This document shows, one piece after another, positions 1 to 64,000 of a DNA stretch of 64,000 nucleotides; the first letter of the stretch is position 1, and each line of letters starts with the position of its first letter. Location of the stretch: the NCBI GenBank assembly GCA_003567685.1, contig PWYW01000067.1:1-64000 (forward strand), read 5' to 3'. The stretch comes from Gammaproteobacteria bacterium. Lineage in GTDB: Bacteria > Pseudomonadota > Gammaproteobacteria > Xanthomonadales > Wenzhouxiangellaceae. Below the pieces are notes generated by a model. That model was not told the DNA's origin, searched no databases, and was given only the letters and a program-made list of their open reading frames with translations. The position numbers and the translations under genes are program-made.

Positions 1-22
1 CAAAAGTCAGCCCAGAGCTCCG

Positions 23-85
23 GTCTCCCGTCTCCCGTCTCCCGTCTCCCGTCTCCCGTCTCCCGTCTCCCGTCTCCCGTCTACC
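23..85. repeat. Heptamer tandem repeat (GTCTCCC), 8 perfect copies plus one degenerate (GTCTACC)
   Basis: Direct reading of 23-85; lies just downstream of the amn stop codon. Confidence 0.95.
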
Positions 86-109
86 CGCATCGCGCGCCAG
101 CGCGATGGT

Positions 110-883
110 TCAGTCAAACCGCAGATGGCGAACCGAATGGCCCGTGTCGCGAATTTCCTTCAGCGCATCGATGCCGATGGCAATCTGGGCATCCACGTAC
201 TGTTGGGTGATGACCCGGTCCGAAGCGTCGGTCTTGACCCCGTCAGGCACCATCGGCTGGTCAGACACCAGCAACAGTGCACCGGTCGGAATCGCATTGG
301 CAAAGCCGGTGATGAAGATCGTCGCGGTTTCCATGTCGATGGCCATGCAGCGCGTCCTGCGCAGATACTTCTTGAACGCCTTGTCGTGCTCCCAGACCCG
401 GCGGTTGGTGGTGTAGACAGTGCCGGTCCAGTAATCCAGATCATGATCCCGGATCGTCGATGACACGGCACGCTGCAAGGTAAAGGCCGGCAACGACGGC
501 ACTTCCGGCGGGAAATAGTCGTTCGACGTACCCTCACCGCGAATGGCAGCGATCGGCAGAATCAGATCGCCCAGCTTGTTCTTCTTTTTCAGACCGCCGC
601 ATTTGCCCAGGAACAGCACGGCCTTGGGCTCGATGGCGCTGAGCAGGTCCATGATGGTCGCGGCGTTGGCGCTGCCCATGCCGAAGTTGATCATGCTGAT
701 CCCGTCGTGGGTAGCATTGCGCATGGCCTTGTCTCGCCCACGGACCTCAACGCCGTTGGCGGCAGCAAATTTTTCCACGTAGTTATCAAAATTGGTCAGC
801 AGGATGTATTTTCCGAACCGGTCCAGATCCGTGCCCGTGTATCGGGGCAGCCAGTTCTCGACGATATCTTGTTTGCTCTCCAT
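110..883 (-). CDS. amn: AMP nucleosidase (short form)
   Basis: ORF MESKQDIVENWLPRYTG...GKCGGLKKKNKLGDLILPIAAIRGEGTSNDYFPPEVP...AIDMETATIF; phosphorylase-like fold motifs typical of AMP nucleosidase; ATG at 881-883 preceded by AGGAG. The track start at 886 is a TTG one codon upstream. Confidence 0.82.
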   Translation of the reverse strand: MESKQDIVENWLPRYTGTDLDRFGKYILLTNFDNYVEKFAAANGVEVRGRDKAMRNATHDGISMINFGMGSANAATIMDLLSAIEPKAVLFLGKCGGLKKKNKLGDLILPIAAIRGEGTSNDYFPPEVPSLPAFTLQRAVSSTIRDHDLDYWTGTVYTTNRRVWEHDKAFKKYLRRTRCMAIDMETATIFITGFANAIPTGALLLVSDQPMVPDGVKTDASDRVITQQYVDAQIAIGIDALKEIRDTGHSVRHLRFD

Positions 884-1047
884 CAACGCTCTCCTTTATT
901 GTTGTTGTTGTCGTTGTGTTCTTTAACTGGCAAGCCGGCATCGTCCAGCTTCGCCAGCGGACCCTGCCAAAGCGGTCTCGTTGACCGTTCAAGTTATCAT
1001 GCTGCCTTGTCGCCATGACAGGCTGCTGACATTCCCAACGCCCGCCG

Positions 1048-2091
1048 ATGAAACCGCCTGATCAACCCAGCGCACCTCCCTGGCCTGGCCTTTTAATCGT
1101 CGCCGGCATCGCGGCGTTGGCCATTGGCATACTCTCCCTGCCCGGCCTGGACACCCTGCCCGTCAGTCCCATGCTGCTGGCCATCATCGCCGGTCTGTCG
1201 ATGGCACCACTCGCACGACGCCAGCCCGTTTGGGAACCCGGGTTGGCCCTGTCTCGCGGCCTGGTGCTGAAAACCGCGGTGGTGCTGGTCGGTCTGGGTA
1301 TCGGCCTGTCCGAACTGGGCAGGCTGGGCCTGATGGCCGCCCCCTTCGTTCTGCTGGCCGTTAGCCTGGGGCTGATTCTTACGCTGACGCTGGCCCGGGC
1401 GTTCGGCGTAAACCAGGCGCTGGCCAGCCTGCTGGCCGCCGGCACCGCCATCTGCGGCGTGTCGGCCATTGCTGCAGCTGCGCCAGCCGTAGCCGCCCGC
1501 AGTCAGGACATTGCCTACGCGCTGGCTTGTATCGCCCTGTTTGGCCTGATGGCAACACTGGTCTATCCGCTGGCGATTGGCGCACTGATTGAGCAACCCG
1601 AGGTCGCCGGCCTGGTGCTGGGCGCCGTCGTTCACGATACCGCCCAGGTATCGGCGGCCGCCAGCCTGCTCGAACAGAGCGGCCACGGAGAGGGCAGCCT
1701 GGACGCGGCGATGGTCAGCAAACTGCTGCGAAACGGCAGTCTCCTGCTGGTGATTCCGATGCTGGCCTGGCTGAACCGGGCAAACGCTCCGGCCAACTCG
1801 CTTCGCCCACCTGCACTGCCCTTGTTCATCGTGCTGTTCCTGTTGATGGCTGTGGCGCGAAGCGTGGGCGACCGCATGCTGGGACCGGACCAGACGGCCT
1901 GGTCTGGCATTATCGAGACCTCCCGCCCCATCGCCCAGTTCGGCTTTGCCATGGCGATGGCCGCCCTGGCCATGGCCATTCGGCCCGGCGACTTCCGCCA
2001 GGCCGGTTGGCAGCCCGCGCTGGCCGCGCTGATCGCGACCCTGTCGATGGTTGTCGTCGTCGCGGTACTTGGATTGCTGATGACCGACTGA
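1048..2091 (+). CDS. yeiH: YeiH/UPF0324 family putative sulfate exporter, multi-pass membrane protein
   Basis: LKTAVVLVGLGIGLSEL..., GTAICGVSAIAA, VLGAVVHDTAQV motifs characteristic of the family. Confidence 0.85.
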   Translation: MKPPDQPSAPPWPGLLIVAGIAALAIGILSLPGLDTLPVSPMLLAIIAGLSMAPLARRQPVWEPGLALSRGLVLKTAVVLVGLGIGLSELGRLGLMAAPFVLLAVSLGLILTLTLARAFGVNQALASLLAAGTAICGVSAIAAAAPAVAARSQDIAYALACIALFGLMATLVYPLAIGALIEQPEVAGLVLGAVVHDTAQVSAAASLLEQSGHGEGSLDAAMVSKLLRNGSLLLVIPMLAWLNRANAPANSLRPPALPLFIVLFLLMAVARSVGDRMLGPDQTAWSGIIETSRPIAQFGFAMAMAALAMAIRPGDFRQAGWQPALAALIATLSMVVVVAVLGLLMTD

Positions 2092-2212
2092 TTCAGCCAT
2101 TGCCCAAGCGTATTTTCGCAATCGGTATTTCCCTGAACTCGAGCGATCTTCTACACTGGACTTGACCCGTAATTGACGGGGCCTGATCGACCAATAAAGA
2201 GGGAGCGCGTCA

Positions 2213-4669
2213 TTGTCCTGGCTAGTCCATAAATTCGGCGGCAGCAGCCTGGCCGATGCCAAGTGCATCGGCCAGGTGGCTCGCCTACTGATCGAACGCC
2301 CAGAGCAACAACAGGCCGTGGTGGTGTCGGCCATGCGCGGGGTTACCAATGAGCTGCTGGCCCTGGCCTCGGCCGCCGCCAGCGGCGAAACCTGGCGTGG
2401 GCGACTGGCGGCGCTGCGACAGCGCCACCTGGACACAGCGAATGCCCTGATCCGTGATGCAGACGGCCTGCAGGCCTGCCGCGACCATCTTGAGAACGGC
2501 TTCGGGCTGCTGGAACAGGTGTTGGCCAGCTTTGCCCTGATGGGCACCGTGCCGAAGGAAGCCGAGGAACTGGTCGCCGGACTGGGCGAAGTGTATTCCG
2601 CCCGTTTGCTGAGCAGCCACCTGCAATCACTGGGTGAAGAGGCGGTGTTTGTTGATGCACGCGATATCCTCAGGGCGCGCCCGACTGCACTGATGATGGC
2701 CATCAACTGGACCGACAGCGCGGAACGGCTGAGTGATTTCCGCCGCCGCCACCCCGCCCAGCGCTACGTCATCACCGGCTTTATCTGCCGGCGCGATGAT
2801 GGCCGTGTTTCCACGCTTGGACGCAACGGGTCGGATTATTCCGGCACCATCTTCGGTCGCCTGTTCGGCGCGGAGGAAATCCATATATGGACCGACGTGG
2901 ATGGCCTGCTTTCGGCCGATCCGACAGCCGTCCCCCAGGCCTTGCTGCTTGACAGCCTGTCCTATCGAGAAGCCTTTGAACTGGCCTACTTTGGCGCCCG
3001 AGTCATTCATCCGCAGGCGCTCAGTCCGGCGCTGGATGCCGATATTCCCGTGTTCATTCGCAACACCTTCAATCCTGGCTGCCCTGGCACCCGAATTGAT
3101 GCCCATGGCTCCAGGGAGCCGCCGGTCAAGGGCATTTCCGGCTTGTCCGACATGGCACTCGTGACCCTGGAAGGGGCCGGTCTGATCGGCGTGCCCGGAA
3201 CTGCCGAACGGGTCTTTGCCACGCTAAGACAGGCTGGCGTATCGGTGGCCATGATTTCCCAGGGGTCCTCCGAACATTCAATCTGCCTGGCCGTACCAGG
3301 CCAACAAGCAGGCAAGGCCTGTGAGCTACTCAGCGACGCTTTCGAACGCGAGATGCGTCACGGGCAGATTCAGCGCGTGTACAGCCTGCCCGGCATTCGC
3401 CTGCTGGCCATTGTCGGCGAGGGCATGAGTGGACGGCCCGGTATTGCCGCCAGCCTGTTCAACGCGCTGGCTCGCGCCGGCATCAACGTCCGGGCCATCG
3501 CCCAGGGCGCCAGCGAACACAACATCTCGGTGGCGATTGACGAGGACGACGCCGAGCGCGCGCTCAAGGCCATTCACGCCGGCTTTTACCTCTCGGAACA
3601 GACCGTTTCCGTTGGCCTGATCGGCCCCGGCAATGTCGGCCGGGCACTGCTTGAGCAGCTGGCCCAAGCGGGTGAACGCCTGCACCAGCAGGCCAATCTG
3701 GACCTGCGGCTGCGCGGCGTGGCCAGCTCATCGCGGATGTGGCTGGGGGAACCGGAGCTGGCAGATGATTGGCGCCTGGAGACAAGCCCGGCCGAGGCGC
3801 TGGACCTGGAACGATTCATTGACCATGTCGATGCCGAGCACCTGCCCCACGCCATTCTGATTGACTGTTCGGCCAGTGACGCCGTGGCCGAGCACTATGC
3901 CGAGTGGCTGGCCCGCGGCATCCACGTGATCACCCCGAACAAGCAGGCCGGCAGCGGCCCTATCGAGCGCTACCAACGGCTGCGCCGCCTACGCGAGCAA
4001 GGCACTGCACGCTGGCGCTACGAGGCCACCGTGGGTGCCGGCCTGCCGGTCATCCAGACCTTGCGCGACCTGCTCGATACCGGCGATCGCATCCGCCGCA
4101 TCGAGGGCATCTTTTCCGGCACGCTGGCCTACCTGTTCAATCGCTTTGATGACGGCATGTCGTTTGCCGAGCTGGTCAACGAGGCCTGCACCGCCGGCTA
4201 CACCGAACCCGACCCGCGCGATGACCTTTCCGGCCTGGATGTGGCTCGAAAGCTGGTCATCCTGGCGCGTGAAATGGGCCTCGATCTGGACCTGGACCAG
4301 GTCCAGGTGGAAAGCCTGGCACCGGCCTCGCTGGATCACTGCTCAGTCGACGATTTCCTGGCCGGACTGGGCGCACACGACGAGGCGATCAGCCAGCGCC
4401 TGGCCAAGGCCCGGGAAGACGGCCAGGTGTTGCGTTATGTCGCCTCGCTAAGCCCCGACGGCCAGGCGCAGGTGGCGCTGGAAAGCCTGCCGGAAGACCA
4501 CCCCTTTGCCCATCTGGCACTGACCGACAACGTGGTCGCCTTCACCACCGATCGCTATTGCGACAACCCGCTGATTGTTCAGGGCCCCGGTGCCGGACCG
4601 GCCGTCACCGCCGCCGGCGTCTTCGCCGACCTGCTGCGGGTAGCCAGCCACCTGGGGGCCCGCTTGTGA
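2213..4669 (+). CDS. thrA: Bifunctional aspartokinase / homoserine dehydrogenase
   Basis: N-terminal [12 protein letters not shown] kinase motif, ACT region, C-terminal HSD ([44 protein letters not shown]). TTG start codon preceded by AGGGAG. Confidence 0.96.
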
Positions 4670-5613
4670 GCGGCCTTGAGCGGGCCCGGGCCTTTGCCCC
4701 GGCCAGCGTCGGCAACGTGGCTGTCGGTTTTGACCTGCTGGGCCACGTCATCGATGGCCCCGGCGATACCGTCACCGCAAGCCGCACCCGCCAGCCGGGC
4801 GTCACCATCAGCGCCATCGACGGACTGGACCTGGAGCTGCCGCTGGAGGCCTCGCGCAATACCGCCGGGCGGGCGGTTCAGGCGCTGGCCGAACACTGCC
4901 GGGTGGATTTCGGCATTGCGCTTGGTATTCACAAAGGCATCCCGCTGGGCTCGGGCCTGGGCGGTTCCGCGGCCTCGGCCACTGCCGCGCTGGTGGCCGC
5001 CAACGCCCTGCTCGATCAACCCTTGCCGACCCACGCACTGTATCCTTTTGCGCTGACCGGCGAAGCCGTGGCCAGCGGGTCGGCCCACGGCGACAATGTC
5101 GGACCGCAACTGCTGGGCGGATTGGTATTGGCCACTGCGGATCGATTGCTTGAACTGCCGGTTCCGAACGGCCTGATCGCCTGCGTGGTGCATCCCGACC
5201 ACATCGTCGAAACGCGCGCAGCTCGTGCCGCATTGGGCGAGCCCTATCCAATTGCCACCGTCGTGGCCCACCAGGCCTGCCTGGCGCAGTTCCTGTGCGG
5301 CTGTTACCGCGACGATATCAAGCTGATTGCCGCCGGCCTGAAAGATCTGCTGGTCGAGCCGCGCCGCGCGCCATTGGTTCCGGGGTTTCAGGCCGTCAAA
5401 CAGGCAGCGCTGGACCACGGCGCGCTGGGCAGCTCGATTTCCGGCGCCGGCCCCAGCGTATTCGGCTGGTTTATCGACCAAGCCCAGGCGCATCAGGCCG
5501 CCCGCGCCATGCAAGCCGCCTTTGCCGAACATGGTCTGGACAGCCAGGCCTGGATAAGCCCGGTCAACAGCCCCGGCGCGCGACTGATCCACGACACAGA
5601 GAGCCGAGATTAA
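4666..5613 (+). CDS. thrB: Homoserine kinase
   Basis: GTG start overlapping the thrA stop (GTGA); GHMP motif [22 protein letters not shown] of thrC overlaps its TAA. Confidence 0.95.
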
Positions 5614-6926
5614 TGCGATACATCAGCACCCGCGACAGGTCGCCGGCCGTCGATGCTGGCCAGGCGCTACGGGCAGGCCTGGCACCGGATGGTGGTCTTT
5701 ATGTCCCCGAACGTTGGCCAGCGGCCCGTCCGGCAAACCCAGACACATTGCCATCGACCCGCCTGACCGACACCGCCAGCCACTGGCTCGCCCCCTTCTT
5801 TGCCAACAGCCCGCTGGAGGACCGCTTGCCGGCCATCTGCGCCGAAGCCCTGGATCTGCCGCTGCCGCTGACGCCTCTTGATGACGGGCAGGCCTGGTTG
5901 CTGGAGCTGTTTCACGGGCCAACCGCCGCGTTCAAGGATTTTGCCGCCCGCTTCCTGGCCGGCTGCATGGCCGCGTTGCGGGCGGCCGACGAGCCCGTGC
6001 AGACCGTGCTGGTCGCCACCTCGGGCGATACCGGCAGCGCGGTGGCCGCCGCCTTTCACCGGCGGCCGGGTTTTCGCGTGGTCATTCTCTATCCCGAAGG
6101 CCGGGTCTCGGTGCGCCAGGCCCACCAGCTTGGCGCCTTCGGCGACAACATCAGTTGCTTCCGCGTGCAGGGCAACTTTGATGACTGCCAGCGACTGGTC
6201 AAACAGGCCCTGAACGACCCCGCATTGAGCCAGAGGCACGCCCTGACCTCGGCCAACAGCATCTCGATTGGCCGATTGCTACCGCAGATCAGCTATTACA
6301 TTCATGCCGTCAGCCAGCTTTCCGCGCGTGGCCAGACCCCGGTGGACATCATCGTGCCGACCGGCAACCTCGGCAACGCGCTGGCCGCCATCCTGGCGCG
6401 CGAACTGGGCCTGCCGATCGGCGAAATCGTGCTGGCCACGAATGCCAACCCCACCCTGGCCGAGTTTTTTGCCGGTGACGACTACCGGGGGCGACCCGGC
6501 ATCGAGACCCTGGCCAACGCCATGGATGTCGGTGACCCGAGCAATTTCGAGCGCCTGACCTGGTTTTTTCGCGATCGAGACCTGAGAAGTGCCGGCATCC
6601 GTGCGGTGTCGGTCGATGACCAGACCATCGAGCGGCGCATCAAGACGACCTGGGAAACACAGGCCATGGCCGTTTGCCCGCATACAGCCTGTGCGCTGGA
6701 AGCCCTGGATCAGCGCCGCCTGGCCGGGAACCCAGGTCCCCACCTGCTGGCGGCCACGGCCCATCCGGCCAAGTTCGAGGGCGTGGTAGAACCGCTGGTT
6801 GGCCAGGCCATTGAGCCACCGCCGGCGCTGGCCGAACTGCTGACCCGGCCCAGCCACGCGCAGCCACTCCAGGCTGAATACCGCGAGCTGGTCAAGATAA
6901 TTCGGTCAGATCAGGACGTTGCCTGA
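5613..6926 (+). CDS. thrC: Threonine synthase
   Basis: [33 protein letters not shown]..., HGPTAAFKDFAARFL PLP-lysine motif; TAATG junction with thrB. Confidence 0.95.
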   Translation: MRYISTRDRSPAVDAGQALRAGLAPDGGLYVPERWPAARPANPDTLPSTRLTDTASHWLAPFFANSPLEDRLPAICAEALDLPLPLTPLDDGQAWLLELFHGPTAAFKDFAARFLAGCMAALRAADEPVQTVLVATSGDTGSAVAAAFHRRPGFRVVILYPEGRVSVRQAHQLGAFGDNISCFRVQGNFDDCQRLVKQALNDPALSQRHALTSANSISIGRLLPQISYYIHAVSQLSARGQTPVDIIVPTGNLGNALAAILARELGLPIGEIVLATNANPTLAEFFAGDDYRGRPGIETLANAMDVGDPSNFERLTWFFRDRDLRSAGIRAVSVDDQTIERRIKTTWETQAMAVCPHTACALEALDQRRLAGNPGPHLLAATAHPAKFEGVVEPLVGQAIEPPPALAELLTRPSHAQPLQAEYRELVKIIRSDQDVA

Positions 6927-6959
6927 TCACGCGCAGGCGTGCTCGTGGCCAACAACCGC

Positions 6960-7601
6960 TCAGCCGAAGAAGCCGGCTCGCAGGCCATCGAACATGAACT
7001 GCACAGCCAGGGCGGCCAGCAGCATGCCCAGCAGGCGGGTAATCACATTGCTGACGGCCTGGGGAATGAAGTGCTCGAAGCGGGCGGCGAACACCAGCAG
7101 CACGGCACCAATCAGCATCACCGAGGCACCGGCACCCAGCACCACGCCCACACCGAGGGGATTGCCGGCCTGGTCGGCAGTCAGCAGCATGATCGAGGCA
7201 ATCGCGCCGGGGCCACAGAGTAGCGGAATGGCCAGCGGGAAGGCCGAGATATCCTCGGGCTCGACCCGGTCATGGATTTCCTCGGCCGATTTGCTCTTGC
7301 GCTCGTTGCGGCGCGAGAACAGCATTTCCAGCGCAATCAGGAACAGCAGCACCCCGCCGGCCACCCGGAAGGCCGGCAGGGTAATGCCGAAGTTATCGAG
7401 CAGCGCCTGTCCGAACAAGCCAAACAGCACCAGCAGAACGGTGGCGATCAGGCAACCCATCAGCGCCATGCGGATCTTCTGTGCGCGGCTGGCGCCCAGC
7501 GTCAGCGACACAAAGATCGGAATAATGCTGACCGGATCGACGGTGACAAACAGCATCACGAAGGCCGGCAGGAAAATATCGAGCATGACAGGGCTTACCA
7601 A
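6960..7601 (-). CDS. MarC family NAAT transporter
   Basis: FVTVDPVSIIPIFVSLT, AFPLAIPLLCGPGAIAS motifs, six predicted TM segments. Confidence 0.87.
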   Translation of the reverse strand: MVSPVMLDIFLPAFVMLFVTVDPVSIIPIFVSLTLGASRAQKIRMALMGCLIATVLLVLFGLFGQALLDNFGITLPAFRVAGGVLLFLIALEMLFSRRNERKSKSAEEIHDRVEPEDISAFPLAIPLLCGPGAIASIMLLTADQAGNPLGVGVVLGAGASVMLIGAVLLVFAARFEHFIPQAVSNVITRLLGMLLAALAVQFMFDGLRAGFFG

Positions 7602-7759
7602 TTGAATGCAGCGCGAATGCTACGCCCCGGCAACCGGCTGTGCAAGCACCAACTGGACACTTCAGGACGGCCCTCGATACCGTATCCTTTTGGACGTTGG
7701 CTTGCAGCTTGGATGACGCATCCCAAAAGCGACCCTGACATCGACCTTACTATCCGACA

Positions 7760-8221
7760 ATGAATCGACTGGAATTGAAACTGCCACCACCGGCAATCGC
7801 CCTGCTCATTGCGCTGGCCATGGCTGCCCTCGCCCGGGTCACGCCGACGTTAAACGAGTTGGGCCCGATCCGCTCGTGGCTGGCCACCGGTTTGCTGGTC
7901 ACAGGCTTGCTGATTGCGATATGGGCCGTCTGGAGCTTCCACCGGGCCAAAACCACGGTTCATCCCCTGGCGCCTGAGAAAAGCAGCGCACTGGTTGAAA
8001 CGGGCGTGTTTCGCTTCAGCCGCAACCCCATGTACCTGGGCATGACTTTGATCCTCATGGCCTGGGCCGTCTGGCTGACCGCTCCCGCTACGCTGCTCGG
8101 TCCCATCCTCTTTGTTGTCTTGATCACCCGTCTGCAAATCAAGCCCGAAGAGCGCATCCTGCATCAACTATTCGGTGAGGCTTATGCCAGTTATTGCCGA
8201 CGCACTAGGCGCTGGCTCTGA
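7760..8221 (+). CDS. Isoprenylcysteine carboxyl methyltransferase (ICMT)-like membrane methyltransferase
   Basis: GVFRFSRNPMYLGMTLILMAWAVWL...KPEERILHQLFGEAYASYCRRTRRW is diagnostic of the phospholipid methyltransferase/ICMT family. Confidence 0.85.
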   Translation: MNRLELKLPPPAIALLIALAMAALARVTPTLNELGPIRSWLATGLLVTGLLIAIWAVWSFHRAKTTVHPLAPEKSSALVETGVFRFSRNPMYLGMTLILMAWAVWLTAPATLLGPILFVVLITRLQIKPEERILHQLFGEAYASYCRRTRRWL

Positions 8222-8239
8222 TCACTGGGTTGGTAGACC

Positions 8240-8935
8240 ATGAAGACGATTGGACTGTTGGGCGGCATGAGCTGGGAGAGCACAGCCATTTATTACCGCC
8301 TGATCAACCAGGCGGTCAGCCAGCGGCTGGGTGGTCTGCACTCGGCCTCGATTCTGCTCCACTCGCTCGACTTTGCGCCGGTGGCAGCCCTGCAGCAAGA
8401 CAACCGCTGGGCCGAGGCCGGCGAGCTGCTGGCCAATCATGCGCATGCACTGGAAGCCGCCGGTGCCGATTGCCTGGTGCTGTGTACCAACACCATGCAT
8501 CGGGTGGCCGACATCATTGAGACGGGCCTGAGCATCCCGCTGATCCACATCGCCGACGCCACGGCCAGGCACCTGCAGCGGCTCGACATCAATCGTGCGG
8601 GTCTGCTCGGCACGGCCTTCACCATGGAGCAGGCGTTCTACCGTGACCGGCTGATCGGCCATGGCATCGACGTGCTCATACCGGATGCCCAACAACGCAG
8701 CATTGTCCACCGGGTGATTTTCGACGAACTCTGCCGGGGCCAAATCGACGACCGCTCCCGGCAGGCGTTTGTCCACATCAGCCAGCAACTGGCCAAACGC
8801 GGCGCCGAAGGCATCATCCTCGGCTGCACCGAGATTGGCCTGCTAATCGGGCCCGACGATCTCGATCTGCCAATCATCGACACCACGCGAATTCACGCCG
8901 AAGCAGCGGTCGACTTTGTCTTGGGCAGCCTCTGA
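8240..8935 (+). CDS. Aspartate/glutamate racemase family protein
   Basis: MKTIGLLGGMSWESTAIYYRLIN..., LCTNTMH, GIILGCTEIGLL active-site cysteines. Confidence 0.88.
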   Translation: MKTIGLLGGMSWESTAIYYRLINQAVSQRLGGLHSASILLHSLDFAPVAALQQDNRWAEAGELLANHAHALEAAGADCLVLCTNTMHRVADIIETGLSIPLIHIADATARHLQRLDINRAGLLGTAFTMEQAFYRDRLIGHGIDVLIPDAQQRSIVHRVIFDELCRGQIDDRSRQAFVHISQQLAKRGAEGIILGCTEIGLLIGPDDLDLPIIDTTRIHAEAAVDFVLGSL

Positions 8936-9002
8936 ATACATCCGCATGAGCGCAACGGTGCCGTCGCGGGAAGCGCCCCAGGCTGACTTTCAACCGACGG
9001 CA

Positions 9003-9692
9003 TCAATCCAGTGCAGCCAGGCGATCGGCCAACCGGGACATGATTTCCACATCTTTTTCGGTCCAGCCCTCGGTGAGCTCGAAGTGGGCCCACAAACAGG
9101 CGATCTGTTCGCCCAGGTCGGCACAGGTCGCGTCAAAGCTGTCGGCGCCCTGCGGCCGCCGATAAGCCCGCTCGGCAATCTCGGGTGCCGCCTCCATTGG
9201 ACGATGGTGAAAGCGCCGGGTGTAGTCCTCATCGTCACGACGGTTGAGCTCCCAGACAAGCGGCGACGAATCGTAGATGCGAAGAAAGAGCGATCGTGGC
9301 GAGGTGCTTCGCGGCAGACTGGTCGCATAAAAAGTGCAAATACCCTGGAGCGCTGCCGGCGCTCGCCGCAGCTCGGATTCCAGCCACCTGAACCGTCCTT
9401 CACTGAATTCAATGTCGAACACCTCAACCAGATCCTCGGCCGTCAGCACGTCACAGGCGATGTTGGCTTCTGCCAGGGCAACCAGCCGATCATCATCAAA
9501 GGTTTGCAGCCGGGCGATTTCTGCGTCACTGAACTGAACGCTGTCTGACGCGGCCTCCATCTCGTCATTTGGCGTTGACGCCACGGCGTGTTCAACCGAA
9601 GCGGCCTCGCCGTTGTCTGGTTGGCTTGCCTCCCCCTCAGCATCTCCGGCTGAACAAGCAGCCAAAAACACAATGAGGGTGGCAAGGATCAT
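9003..9692 (-). CDS. Predicted lipoprotein of unknown function
   Basis: Start MILATLIVFLAAC gives a canonical lipobox (LAAC); acidic linker SAGDAEGEASQPDNGEAAS; no family recognised. Confidence 0.6.
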   Translation of the reverse strand: MILATLIVFLAACSAGDAEGEASQPDNGEAASVEHAVASTPNDEMEAASDSVQFSDAEIARLQTFDDDRLVALAEANIACDVLTAEDLVEVFDIEFSEGRFRWLESELRRAPAALQGICTFYATSLPRSTSPRSLFLRIYDSSPLVWELNRRDDEDYTRRFHHRPMEAAPEIAERAYRRPQGADSFDATCADLGEQIACLWAHFELTEGWTEKDVEIMSRLADRLAALD

Positions 9693-9947
9693 GCCTTGAC
9701 GGATAAAAAAAATACTGTCTTGCAGGTAAGAACGGTTGAAGGAATCTTGCCGGACGGGTGTCATGGAACATCTCCTTAGTGACTGAGGCTTGTTGTCTTA
9801 TGACGCAAAACGCGTCGAAAACCGGCCAACCGCATCAGACTGCAGCGCTGCCACCCTCGCGACCATGAGTGGCAGATTGGGGTCAGATCAAATTCCGGTC
9901 GCCAGCCAGTGGCTACACTGGTGGGCAAGGTCTACTTGGAGCTTGAT

Positions 9948-11234
9948 ATGCGTAGTCGTCGATTCGTCAGCCGGCTTACCCGCCAGACTCAAGCACTGAT
10001 CCTGGCCGGTGGACGTGGCAGTCGCCTGGAAATGCTGACGGATTGGCGGGCCAAGCCCGCCGTTCCGTTCGGCGGGAAATTCCGAATCATTGACTTCGCG
10101 CTGTCCAACTGTCTCCATTCAGGTATCCGACGAATCGGTGTCCTTACCCAGTACAAGTCTCACTCGTTGATTCGACATCTCATGCTTGGCTGGAACAACC
10201 TGAACAATGACTACGGCGAATTTCTCGACCTGATCCCCGCCCAGCAATGGCTTGAAGACGAATCCTGGTACCTGGGCACTGCCGATGCGGTCTACCAGAG
10301 CCTCGACATCATTGACTCTCACAACGCCGATTACATACTGGTGCTGGCTGGCGACCACGTCTACAAGATGGACTACGGAGAATTGATCGCGGCGCACGTG
10401 GAAACCCAGGCTGACATCACGGTTGCCTGTCACGATGTCGCCATCGAAGAGGCTCATCAATTCGGTGTCGCCGAGCGCGCGGAAAGCGGCCGAATCATTG
10501 GCTTCGAGGAGAAACCCCCGCATCCCAAGCCCTGGCCCGAATCTCCCGGACGAGCGCTTACCAGCATGGGCCTGTACGTGTTTTCACGCAATTACTTGCA
10601 CCACGTGCTGGAAGCAGACGCCAAGGACAATGCCAGCCAACACGATTTTGGCCGGAACATCATCCCCGGCGCGTTGGAACGTGGTGACCGGGTATTCAGC
10701 GCGTTGTTGCGAGACGCGTCGCCGGGCCAAGCCTATTGGAGAGACGTTGGAACACTCGATTCCTATTTCCAGACCAATATGGAAATGCTGGAGCGGCATC
10801 CGGCCCTGAACATCTTTGATCCAGATTGGCCGATCTTCACCAACCTGGTGCAGGCGCCACCGGCGAAGTTCACCGATCATGGGCCGACCGGAGGGTGCCG
10901 GCTCATCGACAGCATCGTTGCCGATGGCGCGGTCATTTCGGATTCTTTCCTTGAGCGATCGATCATTTTTGCCGGCGTCAATATTCGAGACGGTTGCGAG
11001 ATCAAGCGCTCCCTGGTCCTGCCAGACTGTCAAATCGGCAAGAACTCACGGGTGCACAACGCGATATTGGACAACGGTTGCATCCTGCCGCCGGGCACGA
11101 TCATCGGCGAAAACCCGGTTGACGATCGAGAACGCTTTCATGTGACCGACAATGGCGTGATCGTGGTCAATCGCGCCATGCTCGGACAGCCAGCAGCTTA
11201 TCAACCCACCACCATTTCGCCCGGAACCATCTGA
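9948..11234 (+). CDS. glgC: Glucose-1-phosphate adenylyltransferase (ADP-glucose pyrophosphorylase)
   Basis: [78 protein letters not shown] at 9948 chosen over the upstream in-frame start. Confidence 0.94.
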
Positions 11235-11322
11235 ACGTCGCTATATCAGCGCGTCGATAGTGCCCGGGAAAAGCACCGGAAGCCCGGCAACATCTCGACA
11301 GGAAAATTAAACCGGCCTTCCG

Positions 11323-12732
11323 CTACTCCAACCAGTCGGTAACGTGCCGGCTTGCATCCAGTTCGGGCAACCCGCTCAGCGGCGCACGTCCTCGCTTCAG
11401 CATGGCCTCAATGACCCTGAGATACCCTCGAGCGGTCGCCTGCCAGGTATAGCGCTCGCTCACCATTCGCGCAGCGGACGCGCTCAAGGCGGAGAAACGA
11501 CCCAGCGCATCCAGCATGCCCTCTGACAGGCTTACGGCATCATCGGGATCAACCAGAACGCCAGTGTCGGCCGTGAATACCTCCGAAGGGCCACCATATC
11601 GCGTTGCTACCACAGCCAGCCCACAGGCTGCTGCCTCAATCGGCGCAAGGCCGAACGGCTCATACAAAGACGGCAACACAAAGACCGATTTTCGGGCCGC
11701 GAACCAGCGATACGCAGTCGCCAACTGTCGCTGTGAACTGGCATTGACAAAGATCACCTGATCGCGCAAACCCGCTGCCTGTATTCGATCAAGCAGAGGC
11801 TCAAGCACCGAGCGTTCGTCGGCGCCCAACCTGCCCACTTGTTCGAAGGGGGCATCCAGGCCGCGAACGAATAGCGCCAGGCGGGCCCTCTGCTGAAGAT
11901 CGATGCTAGACAACCACGCCTCGACGAACCCGGCAAGATTCTTTTTGGGTTCGAGTCGACTGGACGCCAGGACGACGGGACGCTGGTCATCACCCGCACG
12001 CGCTTTCAGACGCGCCAGGAAATCGTCATCATCGCTGCCGGTATCGGTGTTGAAGATGGCAGCGTTGATGCCTGGCGGCACCACGTTGAATCGAGTATCG
12101 CGCCCGGCCTCGACCGCGCCCGCATAGAGCGAATGGGCATACTGTTCATGCTGTTCCGCCCGTGTCGAGGTAATCATCGCGCCAGCGGCTTGCATCGCCG
12201 CTCGCTCCGCTGCAATTCGGGCATGGAACTGATAGCGCTGGTTCCCCTGCGGCCAGTTTGCGGTGGTGGTTCCAAGACGCTCCAGTTTTTGGGCACCCAG
12301 GGAATGCGCGGTAAAGGTAAAGGGCGTCGATGTCTGTTGCCGCCACAGGACACCCATCCAGCCGCCATCGGCGTAGTGTGTCGTCACGGCATCGGGCTTT
12401 TCATCGCCATAGAACTCCGCCACCTTGCCAACGAGCTCAGACAAATGCGGCCAAAGCTTTTCCTTGGGGATAAACCTCCTCCCGCCCGCCTCGAGACGAA
12501 CGATCCTCACGCGAGATTCCTGAACACCGAAATCAGCGAGCGGTGCCTCGAAGCCGGGCCATTCGGGGTCTTCAATGCGGCGCGTAATGACATCGACTGA
12601 CACTCCCAGATCGGCAAGCGCCAGGGCCAGTTCTCGAACGTAAACCAGTTGGCCGCCAAAATCCGGGTGCTCCGTCAAATAGCGGTTATCGGCATCGAAA
12701 TTCCCCTGGGGGTTGAAAAAGGCAATCCGCAT
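11323..12732 (-). CDS. sps: Sucrose-phosphate synthase-like GT4 glycosyltransferase
   Basis: MRIAFFNPQGNFDADNRYLTEHPDFGGQLVYVRELALALADLGVSVDVITRRIEDPEWPGF closely resembles the recalled Halothermothrix orenii SPS N-terminus; ...YEPFGLAPIEAAACGLAVVATRYGGPSEV C-terminal GT4 motif. No C-terminal phosphatase domain. Confidence 0.87.
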   Translation of the reverse strand: MRIAFFNPQGNFDADNRYLTEHPDFGGQLVYVRELALALADLGVSVDVITRRIEDPEWPGFEAPLADFGVQESRVRIVRLEAGGRRFIPKEKLWPHLSELVGKVAEFYGDEKPDAVTTHYADGGWMGVLWRQQTSTPFTFTAHSLGAQKLERLGTTTANWPQGNQRYQFHARIAAERAAMQAAGAMITSTRAEQHEQYAHSLYAGAVEAGRDTRFNVVPPGINAAIFNTDTGSDDDDFLARLKARAGDDQRPVVLASSRLEPKKNLAGFVEAWLSSIDLQQRARLALFVRGLDAPFEQVGRLGADERSVLEPLLDRIQAAGLRDQVIFVNASSQRQLATAYRWFAARKSVFVLPSLYEPFGLAPIEAAACGLAVVATRYGGPSEVFTADTGVLVDPDDAVSLSEGMLDALGRFSALSASAARMVSERYTWQATARGYLRVIEAMLKRGRAPLSGLPELDASRHVTDWLE

Positions 12733-13379
12733 CAGTTCGTCCTCAGGCTGAAGTCGTCCTCGATGATCAAGTCGGCACGCTTCTGATGTTCAGAGATGAT
12801 TTGATGTTCTATGGCAAGAACTTTGTCGATGAAAGGATCCAGCTCCGACACATCTCGCCGACGACGTTCGCGGTGAGCCCGGGTCGCTTGCCAGTCACGA
12901 TCAATGAATATTCGAAGATCCGCTGATGACAACAGGCTGGTGTAAGTTCCTTCGGCGATCGCCACGTGGTAGCCCATCATGTCCAATTGCTCGCTGCCGA
13001 CGAGGTCTTGACCATAATCGATCAGGGGCTTGGCAACGCTCTCCTTGCCTTGCTTGAATGCTTGAAGATGCTGGTCAAGGAGGTCCAGTTGAACCTCTTG
13101 CGGGCCGACCCAGGCAATGTCCTTCCGCCTGGCAGCGTCGTTTCTTCTGGGAGGAAGGACAAAATAATCATCTTGCTGAAAGACCAGGGCCCGGATGCCC
13201 CGTTCGTGCAGTGTCTCGGCAAGCGCCGCCGCCGTCTCCGACTTGCCGCTGCCAGACTCGCCAGCCACCGTGATGACAAGCCGTTGGAGGCCTGGTAGCT
13301 CCTGGACTTCCATCCAGTCATTCACGGACTGGGCGGCCTTGCGATGGTGGGCTTCGATAACAATACTGTCGCCTTTCAC
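12732..13379 (-). CDS. P-loop kinase of the uridine kinase/phosphoribulokinase-like family
   Basis: VITVAGESGSGKSETAAALAETL Walker A; QQDDYFVLPPRRND; 1-nt overlap with the downstream SPS gene. Confidence 0.75.
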   Translation of the reverse strand: MKGDSIVIEAHHRKAAQSVNDWMEVQELPGLQRLVITVAGESGSGKSETAAALAETLHERGIRALVFQQDDYFVLPPRRNDAARRKDIAWVGPQEVQLDLLDQHLQAFKQGKESVAKPLIDYGQDLVGSEQLDMMGYHVAIAEGTYTSLLSSADLRIFIDRDWQATRAHRERRRRDVSELDPFIDKVLAIEHQIISEHQKRADLIIEDDFSLRTN

Positions 13380-13444
13380 TGTCTATCTTCACCTGATCAT
13401 GACCACGAGTGTCATCATAAGACATCGAACAATCGAATCTCTTA

Positions 13445-14500
13445 ATGGCTCCTGATTGTCTGCTCATGCATCTGCCCGATAACCCGCCAACCGCATTCGA
13501 CGCGGCCCTGCAAACAGGGTTGGAACAGCAGCACCGCACGGAAGGGCTCGGTGCCGCACTCAAGGCGCTACACCAGCATCAGGTGGACAGCGGTTTTATC
13601 CGCGACCACTTGCTTGAAGTGCGACGCTTCGAGTTCAATGCCGGCAATGATCCAGAGGCGTATTTTTCAGTCCAGTTCAACCCGGCACGCGCCCGCCGCT
13701 TTGCCGGCAAAGGCCGGAGCGAACCGCCAGCCTGGGCGACTCCCGTCCACAACGGCTGCTTCCTCTGTGCCGAAAACGTTGCCTGGCAGCAAAACGGCAT
13801 CGAGAAAGGCTTTCAACTCCAGTTGGCACAGCGCCCATTCACGGCTTGGATGAACCCGTTTCCACTGGCTTCGGGACACGCCATCCTGGCAACGCGTGAC
13901 CATATGACCCAGCATTGGGATGCGTCGCAACAACCCCTCGGACGGCTGGTTGACGAATTGGTCGCTCTTGCCCGACAAACTCCGGGTTGGATTTCCTTCT
14001 ACAACGGCGTCGGTGCGGGCGCGTCCATCGAAGGCCACCTGCATTTCCATGCGATGCCAAGGACGCCTGGATTGAGACCCCTTCCGATCGAAATCGCGGC
14101 CATGCGAGCGAACAGGGACGCGCCCAGGGAGGGGTTTCCTGCGATCGTCAGCGGCCACTATCCGATCGACTTCGTGCACTGGCGCGGCTTGCCCAACGAC
14201 GTGCAATCGAAGGCTGGGGCGTGGGTGTCAGAATGGCAAAAGCAAAAAGCCGACGATCCGGATGCAACGGCCAATCTGATGGCCTGCCACGACTTCAATG
14301 AAGAACTCATCGACCTGTATTTCGTTCCGAGGGTTCGCTCACGCTCCCGCGCAGAGGGCTTGAGCGGTGTCATCGGCTCGTTCGAAGCCATGGGTGAAAT
14401 CATCTGCTCGACTGAGCAGGAGTGGGATGATCTGGAGTCAGGCCGGGTTGACTACCAACGCATCCACGACATCCTCGCCACGGTATCCGTCAAGCTTTGA
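13445..14500 (+). CDS. HIT/GalT-superfamily (DUF4922-like) nucleotidyltransferase/phosphorylase
   Basis: NGCFLCAEN zinc-site-like motif and EGHLHFHAMP H-x-H-x-H motif typical of HIT-like nucleotidyl transferases; DUF4922 assignment from memory. Confidence 0.65.
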   Translation: MAPDCLLMHLPDNPPTAFDAALQTGLEQQHRTEGLGAALKALHQHQVDSGFIRDHLLEVRRFEFNAGNDPEAYFSVQFNPARARRFAGKGRSEPPAWATPVHNGCFLCAENVAWQQNGIEKGFQLQLAQRPFTAWMNPFPLASGHAILATRDHMTQHWDASQQPLGRLVDELVALARQTPGWISFYNGVGAGASIEGHLHFHAMPRTPGLRPLPIEIAAMRANRDAPREGFPAIVSGHYPIDFVHWRGLPNDVQSKAGAWVSEWQKQKADDPDATANLMACHDFNEELIDLYFVPRVRSRSRAEGLSGVIGSFEAMGEIICSTEQEWDDLESGRVDYQRIHDILATVSVKL

Positions 14501-14514
14501 AAGGATTCGGGCAC

Positions 14515-15093
14515 CTACATCGAAACGACCGCAACCCCAAACAGAATGGGATGCAGATGGAAGGCGAACGCATAGTAAAGACCCAACCCCCCCAACACAA
14601 CGACAACATCGTTGACCGCCGTTTTCGGTAGTTGGGGCGGCGCGCCAGGAGACGCTCGGCGCTTGACCGAAATCCGGTCAACCACCGCCCAGGCCAGAAA
14701 GGCACCAAATAAAATCACCGCGGCCAGGGTGCCATTGATCAGCAAATGGGCCAGCGCCCAGGCCTTGACCGCGACCAACATGGGGTGTTTCAGGGCATTC
14801 TGGATGCGACCCGGCAAATAGGCCGCCAGCAACGCCGGGAACACCAGCAGCATCAGCAACATGTTGAGGTGACGCAGGAAGTGGGGCGGATGGTACAACC
14901 AGACAGGATCCAGCCGGGCCTGGCCATAGCCAATCACGATCAGCACCAGCCCGACCAGCGAGATCCCACCGTACACGCCTTTGAAACCCCAGACACCCAG
15001 GGAATTCACCATGCGCGTCCGCAGGGGCTCGGCGACGATGCGAATCGAATGAATGCCGAGAAACAGAACCAGGCCAAGCAGCAGTAGAACCAT
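14515..15093 (-). CDS. NnrU family membrane protein
   Basis: LGLVLFLGIHSIRIVAEPLRTRMVNSLGVWGFKGVYGGISLVGLVLIVIGYGQAR; internal ATG at 15093 preferred. Confidence 0.83.
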   Translation of the reverse strand: MVLLLLGLVLFLGIHSIRIVAEPLRTRMVNSLGVWGFKGVYGGISLVGLVLIVIGYGQARLDPVWLYHPPHFLRHLNMLLMLLVFPALLAAYLPGRIQNALKHPMLVAVKAWALAHLLINGTLAAVILFGAFLAWAVVDRISVKRRASPGAPPQLPKTAVNDVVVVLGGLGLYYAFAFHLHPILFGVAVVSM

Positions 15094-15199
15094 CGTGTAA
15101 CTCCATCGAAAGATGAGCCGCTGGGGTGCGGGCTTGAGCGTCATTCTGGCACAAGCTGCCACTGGCCGCCTCGAAAAGGCCAGCAGCCACCACCATGGC

Positions 15200-15700
15200 T
15201 CATCGGTCCGGCAAGCCCTCGAAACGATCAAAGAAAATAGGATCAGGCAGCGGTTCGCGGTCAATCGTGATCACGCCCGGCACCGGGCTGAATGGAGCAG
15301 GCCAGGTATCGACAAGAATGAAGTACTCCTGCCCTTCCTCAACATCAACCACCAAAGCCTTGCTGGCAGACGAATCGGCCACGCCCCCCACGCAGCTGCC
15401 ACCTGAAGTGGGGCATCCAGCATAGACAACAACGGCAGTCCAGGGTTGACCTTCATAGGCCACTGAGACCTCTCCAGTGAACGCTGCAGTGAATCGGAGC
15501 AACGCTTCATTTCCTCCGTAGTACACGGCGGAAACGCAATTCTCGGCATTGTCAGCTCGAATATCATTGCTGCCGGAATCAACCACCGGCGCCTGATACG
15601 GGAACGCCTCGATCAACTCAGCCTGCTCGCAAGTCGTCGCTCCCACCAGCAGGGGAATCGAAAGAGCGAAAACCATCAAGACTTTGATTAATTTGATCAT
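15200..15700 (-). CDS. Predicted exported beta-sandwich protein of unknown function ending in PIFFDRFEGLPDR
   Basis: Signal peptide MIKLIKVLMVFALSIPLLVGATTC; pre-peptidase C-terminal-like pattern (EGQEYFILVD); C-terminal tail shared with two other proteins in this window. Confidence 0.65.
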   Translation of the reverse strand: MIKLIKVLMVFALSIPLLVGATTCEQAELIEAFPYQAPVVDSGSNDIRADNAENCVSAVYYGGNEALLRFTAAFTGEVSVAYEGQPWTAVVVYAGCPTSGGSCVGGVADSSASKALVVDVEEGQEYFILVDTWPAPFSPVPGVITIDREPLPDPIFFDRFEGLPDR

Positions 15701-15893
15701 CACAGACTCCCTGACGTTCGCAACGAGCCACTTGCTCGCTTGTGCCCAATACACAACTTCATTTGACGTCAAACGCCAGGTGCCCGAATTGAGTTCGGTC
15801 AAATTTTGAGGACTGCATGGGCCTTCACCACGTTGACAGCCTGCTGGCATCCTCGTCCTTGCCTTTGATCTATGAAAGCAGTAAAGACTGTCA

Positions 15894-16901
15894 ATGAAAA
15901 CCCACGGTCAGCCAGTAAAACCAAGCCTGTCGCTCGCCACAGCGCTCCTGCTGTTCGCCCTCACAAGCTGGGCAAACAGCGACAGCGACGCGCTGTGGCA
16001 GCAGGCACTGGAAACTGATCGGCTGCATAGCCTGCTGGTTATGCACAAAGGCCAGGCGGTCGTTGAGCTGGAGCGCGCCGGCCCCGGCTTGTCCGCACCG
16101 GCCAACATCAAATCCGTCTCAAAGACGGTCCTTTCCATGCTGGGTGGCATGGCGATTGACCGGGGCATCATTGACGGCGTGGACAGCCTGCTTGTTGATC
16201 TACTCGGCGATCGCTTTCCCGACGACGCCACGCCGGGAGCCGAAACCATCACCTTCGGCCAGGCACTGTCCATGCAGGCCGGGCTGGAAAGTACATCGGG
16301 CCGCAACTATGGGCGCTGGGTCCAAAGCGATAACTGGGTCAACCATGCCTTGACCCGCCCGATGATCGACCAGCCGGGAGGCCGGATGATTTACTCGACA
16401 GGCGCCACCCACCTGGCTGCCGCCGCTTTGGTCGAGGCCAGCGGTCAAAGCCTCGCCGATTTGGCCCGCGACTGGCTCGGAGAGCCCCTAAACCTGCATA
16501 TTCCCGACTGGATGACTGATCCCCAGGGCATTCATTTCGGCGGCAACGAAATGCAGTTGAGCCCGAGAGCGCTGGCCCAGCTCGGTGAACTGTACCGTCT
16601 GGATGGTCAGATCAATGGACAACAGGTAATTTCATCCGACTGGATTGCGCAGTCCTGGCAAGCCAACGGCCGATCGCCCTGGACCGGCGACGACTACGGC
16701 TATGGCTGGTTCATCACCCATGTCAATGATCTGGACGTGTTTTACGGTCGCGGCTATGGCGGCCAGGCCTTGTTCGTGGTGCCGGAGGCCGAGTTGACCA
16801 TCGCCATCACCTCCAACCCGAATCCACCGTCGTCTGGCTGGCAGTTCCGGCAATTACTCACACTCGTCAACCTGGCCATTGACCACTATCACCGACACTG
16901 A
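15894..16901 (+). CDS. Serine hydrolase, class C beta-lactamase-like
   Basis: Signal peptide; SVSKTVLSMLGGMAIDRG (S-x-x-K), YSTGATHLAAA (Y-S/N) motifs. Confidence 0.87.
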   Translation: MKTHGQPVKPSLSLATALLLFALTSWANSDSDALWQQALETDRLHSLLVMHKGQAVVELERAGPGLSAPANIKSVSKTVLSMLGGMAIDRGIIDGVDSLLVDLLGDRFPDDATPGAETITFGQALSMQAGLESTSGRNYGRWVQSDNWVNHALTRPMIDQPGGRMIYSTGATHLAAAALVEASGQSLADLARDWLGEPLNLHIPDWMTDPQGIHFGGNEMQLSPRALAQLGELYRLDGQINGQQVISSDWIAQSWQANGRSPWTGDDYGYGWFITHVNDLDVFYGRGYGGQALFVVPEAELTIAITSNPNPPSSGWQFRQLLTLVNLAIDHYHRH

Positions 16902-16934
16902 CCACCCGCACCACAGCGGGTAAAAAGCGCTGAT

Positions 16935-16943
16935 TGCTATACT
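16935..16943 (+). promoter_or_regulatory. Candidate extended -10 promoter element (TGC-TATACT) upstream of hutU
   Basis: TGCTATACT; no convincing -35 at 17 bp, consistent with an extended -10. Confidence 0.4.
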
Positions 16944-16976
16944 CCAGACGTTAAGGATTTAATGTCAGGAGCTCTC

Positions 16977-18647
<1,671 letters not shown>

Positions 18648-18753
18648 TGTCGAGCGCACTTGTGCGCGAGGAGACCCATCGAAACCAGACCCTCGCCTTT
18701 CAGACATAGGTGCCCGATGCATCGCCCGCTAGTGGCTCGCTCCGTTGAAAGAA

Positions 18754-18924
18754 TCACCATTCGATGTTTACCGTCGCGCTGAACAATTCGCGATGGCTAT
18801 TCATTTCCGATGTCGCAGCAGTTACCCTGCGGGCGTGGCCCCCGGGGCTGGCGCCCAGCAGGGTGGCCAGGATGATCAGGCTGACAAGCGTGTTTGAGTG
18901 TGACATGGCTGTGTCCTTGTTCAT
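18754..18924 (-). CDS. Small predicted exported protein (56 aa)
   Basis: MNKDTAMSHSNTLVSLIILATLLGASPGGHARRVTAATSEMNSHRELFSATVNIEW; starts 7 nt after the Kelch gene stop, same strand. Confidence 0.4.
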   Translation of the reverse strand: MNKDTAMSHSNTLVSLIILATLLGASPGGHARRVTAATSEMNSHRELFSATVNIEW

Positions 18925-18931
18925 GACTGAA

Positions 18932-21643
18932 TCACTCGAAACGATCTGCGAAGATGCCATCTGGTAACTCGATTTCGTAGGGGAAGTACAGCCACATGCT
19001 GTCGCTGTAGTCAGTGTCCAAGCCACCCCAGACGATCATTTCACGGCCGGTCCAGACCGCGGTGTGGGCGTAGCGCGCGGGGGGCGCGTCGATGGTGCTG
19101 GTGGGCGCACCCCAGCTATTCTCGGCCGGATCGTAGCGGCCGCCGGTGTCTGTTAGGCTCAGGCCACCCCAGACGATCATTTCGCTGCCGGTCCAGACCG
19201 CGCTGTGTTGCGCGCGCCCGCTGGGCGCGTCGATGGTGCTGGTGGCTGTGCCCCAGCTGTCGGTGCCCGGGTTGTAGCGGCCGCCGGTGTTGCCGCCGCC
19301 ATCGCCACCCCAGACGATCATTTCGCTGCCGGTCCAGATCGCGCTGTGTTGGGTGCGCGCGCTGGGCGCGTCGATGGTATTGGTGGCCGTGCCCCAGCTG
19401 TCGGTGACCGGGTTGTAGCGGCCGCCGGTGTTGCCGCCACCATTGCCACCCCAGACGATCATTTCGCTGCCGGTCCAGATCGCGCTGTGGCCGAACCGGC
19501 CGTCGGGCGTGTCGACCGTGCTGGTGGGCGCGCCCCAGCTGTCGGTGAAGGCGTTGTAGCGACCGCCGGTGTTGAAGCCTGCGCCGCCGGCCTGGCCGCC
19601 CCAAACGATCATTTCGCTGCCGGTCCAGATCGCGCTGTGTTGAGTGCGCGCGCTGGGCGCGTCGATGATGCTGGTGGGCTTACCCCAGCTATCTGTGGCC
19701 GGGTTATAGCGGCCACCGGTGTTGTAGCGAGGGCCGCCAATGCCGCCCCAGACGATCATTTCGCTGCCGGTCCAGACCGCGCTGTGGGCCGCGCGCGCGG
19801 CGGGCACGCGGACGGTGCTGGTGGGTGGGCCCCAGCTATCAGTGTCGGGGTTGTAGCGCCCGCCGGTGTTGAAGTAACTGAGGTCTCCTCCGCCCCAAAC
19901 GATCATTTCGCTGCCGGTCCAGATCGCGCTGTGGCGGGTGCGCGCGCTGGGTGCGCCGTTGGTGCTGGTGGCCGTGCCCCAGCTATCAGTGTCCAGGTTG
20001 TAGCGCCCGCCGGTGTTGCCGCCGCCGCCCCAGACGATCATTTCGCTGCCGGTCCAAACCGCACTGTGGCCGCCGCGCGCGCCGGGCGCGCCGTCGGTGT
20101 TGATGGCTGCGCCCCAGCTATCGGTATCGGGGTCATAGCGGCGGCCGGTGTTGAGGGGAGCGCCGTCGAAGCCACCCCAGACGATCATTTCGCTACCAGT
20201 CCAGATCGCGCTGTGTTGGCTGCGCGCGCTGGGCGCGCCACTGTTGTTGATGGCCGGGCCCCAGCTGTCGCTGTCGAGGTCGTAGCGCCTGCCGGTGTTG
20301 AGGGAGGTGGAGCCGTCGGAGCCACCCCAGACGATCATTTCGCTGCCGGTCCAGACCGCGCTGTGACCACTGCGTACGCTGGGCGCGTTGCTGATGGCGG
20401 GGCCCCAGGTATTGGTGGCCGGGTTGTAGCGCCCGCCGGTGTTGGTCGGGGTGAAGGCGATGCTGCCACCCCAGACGATCATTTCGCTGCCGGTCCAGAC
20501 TGCGCTGTGGCCTCTGCGCGCGCTGGGTGCGCCGCTGATGCTGGTGGTTGCGCCCCAGCTGTCGATGGCCGGGTAGTAGCGGATGCCAGTGTTGACGATG
20601 TTTAGGAAGCTGCCCTCGTCGCCACCCCAAACGATCATTTCGCTGCCCGTCCAGACCACGCTGTGGAACTGGCGCCCCTCAAGCGGATGGGTTCGATGCT
20701 CCCAGGTATCGGCGGCCGGTGCACTAAGATCCATGGCCTGGCCTTTAATCGTCGGCAGTTTCAGGCCCTTTACGGGTGCTGACTCGAAGCTCACGGCATG
20801 CTGCCGGCGCTCGGCCCACCAATGGTCGAAGCTGCGCTTGGGCCAGCTACGGACCTGCACTTCCAGGCGATCGTCGCTTTTCGAGAGCAGGGTTTCCTGC
20901 ACGAAAGCGTGGGCGGTTTCGCGCAGCAGCGGGGCGCGGCGGGACGGCAGACCGGGCCGGTCGAATGCTTCGCGAGCGGCGCTCAAGCGCGCCCGTTCGG
21001 CGTCGAACTCTTCCGCGTCCAGCGTCAACTCTTGGGGGTCGCGCTCCATCGCCGATGTCTCGGCTTTGGAGGCAGCTCCTCGAACCAGCACCCACCGCTC
21101 CTCGCTGCCGCCGCTGGCTTCAATGTCGGCGATGCCCGCCCCGCCTGCCAATGCCGCTTCGGCTGCTTCCCGCAACGCGTCGTGCTGGCGTGCATCGGCC
21201 GCGTAGGCGGAGCGCAGTCGCTGCTGCACCAGCTGTGGCCGCGCCAGGCATTCGGCGATCAGGTTGGCGTCGTTGCCGAGCGCCTCGAAGCGCTTGCTCA
21301 AGCGATCCGGTGCGCGGGTGTTCTGGGCCATGCGGTTCAGTTCACGTTGCAGGCTGGCCGCGTCGATGGACTGGCCATAGTCCTGAAACAGCACGGCTTC
21401 CTGCCGCAACTGCGCTTCGACTCGTTCGCGCAACTGCGCATCGCTGAGCACGCTTTGGCGATCCGGCTTGGGTTCGGGATTCTGTTCCGGCCAGATCGTC
21501 TCCGACCAGCGGATGTCTTCCAGCGTAGACTGGCAGGCCAGGCGTTGCTCGAAACCCATCGCGCCAGCAGTCTGCGCCGACAGCGCCAGCAGCAGGCCAA
21601 CCAGGGCGATCTTCAGTTGTCGTGTGGTCATGAGGTTGGTCAT
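18932..21643 (-). CDS. Large exported Kelch-type repeat protein with helical SurA_N-like N-terminal region; C-terminus IELPDGIFADRFE
   Basis: Signal peptide KIALVGLLLALSAQTAGA; 12 copies of WTG(S/R)EMIVWGG; helical 'LGNDANLIAECLARPQLVQQRL' region. Confidence 0.8.
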   Translation of the reverse strand: MTNLMTTRQLKIALVGLLLALSAQTAGAMGFEQRLACQSTLEDIRWSETIWPEQNPEPKPDRQSVLSDAQLRERVEAQLRQEAVLFQDYGQSIDAASLQRELNRMAQNTRAPDRLSKRFEALGNDANLIAECLARPQLVQQRLRSAYAADARQHDALREAAEAALAGGAGIADIEASGGSEERWVLVRGAASKAETSAMERDPQELTLDAEEFDAERARLSAAREAFDRPGLPSRRAPLLRETAHAFVQETLLSKSDDRLEVQVRSWPKRSFDHWWAERRQHAVSFESAPVKGLKLPTIKGQAMDLSAPAADTWEHRTHPLEGRQFHSVVWTGSEMIVWGGDEGSFLNIVNTGIRYYPAIDSWGATTSISGAPSARRGHSAVWTGSEMIVWGGSIAFTPTNTGGRYNPATNTWGPAISNAPSVRSGHSAVWTGSEMIVWGGSDGSTSLNTGRRYDLDSDSWGPAINNSGAPSARSQHSAIWTGSEMIVWGGFDGAPLNTGRRYDPDTDSWGAAINTDGAPGARGGHSAVWTGSEMIVWGGGGNTGGRYNLDTDSWGTATSTNGAPSARTRHSAIWTGSEMIVWGGGDLSYFNTGGRYNPDTDSWGPPTSTVRVPAARAAHSAVWTGSEMIVWGGIGGPRYNTGGRYNPATDSWGKPTSIIDAPSARTQHSAIWTGSEMIVWGGQAGGAGFNTGGRYNAFTDSWGAPTSTVDTPDGRFGHSAIWTGSEMIVWGGNGGGNTGGRYNPVTDSWGTATNTIDAPSARTQHSAIWTGSEMIVWGGDGGGNTGGRYNPGTDSWGTATSTIDAPSGRAQHSAVWTGSEMIVWGGLSLTDTGGRYDPAENSWGAPTSTIDAPPARYAHTAVWTGREMIVWGGLDTDYSDSMWLYFPYEIELPDGIFADRFE
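19024..20665. repeat. 12 tandem coding repeats with conserved CCCCA(G/A)ACGATCATTTCGCTGCCGGTCCAGA core (Kelch blades)
   Basis: Direct reading of repeated core in the + strand and repeated WTGSEMIVWGG in the protein. Confidence 0.92.
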
Positions 21644-21801
21644 TTCTTGATTCTCCCGTGGAGTTTCGCGTCTGGTTTCTTGTCCTCAGTGCGCTGCGGA
21701 GACCGGGCTCTGGTTTTGTCGGCCACGCGTCTTCGTTCCGCAAACAAGGTTTCAAGCATGTCGGCCTCCTGGCGGGCCGGTCGATCGCCGTGCTTGTTCA
21801 T
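21640..21801 (-). CDS. Possible small basic protein (53 aa) translationally coupled to the Kelch gene
   Basis: MNKHGDRPARQEADMLETLFAERRRVADKTRARSPQRTEDKKPDAKLHGRIKK; GAGG upstream of its ATG; stop overlaps the Kelch start as ATGA (21640-21643). Confidence 0.35.
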   Translation of the reverse strand: MNKHGDRPARQEADMLETLFAERRRVADKTRARSPQRTEDKKPDAKLHGRIKK

Positions 21802-21862
21802 GGTGCAATCCTCGGCAGGCATGGCAATGCGGTAGCATCGATTGTCATGTGTTGGCTAGTCA

Positions 21863-21910
21863 CTGTCGCGCAGTCATGTTGTAAGCTTTGACGCTGATGT
21901 TGCGCGACAG
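21863..21910. promoter_or_regulatory. Perfect 10-bp inverted repeat CTGTCGCGCA-N28-TGCGCGACAG in the divergent Kelch/HTCS intergenic region
   Basis: Arms 21863-21872 and 21901-21910 read directly. Confidence 0.6.
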
Positions 21911-21986
21911 CTAAAGGCCGGCTTCGATTCCTGGATGGGCAGGGCCCAGGTTTGTCGCTTGTATTAATCGAGGGAGATGCACGCGT

Positions 21987-24900
21987 GTGAAGGTTGCCAG
22001 GGCCAGAGTGCTGCTGTTCATGCTGTTGTGCCAGTGTGCAGGCGCCTCTGGCCTGGCGCATTACCAGCACCAGACCTGGACGATTGACGACGGCCTGCCG
22101 GTCAATGTCGTCAATGCTTTGCTGCAGGATGGCAACGGTTATCTATGGCTGGCCACCAACGACGGCTTGGTGCGCTTCGACGGCATCCGGTTCACGGTCT
22201 TCAACACGGTTTCTCATCCGGAAATGCAGAGCAACCGCATCCTCGGCCTGGTCGAGGGGTCGGACGGGTCGCTGTGGTGGTGGACCGAGCAGATGCACCT
22301 GGTCTCCATGTCCGGAGACCGGGTCCGCCATTACACCGAGGCGGACGGACTGCCCAGCCGCGATGTCCAGCAGATCCTGCGTGATCGTCGCAATCGCTTG
22401 TGGTTTGCCACGCGCGATGGCCTGGCCTATCTGGACGGTGAGTCGATCAAGACACTGGGCTCAGGTGCGGTGCGTGGCGACATCACCTGGTTTCAGCCCA
22501 TGGACGGCGGTGATGTCTGGTTTCGCAGCGCTCAGCCATCTGGCATCCATCGTTACCGGGATGGCGTCGTTGTCAGCGTGTTGCCCGATCAGGGCGAAAG
22601 TTATACGACCCAATTCAAGCAAACCCGATCTGGCGAGCTGCTTGTGGGCAACGATGGGCGGGTCTGGCGACATGACGGTGAGACGATGATGGCGCTGGCC
22701 GACGGCTGGCCCGACTTCGCCGTGGCCAGCAGCTTCGACACTGACCCCTCCGGCCGGCATTGGGCGATCACTCAGGATCATGGGGTCTTTGTGCTTGACC
22801 ATGGCGTCTGGGCCTTGCGCATGACCGATATCCGTACACCGCGCAGTGGCCGCGCCTTTATGCACGATGCCGAGGGCGGCTTCTGGATCGTGACCGATCA
22901 TGCGGTCTATCGCGATGGCAAGCAGGTCTTTCGTGCCGAGAGCGAAATCAGTGACGCGCTGATCGACGACGAAGGCAATGTCTGGCTGAGCCTGTCCCGC
23001 GGCGGACTGAAGCGGCTGCAAGCCATGCCGCTCAGAACCTGGGGGCAGGACGAGGGCTTACCCGAAACGAACATTTATCCGGTGATGGCGGCCAGCGACG
23101 GATCGGTCTGGATCGGCAGCTTTGGCGGTGGCCCCGCGCGCTGGGTCGATGGCCGTTTCGAAACAGGCTTTGAACTGCCGGAGCCATCAATCACGGGCTT
23201 TACGCTCAGCCTGATTGAGCGCAGGGACAGCACTTTGCTGGCCTGTGTGACCCGCCAGATTCTGCGCCTGGTCCCGGGACAGAATCGCTTCGAAGCCTTG
23301 AAGCCGGCCATTGATCGCCAGGCCATGGCCTGCTATGCCCTGTACGAGGATCGCCACGAGCGCCTATGGGCAGGGACCGACAAGGGCATTTTCGTGCTCG
23401 ACGGCGACCAATGGCAGGTGGTTCTCGACGATGAACGCAGCCAGACCAACTATGTGCGCCATTTTGCCGAGGCGCCGGATGGCAGTCTGTGGATGGCGAC
23501 CAACGGCCAGGGCATCCTGGTTCTGCATGATGGCGAGTTGACTCGACTCGGCCGCGCCCAGGGTCTGGTCAGCGACAATATCCGCGCCCTGTGGTTCGAC
23601 CCGGCCGCCGATGGCATGGTGCTGTGGGTAGGATCGGAGGACTCGGGGCTGCAGCGCCTGGCTCTTGCCCCGGGCGAGCACATGCCGCATTCGATCACGA
23701 CCGTTCAGCAGCACCACGGGCTGTTCGACAATGTCATTCACGTCATTCTTCCCGACGAACAGGGCAGGTTATGGATGAATTCCAACCGCGGCATCTTCTG
23801 GGTCGAGCAGGCCGAGCTGGAGGCCTTCGCCGCCGGCGAGATTGAACACATCCAATCGATTGCCTACGGCTCCGAGGACGGCTTGCGCAATCGCGAGGGC
23901 AATGGCGGCATCCAGCCGGCCGGCGCGGTGGATGCGCACGGCGTGCTGTGGTTTCCGACCCAGGCCGGCCTGGTCCAGGTTGATCCGGCGAAAATTGCTC
24001 GCAACCCGCGGCCGGCTCGTCCGGTGATCGAGTCGGTCAGCGTGCACGATGCGCTCATTACCCACCCCGGCAACGGCACCCTGGCACTGGCCCGGGACGA
24101 ACGGGATATTCGCATCCGTTACACCGGTATCAGTCTGGCTGATCCAGAAGGTGTGCAGTTTCGCTACCGCCTGGTCGGTTACGATCGGGAATGGTACACA
24201 ACGACCGGGCGCGAAGCCGTCTACACCAACCTTCCCTCCGGCGAGCATCGATTCCAACTACTGGCCGCCAATGGCGATGGTGTGTGGAGCGACAGCCCGG
24301 TTGGCCTGAGCCTGCGCGTCGCGCCCTACCCCCATGAAACGCTCTGGTTTCGCGGTCTGCTGGTATTAAGCCTGGGATTGGCCATGCTGGCGCTCATGCG
24401 CTGGCAAGCGGCACGAGGCCGCCAGCGCCAGCGTGAACTGGAACTGCTGATCTCCGAGCGCACTGGCCAGTTGCTTGAAGAGAAAGAACGCACCGAACGC
24501 CAGGCCAAGGACTTGCAGAAACTCGACCAGGCCAGAACACGTTTCTTCACCAACATCTCGCATGAGTTTCGAACCCCGCTGACCCTGATCATGGGGCCGA
24601 TTCAGGAGTTTCTGGGACGCCAAGAGATCAGTACCAAGGACCGCGAAGGGCATGAAATGGTGCTGCGCAACTCCAAGTACCTGTTGCGGCTGATCAACCA
24701 GATTCTCGACCTCGCCCGTCTGGAAGCCGGCGAGATTCAGTTGCAGGCCACCCATGGCGACATGGCCGAATTGGTCCGTGACATCGTCACCCTGTTCAAG
24801 CCGATCTGCCAGCGCCAGGATATTGCTCTGTCGATGAAGATCGAGCCGGACAGCATTCCGCTGGTCTTCGATGCACAACGCATGGAACAGGTGGTCGCCA

Positions 24901-26051
24901 ACCTGCTGTCCAATGCCATCAAGTTCACGCCCGCCGGTGGCGAAGTCCGCCTGGAACTGAATGAGCAGGGCGACACGGTCAGGCTGATGGTGATTGATAC
25001 AGGCATTGGGATCGCGGTTGAGGAGCAGGCATTGATATTCAAGCGTTTCTACCAGGCTGATACTGCACAGAGCCGATCCGGCGAAGGTACCGGCGTGGGC
25101 CTGTCGCTGGTCAGGAACCTGGTTGAACTGCACGGTGGCGAGGTCGAATTGCAGTCAGCGCCCGGCAAGGGAAGTTGTTTCACTGTCCTGTTGGATCGAT
25201 CGATCCTGGCCGCGCATCACACGGTCAACTCGCCAACCCGGTCTGAAGCCGCTCCGACGCTGGATGTGCCAAACGAAGCCGCCCGGAAGGATTCGGATTT
25301 GCCACAGTGCGATCGCCCCCTCGTTCTGGTCGCCGATGACAACGCCGACCTGCGTGCTTTCATCAGCACTGTACTCTCCGAGGACTTTCGAGTGGTCGAG
25401 GCCGCGGACGGTCGCCAGGCCATTCGGCGCTGTCGGGAATGCCTGCCGGATCTGGTTCTGCTTGATGTGATGATGCCCGAGATGGACGGCTTTGCAGCGG
25501 GGCGGGCGATTCAGTCCGATGACATCCTTCGTGGCATACCAATGCTGTTTCTGACCGCGCGGGGTGGGCTGGATGATCAGCTTCAGGGGCTCGAAAGCGG
25601 GGCGGTTGCTTACCTGACCAAGCCTTTCGAGCCGGGTCTGCTGCAGGCACAGGTCAGAAGCCTGATTGCACAACAGATACGCTTGCGCGAACGGTTGCGT
25701 CTGACCAGGCCTGAGATCAAACGGCCGTCTGATCCATTTCAGGCGCGACTGGTCGAGGTGCTGGGCGAGAACTTCATGGATGCCGAGTTCGGCGTGGCCG
25801 AGCTGGCCGAGGCCGTGCACCTTGATCGCAGCCAGTTGTTTCGCAAACTCAAAAGCAGCTCAGGTCTGTCGCCTTCGAAATACATTCAGAACTTTCGGCT
25901 GGACCGAGCTGCCGAACTGTTGGAAAGCGGCGCATGGACGAGCGTCTCCCAGGTTGCCTACGCCTGCGGTTTCAACAGCCTGTCCTGGTTCAGCAAGTGT
26001 TTTCGAGAGCGCCTGGGGCAAACACCCGGCGAACGGCTCAAACAAGACTGA
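21987..26051 (+). CDS. Hybrid two-component system regulator (HTCS): Reg_prop beta-propellers, Y_Y_Y domain, TM, HisKA, HATPase, receiver, AraC-type HTH
   Basis: Many 'G-x-LW-x-x-T-x-x-G' propeller motifs; FFTNISHEFRTPLTLIMGP (H box); LVLLDVMMPEMDG (receiver); VAYACGFNSLSWFSKCFRERLGQTPGERL (AraC). Confidence 0.93.
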   Translation: MKVARARVLLFMLLCQCAGASGLAHYQHQTWTIDDGLPVNVVNALLQDGNGYLWLATNDGLVRFDGIRFTVFNTVSHPEMQSNRILGLVEGSDGSLWWWTEQMHLVSMSGDRVRHYTEADGLPSRDVQQILRDRRNRLWFATRDGLAYLDGESIKTLGSGAVRGDITWFQPMDGGDVWFRSAQPSGIHRYRDGVVVSVLPDQGESYTTQFKQTRSGELLVGNDGRVWRHDGETMMALADGWPDFAVASSFDTDPSGRHWAITQDHGVFVLDHGVWALRMTDIRTPRSGRAFMHDAEGGFWIVTDHAVYRDGKQVFRAESEISDALIDDEGNVWLSLSRGGLKRLQAMPLRTWGQDEGLPETNIYPVMAASDGSVWIGSFGGGPARWVDGRFETGFELPEPSITGFTLSLIERRDSTLLACVTRQILRLVPGQNRFEALKPAIDRQAMACYALYEDRHERLWAGTDKGIFVLDGDQWQVVLDDERSQTNYVRHFAEAPDGSLWMATNGQGILVLHDGELTRLGRAQGLVSDNIRALWFDPAADGMVLWVGSEDSGLQRLALAPGEHMPHSITTVQQHHGLFDNVIHVILPDEQGRLWMNSNRGIFWVEQAELEAFAAGEIEHIQSIAYGSEDGLRNREGNGGIQPAGAVDAHGVLWFPTQAGLVQVDPAKIARNPRPARPVIESVSVHDALITHPGNGTLALARDERDIRIRYTGISLADPEGVQFRYRLVGYDREWYTTTGREAVYTNLPSGEHRFQLLAANGDGVWSDSPVGLSLRVAPYPHETLWFRGLLVLSLGLAMLALMRWQAARGRQRQRELELLISERTGQLLEEKERTERQAKDLQKLDQARTRFFTNISHEFRTPLTLIMGPIQEFLGRQEISTKDREGHEMVLRNSKYLLRLINQILDLARLEAGEIQLQATHGDMAELVRDIVTLFKPICQRQDIALSMKIEPDSIPLVFDAQRMEQVVANLLSNAIKFTPAGGEVRLELNEQGDTVRLMVIDTGIGIAVEEQALIFKRFYQADTAQSRSGEGTGVGLSLVRNLVELHGGEVELQSAPGKGSCFTVLLDRSILAAHHTVNSPTRSEAAPTLDVPNEAARKDSDLPQCDRPLVLVADDNADLRAFISTVLSEDFRVVEAADGRQAIRRCRECLPDLVLLDVMMPEMDGFAAGRAIQSDDILRGIPMLFLTARGGLDDQLQGLESGAVAYLTKPFEPGLLQAQVRSLIAQQIRLRERLRLTRPEIKRPSDPFQARLVEVLGENFMDAEFGVAELAEAVHLDRSQLFRKLKSSSGLSPSKYIQNFRLDRAAELLESGAWTSVSQVAYACGFNSLSWFSKCFRERLGQTPGERLKQD

Positions 26052-26238
26052 TGGAACGGACCAGCGCGCTGACAGGCCATTCGACCTTAATAGATTGCGA
26101 CTTGAAGCGAAAGCATGACAAGAGCATGGCCGAGGCATACACCGTAATTAACACGCCCACCTACCATCCGACCTCCCCGCGCAGACTGTGTCCGGCTGTT
26201 AATATTGCCGCACCTGCCAGGGAGTCTTATCGGTTTAC

Positions 26239-27747
26239 ATGGGCCAATCAGAAACACACGCAACCGTCAGCGTCGACACGCTTTTTTCCGACCTGGATCA
26301 ACGCTGCCAGGCGCTGCGAGACAATCCCGAGCCAGTCATCCGATCCCGAGCCGTGGTCGAGGCCGCACTGGAACGTGACGAAGCAATCTACGGCGTCAAT
26401 ACCGGCTTTGGCGCGCTGGCCAGCCGGCGAATCGATGCCGACCAGCTCGGCCAACTGCAGCGCAACCTGCTGCTGAGCCACGCCTGCGGCACGGGCGAGC
26501 CAGTGCCGGTGGAAATTTCGCGCTTGATGCTCAAGCTCAAGATTCATGCCCTTGGGCTGGGCCAGTCCGGGATTTCGCTACCGGTCTTTGAGCAACTGCT
26601 GGCGCTGGCCGAGCACGACATCGTGCCCTTCATTCCCTCGCGCGGTAGCGTCGGCGCCTCGGGCGATCTTGCCCCCCTGGCCCACATGAGCCTGCCGCTG
26701 ATTGGCCATGGCCAGTGCTGGAAACCGGATTTTTCGGGGCCCGAACCGGCCGCCGAAGCACTCAAGCGCCATGGTCTGGAACCGGTTGAACTGGCCGCCA
26801 AGGACGGTCTGGCGCTGATCAACGGTACCCAGCTGATGCTGGCCTATGGTGCCTTCGTGCTCAACCGAGCGCTGCACCTGGTCGAAGCCGCCGACATCCT
26901 TGGCGCCATGAGCCTGGAAGCCCTGCAGGGCTCGGCGCGACCCTTTGATGCCCGCGTTCATGCCGTGCGCCCGCACCCAGGCCAGGTTCGGGTGGCTAAA
27001 AACATTCGCCGCTTGCTGAGCGACTCGGAGATTCTCGAATCCCACCGCGGCTGCGGCAAGGTGCAAGACCCTTACTGCCTGCGCTGCATTCCCCAGGTGC
27101 ACGGCGCCAGCCGCGACGCGCTCAGCCACTGCGTGGCGGTCTTCGAGCGCGAGTTGAACGCGGTGACCGACAACCCGCTGGTATTCGACAATGGCGATAT
27201 CGTCTCGGGCGGCAACTTCCACGGCCAGCCGCTGGCCCTGGCGCTGGACTACGCCGCCATCGCCCTGGCCGAACTGGCCAGCATGTCCGAACGCCGCACC
27301 TACCTGCTGCTGGAGGGCCACGACGGCCTGCCCAAGTTGCTGATGAAAGACACCGGCATTAACTCGGGCTTCATGATCCCGCAGTACACCGCGGCGGCCC
27401 TGGTCAGCGAAAACAAGGTGCTGTGCCACCCGGCCAGCGTGGATTCGATTCCCACCTCACTGGGCCAGGAAGACCATGTCTCGATGGGTTCGATTGGCGC
27501 GCTGAAGCTTTTGCCGGTGCTGCACAATGTCGAACACGTACTGGCGGTGGAAATGCTGACGGCCAGCCAGGCGCTGGATTTCCGCGCCCCGCTGAAGCCT
27601 GGCCGTGGCGTGCGCCTGGCCCATCAGGCGGTGCGTCGCGAGGTCCGCCATGCCGATGAAGACTATGAAGTAGGCGCCGACATTGATGCCTGCACCCGCT
27701 TGTTGAAAAGCCGCGATTGGGTTGACGAGGTAAGCAAAGGCGCATGA
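26239..27747 (+). CDS. hutH: Histidine ammonia-lyase
   Basis: GVNTGFGALASRRI, GSVGASGDLAPLAHM (MIO-forming ASG), NPLVFDNGDIVSGGNFHGQPLALALD. Confidence 0.97.
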   Translation: MGQSETHATVSVDTLFSDLDQRCQALRDNPEPVIRSRAVVEAALERDEAIYGVNTGFGALASRRIDADQLGQLQRNLLLSHACGTGEPVPVEISRLMLKLKIHALGLGQSGISLPVFEQLLALAEHDIVPFIPSRGSVGASGDLAPLAHMSLPLIGHGQCWKPDFSGPEPAAEALKRHGLEPVELAAKDGLALINGTQLMLAYGAFVLNRALHLVEAADILGAMSLEALQGSARPFDARVHAVRPHPGQVRVAKNIRRLLSDSEILESHRGCGKVQDPYCLRCIPQVHGASRDALSHCVAVFERELNAVTDNPLVFDNGDIVSGGNFHGQPLALALDYAAIALAELASMSERRTYLLLEGHDGLPKLLMKDTGINSGFMIPQYTAAALVSENKVLCHPASVDSIPTSLGQEDHVSMGSIGALKLLPVLHNVEHVLAVEMLTASQALDFRAPLKPGRGVRLAHQAVRREVRHADEDYEVGADIDACTRLLKSRDWVDEVSKGA

Positions 27748-28730
27748 ACGACGTTCTCGCTCTGGCAGGGCAAAACCTGCTGTCCCCGGTTGTGCTGGCC
27801 TTCGTGCTGGGGCTGGTCGCCGCCCTGGCCCGGTCAGATCTGAGCATTCCCGAGGCCATGGCCAAGGGCCTGTCGATCTACCTGCTGTTTGCGATTGGCT
27901 TGAAAGGTGGCGTTGAAGTTGCCGCCACCGGCTTGAACGCCCAGATTGGTCTCGGGCTGGTGGTCGGCGTTGTCCTGTCGGCCGCGCTGCCCCTGCTGGC
28001 GTACGTGCTGTTGCGCCTGATGAGTGGCCTGGACCCGATCAACGCCGCCGCCGTGGCCGGCCATTACGGCTCGATTTCCATCGTCACTTTTGTTGCCGCC
28101 AGCTCGCTGCTGCAGTCGGTCGGGGTGAGCTTCGAAGGCTGGCTGGTGGCCGTGGCCGCCGTGATGGAGGCCCCGGCCATCCTCACCGCGCTGTGGCTGG
28201 CCAGCCGGGCAGGCAATACCGGAAACGGGAATGGCAACGGCGGCATGCCCTGGCGCGAGATCAGCCTGAACGGCTCGATTGTGCTGCTGATCGGTGCCTT
28301 TCTCATCGGCTGGGCCGTGGGCCCGGCCGGCATGGCCGAGGTCGAGGGCTTCTTCGTTTCACCGTTCAAGGGCATCCTCTGCCTGTTCCTGCTCGATATG
28401 GGCCTGGTGGCCGGTCGCGGGCTTCGCAACAGCGCTCACCATTTGCGCCCAGGCCTGGTCGGCTTCGGCATTGTCATGCCCGTGGTTGGCGGTTTGATCG
28501 GCGCCGTGGCCGGCTGGCTGATTGGCCTGTCGACCGGCGGCGTGGCCATCCTTGCCACCCTGTCGGCCTCGGCCTCCTACATTGCCGTGCCGGCGGCCAT
28601 GCGCGTGGCCCTGCCACGCGCCAATCCGGCCATCTACCTCACGCTGGCCCTGGGCGTGACCTTTCCGTTCAACCTGGCTTTCGGGATCACGCTGTACCTG
28701 CTGATGGCCCGCTGGCTGACTGGAGGCTGA
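27744..28730 (+). CDS. sbtA: SbtA-like sodium-dependent bicarbonate transport family permease
   Basis: NLLSPVVLAFVLGLVAALARSDLSIPEAMAKGLSIYLLFAIGLKGGVEVA is typical of the SbtA family; ATGA overlap with hutH. Confidence 0.86.
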   Translation: MNDVLALAGQNLLSPVVLAFVLGLVAALARSDLSIPEAMAKGLSIYLLFAIGLKGGVEVAATGLNAQIGLGLVVGVVLSAALPLLAYVLLRLMSGLDPINAAAVAGHYGSISIVTFVAASSLLQSVGVSFEGWLVAVAAVMEAPAILTALWLASRAGNTGNGNGNGGMPWREISLNGSIVLLIGAFLIGWAVGPAGMAEVEGFFVSPFKGILCLFLLDMGLVAGRGLRNSAHHLRPGLVGFGIVMPVVGGLIGAVAGWLIGLSTGGVAILATLSASASYIAVPAAMRVALPRANPAIYLTLALGVTFPFNLAFGITLYLLMARWLTGG

Positions 28731-28732
28731 CC

Positions 28733-29044
28733 ATGGAGACTCACCGCGCCAAGCGCATTGAAATCATGATTGAAACCCCGGCCCTGAGACGCGTGCGCCG
28801 GGCGCTGGAAAATGCCGGCGTCCGCGGCTACTCGATCCTTCCGGTCGAGGGCGGCTACGGGCGGACGGGTTCCTGGTCCAGTGAGGGCGAGGTCAGCATT
28901 GCCTCGGACATGGACATGATCTGGTGCATCGTCGCCGAAGAACGGGCCGAAGCGGTCGTGGATGCCGTGTTCAGTGTGGTCGACCGGCAAATTGGCGTTG
29001 TCACCATCTCCGACTGCGAAGTGGTTCGACGCGAACGTTTTTAG
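28733..29044 (+). CDS. SbtB-like PII-superfamily regulatory protein
   Basis: METHRAKRIEIMIETPALRRVRRALENAGVRGYSILPVEGGYGRTGSW...; 103 aa; 2 nt after sbtA stop. Confidence 0.7.
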   Translation: METHRAKRIEIMIETPALRRVRRALENAGVRGYSILPVEGGYGRTGSWSSEGEVSIASDMDMIWCIVAEERAEAVVDAVFSVVDRQIGVVTISDCEVVRRERF

Positions 29045-29060
29045 GGCGCCGAATTCTGCC

Positions 29061-30314
29061 ATGCCGGTTCTGACCAATATCGCCCAGCTCTACACCGTGC
29101 CGCCCGATGGCGGCGCGGACTGCGTCGAGCCCATAGCCGACGCCGCGCTGGCCTGGCAAGACGGTCGCATCACCTGGGTTGGCCCGGAAGCTGAGCTGCC
29201 GGGCGAATTTCAGGATGAACCGCACCATGATGCCGGCAGCCGGATCGTCATCCCCGGCCTGATCGACTGCCACACCCACCTGTGCTTTGGCGGCTGGCGC
29301 GGCGACGAATTCGCCGCCCGCCTGGCCGGCGCCTCCTACCAGGACATCCTCGCCGCCGGCGGCGGCATCAACAGCACCGTAACGGCTACGCGCGCGGCAA
29401 GCGCGGAGGAGCTGGCCATGAAAGCCGCTACCGTGCTCAGCGACATGGCCCGGCTGGGTGTGACCACGGTCGAGGCCAAATCCGGCTACGGGCTGAACAC
29501 CGCCGCCGAACTGAAACAGCTGGAGGTCTATCGCCAGCTGAACCAGACCCAGCCGCTGGACATCATCCCGACTTTCCTTGGCGCCCACCTGGTCCCTGTC
29601 GAATACCGCGAGCGGCGAGCCGACTACATCAACTTGCTGTGCGAGGAAATGATCCCCGCCGTGGCCGAGCAGCAACTGGCCCGGTTCTGTGATGTGTTCA
29701 TCGAGGAATCGGCCTTCACCCTGGACGAAGGCCGCCGCATTCTCGAGTGCGCCAAGCGCCATGGGCTGGGCCTGAAAATCCATGCTGACCAGTTGTCCTC
29801 AGGCGGCGGCGCCGGCCTGGCGGCCGAGCTGGGTGCCGTGTCGGCCGAACACCTGGAATACGCCAGCCAAGCGGATATCGCCGCCATGGCCCAGGCCGGC
29901 ACCGTGGCCGTCAGCCTGCCGTTGGCCTCGATGTATCTGAAAGAACCCTTTCTGCCAGCGCGCCCCTGGATTGATGCTGGCGCGCGGGTTGCCGTGGCCA
30001 CCGATTTCAACCCCGGCTCGGCGCCCAGCTACCACCTGCACCTGGCCATGACCCTGGCCTGCGTCCACCAGCAAATGACGCCCGCCGAAGTGCTGCGCGG
30101 TGCCACCAGCCACGCCGCCCGCGCCATCGACCTGCACCACGATCGTGGCAGCCTGCTACCTGGCTACCTGGCCGACTTCACCGTGATCGACGCCCCCGAC
30201 ATCAATCACTGGCTCTACCACTTCCGCCCCAATGCCTGCTGCTTTACCGTCAAGTCCGGGCAGATTATCTGGCCCACTAGCGCAGCAGAAGCACTGGTAT
30301 CGTGCTGCTCCTGA
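29061..30314 (+). CDS. hutI: Imidazolonepropionase
   Basis: VIPGLIDCHTHLCFGGWRGDEFAARLAGASYQDILAAGGGINSTV; KSGYGLN; HADQLSSGGG. Confidence 0.96.
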   Translation: MPVLTNIAQLYTVPPDGGADCVEPIADAALAWQDGRITWVGPEAELPGEFQDEPHHDAGSRIVIPGLIDCHTHLCFGGWRGDEFAARLAGASYQDILAAGGGINSTVTATRAASAEELAMKAATVLSDMARLGVTTVEAKSGYGLNTAAELKQLEVYRQLNQTQPLDIIPTFLGAHLVPVEYRERRADYINLLCEEMIPAVAEQQLARFCDVFIEESAFTLDEGRRILECAKRHGLGLKIHADQLSSGGGAGLAAELGAVSAEHLEYASQADIAAMAQAGTVAVSLPLASMYLKEPFLPARPWIDAGARVAVATDFNPGSAPSYHLHLAMTLACVHQQMTPAEVLRGATSHAARAIDLHHDRGSLLPGYLADFTVIDAPDINHWLYHFRPNACCFTVKSGQIIWPTSAAEALVSCCS

Positions 30315-31161
30315 GAACGCTGGTGGTGGTGCTACCGACAATCAGGTGGCGGATGCGCGAGTGACCGTAGGCGCCCATGACCAGCAGGTCAATGCCCTGC
30401 TCACCGATCTGATCGTTAATGACCTGCTCGGCATTGCCCGGCACCCGGGCGATGTTTACCTTGAATCCGGCCTGGGCCAGTTGCGTCTGCGCCCAGGTCA
30501 GGCTTTCAGTCAGCGCCGGGGACTCGTTCCCGGCGGCGATCAAATGGCAATCCAGCCCCTTGAGCAGCGGGCTAATGCAGACCATCTCGACGCATTTGCG
30601 GGTGGTCTTGCTGCCATCAAAGGCAATGCCAAAACGGTTGATCGGACGGAATTTGCGCGAGGTGACCAGCAGCGGACGATGTACGCTTCGGACCACCCGC
30701 TCAAGATTGGCGCCAAGGTGCCCACGGTTGAAATCGGCCGCTTCGCCACGCTTGCCAATCACGAACAGGCGCACGCCCTCTTCAAGTTCCGTCAGTGCCT
30801 TTGCCAGTGGCCCGTGACGTTGCAAGCTGTCAGGGTTGACCGCACCGGCCTTACTCGCCCGGCCCTTGGACTGCTCGAGCAGCGCGCGGCCTTGCTGCAT
30901 GGCCAAACGGGCTCGCTCGGCATCCAGTGCCGCCAACTGCTCCAGCAGATCGGTGCCGGTATCCATGCCAATGTTGCCGCTGTAATCGGCCTTGGCTGGC
31001 TTGCCGGGCTGGCGATCCAGTACATGCAGGCAAACCAGATCGGCGTCGAGGCGCTTTGAGGCCCAGGCCGCGTGATCGACCACCGATTCGGTATACACCG
31101 AGGCATCAAGACAGACCATGACCTTGCCATCGGCGGGAATGATGTAGGTGTTCTTGCTCAT
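30277..31161 (-). CDS. Universal stress protein with two UspA-like domains
   Basis: Two UspA-like halves; LLVMGAYGHSRIRHLIVGSTTTSVLRSSTIPVLLLR C-terminal ATP-binding motif. Confidence 0.9.
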   Translation of the reverse strand: MSKNTYIIPADGKVMVCLDASVYTESVVDHAAWASKRLDADLVCLHVLDRQPGKPAKADYSGNIGMDTGTDLLEQLAALDAERARLAMQQGRALLEQSKGRASKAGAVNPDSLQRHGPLAKALTELEEGVRLFVIGKRGEAADFNRGHLGANLERVVRSVHRPLLVTSRKFRPINRFGIAFDGSKTTRKCVEMVCISPLLKGLDCHLIAAGNESPALTESLTWAQTQLAQAGFKVNIARVPGNAEQVINDQIGEQGIDLLVMGAYGHSRIRHLIVGSTTTSVLRSSTIPVLLLR

Positions 31162-31175
31162 CGCGCTTCTCCTGA

Positions 31176-32657
31176 TCAGTGGCCAAGCAGCTTGTCGGCA
31201 TCCGGCTTGTCGTGCACGCCCAGTCTATCGACCATGGTGCGGCTGGCCTCGCTCATACCGACCAGATCGATCTCGACGCCCTCGCGTCGGAACTTGAGAA
31301 TGACACGATCCAGGGCACCCACGGCACTCAAGTCCCAGAAGTGCGCGGCGCTGACGTCAATCCTCACCCGTTCGATCACCTCGCGGAAATCGAAGGCGGC
31401 CAGGAAATCATCGGCCGAGGCAAAAAACACCTGGCCAGTAACCGTGTAGCGGCGGGTTTCGCCATCCTCATCCAGGCCTTTTTCAACCTGCATCACCTGG
31501 CTGACCTTGCGGGCAAAACCCAGTGCCGATAGCAGCACGCCCGTCAGCACGCCCTTGGCCAGGTCGTGCGTGGCCACGGTGACGATCACCGTGCCGAGCA
31601 TGACCAGGCTGGACGTCTTGGGATGGTGCTTGAGATCGGCAATCGATTGCCAACTGAAGGTACCGATGGACACCATGATCATCACCGCCACCAGCGCGGC
31701 CATCGGGATCATGCCGACGTAGTCGCTCAGGAATACCACCATCACCAGCAAAACCACCCCGGCCACCAGGGTGGACAAGCGACCACGACCACCGGACTTC
31801 ACGTTGATGACCGACTGGCCAATCATGGCGCAACCGGCCATGCCACCAAAAAACCCCGAAACGATATTGGCAATGCCCTGCCCTTTGGCCTCGCGATGCT
31901 TGTCGCTGGGGGTGTCGGTCAGGTCATCGACAATCTGCGCGGTCAGGAAGGATTCAAGCAAGCCCACCACCATCAGCGTCAGCGATACCGGCAGGATGAT
32001 CCACAAGGTCTCCAGCGTCCACGGAATATCCGGCAGCAGGAAGTTGGGCAGCGCATCCGGCAGTTCACCCTTGTCGCCCACCGTCGGCACCTGAATGCCA
32101 AAGACCACCGCGGCCAGCGTCAGCAGCACGATCGCGATCAACGGGGACGGAATGGCCCGGGTCAGGCGCGGCAGGCCGTAGATGATGACGAGGCCAATGA
32201 CCACCATGGGATAGACCGCCGGCGGCACGTTGATCAACTCCGGCACCTGGGCCAGGAAGATCAGGATGGCCAGCGCGTTGACGAAACCCGTGATCACCGA
32301 GCGCGACACAAAGCGCATCAGCTCGGCCACCTTCAGGTAACCGGCAATGATCTGCAGCAGCCCCGTCAGCAGCGTGGCCGCCAGCAGGTACTCCAGGCCA
32401 TGATCGCGAACCAGGGTCACCATCAACAAGGCCATCGCACCGGTCGCCGCCGAAATCATCCCCGGGCGCCCACCAGTGAACGCAATCACCACGGCGATAC
32501 AGAACGAGGCATACAGGCCAACCTTGGGGTCGACGCCGGCAATCAGCGAGAAGGCGATGGCTTCCGGGATCAGCGCCAGCGCCACCACCAGCCCGGCCAG
32601 CACATCTGCGCGCACATTGGAAAACCAGTCGCGGCGAATCGAATCCATCAATTTCAT
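31176..32657 (-). CDS. SulP family anion transporter with STAS domain
   Basis: [62 protein letters not shown]-terminal STAS. Confidence 0.94.
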
Positions 32658-32846
32658 GAAAAACCTTGCAGCCGCCACGTCCATGGACCGGCGGATAATT
32701 CAAAAAACGGGCATTCGGGCCAGGAAGCGGCCCAAACGCAGCTGAGGGAGGGTCGGCATCATAGCACCGCCAGCCGCCGGACTCGCTCAAGGCCTGGCCA
32801 ATGCTGGCTGATCAAGGCTCTTGCTAGTGGGCCATGCGGCAAATTA

Positions 32847-32861
32847 GGCGTTCAGAACGCC
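32847..32861. promoter_or_regulatory. Perfect interrupted palindrome GGCGTTC-A-GAACGCC in the divergent SulP/FG-GAP intergenic region
   Basis: Direct reading. Confidence 0.45.
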
Positions 32862-32931
32862 AGGGCCTTCAGTGGCACTCATGCCTTCAGTTGGGTTATG
32901 TTCTTTTTACTGACTACCAAAGGGGAGCGTC

Positions 32932-34584
32932 ATGACACAGGCATATCTGGCACTTGTGCAAGGCCTCAGCGCATGCCGAGCAAACATCCTGACACAATGC
33001 TCGGGCGTTGTACTTCTCCTGCTGGCCATGCTGACGATCACCTTGAGTGCTCATGCAGCGGCTGGTGACGGTGACGCAACAAATCCGGCTGCGAATTCCG
33101 ACCGACAGGCGACCATGCAACAGCCGCCGCTGACACAGATTGCTTATGCCAAAGCATCGAATACCGGGGCGGACAACTTTTTCGGATTCTCGGCGGCCGC
33201 CAGCGGCAATACGGTCGCCATCGGCGCTATCGGTGAGTCCAGTGCGGCAACCGGCATCGACGGAAACCAGAACAATGCTGGCGCAATGGCTTCGGGGGCG
33301 GTCTATGTCTTGACTGCCTCATCGGAGGGGACGTGGGAACAACAAGCCTACGTCAAGGCCTCGAATACCTCAGAGGGTTATTTGTTCGGCTGGTCAGTGG
33401 CAATGTCTGGCGATACCCTGGTGGTTGGTTCCCCCTATGAGGCCAGTGCGGCGACCGGAGTCAACGGCGACCAGAGTGACACCAGTGCCATCCTGGCTGG
33501 TGCCGTTTATGTCTTTGTCCGCAACCAGCAGGGTAATTGGTCGCAGCAAGCGTATATCAAGGCCTCGAACCCCAGCCCCCTCAACCTCTTTGGCGCGTCA
33601 GTCGCCATTTCCGGCGACACGCTCGTGGTCGGTTCACCGATGGAAAACAGCAATGCCACCGGTGTAGATGGTGATCAACAAAACAATGACGCCCAGGACG
33701 CAGGCGCCGCCTATGTGTTCGTGCGCGATGGCCAGGGTGTCTGGACACAACAAGCCTATCTGAAAGCCTCCAACACGGCGCCGGAGCAGTTTTTCGGGAC
33801 CCGTGTCGCGGTATCCGGCAACACGGTCGCGGTGTCTGCAACCGGTGAGAGCAGTGCCGCGACGGGCGTCAACGGCGATCAGGACAATACGGACGCGCCA
33901 GGCGCCGGAGCCGTTTACGTTTTTACCCGAGACAGCGGAGACAGCTGGTCACAACAAGCCTACGTCAAGGCATCCAATACCGGTGAGGAGCATGTCTTCG
34001 GCGGGGGGCTGGCCATCGAGGGCGATACCCTGGCCGTCGGTGCTGCTGGCGAGAATAGTGACGCCACCGGCGTCGGCGGCAACCAGAACAATACCAATGC
34101 ACCGAATGCTGGCGCGACCTACGTTTTCACTCGTGATGGCGCGGGAGAATGGTCACAGCAGGCCTATATCAAGGCCTCCAACACCGACGAAGATCAGGGT
34201 TTTGGTGCTTCGATTGCCCTTAACGGTGGCCGTCTGCTGGTTGGGGCCGTGGGCGAAAATAGCAGCGCAACCGGAATCAATGGTGATCAGAACAATGCCG
34301 ATGCCCCAGGTTCCGGCGCAGCCTACCTGTTCGAGCGCGCCGGTTCCGACCAGTGGTCGCAGCAAGCCTACATCAAGGCCTCGAATACAGGGGAATTCGA
34401 TGTCTTCAGTCACTCGCTGGCGTTGTCAGACCAGGTGCTGGTCGTTGGGGCGGTTGGGGAAGACAGCTCCGCTACCGGCATCGATGGCAATCAGGACCAA
34501 GATAACAATCCGACCGAAGACTCGGGCGCTGCGTATATTTTTGCCGGGGAACAGATCTTTCGCGATCGTTTCCAATCCCCCTGA
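32932..34584 (+). CDS. Exported FG-GAP/integrin-alpha-like repeat protein (7 repeats), C-terminus EQIFRDRFQSP
   Basis: Signal peptide; seven repeats of Y-x-KASN...FG...SGDTLVVG...ATG-x-DGDQ-N...GA-x-YVF. Confidence 0.82.
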   Translation: MTQAYLALVQGLSACRANILTQCSGVVLLLLAMLTITLSAHAAAGDGDATNPAANSDRQATMQQPPLTQIAYAKASNTGADNFFGFSAAASGNTVAIGAIGESSAATGIDGNQNNAGAMASGAVYVLTASSEGTWEQQAYVKASNTSEGYLFGWSVAMSGDTLVVGSPYEASAATGVNGDQSDTSAILAGAVYVFVRNQQGNWSQQAYIKASNPSPLNLFGASVAISGDTLVVGSPMENSNATGVDGDQQNNDAQDAGAAYVFVRDGQGVWTQQAYLKASNTAPEQFFGTRVAVSGNTVAVSATGESSAATGVNGDQDNTDAPGAGAVYVFTRDSGDSWSQQAYVKASNTGEEHVFGGGLAIEGDTLAVGAAGENSDATGVGGNQNNTNAPNAGATYVFTRDGAGEWSQQAYIKASNTDEDQGFGASIALNGGRLLVGAVGENSSATGINGDQNNADAPGSGAAYLFERAGSDQWSQQAYIKASNTGEFDVFSHSLALSDQVLVVGAVGEDSSATGIDGNQDQDNNPTEDSGAAYIFAGEQIFRDRFQSP

Positions 34585-34591
34585 CGCAACG

Positions 34592-34627
34592 ACCGGGGAA
34601 GCCGCATCAGCGGCGGCCAGCCCCGGT
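34592..34627. terminator. Nested hairpin ACCGGGG-aa-GCCGC-atca-GCGGC-...-CCCCGGT between convergent genes
   Basis: Outer stem 34592-34598/34621-34627, inner stem 34601-34605/34610-34614; lies in the gap between two convergent stop codons; no T tract. Confidence 0.5.
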
Positions 34628-35149
34628 TTACGCGGCACCGTGCTGGCGCTCATGCAAATAGAGCATGTGCTGAATAACGGCACACCAGTCGGCATACAGT
34701 TGTAGAGAACTGATATGGATGGTGACTTTTTCTTCAAGCGCCCGTCGCATTGAGGCTTGATCAGCTTTCAGCTGATTACTCCAGGCCTCGGTCGTTCGCT
34801 GCCGCCATACCTCGCGCACCCAGGTATCTTCAGTTTTTTCAGCCTCGAGAATGTACTTCTCGACCCAGTCAGTCAGTTCCTCAGGGCTTAGCTGGTCCAG
34901 CGCATAGCGACGCTCTCGTACCAGCCTGTTGACGGACTTGCAAAGGAAAAGCAGATAAAGCACGACGACCACGTTGGCAATCGGAATCCAGATACCCAGA
35001 ACCACCGAAATCGGCACCCATAGGGGAATGTGCAGTTCTTTCTGGTGGCGGGTGAACAGATAGCTCAAACCACGCAGTAAGGCCCAGGCAATCGCACCGA
35101 CATAGATGCCCAGGCCGAGAAAAACGATGAGCAATACAGTCAGTTCCAT
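34628..35149 (-). CDS. Membrane protein of unknown function with cytoplasmic helical C-terminus
   Basis: Two predicted TM helices (MELTVLLIVFLGLGIYVGAIAWALL; LWVPISVVLGIWIPIANVVVVLYLLFL). Confidence 0.62.
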   Translation of the reverse strand: MELTVLLIVFLGLGIYVGAIAWALLRGLSYLFTRHQKELHIPLWVPISVVLGIWIPIANVVVVLYLLFLCKSVNRLVRERRYALDQLSPEELTDWVEKYILEAEKTEDTWVREVWRQRTTEAWSNQLKADQASMRRALEEKVTIHISSLQLYADWCAVIQHMLYLHERQHGAA

Positions 35150-35214
35150 GGTGTCCCCTTATGCATGTTGGAAGTATAGGCGGCCGATTGTCCGATTTCG
35201 AACGGTGTTGAAGA

Positions 35215-36585
35215 CTACAGCTTGATCGCCTTCCAGCGACCGCTACGCCAGGACAGCGCAAACCACAGGGCCTGACCGGTTCGGTAGACGGCCTGCAACA
35301 GCCAGACGGCCAGCAGGCCGCCGCCAAGAAGCGGGCCCACGACCCAGGCCAGCGGCAGAAACAGGCCCCACTGGGTAATGATTGAAATCCGCATCACCCG
35401 GCGGGTGTCGCCGGCGCCGAGCAAGGCGTTGAGCAGCACCATGCCGGCTCCGTCGATGCCGATGATCAGCGCCGAGATCACCAGCGCCGGCCAGGCCAGG
35501 GCCACGGTTTCCGGGTCGACCAGGAACAGGCCCAGCACCGGGCGCCCCAGCAGCAGCATGACCAGGCCCATGCCGAGCCCCAGCAAGCCGGTAAACAGGG
35601 CCACGTTCCAGCCCCAGCGCTGGGCATCCTCGCCGTCGCCACGGCCCAGCGCATTACCGACCAGGGTGGCCGCGGCAATGCCGAACCCCATGGCCGGCAG
35701 GATGATCACTAAACCTAAGGTCATCAACACGTTGACGGCGGCCAGCTCGCGGGTGCCGATCTGACCAATGATGACCAGCAACATCAACATGCCGCCGGCA
35801 AAGAAGAACTGCTGGAAGCTGGCCGGCAGCGACACCTTCAACTGGCTGGCCAGCATGGCGCGCGACGGCAAGGCTCGCAGGAAACCCTCGCCACGCGCGT
35901 GCCGAAGGCCAAAGAACACGTAGATGCCCAAGCCCAAGTAGATCGACAGCGTGGTCGCCAGGCCGGCACCGGTCACGCCCAGTTCGGGCGCGCCCAGATT
36001 GCCGAAGATGAATACCCAGTTCAGGAACACGTTGATGGCGTGCATGATCAACAGCGTGGTCAGGTAGATGCGCGTCATGCTTACCGCCGACCAGTAGCCC
36101 CGGAAGGCGAAATTCATGCCCACGGCCACCAGCGCCAGCAGGCGTACTTGCAGGTAAGGACCGGCTTCGGCGACGACCTCGGGGTCGGGGTTCAACAGGG
36201 CCATGATGTCAGGCGCCAGCAGGATCAGCACGGCAGCCAGTGGCGTCCCCATCAGCAGCGCCAGCAGCAGGCCGCCGTTCAGCGGCTGGGCAACTTCGCC
36301 GTGCGCCCCCTGCCCGACCCGGCGCGCGGCAATGGCCTGGACGCCGGTTGCCAGGCCCAGGATGAAGGCCATCGACAGCCAGTTGGCGAAGCTGCCCAGG
36401 CCGGTGGCGGCCAGCGCCGTATCGCCCAGCCGCCCGACCATGGCGATGTCGACCAGGTTGAGCACGTTCTGCGACATCATCCCGCCGATCACCGGCAAGG
36501 CGATGGCGAACAGCCGGGCGCGCCGGCGCTGGTCGGGGTAGTGCTGTTGAATCGGTGCCGCAATCGCGGCGACGGAGGCTTTCAT
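35215..36585 (-). CDS. MATE family efflux transporter
   Basis: FAIALPVIGGMMSQNVLNLVDIAMVGRLGDTALAATGLG; 12 TM pattern. Confidence 0.93.
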   Translation of the reverse strand: MKASVAAIAAPIQQHYPDQRRRARLFAIALPVIGGMMSQNVLNLVDIAMVGRLGDTALAATGLGSFANWLSMAFILGLATGVQAIAARRVGQGAHGEVAQPLNGGLLLALLMGTPLAAVLILLAPDIMALLNPDPEVVAEAGPYLQVRLLALVAVGMNFAFRGYWSAVSMTRIYLTTLLIMHAINVFLNWVFIFGNLGAPELGVTGAGLATTLSIYLGLGIYVFFGLRHARGEGFLRALPSRAMLASQLKVSLPASFQQFFFAGGMLMLLVIIGQIGTRELAAVNVLMTLGLVIILPAMGFGIAAATLVGNALGRGDGEDAQRWGWNVALFTGLLGLGMGLVMLLLGRPVLGLFLVDPETVALAWPALVISALIIGIDGAGMVLLNALLGAGDTRRVMRISIITQWGLFLPLAWVVGPLLGGGLLAVWLLQAVYRTGQALWFALSWRSGRWKAIKL

Positions 36586-36652
36586 GCCCGCATTGTGCCC
36601 GTGATGCCGGCAGAAACTGTCGTCGTTCGTTGCCCTGCCGAGCGAGAGCGGG

Positions 36653-37690
36653 TCACGGGAGCTGCTCGGCCTGCTGCTTGCGCCGTCTCAGGCTTTCCTT
36701 CCAGTGCTGGACGCGCACCCGCTCCTTGATCAGCTCAATGGCCTCGACCGACATCCGCGTACCCAGATCACCCAGCTCGGGGTTGTCCTCCAGGATGGCG
36801 TCGATGACCACGGTCACCGCCTCGTCGACCAGGCGGTTGTTTTCGGCCGCACTCACATCGCGCACGGTCCGGTCGACCACCTCGGCAACGATGTCGTTGA
36901 TCGAGGCACGCAACTGGTTGACCACGGCACGACCGACCACCGGCACCTTGTCCAGGTTGCGAATGCCGGCGTTGGCCTTGACCGCATCGGCGATCACCGA
37001 ATCCACGTAGTCGCGAATTTCCGGTTGATGCTTGTCGTAGCTTTGCTGGGCAATCCGGCCAATGCGCTGGGACAGGTGCTCGACCAGCTTGTCGCGCTGA
37101 GGCGAAATCACCTGGGTGATGATGTCGCGGGTAATCGGCGTCTCGTCCTCGATTTCGCGGCGGAAATCGTCCAGCGTGCGCACCATCACCCGGTCCGACA
37201 CCTCGTCGATGAAGGCATTGAAGTAGAAATCGAAAAAGCGCCAGACCCGGGTCTCGGTCAGGTCGATGATGCCCATCTTCTGCAGGCGAATGGTCAGGGA
37301 AATCAGGCGCAGCAGACGCAGCATCCGGAACGAGCCGATCGGAATGCAGCCGAGCAGGTCATACCAGCGCATGAACGGGAAGAAATACCAGCGCGGGTAG
37401 GTCTGCTTGCGCACCGCCACCACCCACTGGAAGCAGAATTCAGTCAGGAAAATGGCGATGAACGCCAGGTCCCAATAAAGAAAATGCTCGTGGATGCGCT
37501 GGTCGTAAAATTCGCTGAAGGCCGGGCTAAGACCTTCGATCAGCCCGCGAAAGGGCGAGGTGCCATAGAGCGTGTCGAACAGGATGAACAACAGGTTCAG
37601 GCTCACCAGCGCGACCATGAACAGATCCAGCGCAAGCCAGGAGGTTTCGCTGGAATCTTTCAGTTTCTGGCGATTGAACCGCAGGGCCAT
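36653..37690 (-). CDS. Voltage-sensor-like (ion transporter family) membrane protein with long helical cytoplasmic domain
   Basis: S1-S3-like helices then RWYDLLGCIPIGSFRMLRLLRLISLTIRLQKMG S4-like segment; no potassium-channel-like TVGYG filter seen. Confidence 0.6.
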   Translation of the reverse strand: MALRFNRQKLKDSSETSWLALDLFMVALVSLNLLFILFDTLYGTSPFRGLIEGLSPAFSEFYDQRIHEHFLYWDLAFIAIFLTEFCFQWVVAVRKQTYPRWYFFPFMRWYDLLGCIPIGSFRMLRLLRLISLTIRLQKMGIIDLTETRVWRFFDFYFNAFIDEVSDRVMVRTLDDFRREIEDETPITRDIITQVISPQRDKLVEHLSQRIGRIAQQSYDKHQPEIRDYVDSVIADAVKANAGIRNLDKVPVVGRAVVNQLRASINDIVAEVVDRTVRDVSAAENNRLVDEAVTVVIDAILEDNPELGDLGTRMSVEAIELIKERVRVQHWKESLRRRKQQAEQLP

Positions 37691-37706
37691 CCGGAGCGTG
37701 CGCTTC

Positions 37707-38978
37707 TCAGTGCAGGCCGCGCAGGCGGGCCGCTTCGGCCACCCGGCGAATGGCAACCACGAAAGCCGCTGTGCGCAGGTCGGTATCGAACTCCTCGCTG
37801 GCTTTCTTGATCGCCTCGAAGGCCGCCTCCATCACCTGGCGCAGTTCCTTATCGACGCGCTCGGCATCCCAACGCATTTGCTGCAGGTTCTGAACCCACT
37901 CGAAGTAGGAAACGGTCACACCGCCAGCGTTGGCGTAGATATCCGGCAGCACCGTTACACCCTTTTCGGCCAGGATCTCGTCGGCCTCGGGCGTGGTCGG
38001 GTGGTTCGCGCCCTCGGCAATCAGCCGGGCCTTGATGTCGCCCGCGTTGCCGGCATGAATCGCGCCGCCTAGCGCGGCGGGGACTAGAATGTCGCAGTCG
38101 CAGCCGAACAACTCGTCGCGATGCAGTCGCTGGCAGTCTTCACCCTCGTAGTTCATCACCGTGCCGGTTTCGTCGGCAATACAATGGAGCTTGTCAATGT
38201 CCAGGCCGCCCGGGCAAACCAGCGTGCCTTCCACATCGCTCACCGCAACGATCTTGCAGCCGGCATCGGCCAGAAAGCGCGCCGCCCAATAGCCCACGTT
38301 GCCAAAGCCCTGCACCGCCACGCGCGCGCCCTCCAGGGGCAGATCCATTGCCCTGGCCGACTGCTCGACGGCAAAGAACAGCCCGCGACCGGTGGCCGAC
38401 AGTCGCCCTTCCGAGCCGCCCACTTCCAGCGGTTTGCCGGTGACCACGCCCGGGCTGTAGCCGTGGAACTTGGAGTACTCGTCCATCATCCAGGCCATGA
38501 CCCGGGCGTTGGTGCCCATGTCCGGGCCGGGGATGTCTTCACGCGGGCCGATGAAGCCTTCCATGCGCTGGGCGAAACGCCGGGTCAACCGCTCAAGATC
38601 CAGTTCGGACAACTCGCGCGGGTTGCACTGGATGCCACCCTTGGCCCCGCCGTAGGGAAGATTCACCACAGCGGTCTTCCAAGTCATCAGACTGGCCAGC
38701 GCGCGTACTTCGTCAAGATCAGCATCCGGGTGGAAACGAATGCCACCCTTCATTGGGCCACGCGAATTGTCGTGCTGCACACGATAGCCGCGATACACCT
38801 TCACTTCGCCGTCTTCGGTCAACAGCGGCAGCCGGACCATCAGTTCACGATAGGGCGTGGTCAGTTCAACGCGTTTCTCGGCGCTGAGTTCGAGCAGATC
38901 GGCCGCCTTGTCAAACAGTCGGTTGACGGTATCAAAGGCAGAAATTTTCCTGAACTCTGACATAGGTTTTATTGGCAT
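37707..38978 (-). CDS. Glu/Leu/Phe/Val dehydrogenase (glutamate dehydrogenase)
   Basis: GYRVQHDNSRGPMKGGIRFHPDADLDEVRALASLMTWKTAVVNLPYGGAKGGI; start ambiguous (38978 or 38963). Confidence 0.94.
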   Translation of the reverse strand: MPIKPMSEFRKISAFDTVNRLFDKAADLLELSAEKRVELTTPYRELMVRLPLLTEDGEVKVYRGYRVQHDNSRGPMKGGIRFHPDADLDEVRALASLMTWKTAVVNLPYGGAKGGIQCNPRELSELDLERLTRRFAQRMEGFIGPREDIPGPDMGTNARVMAWMMDEYSKFHGYSPGVVTGKPLEVGGSEGRLSATGRGLFFAVEQSARAMDLPLEGARVAVQGFGNVGYWAARFLADAGCKIVAVSDVEGTLVCPGGLDIDKLHCIADETGTVMNYEGEDCQRLHRDELFGCDCDILVPAALGGAIHAGNAGDIKARLIAEGANHPTTPEADEILAEKGVTVLPDIYANAGGVTVSYFEWVQNLQQMRWDAERVDKELRQVMEAAFEAIKKASEEFDTDLRTAAFVVAIRRVAEAARLRGLH

Positions 38979-39072
38979 GGGATTGCCAGCAGGATAGCGC
39001 ATGGTCGCGTTATCGGGTTGCCGGCCGGATCAGGATTCCGCCTTGCCTGCCGCTCAAGACCCGAGCCGCGGA

Positions 39073-41154
39073 CTATCCCGGACGCCGCGCGCCGATCCGG
39101 GAACTCAACCACAAGGCGATCAGAAGAACCAGCCCTATCCCGCGAACCACCACGCCGGGATCCGGCCAGAGCAGGCAAATCCCGGCCACGGCCAGCAGCA
39201 GTCGCTGCGGCCAGCCCAACGGGCCCTCCAGCCAGCCTTCGAGCAGGCCCACCAGGGCATAGAGCCCGAACAGCGCAAACACGGCGACGTGGAGGGCTTC
39301 TGACCACGACCCGCTGATCAATGGCGTATAGGCAAACAACAGCGGAATCAGGTACAAGCCCTTGGCCAGTTTCCAGGCGGTAAAGCCGGTCGCCATGGGT
39401 TTTTCGCCGGCAATTCCAGCGGCAGTAAACGCCGCCAGCGCCACAGGCGGGGTGACGTTTGAATCCTGGCTGAGCCAGAAAATGATCATGTGGGCGGCGA
39501 GCAGACTGCCAGCCAGCAGCGCCGGGTCGAGCAGCGCCTCGGCAGCGGAACGCTGAAGCTCAGGCGTCATTGCCAGCACCAGCGCCTGGGCCTGATCCGC
39601 CGACAGGGTCTGGCCCAGTAGTGCTGCGGCCGACGGCTCGGCCAGCAGGATGGCCTCGCGCGCCAGGTCGTTGACCTGGCCGGCCATCAGGGCCTGAACC
39701 AGTTCGGCCTGGACCATAAGTCCATAGAGAGTGGGCGCCGAGACTGCCGCCAGCACGATGTAGGCGGCGGTCACCGGCAGGCCCATGCCCAGCACCAGCG
39801 AGGCCAGCGCCACCAGCAGCAGGGCAATCAACAGGCTGGCACCGGCCCATTGTCCGATCATGATCGACAGGGTGTTGCCGATACCCGTCGTCGTGAGCAC
39901 ATTCACAACCAGCCCGACGGCAATCAGCAGCATGGCGGTGGGTACCATGGCCCGGGTTCCCGTCACCAGCGCCTCGACAATCGCCGCCAGCCCCATGCGC
40001 TGACCAGTCAACCAGGAGCCGGCCACGGCGGCCAGCATGGCCCAGCCGGCGGCAAACACCGGCGTGTAGCCGGCCATCAGCAGGCCAACCAGCACCGCCA
40101 GCGGCAGCAGCAGCGGCCAGCCGCGAGCCAGCGCCTGGCCGATGGGTACGCCATCAGACTCGGGAACCGGAACCAGGCCCAGGCGGGACGCCCGAACGCG
40201 AACGAACAGCGCCAGCGAGGCGAAATACAACAGCGCCGGAATCAGCGCCGCCGAGATGATGGCCAGATACGACAAGCCAGTGAAGTTGGCCATCAGGAAG
40301 GCACCCGCACCCATGACCGGCGGCATCAGCTGGCCACCGGTGGAGGCAGCCGCCTCGACGCCGCCGGCAAAGCGCGGCGGAAAACCGGCCCGCTTCATCA
40401 ACGGGATGGTGATGACGCCGGTCGAGGCGGTGTTGGCCACCGCCGAGCCGGTAATCGAGCCCATCAGGCCCGAGGCACCCACGGCTACCAGGCCGGGGCC
40501 GCCGGTGATTCGGCCGGCCACCGCGCGGGCCAGCGCCAGGATGAAATCCCCCGCTCCGCTTCGCACCAGGAAGGCACCCAGCAGCACGAACATGAACACC
40601 ACGCTCCAGGAAATGCGCGCGATGGTGCCAAACAGGCCTTCGGAGGTGTACACGGCACGAAACAGCACCGTATCCGCGGCAAGTCCCGGGAAGGCGAACA
40701 CGCCCGCCCAGCCGGATGCCCAGCCGGTGGCAAAGGCCAGCAATAACAGCATGAGAGCGGGTATCAGCCAGCCTGCGGTGCGACGGGCCATTTCCATGAC
40801 CAGCATCACCACGGCAACCGACAGCAGCCAGTCCAACGGCTGATAAACCAGGCCGCGGGCATACAACGATGCCTCACGCCAGATCAGACCGACCGCGACC
40901 ACCAGTAATGCACCGGCCATCAGCCCTTCCGGCCAGCCCGGTCGCGGACCTGACGAATAGCGGGTAATGCCCAGCAGCGCCAGGCTGGCGAAGTGGAAGA
41001 CCCCGACCCACAGATCCGGCAGCATCAGCCCCAGATTGATCACGACATGGGCCATCCCAACCACGGCAGCCAGCGCAGTCAGTGCCCGATTGTCCGGCCA
41101 GCCCTGTCCGTAAAGCCCCGGCGCCGAAACCTCCTGAACGGGCGCGCGATTCAT
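39073..41154 (-). CDS. TRAP transporter fused small/large permease (TAXI family)
   Basis: N-terminal 4-TM DctQ-like region fused to DctM-like region (TGSAVANTASTGVITIPLMKRAGFPPRFAGGVEAAASTGGQLMPPVMGAGAFLMA). Confidence 0.92.
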   Translation of the reverse strand: MNRAPVQEVSAPGLYGQGWPDNRALTALAAVVGMAHVVINLGLMLPDLWVGVFHFASLALLGITRYSSGPRPGWPEGLMAGALLVVAVGLIWREASLYARGLVYQPLDWLLSVAVVMLVMEMARRTAGWLIPALMLLLLAFATGWASGWAGVFAFPGLAADTVLFRAVYTSEGLFGTIARISWSVVFMFVLLGAFLVRSGAGDFILALARAVAGRITGGPGLVAVGASGLMGSITGSAVANTASTGVITIPLMKRAGFPPRFAGGVEAAASTGGQLMPPVMGAGAFLMANFTGLSYLAIISAALIPALLYFASLALFVRVRASRLGLVPVPESDGVPIGQALARGWPLLLPLAVLVGLLMAGYTPVFAAGWAMLAAVAGSWLTGQRMGLAAIVEALVTGTRAMVPTAMLLIAVGLVVNVLTTTGIGNTLSIMIGQWAGASLLIALLLVALASLVLGMGLPVTAAYIVLAAVSAPTLYGLMVQAELVQALMAGQVNDLAREAILLAEPSAAALLGQTLSADQAQALVLAMTPELQRSAAEALLDPALLAGSLLAAHMIIFWLSQDSNVTPPVALAAFTAAGIAGEKPMATGFTAWKLAKGLYLIPLLFAYTPLISGSWSEALHVAVFALFGLYALVGLLEGWLEGPLGWPQRLLLAVAGICLLWPDPGVVVRGIGLVLLIALWLSSRIGARRPG

Positions 41155-42233
41155 TCCTCCGACTCCGGCGGGCGCAAGTGGTCGGGAATGCTCAGCCCGC
41201 GTTCGCGGAAGAACCGGTAGGCGCCGGGATGCAGCGGTGCCGGCAGGCCATCGAGTGCATTGTCCAGCGACATCGAACGAGTGGCCGCATGGAAGGCCTG
41301 CAAGAAGCCCAGGTGCTCATAAAGCACGTCCAGCAGCCGGTAAACGTGCTCATCGGGTACATCGGCGGTAACCGCCAGCAGGTTGGCCTGGGCAATGGTT
41401 CGAACCGGCTCTGGCTGGTGCGGGTAGCTGTCGGCAGGCAGGTCATGGAAGCGCCAAAGCCCGGGATAGCGGTCATTGATGGCGGCCAGCTGTTCATCGG
41501 TGACCGACAGCAGCACCGCATCACCCCGTCCAGACGCCATGGCCCGGGTGACTGCCCCCACCGGCACGCCGGCCGGCGTGTTCATACCGTCAATCAGCTG
41601 GTTCTGGAAGGCATCGGCGCTGGCGCCATAGCCCTGGAATACCAGGTTGAAGTCCTGATCGGGCGCAAAGTCCAGCGACTCAAGAATATGCCGGTTGGAG
41701 CCCTCGGTACCCGAATAGGCCGCGCCAATCGAAAAGCGCCGCCCGGTGACTGCTTGCAGGTCAGACAGATCGCCGGTTTCAACGAAGCTGCGGCGAATCA
41801 GAAAATGCTCCACGTTCGGCCACAAGGCGGTCACCGAGCGCAGCTCGCTCATCGCCGCCTGCTCATTCAACAGGCCATCGCCTGACCAGGCACGTGCGCC
41901 GTACAGACCCTGAAGGATGGCGAAGGGCGCCTCCCCCGTCCGCATCAGGCGCAGGTTTTCTTCCGAGCCGGCGCTGCTGATAGCGGCCAGGGCCAGGCCA
42001 TGCTCGGGCTCCAGCTGCTGGCGTGTCAGCGTGGCCAGCGCCACGCCCACCGGGTAAAAGGTGCCGCCGGTGGTGGCGGTCGCCAGCAGATAAACCCGGG
42101 ATGAAGCCTGGTCAGGCTCGCCGTCGGTCGGATCCTGGGAACCCAGGGAGAGGAAGAATGGAAGGAACAGGACCAGCAGCAGGCCAACTGGCAACACCAG
42201 CATGGGCCAGAAGGCTGCGGTCCTGGCCGGCAT
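41151..42233 (-). CDS. TAXI family TRAP transporter solute-binding protein
   Basis: LATATTGGTFYPVGVALATL...GSEENLRLMRTGEAPFAILQ; ATGA overlap with the permease. Confidence 0.9.
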   Translation of the reverse strand: MPARTAAFWPMLVLPVGLLLVLFLPFFLSLGSQDPTDGEPDQASSRVYLLATATTGGTFYPVGVALATLTRQQLEPEHGLALAAISSAGSEENLRLMRTGEAPFAILQGLYGARAWSGDGLLNEQAAMSELRSVTALWPNVEHFLIRRSFVETGDLSDLQAVTGRRFSIGAAYSGTEGSNRHILESLDFAPDQDFNLVFQGYGASADAFQNQLIDGMNTPAGVPVGAVTRAMASGRGDAVLLSVTDEQLAAINDRYPGLWRFHDLPADSYPHQPEPVRTIAQANLLAVTADVPDEHVYRLLDVLYEHLGFLQAFHAATRSMSLDNALDGLPAPLHPGAYRFFRERGLSIPDHLRPPESEE

Positions 42234-42294
42234 CAGCCCGCCTGGCGCGGGCGCCGTTCACAGACGCAGAAAAACGCGACGATCGTCGCCGGCA

Positions 42295-42723
42295 TCAGGG
42301 CAGGGAATCGGCCGGACGCAGCCGCGAAGGTTTGACTTCCAGGAACAATTGCGCCGTTTCCGGCGTGGCCTCGTCGTCGCCGTCCACGACAGAAAAAGAC
42401 GCGGTTCGCCCTTCCTGAACACCCAACAGCGTGTCGACCATGGCTTCCCAGCCGTCCTCACCGGGCGTCTCGACTTCAACCGTCAGCCACAGCGTGTCGG
42501 TGGGGGCAAAACGGTCCTGCACCGCCTCGACCGTCAGGGTCAGGCGAAACTGCGGCTCACCCAGTCGTTCCAGCAAGGCCGGCTCGCCGGCCCGGGCAAT
42601 CACGGTGGGCGAACCCGCCAGTTCCCCTTCCAGCCAAAGGCGGGTCTCAACCAGGAACTGGTCTGATGCCAATAGCGGACCGGCCCAGAGGCCGGCCAGC
42701 AACAGCAGCGTCAGACGCCTCAT
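42295..42723 (-). CDS. Exported protein of unknown function upstream of no recognised partner, adjacent to secF
   Basis: Signal peptide MRRLTLLLLAGLWAGPLLA; beta-rich body; 2-nt gap after the secF stop. Confidence 0.55.
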   Translation of the reverse strand: MRRLTLLLLAGLWAGPLLASDQFLVETRLWLEGELAGSPTVIARAGEPALLERLGEPQFRLTLTVEAVQDRFAPTDTLWLTVEVETPGEDGWEAMVDTLLGVQEGRTASFSVVDGDDEATPETAQLFLEVKPSRLRPADSLP

Positions 42724-42725
42724 GA

Positions 42726-43691
42726 TCAGCTGCTCCGGAAACGCTCGGGCAGCACTTCGGTATCCGGCTGGTCTTCGCCTTCTTTCTCTACCGGCATCAG
42801 GTCCTGCTTGGACACACCGAGCATGATGGCGGCATTACCGGCCACGTAGATCGACGAGTAGGTACCCACCACGACGCCAATGATCAGGGTAAACGCGAAG
42901 GCATGGATGATTTCACCGCCAAAATAAAACAGCGCAATCAACACCAGCAGCGTGGTCAACGAGGTCATCAAGGTGCGACCCAGCATCTGGTTGATTGACA
43001 GATTACACAGCTCGACTGGCGTGCCCTTCCGCTTGACGATGAAGTTTTCGCGCAGCCGGTCATAGAGCACAATCGTGTCGTTCAGCGAATAACCGACCAC
43101 CGCCAGCAGCGCGGCCACCACGGTCAGGTCAAAGTTGATCTGCAGTATCGACAGAATGCCGACGACCAGCACGATGTCGTGCACCAGCGCCGCCACCGCG
43201 CCCACGGCAAAGCGCCACTGGAAACGGAACGATACGTACAGCAGCACACCGATCAGCGCGTAGATCATCGCCAGGCCGCCCTGCTCGGCCAGCTCCTGGC
43301 CCACCTGCGGGCCGACGAACTCCACCCGTCGCAAGTCAATGCCGGGTTCCTGCGCCGAAAGTGCCGAAAGCACCTGCTCGCTTAACTCGGCGCCCGACTC
43401 GTCGGCCTGGTCGGCCGGCATGCGCACGATGATCTCGCGCGGGCTACCGAAGGTTTGGACAACGAAATCGTCGAAGCCCTCGTCCGTTAACGCCTGGCGA
43501 ACATCGGACAGCTCAGGCGCGGCCGGGTAGGCCACCTCGATCAAGGTACCGCCGGTAAAGTCCAGCCCGAAGTTGATGCCGCGAACGAAAAGCGATCCAA
43601 TGCAGATGGCAAATACAACAATCGAGATGGCCATGGCCAGCTTGCGCTGGCCCATGAAATTGATACTGGTATTGGCTTTGATGATATCCAT
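42726..43691 (-). CDS. secF: Protein translocase subunit SecF
   Basis: GINFGLDFTGGTLIEV; VGYSLNDTIVLYDRLREN. Confidence 0.97.
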   Translation of the reverse strand: MDIIKANTSINFMGQRKLAMAISIVVFAICIGSLFVRGINFGLDFTGGTLIEVAYPAAPELSDVRQALTDEGFDDFVVQTFGSPREIIVRMPADQADESGAELSEQVLSALSAQEPGIDLRRVEFVGPQVGQELAEQGGLAMIYALIGVLLYVSFRFQWRFAVGAVAALVHDIVLVVGILSILQINFDLTVVAALLAVVGYSLNDTIVLYDRLRENFIVKRKGTPVELCNLSINQMLGRTLMTSLTTLLVLIALFYFGGEIIHAFAFTLIIGVVVGTYSSIYVAGNAAIMLGVSKQDLMPVEKEGEDQPDTEVLPERFRSS

Positions 43692-43703
43692 GCCTGTCTC
43701 CCG

Positions 43704-45563
43704 TCAGATGGCCAGCGACTTGGTGCGCTTCTTGGCGCTGTACACCAGGCTGACCACGCCGCGCGTACCGATGATGGCGGTGAACATCGAGGTGACGATG
43801 CCCAGGCTGAGCGTGACCGCGAAGCCCTGAATCGGGCCGGTTCCGAAAAGGAAGAGCACGATGGCCGCGATCAACGTGGTGACGTTGGCATCCGCAATGG
43901 TCGAGAACGCTTTTTCGTAACCCGATTTGATGGCTGCCTGGGGTGTTGAACCGTTGCGCAACTCTTCACGTATTCGCTCGTAGATCAACACGTTGGCATC
44001 AACGGCCATACCCACGGTCAGCACGATGCCGGCAATACCCGGTAGCGTCAGCGTCGCACCGAGCATCGACAGCAGCGAGACGATCAACACCAGGTTGACG
44101 GTCAGGGCAATGTTGGCGATCAAACCAAAAACCTTGTAGTAAATGGCCATCACGATCAGGACCAGGGCAAAACCGATCATCACCGAGTTGAAGCCCTGGT
44201 CAATGTTGTCCTGACCCAGGCTGGGGCCGACCGTGCGTTCTTCAATGATCTGCATGGGCGCGGCCAGAGCACCCGCGCGCAACAGCATGGCCAGCTGCGA
44301 GGCTTCGGTGGCCGAACCCAGACCGGTGGTCTGGAAGCGCCCGCCAAAAGGCTCACGAGTCACGGCAGCTGAAATCACTTCCTCCACGCGACGCGTCGTC
44401 TGCACCTCTTCGCCATCGACCGTGCGGGTTTCAGGGCGGTGCTCGATGAAGACTACGCCCATGCGATTACCGACATTCTGGGTGGTGTGTTCCAGCATGC
44501 GACGCGCACCCGGGCCATCCAGAGTCACCACCACGTTGGGCTGGCCGGTCTGCTGGTCGAAACCGGCCGCCGCCATGACCAGGTTGTCGCCCGAGGCTAT
44601 CACCGTGCGTGACAGCAGGATCGGGTCGCCGTTGCGCATGAAATACAGCCGCGACTGCGGCGGAATACGGCCGGTGCGCTGGGCTTCGAAGGGATCGTTC
44701 TGCTCGTCCACACCGCGGTACTCGACGGTGGCGGTTGAACCCAGCACGCGCTTGGCCTGGGCAGTGTCCTGCACACCCGGAAGCTGAACCACAATACGGT
44801 CGGCCCCCTGCTGCTGAATGACCGGCTCGGCCACGCCCAGCTCGTTGACGCGGTTTCTCAGCGTGCTGATGTTCTGGCGAAGTGCGGTTTGCTGCAGCTC
44901 GCGCAGAATGTCTTCGTCGATCTCGGCACGCAGGTTGAAGGTTTCCGAACCATCCCGGTCTTCCAGTACCAGTTCGGTGATTTCCCGGTTGATCACCTGG
45001 CGGGCGCGATCGCGATCTTCCTCGGAGCGCAGCTCAACAAGAACATGGCCGCGTTCTGCGCGAACCGAGCGATAGCGCACGTCGGCGCGACGCAAATCGG
45101 TGCGGATCGTGCCCTCGAAGCGCTCGAGTTGCTGGGTGCGCGCAGCATCCATGTCAACCTGCATCAGGAAGTGCACGCCACCCTGGAGGTCCAGACCCAG
45201 CACCATCGGTTCGCCGTTGATTGCTCTAAGCCAGGCCGGGGTCGCGGGCGCCAGGTTAAGCGCCACCACGTAATCCGGCCCAAGCGTCTCGCGCAGCACT
45301 TCGGCTGCCCGCCCCTGGCGATCGACGTTGTCAAACCGAACCAGCATGCGCTGTGGCTCAAACTCGATACCACCGTACTCGATGTTTTGCGCGTCCAGCG
45401 CGGATTCGACTCGGGTGACCATGTCTTGTTCGAGCTCGAAACCACGGATCGACGAAATCTGGACCGCCGGGTCATCGCCGAACAGGTTAGGCAGGGCGTA
45501 GATCGAACCCACACCAATCACGATGATCAGCAGGGCGTACTTCCAGGGGGGAAATCGGTTCAT
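43704..45563 (-). CDS. secD: Protein translocase subunit SecD
   Basis: MVLGLDLQGGVHFLMQVD; GMAVDANVLIYERIREELR. Confidence 0.97.
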   Translation of the reverse strand: MNRFPPWKYALLIIVIGVGSIYALPNLFGDDPAVQISSIRGFELEQDMVTRVESALDAQNIEYGGIEFEPQRMLVRFDNVDRQGRAAEVLRETLGPDYVVALNLAPATPAWLRAINGEPMVLGLDLQGGVHFLMQVDMDAARTQQLERFEGTIRTDLRRADVRYRSVRAERGHVLVELRSEEDRDRARQVINREITELVLEDRDGSETFNLRAEIDEDILRELQQTALRQNISTLRNRVNELGVAEPVIQQQGADRIVVQLPGVQDTAQAKRVLGSTATVEYRGVDEQNDPFEAQRTGRIPPQSRLYFMRNGDPILLSRTVIASGDNLVMAAAGFDQQTGQPNVVVTLDGPGARRMLEHTTQNVGNRMGVVFIEHRPETRTVDGEEVQTTRRVEEVISAAVTREPFGGRFQTTGLGSATEASQLAMLLRAGALAAPMQIIEERTVGPSLGQDNIDQGFNSVMIGFALVLIVMAIYYKVFGLIANIALTVNLVLIVSLLSMLGATLTLPGIAGIVLTVGMAVDANVLIYERIREELRNGSTPQAAIKSGYEKAFSTIADANVTTLIAAIVLFLFGTGPIQGFAVTLSLGIVTSMFTAIIGTRGVVSLVYSAKKRTKSLAI

Positions 45564-45592
45564 AAATACAGCCGTTGGTTATTCGGTATTGG

Positions 45593-45925
45593 TCAGCCTG
45601 CGGCGTCCATGGTGCCCTTCGGAACCACCTGGGCAACCGAGTGGCGCTGCAGCTTGACTTCCATCTTGTCGGCCAGGCGCACGGTGACAAAGCTTTCGCC
45701 CACCGAGGTAATGCGACCCAGCAGACCGCCAGCGGTGATGATTTCGTCACCCACTGACAAGCCAGCCACCAGGGCGCGGTGTTCCTTGTTGCGCTTCATC
45801 TGCGGACGAATCAGCAGGAACCAGAAGATCACGATGATCAGGACCAGCGGAATCAGGCTGGCAAGCATGCTGGGCTCTTGGGCGGCGCCGCTCTGGGCCA
45901 TGGCGCTGGGAATCAGAAAATCCAT
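45593..45925 (-). CDS. yajC: Preprotein translocase subunit YajC
   Basis: FWFLLIRPQMKRNKEHRALVAGLSVGDEIITAGGLLGRI. Confidence 0.94.
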   Translation of the reverse strand: MDFLIPSAMAQSGAAQEPSMLASLIPLVLIIVIFWFLLIRPQMKRNKEHRALVAGLSVGDEIITAGGLLGRITSVGESFVTVRLADKMEVKLQRHSVAQVVPKGTMDAAG

Positions 45926-46038
45926 CTTGGCGTGTTCCTCTCGAACAGATTGATGATTGACTATCCGGCATCAAGTGCCGGTTCAAAGGTCAATGGGGGC
46001 TGGGCCGACCATTTGCAAACCACCAATTATTGCATAGG

Positions 46039-46060
46039 GCCGGCCCGAGTTTGGGCCGGC
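46039..46060 (-). terminator. Perfect 8-bp stem hairpin GCCGGCCC-gagttt-GGGCCGGC abutting the tgt stop codon
   Basis: Stem 46039-46046/46053-46060; adjacent to tgt stop at 46061-46063; no U tract. Confidence 0.5.
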
Positions 46061-47179
<1,119 letters not shown>

Positions 47180-47236
47180 TCAACGTCAATAAACCCCTAG
47201 TTTATCCCGCCCATCCGACAAACCGGTTGCAATCCC

Positions 47237-47283
47237 GTCTCCCGTCTCCCTCAACCTTTCACTTTTCACCTCTCACCTTTCAC
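47237..47283. repeat. Heptamer repeats: 2x GTCTCCC then CTTTCAC-TTTTCAC-CTCTCAC-CTTTCAC
   Basis: Direct reading; last heptamer shares one base with the queA stop codon. Confidence 0.9.
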
Positions 47284-48305
47284 TACCCCAAAAACATCGC
47301 ATCCCCATAGCTGAAGAACCGGTAGCGCTGCTCGACCGCGTGACGATAGGCCGCCAGCACCTTGTCGCGCCCGGCGAAGGCCGATACCAGCATCAGCAGG
47401 GTCGAGCCGGACAGGTGAAAATTGGTGATCATGGCGTCCACCACCCGGAACCGGTAGCCGGGATAGATGAACAACCGGCTGTCACCGACAAACGGTTGAA
47501 GCTCGCCCCCGGCGGCTGCCGTTTCCAGCGACCGCACGGCGGTGGTGCCCACGGCAATCACCCGGCCACCGCGATTTCGGGTCTCAGCCACGGCATCGAC
47601 CAGCGCCGGATCCACGCGCAGCCATTCGGCGTGCATCACGTGGTCTTCAACGCGCTCGGCCCGCACCGGCTGGAAGGTACCGGCCCCGACGTGCAGCGTG
47701 CACTCGGCGCGACGAATACCCAGATCGTTGATCCTGGCCAGGAGTGCTTCGTCGAAGTGCAGCCCGGCCGTCGGCGCGGCCACAGCACCCGGCACCTGGC
47801 TGAAAACGGTCTGGTAGCGCTCGCGGTCGGTCAACTCATCTGCGCGCTCGATGTAGGGTGGCAGCGGCATGTGTCCGTGCTGGTCAAGCAGCGCGGCCCA
47901 GTCCTCGCCCGATTCGATGCGCAACCACCAGAAGCTGTCCTCTCGTCCCAGCACGCGCAGGCGAGCCTGGTCGACCTCCAGCACGGTATCGATAACCGGC
48001 TTGCGATTGGCTCTCAGCTGGACCAGCGCGCGCCCGTCGTCGGCCAACCGTTCAATGAGAATTTCAACCTTGCCGCCGCTGGCCTTGCTGGCAAACAGGC
48101 GGGCCGGAATCACCCGTGTGTTGTTGAACACCAGCAGGTCATTCGGCTGAAGCAGATCGGGCAGATCGCGGAACATCCGGTCGTGCCAGCGCCCGCTGTC
48201 GCGCTCCAGGTGCAGCAAACGGCTGGCCGAACGCTCCGGCAATGGATGCTGGGCAATCAGGGACTCGGGAAGATCAAACTGGAAATCAGCAAGCTGCAGG
48301 GACAT
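47283..48305 (-). CDS. queA: S-adenosylmethionine:tRNA ribosyltransferase-isomerase
   Basis: [61 protein letters not shown]. Confidence 0.97.
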
Positions 48306-48405
48306 GGCGGCGGGCCGGGCCTTCGGTCGGTAACAGGCCCAGATTCTAATCCGGGCCGACCCGGCTGGTTGGCAAAAGCCGCAGCGATGGGGCAGACTTG
48401 AACTA

Positions 48406-48539
48406 TTAACCCGGCAACCAGTCGGGTTGCCGGGTTAATGCCCGGCCGGAACGGACGGGGCCGCGAAGCGAAGGGATTTGCGGACATGTGCCGCAAATGC
48501 CGCGCAACGAATACCGTAGGTATTTCGTTGCCGGTTTAA
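48406..48539. repeat. Hairpin-rich element bounded by imperfect 13-bp terminal inverted repeats TTAACCCGGCAAC ... GTTGCCGGTTTAA
   Basis: Perfect 14-bp stem (48406-48419/48425-48438, loop AGTCG), 8-bp stem (48476-48483/48491-48498), about 12-bp stem with one bulge (48504-48515/48519-48531). Confidence 0.7.
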
Positions 48540-48560
48540 TAAGAACGCCAAGGAGGGGCC

Positions 48561-49571
48561 ATGATGATTGACCTGCACAGCCATTTGCTGCCAGACCACC
48601 TGCCCGATTTCAATCGGGGAGCCAGCACCGCATTTCCCACCATCGAGGGCCAGGGCGACGAACGCCAGATCATGCAGGGCGGGAAGTTCTTTCGCGCCAT
48701 TGGCCGAACGTCTTTCGACATGGCCCATCGCATCGACGCTTATGAACGTCATGGCGTCTCGGTTCAGGTGGTCTGCACCGTGCCGGTGATGTTCAGCTAC
48801 GACCAGCCGGCCCGCCAGGCAGCCGAATTTGCCGGTTTTCTCAACGACCACATCGCCGACCAGGCCCGGCGCTGGCCCGACCGGGTAATCAGCCTGGGCA
48901 CGCTGCCGATGCAGGACACCGAGCTGGCCATCCGCGAGGCCGAACGCTGCGCCCGCGACCTGAAATTGCCGGGCATCCAGATTGGCTCCAACGTGAATGA
49001 TCGAAACCTGGATGATGAAGGCATCGTCGAGATTCTCGCCGCTTGCGAGGCCCTGGGCCTGGCCGTGCTGATTCACCCCTGGAACATGATGGGCCAGGAC
49101 AAGATGCCCGATTACTGGCTGCCCTGGCTGGTTGGCATGCCGGCGGAAGTCTCGCGGGCGATCTGCTCGATGATCTTCGGCGGGGTGTTCGAGCGGCTGC
49201 CCGGGCTGCGCGTCTGCTTCGCCCACGGCGGCGGCGCCTTTCCCTTTACCATCGGTCGCATCGAGCAGGGCTTCAGGATGCGACCGGACCTGGTCGCTCA
49301 TCGCAACCCGGTCAACCCGCGCGACTACATCGGCCGCTTCTGGGTCGATTCGGTCACCCACGACCCGCAAGCACTGCGCTACCTGGTCGACGTGATGGGT
49401 GCTGACAAGGTCATCCTGGGTACCGACTATCCTTTTCCCCTCGGCGAACAGAAACCGGGCGAAGCGCTCACGGCCATGAACCCGACCGCTGAGGAAAACC
49501 AACGTATCCGGTGGAAGAATGCGCTGGACTTTCTTGATCTGCCCGCAGACCGCTTTGGACTGGACCGATGA
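48561..49571 (+). CDS. 2-amino-3-carboxymuconate-6-semialdehyde decarboxylase (ACMSD)
   Basis: MIDLHSHLLPDHLPDFN...HPWNMMGQDKMPDYWLPWLVGMPAE...FAHGGGAFPFTIGRIEQGF...GTDYPFPLGE. Confidence 0.9.
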   Translation: MMIDLHSHLLPDHLPDFNRGASTAFPTIEGQGDERQIMQGGKFFRAIGRTSFDMAHRIDAYERHGVSVQVVCTVPVMFSYDQPARQAAEFAGFLNDHIADQARRWPDRVISLGTLPMQDTELAIREAERCARDLKLPGIQIGSNVNDRNLDDEGIVEILAACEALGLAVLIHPWNMMGQDKMPDYWLPWLVGMPAEVSRAICSMIFGGVFERLPGLRVCFAHGGGAFPFTIGRIEQGFRMRPDLVAHRNPVNPRDYIGRFWVDSVTHDPQALRYLVDVMGADKVILGTDYPFPLGEQKPGEALTAMNPTAEENQRIRWKNALDFLDLPADRFGLDR

Positions 49572-50353
49572 CCGAACTGCATGCTCGACTGATTCTGGGC
49601 GAAGACGCTTTCCGCGTCGATCTGGCGCAAGGCGTTCCGCTGGCCATCCCGATTGGCCCCGATGGTCGACACCCGCGCTTCTTCCTTGACGAACCGGCGC
49701 GCTTTTCGCGCTTTGAAAGCGGTGGCTTCGTTGGTGACGTCCAGGCGGGTGGCAGCTGCAACGTCAGCGCCGTTACCCTTGTGCCCCACTGTCATGGCAC
49801 CCACACCGAATGCGTTGGCCACATCACCCTGGAGCCACTGGATGTGATCGACGTGTGTCCGAGGGGCCTGGTTCCAGCGACATTGTGCTCGGTCAGTCCG
49901 GGTCCGGCCGGCGAGGAGACCACGGTGGGCCCCGGCCCGACCATCCGGGCCGATCAGCTCGACTGGCCGGAATGGTGCCGGGCGCTGGTCATACGCTGCC
50001 TGCCGAACGAGCCGGGCAAGATCGACCGCCACTACGGCCAAAGCCCGCCCTACCCGCTGCTCAGCGTGGAGGCCATGGACAAGATTGTCCGGGCCGGTAT
50101 CGAACACTTGTTGATTGACACGCCGTCCATTGACGCGGCCAGCGATGGCGGCAAGCTGGCCCAGCACCGGCGCTTCTGGTGCCTGGCGCCCGGCGAAACC
50201 CGACCGAACGATGCACGCCGCCACTGCACCATCACCGAAATGATCTTCGTGCCCGATTCGCTCAGCGACGGCCCTTGTCTCCTGGCCCTGTCGGTATCCG
50301 CCCTGCGCGGCGATGCCAGCCCCAGCAACCCCACTCTGTACCCCCTCCAATGA
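49568..50353 (+). CDS. Cyclase family protein, probable kynurenine formamidase
   Basis: H-x-GTH-type motif (PHCHGTHTECVGHI); ATGA overlaps on both sides in a kyn operon. Confidence 0.78.
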   Translation: MTELHARLILGEDAFRVDLAQGVPLAIPIGPDGRHPRFFLDEPARFSRFESGGFVGDVQAGGSCNVSAVTLVPHCHGTHTECVGHITLEPLDVIDVCPRGLVPATLCSVSPGPAGEETTVGPGPTIRADQLDWPEWCRALVIRCLPNEPGKIDRHYGQSPPYPLLSVEAMDKIVRAGIEHLLIDTPSIDAASDGGKLAQHRRFWCLAPGETRPNDARRHCTITEMIFVPDSLSDGPCLLALSVSALRGDASPSNPTLYPLQ

Positions 50354-51600
50354 CCCTTTACGAGCCCGAACCGTTTCCCCAAGCCGGCCACTTCCGCGAC
50401 CGCTTCCGCATCCCCCATGGCCCCGACGGCCGGGATGCCCTGTATTTCTGCGGCAATTCCCTGGGGCTTCAGCCGATTGCCGCCGCCGAGGCGGTGCAGG
50501 CCGAACTTGAGCGTTGGGCCGGGCTGGGCGTTGCCGGCCACTTCGACGGACCGCTGTCGTGGATGAGCTACCACCAGCTGGCCCGCGACGGCCTGGCCGA
50601 GATGGTCGGTGCCAAGCCCGATGAAGTGGTCGCCATGAACTCGCTGACGGTCAATCTGCACCTGATGATGATCAGTTTCTACCGGCCCAGCGGTTCGCGC
50701 ACGAAAATCCTGATCGAACGCGGTGCCTTCCCATCTGACCGTCACGCGGTCGCCTCGCAGCTGACCCTGCATGGCCTGGACGTCGATGACCACCTGGTCG
50801 AACTGGCGCCCCGTCGGGACGGCCTGCTGCACGAAGAAGACATCGAAGACTACCTGGAGCGCTACGGCGAGCAAGTCGCGCTGGTGTTGTGGCCGGGCGT
50901 TCAATACGCCACGGGGCAAGTGTTCGACCTGGCCCGGATTGCCCGCGCTTGCCAGCGCTGCGACACCACGCTTGGGCTCGACCTGGCACATGCCGTGGGC
51001 AATGTGCCGCTGGCCCTGCACGACATCTGCGCCGACTTTGCCGTCTGGTGCAGCTACAAGTACCTGAACGCCGGACCCGGTGCCGTGGCCGGCTGCTTTG
51101 TCCACGAAGGCCATGCCAACCACCAGGGCCTGCGACTGGCCGGCTGGTGGGGGCACGAGGAAAAAACCCGCTTCCGCATGGGGCCGGAGTTCAAGCCCAC
51201 GCCGGGCGCCGAGGGCTGGCAGCTGTCCAACCCGCCGGTACTGGCGCTGGCACCACTGTGGGCCTCACTGAAAGTATTCAGCGAAGCCGGCATGGACCGA
51301 CTGCGTCAGTGCTCAATGGAAATGACCGGCCATCTGGCCCATCAGCTGCAGGAGCGGCTGGACGAGCGGATCGAGATCAAGACGCCGCTGGAACCGCACC
51401 GGCGCGGCTGCCAGCTTTCCCTGAAAGTGCGCGGCCGCCGCGAGGTCGGTCGCCGACTGTTCGAACGGCTGGAAGCCCACGGCGTGGTCGGCGACTGGCG
51501 CGAACCCGACATCATTCGGGTGGCCCCGGTGCCGCTGTACAACACGCTGGACGACTGCAATGCCCTGGTCGACATGATGGAGGAACTGATTGATGCCTGA
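50350..51600 (+). CDS. kynU: Kynureninase
   Basis: YFCGNSLGLQP; LTVNLHLMMISFYRP; DLAHAVGNVPLALHDICADFAVWCSYKYLNAGPG. Confidence 0.96.
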   Translation: MTLYEPEPFPQAGHFRDRFRIPHGPDGRDALYFCGNSLGLQPIAAAEAVQAELERWAGLGVAGHFDGPLSWMSYHQLARDGLAEMVGAKPDEVVAMNSLTVNLHLMMISFYRPSGSRTKILIERGAFPSDRHAVASQLTLHGLDVDDHLVELAPRRDGLLHEEDIEDYLERYGEQVALVLWPGVQYATGQVFDLARIARACQRCDTTLGLDLAHAVGNVPLALHDICADFAVWCSYKYLNAGPGAVAGCFVHEGHANHQGLRLAGWWGHEEKTRFRMGPEFKPTPGAEGWQLSNPPVLALAPLWASLKVFSEAGMDRLRQCSMEMTGHLAHQLQERLDERIEIKTPLEPHRRGCQLSLKVRGRREVGRRLFERLEAHGVVGDWREPDIIRVAPVPLYNTLDDCNALVDMMEELIDA

Positions 51601-52945
51601 AGCCAGCGAGCGGATCGTCCTGGTGGGCGCCGGCCTGGCCGGCAGCCTGCTGGCCGTCCTCATGGCCCGCAATGGCCAGCCGGTGAGCCTGTATGAGCGC
51701 TACCCCGACCCGCGTAAACAGACGGTACCGGCCGGCCGATCAATCAACCTGGCGCTGGCCGAGCGCGGGCGCATGGCGCTGGCCCGGGCAGACCTGCTCG
51801 ATACCGTGGAAGCTTTCGCCCTGCCCATGATCGGGCGCATGCTGCACGACGACAAGGGCCAAACCCAGCTGCAGAAGTACGGCCAGCGCGACGATGAAGT
51901 GATCTGGTCGGTCCATCGCGGCCATCTGAACCAGGCCCTGCTGGACGCGGCCGAAGCCCAGGGCGTCGAGATTCACTTCGGCCACCGGCTGGACGGTGCC
52001 GATTTCGAGCAGCAGCGGCTCCACTTCATCGACCAGGACGACCAGGCCTGCCCGGTGGATTTCGACCTGGTGATCGGCAGCGACGGGGCTGGCTCGGCCC
52101 TTCGCAAGGCAATGGATGCCGTCTCGCCGCTGGGCGTTCGCGAAGAGCCACTGGGCCATGGCTACCTGGAGCTGACCATCCCACCGGGGCCGGTCGGCAA
52201 CTTCCAGATGGACCCGGAAGCCCTGCACATCTGGCCGCGCGGCGGCTACATGATGATTGCCCTGCCCAACCCCGACCGCAGCTTTACCTGCACGCTGTTT
52301 CTCCAGAACGAGGGCGAGCCCGGCTTTGATCAGCTGGCAGCCGCCAAGGACATGCGGGCTTTCCTGGAACAGGCCTTTCCCGATGCCGTGGCGCTGATGC
52401 CCGATCTCGACCGGGAACTGGCCGAGCACCCGGTCGGCTTCCTCGGCACCCTCTATGTGGACCAGTGGCAGCTCGACCGCCGGGCCATCATCCTGGGCGA
52501 CGCCGCCCACGCCATCGTGCCGTTCCACGGCCAGGGCATGAATGCCGCCTTTGAAGACACCGTCGCCCTGGCCGACAGGCTGGCCAATGAGCCCGACCGC
52601 CAACAGGCGCTGGCCGATTTCCAGCGCGAGCGAAAACCCAACGCCGATGCCATTGCCGCCATGGCGCTGGACAACTACCTGGAAATGCGCGACCGGGTGC
52701 GAGAACCGCGTTTTCATTTAAAGAAACAGCTGGAATGGGCGCTGGAGGCCCGCCTGCCCGGCGAATTCATTCCCCGCTACCAGATGGTGATGTTTCACCC
52801 CGAAATCCCCTACGCCGAGGCCTGGGCTCGCGGCGAGCGGCAGGCCGCCCTGCTGGACCGGCTGACAGAACATCGTGAACAACTCGACGAGATTGACCTG
52901 AACGACGCCTGCGAGCAGGCCCGGCAAGCCCTCCAGCAAGCGTGA
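51593..52945 (+). CDS. kmo: Kynurenine 3-monooxygenase
   Basis: VGAGLAGSLLAVLMARNG; RSINLALAERGRMAL; GDAAHAIVPFHGQGMNAAFED. Confidence 0.94.
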   Translation: MPEASERIVLVGAGLAGSLLAVLMARNGQPVSLYERYPDPRKQTVPAGRSINLALAERGRMALARADLLDTVEAFALPMIGRMLHDDKGQTQLQKYGQRDDEVIWSVHRGHLNQALLDAAEAQGVEIHFGHRLDGADFEQQRLHFIDQDDQACPVDFDLVIGSDGAGSALRKAMDAVSPLGVREEPLGHGYLELTIPPGPVGNFQMDPEALHIWPRGGYMMIALPNPDRSFTCTLFLQNEGEPGFDQLAAAKDMRAFLEQAFPDAVALMPDLDRELAEHPVGFLGTLYVDQWQLDRRAIILGDAAHAIVPFHGQGMNAAFEDTVALADRLANEPDRQQALADFQRERKPNADAIAAMALDNYLEMRDRVREPRFHLKKQLEWALEARLPGEFIPRYQMVMFHPEIPYAEAWARGERQAALLDRLTEHREQLDEIDLNDACEQARQALQQA

Positions 52946-53634
52946 GCAAGGGATTGGCCAGGCTGGGGCTGATCGTCGGCCTGCTGCTCGGCGCGGCACT
53001 GGTCATCCTGGCGGTCACGCTGGGCCAGGAGGCCACCCTCGACATGCTCAAGCGGCTGGAGCGAATCACCGCTGACCATTACTGGGCGACCCTGCTGGCC
53101 TTTGCCGGCGTCATGGTCGTTCTTGTAGTACTCGCGGCACCGGTCGGCACGCTGTTCAGCCTGGCCGGCGGTTACCTGTTCGGCATTCTTGGCGGCACGG
53201 CAGCTGCCCTGACCGGCGCCAGCCTGGGCGCCTTCATCACTTTTCTGATCGCGCGCAAGCTCGGCGCACGGCGACTGCGGGAGCCGCTGGATGACAGTGT
53301 CGGCGAGCCTTTGCTGAACGCCCTGGAACGCGACGCCTTCTGGACGCTGCTGATGCTTCGCATCATTCCCTTCGCGCCGTTTTTCCCGGTCAATGCAGCA
53401 GCGGCCGTCACTCGCATCCCGGCCGGGCAATATGCCTTGCTCACCACGCTCGGCCTGGCGCCAATCACGCTGATCTACGCGATCATCGGCGACGGACTGG
53501 GGTCCATTGCCGAAGCCGGCGAACTGGCCGACGGCTCGCTGTGGCTGGAACCCAAGGTGTGGGTTCCGCTGGGCTGCCTGTTACTGATGACCGGCTTCGG
53601 CCTGTACTGGAAGCGCCGACGGCTCAAGAACTGA
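52942..53634 (+). CDS. TVP38/TMEM64 (DedA-like) family membrane protein
   Basis: GYLFGILGGTAAALTGASLGAFITFLIARKLG; LRIIPFAPFFPVNAAAAVTRIPAGQYALLTTLGLAP; GTG start overlapping kmo stop. Confidence 0.88.
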   Translation: MSKGLARLGLIVGLLLGAALVILAVTLGQEATLDMLKRLERITADHYWATLLAFAGVMVVLVVLAAPVGTLFSLAGGYLFGILGGTAAALTGASLGAFITFLIARKLGARRLREPLDDSVGEPLLNALERDAFWTLLMLRIIPFAPFFPVNAAAAVTRIPAGQYALLTTLGLAPITLIYAIIGDGLGSIAEAGELADGSLWLEPKVWVPLGCLLLMTGFGLYWKRRRLKN

Positions 53635-54982
53635 CCGGCTGGCGCATGGTGACCAGCTCTTCAGCCGCCGTCGGGTGGATACCGATGGTCTGGTCGAACT
53701 GGGCCTTGGTCAGCCCGGCACGCACGGCCACGGCGAAGCCCTGCAGCATTTCGGGCGTGTCCGGCCCCACCGCGTGGCAGCCCAGCACCCGATCGGTGTC
53801 GGCATCGACAACCAGTTTCATCAGGGCTTTTTCCTGGCGGCCAGCCAGGGTGTATTTCATCGGCGTGAACTCAGACCGGAATATTTTCACCGCATAGCCG
53901 GCCTCACGCGCCTCGCTTTCGCTCAGGCCCACCGTGCCCACCGGCGGCTGGGAGAACACCGCGGCTGGCGTGTTCTCATGGCTGACCGGGCGGTCCTGGC
54001 CACCGAACTCGGTATCGGCAAAGGCATGGCCCTCCATCAACGCCACCGGGGTCAGGGCGATCCGGTCGGTGACATCGCCGACCGCGAAAATGTTTTCAAC
54101 GCTGGTTCGCGAGTAGTCGTCGACTTCGATCCGGTTGCCCGGCCCCAGATGCACGCCGGCCTGCTCCAACCCCAGGTCCCAGACATAGGGCACGCGGCCG
54201 GTGGCAAACATCACCGCATCGTACTCGGCCACCGAATCGTCGGAGAAAGTTACCCGGATACCGCCGTCGACCTGTTCCAGCCGGGCCGGTGCCCGGTGGT
54301 AGGCAATCGCCACGCCGCGATTGCGCAGGCCGTCCTGAACCACTCGACGCACGTCGTCGTCAAAGCCCCGCAGAATCAAATCGCGCCGGTAGGCCAGCGT
54401 GGTGTCGCTGCCCAGCCCGTTGAAAATGCCGGCGAATTCCACGGCGATGTAGCCAGCGCCGGCAATCAGCACACGCTCGGGCAAGCGGTCCAGGTGAAAG
54501 GCCTCATCGGAGGTAATGCCCAGTTCCTTGCCGGGGATGTCCGGCACCCAGGGGCGGCCACCCACGGCAATCAGGATCTTGTCGGCCGTGTAGTGCTGCC
54601 CGTTGACCTCCACGATGTGCGCGTCAACCAGCCGTCCGCGCCCTTCGTGCAGCTCGACGCCGGCGTTGGACAACAGACGCAGGTAGATCTGGTTCAAGCG
54701 GTCGATTTCGCGATCCTTGGCGGCAATCAGCGAGGCCCAATCGAATCGGCCGCCCACCTCCGACCAGCCATAACCGGGCGCATCGGCAAAGCTTTCGGCA
54801 AACTGCGAGGCAAACACCAGCAGTTTCTTGGGCACGCAGCCGCGAATCACGCAGGTGCCGCCCACCCGGGATTCTTCGCAAATGGCCACTCGGGCGCCGT
54901 GGCCAGCCGCAATTCGCGAGGCACGGACACCGCCGGAGCCGGCGCCGATGACGAACAGATCGTAGTCGTATTGCTTGGACAT
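53624..54982 (-). CDS. gor: Glutathione-disulfide reductase
   Basis: YDLFVIGAGSGGVRASRIAAGHGARVAICEESRVGGTCVIRGCVPKKLLVFAS; ATG at 54982 preferred. Confidence 0.94.
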   Translation of the reverse strand: MSKQYDYDLFVIGAGSGGVRASRIAAGHGARVAICEESRVGGTCVIRGCVPKKLLVFASQFAESFADAPGYGWSEVGGRFDWASLIAAKDREIDRLNQIYLRLLSNAGVELHEGRGRLVDAHIVEVNGQHYTADKILIAVGGRPWVPDIPGKELGITSDEAFHLDRLPERVLIAGAGYIAVEFAGIFNGLGSDTTLAYRRDLILRGFDDDVRRVVQDGLRNRGVAIAYHRAPARLEQVDGGIRVTFSDDSVAEYDAVMFATGRVPYVWDLGLEQAGVHLGPGNRIEVDDYSRTSVENIFAVGDVTDRIALTPVALMEGHAFADTEFGGQDRPVSHENTPAAVFSQPPVGTVGLSESEAREAGYAVKIFRSEFTPMKYTLAGRQEKALMKLVVDADTDRVLGCHAVGPDTPEMLQGFAVAVRAGLTKAQFDQTIGIHPTAAEELVTMRQPVSS

Positions 54983-55069
54983 GGGGCGGGGAACTCTCCT
55001 TTGGCAGGCTGGCGGCTGGAACGGGTGAAAGCGGCAGGCGCAGCGTATCGGGACCGGGCCGGCAACCGT

Positions 55070-55108
55070 TTGATTCAGATCATGTGCATACGCCGCGCGG
55101 GGTAGAAT
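55070..55108 (+). promoter_or_regulatory. Candidate FNR/ANR box TTGAT-TCAG-ATCAT (55070-55083) plus -10-like TAGAAT (55103-55108) upstream of ccmA
   Basis: Box matches TTGAT-N4-ATCAA in 9 of 10 positions; spacing to the -10 fits an approximately -40 activator site. Confidence 0.6.
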
Positions 55109-55144
55109 AATAGCCGACACGTCCTCCGCCCGTTTGACCACCCG

Positions 55145-55249
55145 ATGACACTGATGCAGCCGGCCACTTCTGCCCGAACGCTTCGCCTGCCAGCAGCGCG
55201 AACACGGGTTTCGGTGTGCCTGGCCCGGCTAGCAAGGGGCAAGCGATGA
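55145..55249 (+). other. Possible 34-codon upstream ORF whose stop overlaps the ccmA start (ATGA)
   Basis: MTLMQPATSARTLRLPAARTRVSVCLARLARGKR*, TGA at 55247-55249, ccmA ATG at 55246. Confidence 0.3.
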
Positions 55250-55851
55250 GCGCCTTGCTGCAGGCAAGCCGGGTGACCTTCCAGCGCCAGGGCGAGGACG
55301 TGTTCGAAGCCACCGATCTGACGCTGAACGCCGGCCAGGCCACCGTGATCCTGGGCCCCAACGGCAGCGGCAAGACGACACTGCTACGCCTGCTGGCCGG
55401 CATTCTAAAACCGGCCTCAGGCACGCTTGAGCGTTCGGCCCGCACCGCTTTTCTTGGCCACCTGCCCGCCCTAAAGGGCGAACTCACCTGCCGGGAAAAC
55501 CTCGACTTCCTGGCCCGGTTCCACGGAGCCGGCACACTGAACAGCAGCAAGGCGCTGGCCCGGGTTGGCCTGGCCGGACTGGGCCTGAGACCGGCACGTG
55601 CCTTGTCAGCCGGCCAGAAGCGGCGCCTGGGCCTGGCTGGTTTGCTGGTCTCGCCGCGCCCCATCTGGCTGCTGGATGAACCCTATGCCAGCCTGGACGA
55701 CGCCGGCTGCCGGCTGGTCGATACCCTGCTGGAAGGCCACCTGGCCGATGGCGGCACAGTGGCGCTGTCTACCCATCAGCACAAACCGCAGCTGGCTCAG
55801 GGCTTTCAGACGCTGCAGGTCAGCCCGGCCCGCCGGGCGGAGGTGGCCTGA
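55246..55851 (+). CDS. ccmA: Cytochrome c biogenesis heme exporter ATPase CcmA
   Basis: ILGPNGSGKTTLLRLLAGILKP; LSAGQKRRLGLAGLL; LLDEPYASLDD; AAGGGG upstream of ATG. Confidence 0.96.
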   Translation: MSALLQASRVTFQRQGEDVFEATDLTLNAGQATVILGPNGSGKTTLLRLLAGILKPASGTLERSARTAFLGHLPALKGELTCRENLDFLARFHGAGTLNSSKALARVGLAGLGLRPARALSAGQKRRLGLAGLLVSPRPIWLLDEPYASLDDAGCRLVDTLLEGHLADGGTVALSTHQHKPQLAQGFQTLQVSPARRAEVA

Positions 55852-56517
55852 ATGAGCGCGATGCTGGCCCTGCTGCTGCGTGACCTGCGCCTGGCCATTC
55901 GCCACGGCGGTGAATCGCTGATGCCGCTGGTGTTCCTGTTTGCCGTCATCATTCTGGTGCCGCTGGGCGTGGGCCCCGGCCCCAATCTGCTGGCCGCCAT
56001 TGCGCCGGGCATGATCTGGGTGGCCGCCCTGCTGGCCAGCCTGCTGGCGCTGGAAAACCTGTTTCGACCCGACCATGAAGACGGCACTCTGGAGCAATGG
56101 TGGCTGGGCCATCTGCCGGTGACCGGCCTGGTCATCAGCCGTTTGTTGTCCCACTGGCTGGTGACCGGCGTGCCGGTCATCTTGTTTGCGCCGCTGGCCG
56201 CCCAGATGCTGTATCTGCCGCCGCAGTCGCTGTCGGTACTGATGATCAGCCTGTTGATCGGCACGCCCATCCTGTCGCTGATCGGCGGGCTGGCCGCCGC
56301 CCTCACCCTGGGCACCAACCGCGGCAGCGTACTGCTACCCATCCTGGTGTTTCCGCTGGTCGTGCCCGTGCTGATCTTTGCCACCGGCGCCGTGGCCGCC
56401 GCAGCAGATGATTTACCGGTGCGCGCCAACCTGGGCCTGATGCTGGCCCTGCTGGTGCTCGCCATTACCCTGGTCCCCCTGGCTGCCACGGCGGCGCTGA
56501 GGTTGAACATCGAATGA
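55852..56517 (+). CDS. ccmB: Heme exporter permease CcmB
   Basis: LLLRDLRLAIRHGGESLMPLVFLFAVIILVPLGVGP. Confidence 0.95.
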   Translation: MSAMLALLLRDLRLAIRHGGESLMPLVFLFAVIILVPLGVGPGPNLLAAIAPGMIWVAALLASLLALENLFRPDHEDGTLEQWWLGHLPVTGLVISRLLSHWLVTGVPVILFAPLAAQMLYLPPQSLSVLMISLLIGTPILSLIGGLAAALTLGTNRGSVLLPILVFPLVVPVLIFATGAVAAAADDLPVRANLGLMLALLVLAITLVPLAATAALRLNIE

Positions 56518-57275
56518 TCTGGAAATCCATCAAGGTCGGTTTTCACCGACTCGGCTCACCACCGACGTTTTATCGCTTCTGCCTGTTGCTCAGCCCCTGG
56601 CTGTGGGCGGGCTTCGCCATCTGCACGATCATTGGCCTGTACTACGCCTTTTACGTGGTGCCGCCCGATTATCAGCAAAGCGATACCGTGCGCATTCTCT
56701 ACATACACGTGCCCGCAGCCTGGCAGGCCATGGCCGGCTACGTGGTGATGGCTATCCTGGCCATGATTGCCCTGGTCTGGCGCATTCGCACCACCGAAAT
56801 CATGGCCATGATGTGCGCGCCCATCGGCGCCGCCTTTACCCTGATTTGCCTGGCCACCGGCTCGATCTGGGGCCGCCCGATGTGGGGCACCTGGTGGGAA
56901 TGGGACGCGCGCCTGACCTCGATGCTGGTGCTGCTGTTCATCTATCTGGGGATAATGGGCCTGTACGCGGCCTTTGAAGACCGCCGCAAGGGCGCCCGCG
57001 TGGCCTGCATCCTGGTTCTGGTCGGCCTGGTCAATATTCCGATCATTCATTTTTCGGTGGAGTGGTGGACCACGCTGCACCAGGGCAAGACCATCCGCAT
57101 CTTTGGTGAATCCAGCATGCATTACTCGATGATGCCGCCGCTGATCTGGATGACGATTGCGGTCAAATTGATGTTCGGTGCGGCCCTGCTGGATCGTTCG
57201 CGCAACGAACTGCTGTCCCAGGACCGACGCAAGGGCTGGGTGGCCAAAAAACTGCTTGGAAAAGGGGTGAAATAA
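56514..57275 (+). CDS. ccmC: Heme exporter/handling protein CcmC
   Basis: IHVPAAWQAMAGYVVMAI; GRPMWGTWWEWDARLTSMLVL. Confidence 0.97.
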   Translation: MIWKSIKVGFHRLGSPPTFYRFCLLLSPWLWAGFAICTIIGLYYAFYVVPPDYQQSDTVRILYIHVPAAWQAMAGYVVMAILAMIALVWRIRTTEIMAMMCAPIGAAFTLICLATGSIWGRPMWGTWWEWDARLTSMLVLLFIYLGIMGLYAAFEDRRKGARVACILVLVGLVNIPIIHFSVEWWTTLHQGKTIRIFGESSMHYSMMPPLIWMTIAVKLMFGAALLDRSRNELLSQDRRKGWVAKKLLGKGVK

Positions 57276-57278
57276 ACG

Positions 57279-57449
57279 ATGATCCCGGAACTTGAATACG
57301 CGTCATTTGTCTGGAGCAGTTACGGCATTTTTGCCGTTGTGGTTGCCTGGCAAATCCTCCAGCCCGTGCTCTATCGCCGTCGCCTGATGGCCGAATTGCG
57401 CGAGGAACAGGCATTGCAGAGCGGAGAGTACGATGACCCCAACCCGTAA
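57279..57449 (+). CDS. ccmD: CcmD (56 aa; below the track length cutoff)
   Basis: MIPELEYASFVWSSYGIFAVVVAWQILQPVLYRRRLMAELREEQALQSGEYDDPNP; position between ccmC and ccmE. Confidence 0.88.
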   Translation: MIPELEYASFVWSSYGIFAVVVAWQILQPVLYRRRLMAELREEQALQSGEYDDPNP

Positions 57450-57918
57450 AAAACGCCTGGCCGTGATCGGCCTGATGGTGCTGGGCGTAAGCACCGCCAC
57501 CGCCATTGCCCTGGTGGCCCTCAACGACAACATTCGTTTCTCGATTGGCCCCAGCGAAATCGTCGCTGGCGACTTTCCGGAAGGTCGCCAACTGCGACTG
57601 GGCGGGCTGGTCGCGGCCGGGTCGGTCTCCCGCGATCCGACCTCGCTGCTGGTCACCTTTGATGTGACCGACTGCATCCATGACATCACGGTCAACTTCA
57701 ACGGCATCCTGCCCGACCTGTTCCGCGAAGGCCAGGGCGTAATTGCCCACGGTACGCTGGACGCCAACGGGATGTTCCAGGCCCACGAGGTGCTGGCCCG
57801 CCACGATGAAACCTACATGCCGCCGGAAGTGGCGCGTGCCATGGCCCTGGCCGGCGGCAACGAGGTTTGCGGTGAACCGATCGAAGACCACATCGCATCC
57901 GTGGAGGCAGGCTACTGA
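57433..57918 (+). CDS. ccmE: Heme chaperone CcmE
   Basis: MTPTRKKRLAVIGLMVLGVSTATAIALVALNDNI; LARHDETYMPPEV (heme-binding H and Y). Confidence 0.96.
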   Translation: MTPTRKKRLAVIGLMVLGVSTATAIALVALNDNIRFSIGPSEIVAGDFPEGRQLRLGGLVAAGSVSRDPTSLLVTFDVTDCIHDITVNFNGILPDLFREGQGVIAHGTLDANGMFQAHEVLARHDETYMPPEVARAMALAGGNEVCGEPIEDHIASVEAGY

Positions 57919-59891
57919 TGATTGCCGAGTTTGGACAAATTTCGCTGATTCTGGCACTGGTGCTGGCCATTCTGCTCGGCACCCTGCCGCTGTGGGGCGC
58001 CTACCGCCAGAACGATGCCCTGATGAACCTGGCCCCGTCACTGGTGGCCGGGCATTTCGTGTTTACCCTGGCCGCCTTCCTGTCGCTGGCCACGCTGTTC
58101 CTGCGCCACGATTTCACCGTAATCAACGTGGCCACCAACTCCAACCTGCTGCTGCCCTGGTACTACCGCATCAGCGCCACCTGGGGCAGCCATGAGGGCT
58201 CGTTGCTGCTGTGGATTCTGATGCTGGCCGGCTGGATGCTGGCGGTGGCGGTGATGTCGCGCAAGGTTCTGCCCAAGGTGTTCCTGACCCGCGTGTTGTC
58301 GGTGATGGGTCTGATTTCCATCGGCTTTTTGCTGTTTACCCTGCTTACCTCGAATCCCTTCGACCGCATTCTGCCCGGGCCGATTGACGGCCAGGATCTG
58401 AACCCGCTGCTGCAAGACCCGGGCATGATCTTCCACCCGCCGCTGCTGTACATGGGCTACGTCGGCTTCGCCGTGGCCTTCGGCTTTGCCATTGCCGGCC
58501 TGCTGGGCGGGCGCATCGAGCGCGACTGGGTGCGCTGGTCACGCCCCTGGACCCTGATGGCCTGGGCGTTTTTGACCGGCGGCATCACGCTGGGCTCCTG
58601 GTGGGCTTACTACGAGCTGGGCTGGGGCGGCTGGTGGTTCTGGGACCCGGTCGAAAATGCCTCCTTCATCCCGTGGCTGCTGGGCACGGCGCTGATCCAT
58701 TCCCAGGCGGTTACCGAAAAACGCGGTGCCTTCCCGGCCTGGACCGTGCTGCTGGCCATTGCCGCCTTCTCGACCTCGCTGCTGGGCACCTTCCTGGTTC
58801 GCTCCGGCGTGCTCACCTCGGTGCATGCCTTCGCCACCGACCCCGAGCGTGGCGTCTTCATCCTGGCCTTCATGGCGGTGGTGACCGGTGCCGCGCTGCT
58901 GCTGTACGCGCTGCGCGCGCCCCGCATCATGACCGGCAAGGGCTTTGACTTCGTCAGTCGTGAATCGGCCCTGCTGCTGAACAACGTGTTCTTTGCCGTG
59001 TCGGCCGGCATGGTGCTGCTGGGCACGCTCTATCCGCTGATCATCGACTTCATGGGCTGGGGCCAGATTTCGGTCGGCCCGCCCTACTTCAGCGCCATGT
59101 TCATCCTGCTGATGACGCCCATCGTGATGCTGATGCCGCTGGGGCCGTTCAGCCGCTGGGGCCAGGACAACCTCAAGCGGGTGATGGCGCCGCTGCTGAT
59201 CAGCCTGGTCGTTGCCATCGTGGCCGGCCTGGCCATTGCCGCCCTGCTGGGCGCCTTCAACCTGCGCGCCATTACTGGCTGGATTGGCGGCATCTGGCTG
59301 ATCATGGGTTCGCTCAGCTATTTCTGGCGCCAAAAGAGCCAGTCGCGCTTCAAGCTGCCGCGCGGCCAGCTGGGCATGGTGATGGCCCATGCCGGCGTCG
59401 GCGTATTCATCATCGGCGTGGGCATGGTCGAGTCCATGACCTATGAGCGCGACGTGCGCTTTGGCGCGGGCGACACGCTGGAGGTGGCCGGCTATCGATT
59501 CCATCTGCACGAGGTGGCCTCGGTGAAAGGCCCCAACTGGATTGCCGATGAAGGCCGTTTCACGGTCTACCGGGGCGACCGCGAGATTGCCCGGATGCAG
59601 CCGCAGAAACGTCTTTACCATCGCGGCCAGCAGGTCATGACCCAGGTCGCCCTGCGCCCCGGCGTATTCCATGATCTCTACATCGCCATGGGCGAGCCGC
59701 TTGAGGACGGAACCGGCGACTGGAGCATTCGCGTGCACATCAAGCCTTTCGTGCGCTGGATCTGGGGCGGCGCCTTCCTTCTCGGCATCGGCGGTCTGGT
59801 CGCCGCCAGCGACCGTCGCTACTGGCGCCAGCAACGTGCCGAAGCCGAGCGCGAGGCGCGCGCTGAAGACCAGGGAGCGCAACCGGCATGA
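57918..59891 (+). CDS. ccmF: Heme lyase subunit CcmF
   Basis: ATWGSHEGSLLLWILML; WAYYELGWGGWWFWDPVENASFIPWLLGTALIHS. Confidence 0.97.
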   Translation: MIAEFGQISLILALVLAILLGTLPLWGAYRQNDALMNLAPSLVAGHFVFTLAAFLSLATLFLRHDFTVINVATNSNLLLPWYYRISATWGSHEGSLLLWILMLAGWMLAVAVMSRKVLPKVFLTRVLSVMGLISIGFLLFTLLTSNPFDRILPGPIDGQDLNPLLQDPGMIFHPPLLYMGYVGFAVAFGFAIAGLLGGRIERDWVRWSRPWTLMAWAFLTGGITLGSWWAYYELGWGGWWFWDPVENASFIPWLLGTALIHSQAVTEKRGAFPAWTVLLAIAAFSTSLLGTFLVRSGVLTSVHAFATDPERGVFILAFMAVVTGAALLLYALRAPRIMTGKGFDFVSRESALLLNNVFFAVSAGMVLLGTLYPLIIDFMGWGQISVGPPYFSAMFILLMTPIVMLMPLGPFSRWGQDNLKRVMAPLLISLVVAIVAGLAIAALLGAFNLRAITGWIGGIWLIMGSLSYFWRQKSQSRFKLPRGQLGMVMAHAGVGVFIIGVGMVESMTYERDVRFGAGDTLEVAGYRFHLHEVASVKGPNWIADEGRFTVYRGDREIARMQPQKRLYHRGQQVMTQVALRPGVFHDLYIAMGEPLEDGTGDWSIRVHIKPFVRWIWGGAFLLGIGGLVAASDRRYWRQQRAEAEREARAEDQGAQPA

Positions 59892-60427
59892 TTCGCATGC
59901 TCATCCCGCTGCTGGTTTTTGTCGGGCTGATCGGCCTGTTGTTGATCAGTCTGCCCACGGCCGAACAACGCCGCCAGGTGGCCTCGCCGCTGATTGGCCG
60001 TGAAGTGCCCAACTTCACCCTGCCCAGCCTTCACGAGCCGGAGGTGAGCTATAGCACGGCCGACCTGCGCGGCCAGCCGTTCATCCTCAACGTTTGGGGC
60101 AGCTGGTGCTTTTCCTGCCGCGTCGAGCACCCCTACATCACCCGACTGGGCGAGGAAGCCGGCATCCCGCTGGTCGGCTTCAACTGGCGCGACGAGCGCG
60201 ACGACGCCCTGACCTGGCTGAGTCGCTTCGGTGATGCCTGGACCTTCCATATGGTCGACGAGGAAGGCCGCGCCGCCATCGACCTGGGCGTCTACGGCGC
60301 ACCAGAGACGTTCCTGATCGATCACCGCGGCGTGATTCGTCACAAGCATATCGGCCCGGTCGACGAAACCTCTTTTGCCGACCTGATGCGCCGAATCGAG
60401 GAAATGCGGCAGGAGGCAGGCGCATGA
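59888..60427 (+). CDS. ccmG: Thiol:disulfide interchange protein DsbE/CcmG
   Basis: NVWGSWCFSCRVEHPYITRLGEEAGIPLVGFNWRDERDDALTWL. Confidence 0.94.
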   Translation: MIRMLIPLLVFVGLIGLLLISLPTAEQRRQVASPLIGREVPNFTLPSLHEPEVSYSTADLRGQPFILNVWGSWCFSCRVEHPYITRLGEEAGIPLVGFNWRDERDDALTWLSRFGDAWTFHMVDEEGRAAIDLGVYGAPETFLIDHRGVIRHKHIGPVDETSFADLMRRIEEMRQEAGA

Positions 60428-60945
60428 TCAAGCATGCCGTGGTATCCCTGTCAGCTGCATTGACGCTAGTCGTTACGCTGGCTGCAGGTACGCTATCCAG
60501 CCCAGCCCAGGCTCAGGCCGACGAGCGGGCCAGCCACCCGGCCACTGAAGAGCAAAGGCAGGCCCGTCCCGTCCAGCAGGGACAGATGGGCGGCATGATC
60601 ACCCCGATCGAGCCCCTGCCCTTCCGCAATTCGCTGGAAGAGCGTCGCTTCCGTGCCCTGGTCAACGAACTGCGCTGCACGGTCTGCCAGAATGAATCAC
60701 TGGCCGAATCGACCGCACCGCTGGCGCGCGACCTGCGCATGGAGGTCTTTGCCCTGCTCCAGGACGATCGCTCGGACATGGAAATCCGCCAGTTCATGGT
60801 TGATCGTTACGGCGACTTCGTGCTGTATCGTCCGCCGCTGGCCGGGCATACCCTGCTGCTGTGGTTTGGCCCGATCCTGCTGCTGCTGGGCAGCCTGATT
60901 GGCGCATTCATTGTTGTTCACAAAAGGCGTCAGGCCCTGAAATGA
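60424..60945 (+). CDS. ccmH: CcmH (CcmL) cytochrome c maturation protein
   Basis: LRCTVCQNESLAESTAPLARDLRMEVFALL. Confidence 0.95.
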   Translation: MIKHAVVSLSAALTLVVTLAAGTLSSPAQAQADERASHPATEEQRQARPVQQGQMGGMITPIEPLPFRNSLEERRFRALVNELRCTVCQNESLAESTAPLARDLRMEVFALLQDDRSDMEIRQFMVDRYGDFVLYRPPLAGHTLLLWFGPILLLLGSLIGAFIVVHKRRQALK

Positions 60946-62141
60946 CCCCCACTTTCCTCCTGCTGGCCGGCCTTGCCGTCGGCATCGCCGTGCTGTTCGT
61001 CATCATTCCGCTGCTGCGCACCCAGAGCCCGGAGCGCGCTCGCCTGGAGCGTGAACTGGAAGAACTGGATGATCAGATCGAAGCCCTGGAAGCCGGCGAA
61101 TACGCCACTCGCCGCAAGGCACTGAAGCAAGAGCTGGCCCAGCTCAACCAGGCCCGCAACGTACCGCTGGCCGTCGTTCTGGTGCTGGCCGTAGGCGTGC
61201 CGCTGGGCACCGCCCTGCTCTACACCCAGGTGGGCGAGCCCGATGGCCTGACCCCCACCCATACCGGCGTGGCCGAATTGCGCGGCGAGTTGATTCGCAT
61301 TGCCAACCGCCTGGAACGCGACCCGGACAACTTCGAGGAATGGGCTCGCCTGGGCATGGCCTACAAGGCGATTGAAGAGTTCTCCTCGGCCGCGCACGCG
61401 CTGCGCCGCGCGCTCTACATCGACGATCGCAACCCATTCATCAAGGTCGAACTGGCTGAAACGCTGATGTTTGCCTCGCGCGATCGGCGCATGCCGGCCG
61501 AATCACGAAGCCTGCTGGAAGATGCGGTGGCCGTCGAGCCCAATAACCAGAAAGCCTTGTGGCTGCTCGGCGTGGCCGCCTACCAGCTCAGCGCCTACCA
61601 GGATGCCCTGAGCTGGTGGCAGCGGCTCGATAACCTGCTCGAGGACGGATCGGTTCGCCAATCCGTTCGCGAACAAATGCAGGCCGCCCGCATCGGGCTG
61701 GGGCTGGCCCAGTCGGGCGGCCTGCCGGCCGACCATCCGTCACGCACGGCAGAAACCGCCACCGGCAGGTCGGCACCCGCGCCGGAAACCCAGCCCAGTT
61801 TCCGAGTCCAGCTTAGCCTGGACGAGACCCTGGCCGACCGGATTGGCGGCAACGAGACGGTGTTCCTGACCGCCCGCGCCGCCGACGGTCCGGCGGCTCC
61901 GCTGGCCGTGGTTCGCCTGAGCGCGGGCGATCTACCGGCCACGGTCGAACTGAGCGACGCCAACGCCATGGTCGAAGGGCTCAACCTGTCGACCTTCCCG
62001 GTCATCCAGCTGACCGCCCGCGTAGCGTTTGGCGGCGGGGCCGATGCCCTGCCCGGCGACCTGATCGGCCGCAGCGCCACGCTGTCGATCCTGGAAAGTG
62101 CCGGAACCGAGCTGGTCATCGACCAGGTCCTGGAAGACTGA
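60942..62141 (+). CDS. ccmI: CcmI-type cytochrome c biogenesis protein (TPR)
   Basis: N-terminal TM/coiled coil, TPR-like region, C-terminal domain (VFLTARAADGPAAPLAVVRLSAGDLPATVELSDANAM). Confidence 0.93.
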   Translation: MTPTFLLLAGLAVGIAVLFVIIPLLRTQSPERARLERELEELDDQIEALEAGEYATRRKALKQELAQLNQARNVPLAVVLVLAVGVPLGTALLYTQVGEPDGLTPTHTGVAELRGELIRIANRLERDPDNFEEWARLGMAYKAIEEFSSAAHALRRALYIDDRNPFIKVELAETLMFASRDRRMPAESRSLLEDAVAVEPNNQKALWLLGVAAYQLSAYQDALSWWQRLDNLLEDGSVRQSVREQMQAARIGLGLAQSGGLPADHPSRTAETATGRSAPAPETQPSFRVQLSLDETLADRIGGNETVFLTARAADGPAAPLAVVRLSAGDLPATVELSDANAMVEGLNLSTFPVIQLTARVAFGGGADALPGDLIGRSATLSILESAGTELVIDQVLED

Positions 62142-62203
62142 ACCGCGATTGAAATCCAGGGAGCCCCAGGCGCCTATCTGGCCAGGGGTCCGGCCGGCCC
62201 GAA

Positions 62204-62212
62204 TGCTACAAT
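62204..62212 (+). promoter_or_regulatory. Candidate extended -10 (TGC-TACAAT) upstream of the DUF47-pit pair
   Basis: Direct reading. Confidence 0.35.
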
Positions 62213-62237
62213 TGGGTGTCTTTTCGATGACGGATCC

Positions 62238-62927
62238 ATGACACCCATGAACTCCACGGGCTACATCTCGCGCATTTTCGGCGCCTCACCGGTTCGCCCG
62301 CTTCAGCGGCATTTTGACAAGGCCGCCAAATGCGCCCACAAACTGCCCAAGTTCATCCGCGCAACCTTTCGCGAAGACTGGTCGAAGGCCGATGCGGCCC
62401 GTGAAAAAATCATCCTGCTGGAACATGCCGCCGACGATCTCAAGCGTGAGTTGCGGCTGAACCTGCCGAAAAGCCTGCTGATGCCGGTCAGCCGATCGGA
62501 CGTCCTGGAAATGCTGTCGCGCCAGGACCGGGTGGCCAACAAGGCCAAGGACATCTCCGGCCTGATCATCGGCCGGAAGATGGTCATGCCGGAAGCCATC
62601 CAGACCGACTACCTGGCGTTCCTCGAACGCAGTCTCGACACCGTCACCCAGGCGCGCAAAAGCGTGCACGAGCTCGACCAGCTGTTCGAATCCGGGTTTC
62701 GCGGTGCCGAGGTCGACCTGCTGATGGAAATGACCGACGAACTCAGCCGGCTCGAAGACCAGAGCGATGACCTGCAGGTTCACCTGCGCCGCAGCCTGTT
62801 CGCCATTGAAAAGGAGCTGCCGCCCATCGAGGCCATGTTTCTCTACAAGGTAATCGACTGGACCGGCGACCTGGGTGACATTGCCCAACGGGTGGGTTCC
62901 AGATTGCACATGATGATTGCCCGCTAA
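62238..62927 (+). CDS. DUF47/TIGR00153 family PhoU-like protein
   Basis: Helical PhoU-like sequence; HAADDLKRELRLNLPKSLLMPVSRSDVLEMLSRQDRVANKAKDISGLI; directly upstream of pit. Confidence 0.91.
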   Translation: MTPMNSTGYISRIFGASPVRPLQRHFDKAAKCAHKLPKFIRATFREDWSKADAAREKIILLEHAADDLKRELRLNLPKSLLMPVSRSDVLEMLSRQDRVANKAKDISGLIIGRKMVMPEAIQTDYLAFLERSLDTVTQARKSVHELDQLFESGFRGAEVDLLMEMTDELSRLEDQSDDLQVHLRRSLFAIEKELPPIEAMFLYKVIDWTGDLGDIAQRVGSRLHMMIAR

Positions 62928-62952
62928 GGCAGCAAGAGGGGAGTCAAGCGCA

Positions 62953-64000
62953 ATGGAACTGGCAATTTTCTACATCATCCTGGCCGGGCTGTTTGCCCTG
63001 TTCATGGCCTGGGGCATTGGGGCCAACGACGTGGCCAATGCCATGGCGCCCTCGGTGGGCTCCAAGGCCATCACCATCAAGCAGGCCATCCTGATTGCCG
63101 CCGTTTTCGAATTCGCCGGCGCCGTCCTGGCCGGCGGTGGCGTCACCAGCACCATTCGACGCGGCATCGTCGACGCTTCGCTGCTCGAAAACCAGCCCGA
63201 GCTGCTGGTGTTCGGCATGCTGGCCTCGCTGCTGGCCGCCGGCACCTGGCTGGTGATTGCCTCGCGCAAGGGCTGGCCGGTATCCACCACCCACACCATC
63301 ATTGGCGCGGTCGTCGGCTTTGCCGCGATTGGCATTGGCGTATCGACCGTACAGTGGCCCATGGTCGGCCGCATTGCGATGAGCTGGATTGTCAGCCCGG
63401 TCATCGCCGGCGTGATTGCCTGGCTTTTATTCACCAGCGTCCAGCGGCTGATTCTCGAACGCGATAACCCCCTGCTCTATGCCCGCCGCTACGTGCCGAT
63501 CTACATGTTCCTGGCCGGCTTTTTCATGACCTGGGTCACCGTCGACAAGGGCCTGAGCCACATTGGCCTGGATTTCACCACGCTGCAGTCGAACTTGCTG
63601 GCGGTTGCCATCGGACTGGGCATTACCGCCATCGGCACCTTCTTCATGTTGCGCATCCCCTACCAGGAACCGGAAAAGCGCGATTTCCACTTTGTCACCG
63701 TTGAACGCATCTTCGGCATCCTGATGGTCATCACCGCCTGCTGCATGGCCTTCGCCCATGGCTCCAACGACGTGGCCAACGCGGTCGGCCCGGCCGCCGC
63801 CGTGGTCAGCGTGGCGTTGAGCGGCAATGTCACCCAGGAGGCCATCGTGCCGATCTGGATCCTGATCGTCGGCGGCATCGGCATCGTGATTGGCCTGGCC
63901 ACCTACGGCCACCGGGTGATTGCCACGGTTGGTCAGAACATCACGGCCCTGACCCCGAGCCGCGGCTTCGCCGCCGGCCTGGCGGCAGCGGCCACCATAG
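62953..64000 (+). CDS. PiT family inorganic phosphate transporter (runs off the window end; absent from the ORF track)
   Basis: MELAIFYIILAGLFALFMAWGIGANDVANAMAPSVGSKAITIKQA... and second copy AFAHGSNDVANAVGPAAAV. Confidence 0.95.
   Translation, partial: MELAIFYIILAGLFALFMAWGIGANDVANAMAPSVGSKAITIKQAILIAAVFEFAGAVLAGGGVTSTIRRGIVDASLLENQPELLVFGMLASLLAAGTWLVIASRKGWPVSTTHTIIGAVVGFAAIGIGVSTVQWPMVGRIAMSWIVSPVIAGVIAWLLFTSVQRLILERDNPLLYARRYVPIYMFLAGFFMTWVTVDKGLSHIGLDFTTLQSNLLAVAIGLGITAIGTFFMLRIPYQEPEKRDFHFVTVERIFGILMVITACCMAFAHGSNDVANAVGPAAAVVSVALSGNVTQEAIVPIWILIVGGIGIVIGLATYGHRVIATVGQNITALTPSRGFAAGLAAAATI

What the first reader, a model, noticed from the sequence alone, without database searches (positions are those of the whole stretch)
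15200..34584. Shared C-terminal tail IF-x-DRF-(E/Q) on three unrelated predicted exported proteins
Three exported proteins with different folds end in the same short motif: ...PLPDPIFFDRFEGLPDR (15200-15700), ...IELPDGIFADRFE-stop (18932-21643) and ...GEQIFRDRFQSP-stop (32932-34584). Two also share LPD just before it. The tail lacks the hydrophobic helix plus basic cluster of PEP-CTERM, LPXTG or GlyGly-CTERM signals, so it does not look like those sorting signals. I do not recall a named family for it. A C-terminal secretion, surface-anchoring or processing tag is a reasonable hypothesis.
Basis: partly seen in the sequence, partly recalled or inferred. Interest (0 to 1): 0.82.

Follow-up and report, generated by a model that had tools for sequence, protein, structure and literature searches.

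The report
Lineage-specific C-terminal tag on exported proteins
Dozens of unrelated exported proteins in these bacteria end in the same short tag, which occurs almost only where a second type II secretion machine is encoded, so it may be the shared export signal that researchers have not found for that machine; this is inferred from genomes and untested at the bench.

Summary
The tail is D-x-[ILV]-F-x-D-[R/G]-F-E, 0-14 residues from the stop. The window's genome, a Wenzhouxiangella-like MAG, has 36 DNA-pattern matches against 1 for the reversed pattern. The tag is abundant across the same GTDB order (up to 102 raw matches per genome) and absent from 221 of 229 other Gammaproteobacteria (1-2 matches in the rest).

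Position 4 of the core is Arg in one genus (497 of 549 matches) and Gly in the four sister genera sampled (28 of 221 are Arg). Homologous proteins carry their host's version, pointing to one shared recogniser whose specificity changed.

Tag presence tracks a second, split-locus type II secretion system (T2SS-B) whose GspC has a PDZ domain: 62 of 65 genomes with GspC-B have tags, against 4 of 56 without, two of which are probably assembly gaps. The Xps-like T2SS-A, with no detectable PDZ, is not enough.

Best reading: a linear secretion or sorting signal for T2SS-B, possibly read by GspC-PDZ/GspD. No conserved T2SS signal is described in the papers found. Against: two genomes have tags without T2SS-B, two have T2SS-B without tags, and there is no experiment. 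Tag reality is near certain; T2SS-B recognition about 0.6.

The parts
15200..15700 (-). Exported protein 1 (166 aa, signal peptide; no Pfam family above cut-off, weak galactose-binding-like hit); tail PLPDPIFFDRFEGLPDR
   Evidence: longest ORF runs to 15850 but the signal-peptide start is at 15700
15218..15238 (-). Tag IFFDRFE in protein 1, followed by GLPDR and stop
18932..21643 (-). Exported protein 2 (903 aa, signal peptide, Kelch beta-propeller); ends in the tag. A homologue in G008 (51% identity over 491 aa) ends DILFKDGFE
18935..18955 (-). Tag IFADRFE, directly before the stop of protein 2
32932..34584 (+). Exported protein 3 (550 aa, signal peptide, FG-GAP_2 repeats); ends in the tag
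34555..34575 (+). Tag IFRDRFQ, followed by SP and stop, in protein 3

Best explanation
The tail is a short linear sorting signal on Sec-exported proteins. After signal-peptide removal and folding in the periplasm, the flexible tail D-x-[ILV]-F-x-D-[G/R]-F-E is bound by the recognition parts of a second, split-locus type II secretion system (T2SS-B: gspC-D-E-F beside rhlB-trxA-rho and ftsEX, plus gspG-H-I-J elsewhere). The most likely binder is the PDZ domain of GspC-B, or the N-terminal domains of GspD-B, by strand addition in the groove; the protein then crosses the outer membrane. Shown: the tag, its place at C-termini of mostly exported proteins, its lineage-wide R/G switch, and its co-occurrence with T2SS-B. 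Inferred: that T2SS-B carries these proteins, that the tag is the signal, and that the PDZ binds it.
For: Tags (4 or more per genome) occur in 62 of 65 genomes with GspC-B and 4 of 56 without (Fisher p=1e-25, ignoring ancestry). G047 and G109, two of the four, keep other T2SS-B pieces, so their gap is probably assembly. Shuffling labels within families at genus level still gives p=0.0002-0.0004. 14 of 15 tag-poor panel genomes have a T2SS secretin, so a T2SS alone is not enough; the GspC-like protein of T2SS-A gives no PDZ hit, as described for XpsC (PMC11981180). GspC-B has HR and PDZ domains (AlphaFold model). Core position 4 is R in 497/549 matches of the own genus and 28/221 of sister genera; 15 homologous protein pairs carry their host's version. 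In the R-tag genus the PDZ has acidic residues at the end of the alpha-B helix and in the next loop (12 of 12); the loop residue is shared by at most 2 of 35 G-tag PDZs. G080, same genus but tagless, has lost both and has a four-residue insertion before that helix. Tagged proteins include families that elsewhere carry GlyGly-CTERM or MYXO-CTERM and go through T2SS (PMC11980579). VesB secretion in Vibrio needs the EpsC PDZ (PMC12369372).
Against: G058 (about 11-13 tags) and G088 (about 6-7) have genuine C-terminal tags but no detectable GspC, GspD or GspG of T2SS-B. G080 and G073 keep T2SS-B with no tags; G059 has one. About 13% of matches in ORFs are internal and the distance to the stop varies, so a classical PDZ reading of a free carboxyl end is not required. 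GspD-B relatives exist outside the order, where the tag is absent. The R/G switch and PDZ change are one event. No genome-wide scan for other co-occurring genes was possible. Wenzhouxiangella AB-CW3 showed cell-associated, not released, protease activity (PMC7691419).
Confidence: 0.6

Rival explanations
1. The tag is a surface-retention or processing signal read by an unknown outer-membrane or periplasmic factor (a sortase-like or protease-like partner); T2SS-B only delivers these proteins, or is co-inherited.
For: Tagged proteins belong to choice-of-anchor and CSLREA families that elsewhere end in anchoring signals. Protease activity in Wenzhouxiangella AB-CW3 is cell-associated (PMC7691419). 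G058 and G088 have tags without T2SS-B.
Against: The tail has no transmembrane segment, Cys, or basic cluster, and often only 0-2 residues follow it, leaving little to cleave off. No shared neighbour gene other than regulators and housekeeping genes stood out. Tags and T2SS-B agree in 40 of 43 genera.
Confidence: 0.22
2. The tag is read by a T2SS-B part other than the PDZ: GspD N0-N1, the pseudopilus tip, or GspL/M. (This is a sub-case of the best explanation, so the confidences overlap.)
For: GspD-B and GspG-B co-occur with tags in the genomes tested, as GspC-B does. PMC7949064 describes composite flexible-loop signals.
Against: GspC is the part that differs most plainly between T2SS-A and T2SS-B (PDZ absent or present), and its PDZ changes with the R/G switch; GspD was not compared in the same way.
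Confidence: 0.3
3. The tag has no sorting role: it is a stability or folding cap, or a remnant spread by gene duplication.
For: Some tagged proteins are paralogues.
Against: The core is near invariant while DNA codons and protein families vary (131 distinct 18-mers in 168 tags; unrelated Pfam families). It changes in concert across unrelated proteins in one genus.
Confidence: 0.05

Closest known systems
GlyGly-CTERM / rhombosortase (e.g. Vibrio VesB)
   Same: C-terminal tag on many unrelated Sec-exported proteins; some of the same protein families (rhombotarget A-like hits, choice-of-anchor); carriers go through a T2SS, and VesB needs the EpsC PDZ (PMC12369372).
   Different: No transmembrane helix or basic end in the tag here; no intramembrane protease implied; in VesB the PDZ-dependent information is in the Ig fold, not in a short peptide.
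MYXO-CTERM / myxosortase
   Same: Lineage-restricted C-terminal tag on dozens of surface proteins, T2SS-dependent (PMC11980579); two tagged proteins here match the MYXO-CTERM-anchored family MXAN_5453; tags can be internal.
   Different: No invariant Cys, helix or Arg-rich end; no lipidation implied.
PEP-CTERM / exosortase
   Same: Many-to-one C-terminal signal on similar exported protein families.
   Different: The tripartite layout with helix and basic cluster is absent here.
T9SS C-terminal domain (Bacteroidota)
   Same: C-terminal signal for outer-membrane translocation with no membrane helix.
   Different: T9SS CTDs are folded domains of about 80 residues (own knowledge); this is about 9 residues, in Gammaproteobacteria, linked to T2SS genes.
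T2SS structural signals (Out/Pel3, Eps/VesB)
   Same: Flexible surface segments thought to be recognised by GspC/GspD.
   Different: Those are substrate-specific and composite; this is one shared linear motif.

Membership tests
PEP-CTERM / LPXTG / GlyGly-CTERM / MYXO-CTERM tripartite signals | Hydrophobic helix followed by a basic cluster at the C-terminus | tested here: not met
   Tails read directly: core plus 0-14 residues, no helix; no C-terminal signal model among the NCBIfam families listed.
PEP-CTERM / LPXTG / GlyGly-CTERM / MYXO-CTERM tripartite signals | Cognate membrane protease in the same genomes | not tested
Many-to-one C-terminal sorting tags (general kind) | One short motif at the C-terminus of many unrelated Sec-exported proteins in one genome | tested here: met
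Many-to-one C-terminal sorting tags (general kind) | Phylogenetic profile shared with one machinery | tested here: met
   62/65 against 4/56 for GspC-B; 40 of 43 genera agree, with genuine exceptions in both directions; only T2SS was profiled.
Many-to-one C-terminal sorting tags (general kind) | Removal of the tag changes localisation | not testable with these tools
   Needs an experiment.
Type II secretion system (T2SS-B locus) | GspC with HR domain, GspD secretin, GspE ATPase, GspF, GspG-J pseudopilins | tested here: met
   NCBIfam/Pfam hits; GspD, GspE, GspF and GspG over cut-off; GspK, L and M of T2SS-B were not located.
T2SS substrates | Sec/Tat signal peptide | tested here: met
   69 of 80 by a crude rule
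T2SS substrates | T2SS-dependent appearance outside the cell | not testable with these tools
   Needs secretion assays.
T9SS CTD | Folded CTD of about 80 residues plus T9SS genes | tested here: inconclusive
   Tail is about 9 residues and no CTD family appeared among listed hits; T9SS genes were not searched.

The most novel reading that the evidence does not exclude
A conserved, portable, linear secretion signal for a type II secretion system: a tag of about nine residues read by the GspC PDZ (or GspD) of a dedicated T2SS in one bacterial order, with signal and reader co-evolving (DGFE to DRFE) in one genus.
Probability: 0.5. Interest if true: 0.93.

Novelty: new variant of a known kind. Interest (0 to 1): 0.85.

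Why it matters
A 2025 paper states that how T2SS substrates are recognised is unknown and that no conserved signal for crossing the outer membrane has been identified (PMC11981180). If this tag is such a signal, the question becomes directly testable with a nine-residue peptide and one PDZ domain. The natural R/G swap between genera supplies a ready-made specificity experiment, and the tag would predict the secretome of many uncultured bacteria and serve as a secretion handle.

Tried and rejected
Pfam and NCBIfam models for the tail: none. Literature for the DGFE string or a matching motif: none. Gene-neighbour clustering around tagged genes in six genomes: only tagged paralogues, regulators and housekeeping genes recur, so no linked processing enzyme was found. 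'Any T2SS' as partner was rejected because tag-poor genomes keep a T2SS. A variant tag in tagless G080 was sought and not found. Exosortase, sortase and rhombosortase were considered and put aside because the tail lacks a helix, but their genes were not searched. Failed calls (coordinates or translation): 16, 20, 26-30.

Full report
1. The observation. The three tails exist at the stated places. A DNA pattern for F-x-D-[RG]-F-[EQ] gives 36 matches in the window's genome against 1 for the reversed pattern, and most of the first 30 end ORFs, 0-9 residues before the stop. With the preceding hydrophobic residue and a nearby stop required, the count is 25 against 0. Across all fetched loci, 168 of 193 distinct matches in ORFs of useful length are within 15 residues of the stop; 25 are internal. 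The consensus is D-x-[ILV]-F-x-D-[RG]-F-E: the Asp three before the Phe is present in 124 of 168, and the last residue is E in 165 of 168. The 168 tags are written with 131 distinct 18-mers (55 R, 76 G), so selection acts on the peptide. A crude signal-peptide rule fires on 69 of 80 tagged proteins and 407 of 1114 untagged neighbours; the rule is lenient, so only the contrast matters. The carriers are unrelated: beta-helix, FG-GAP, Kelch, DUF11, subtilase, M14, M64, GSDH and others.

2. Where it occurs. In 121 genomes of the same GTDB order the pattern is frequent in some families and at background in others. With a stricter pattern, the tag is absent from 221 of 229 other Gammaproteobacteria sampled, with 1-2 matches in the other eight, several of them clearly not C-terminal.

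3. One reader. In the own genus, 497 of 549 pattern matches have Arg at position 4; in four sister genera of the same family 28 of 221 do; some of the minority are background. Fifteen pairs of homologous tagged proteins differ in exactly this residue according to host; for example the Kelch protein of this window ends GIFADRFE and its 51% identical homologue in G008 ends ILFKDGFE. A concerted change in dozens of unrelated proteins is hard to explain without one shared recogniser.

4. The partner. In the 35-genome panel, tag-positive genomes have two GspD secretins over the family cut-off (G100 only as fragments), while tag-poor genomes have one, apart from G001 (none) and G080 (two). The second system, T2SS-B, is a compact gspC-D-E-F cluster between rhlB-trxA-rho and ftsEX, with gspG-H-I-J at another locus. 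Its GspC has HR and PDZ domains related to OutC, PulC and EpsC; an AlphaFold model shows the PDZ pattern of strands and helices (overall pTM is low because of flexible linkers). T2SS-A is the full Xps-like operon, also present in tag-poor genomes whose operon was read, and its GspC-like protein gives no PDZ hit; the literature says XpsC has a single helix there (PMC11981180). With a GspC-B profile over 121 genomes, presence is clearly bimodal. Tags (4 or more) are in 62 of 65 genomes with it and 4 of 56 without. Of the four, G109 has a GspD-B fragment at a contig end and both G109 and G047 have the B-type GspG, so these are probably assembly gaps. G058 and G088 are genuine exceptions. G080, G073 and G059 have T2SS-B with 0, 0 and 1 tags. 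Agreement is repeated within families f2, f11, f9 and partly f8; a within-family, genus-level shuffle gives p of 0.0002 to 0.0004. These tests only partly account for shared ancestry.

5. How it may work. GspC links the inner-membrane platform to the secretin, and its second periplasmic domain is a suspected docking site (PMC11981180). In Vibrio the EpsC PDZ is needed for VesB but not for most substrates (PMC12369372). In Pectobacterium, flexible loops act together as a composite signal (PMC7949064). The PDZ of R-tag genomes has an acidic residue at the end of helix alpha-B (LF-x-D) and another in the following loop (G-E/D) in all 12 genomes; the second is shared by at most 2 of 35 G-tag PDZs, the first by more. 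G080, tagless, has Gln and Arg at these places and a four-residue insertion before the helix. This fits a charge match with the tag Arg but is a single evolutionary event. Variable distance to the stop and internal tags mean that a free C-terminal carboxylate is not essential; strand addition is more likely. G058 and G088 could be recent losers of T2SS-B whose tags have not yet decayed (inference).

6. What is known. Tagged proteins hit choice-of-anchor Q and D, CSLREA, rhombotarget A and MXAN_5453 models, families that elsewhere end in GlyGly-CTERM, MYXO-CTERM or other signals; GlyGly-CTERM and MYXO-CTERM proteins are carried by T2SS (PMC11980579). The present tail fails the defining feature of those signals, so it is not a member, but it may serve the same purpose. 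The general kind (many-to-one C-terminal sorting tag) is known; a short linear tag without helix, tied to a T2SS, is not described in the papers found. The call of 'new variant of a known kind' is therefore conservative.

7. Limits. T2SS was the only machinery profiled; another co-inherited gene could be the true reader. Matches are DNA patterns, not curated genes; gene calls were made by a home-made caller. GspK, L and M of T2SS-B were not located. Nothing has been tested in cells.

Noticed in passing
L121:255, L112:2441 (own genome) and homologues in L177, L179, L194, L206, L138, L145, L154: A gene resembling ECF sigma factors and Ser/Thr kinase genes recur near tagged genes in five of six genomes; they could regulate tagged proteins. 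Family assignment is by eye.
   Followed up: no
L149:6516-8217 (-): A DUF1800-like protein (by eye) of G036 carries the motif DPIFNDRFED near its N-terminus rather than its C-terminus.
   Followed up: no
L148:5665-10281: Two tandem CSLREA-type paralogues of G036 have the tag followed by an extra 87-residue domain; L125 and L187 show other internal tags followed by a domain.
   Followed up: partly
L040 (G035): One tail shows a doubled, degenerate tag: AIFLDGFEGDVIFKNGYD.
   Followed up: no
G058, G088 (within L367-L391): Genuine C-terminal tags in two genomes with no detectable T2SS-B; the best counter-evidence to the proposed mechanism.
   Followed up: partly
G080 (L260, L259): Small tagless Wenzhouxiangella genome that keeps both T2SS but has a diverged GspC-B PDZ with an insertion.
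   Followed up: partly
L116:1831-2617 (-), also in L010: A tag followed by a sequence resembling a formylglycine-generating-enzyme domain start, possibly a gene fusion or frameshift.
   Followed up: no
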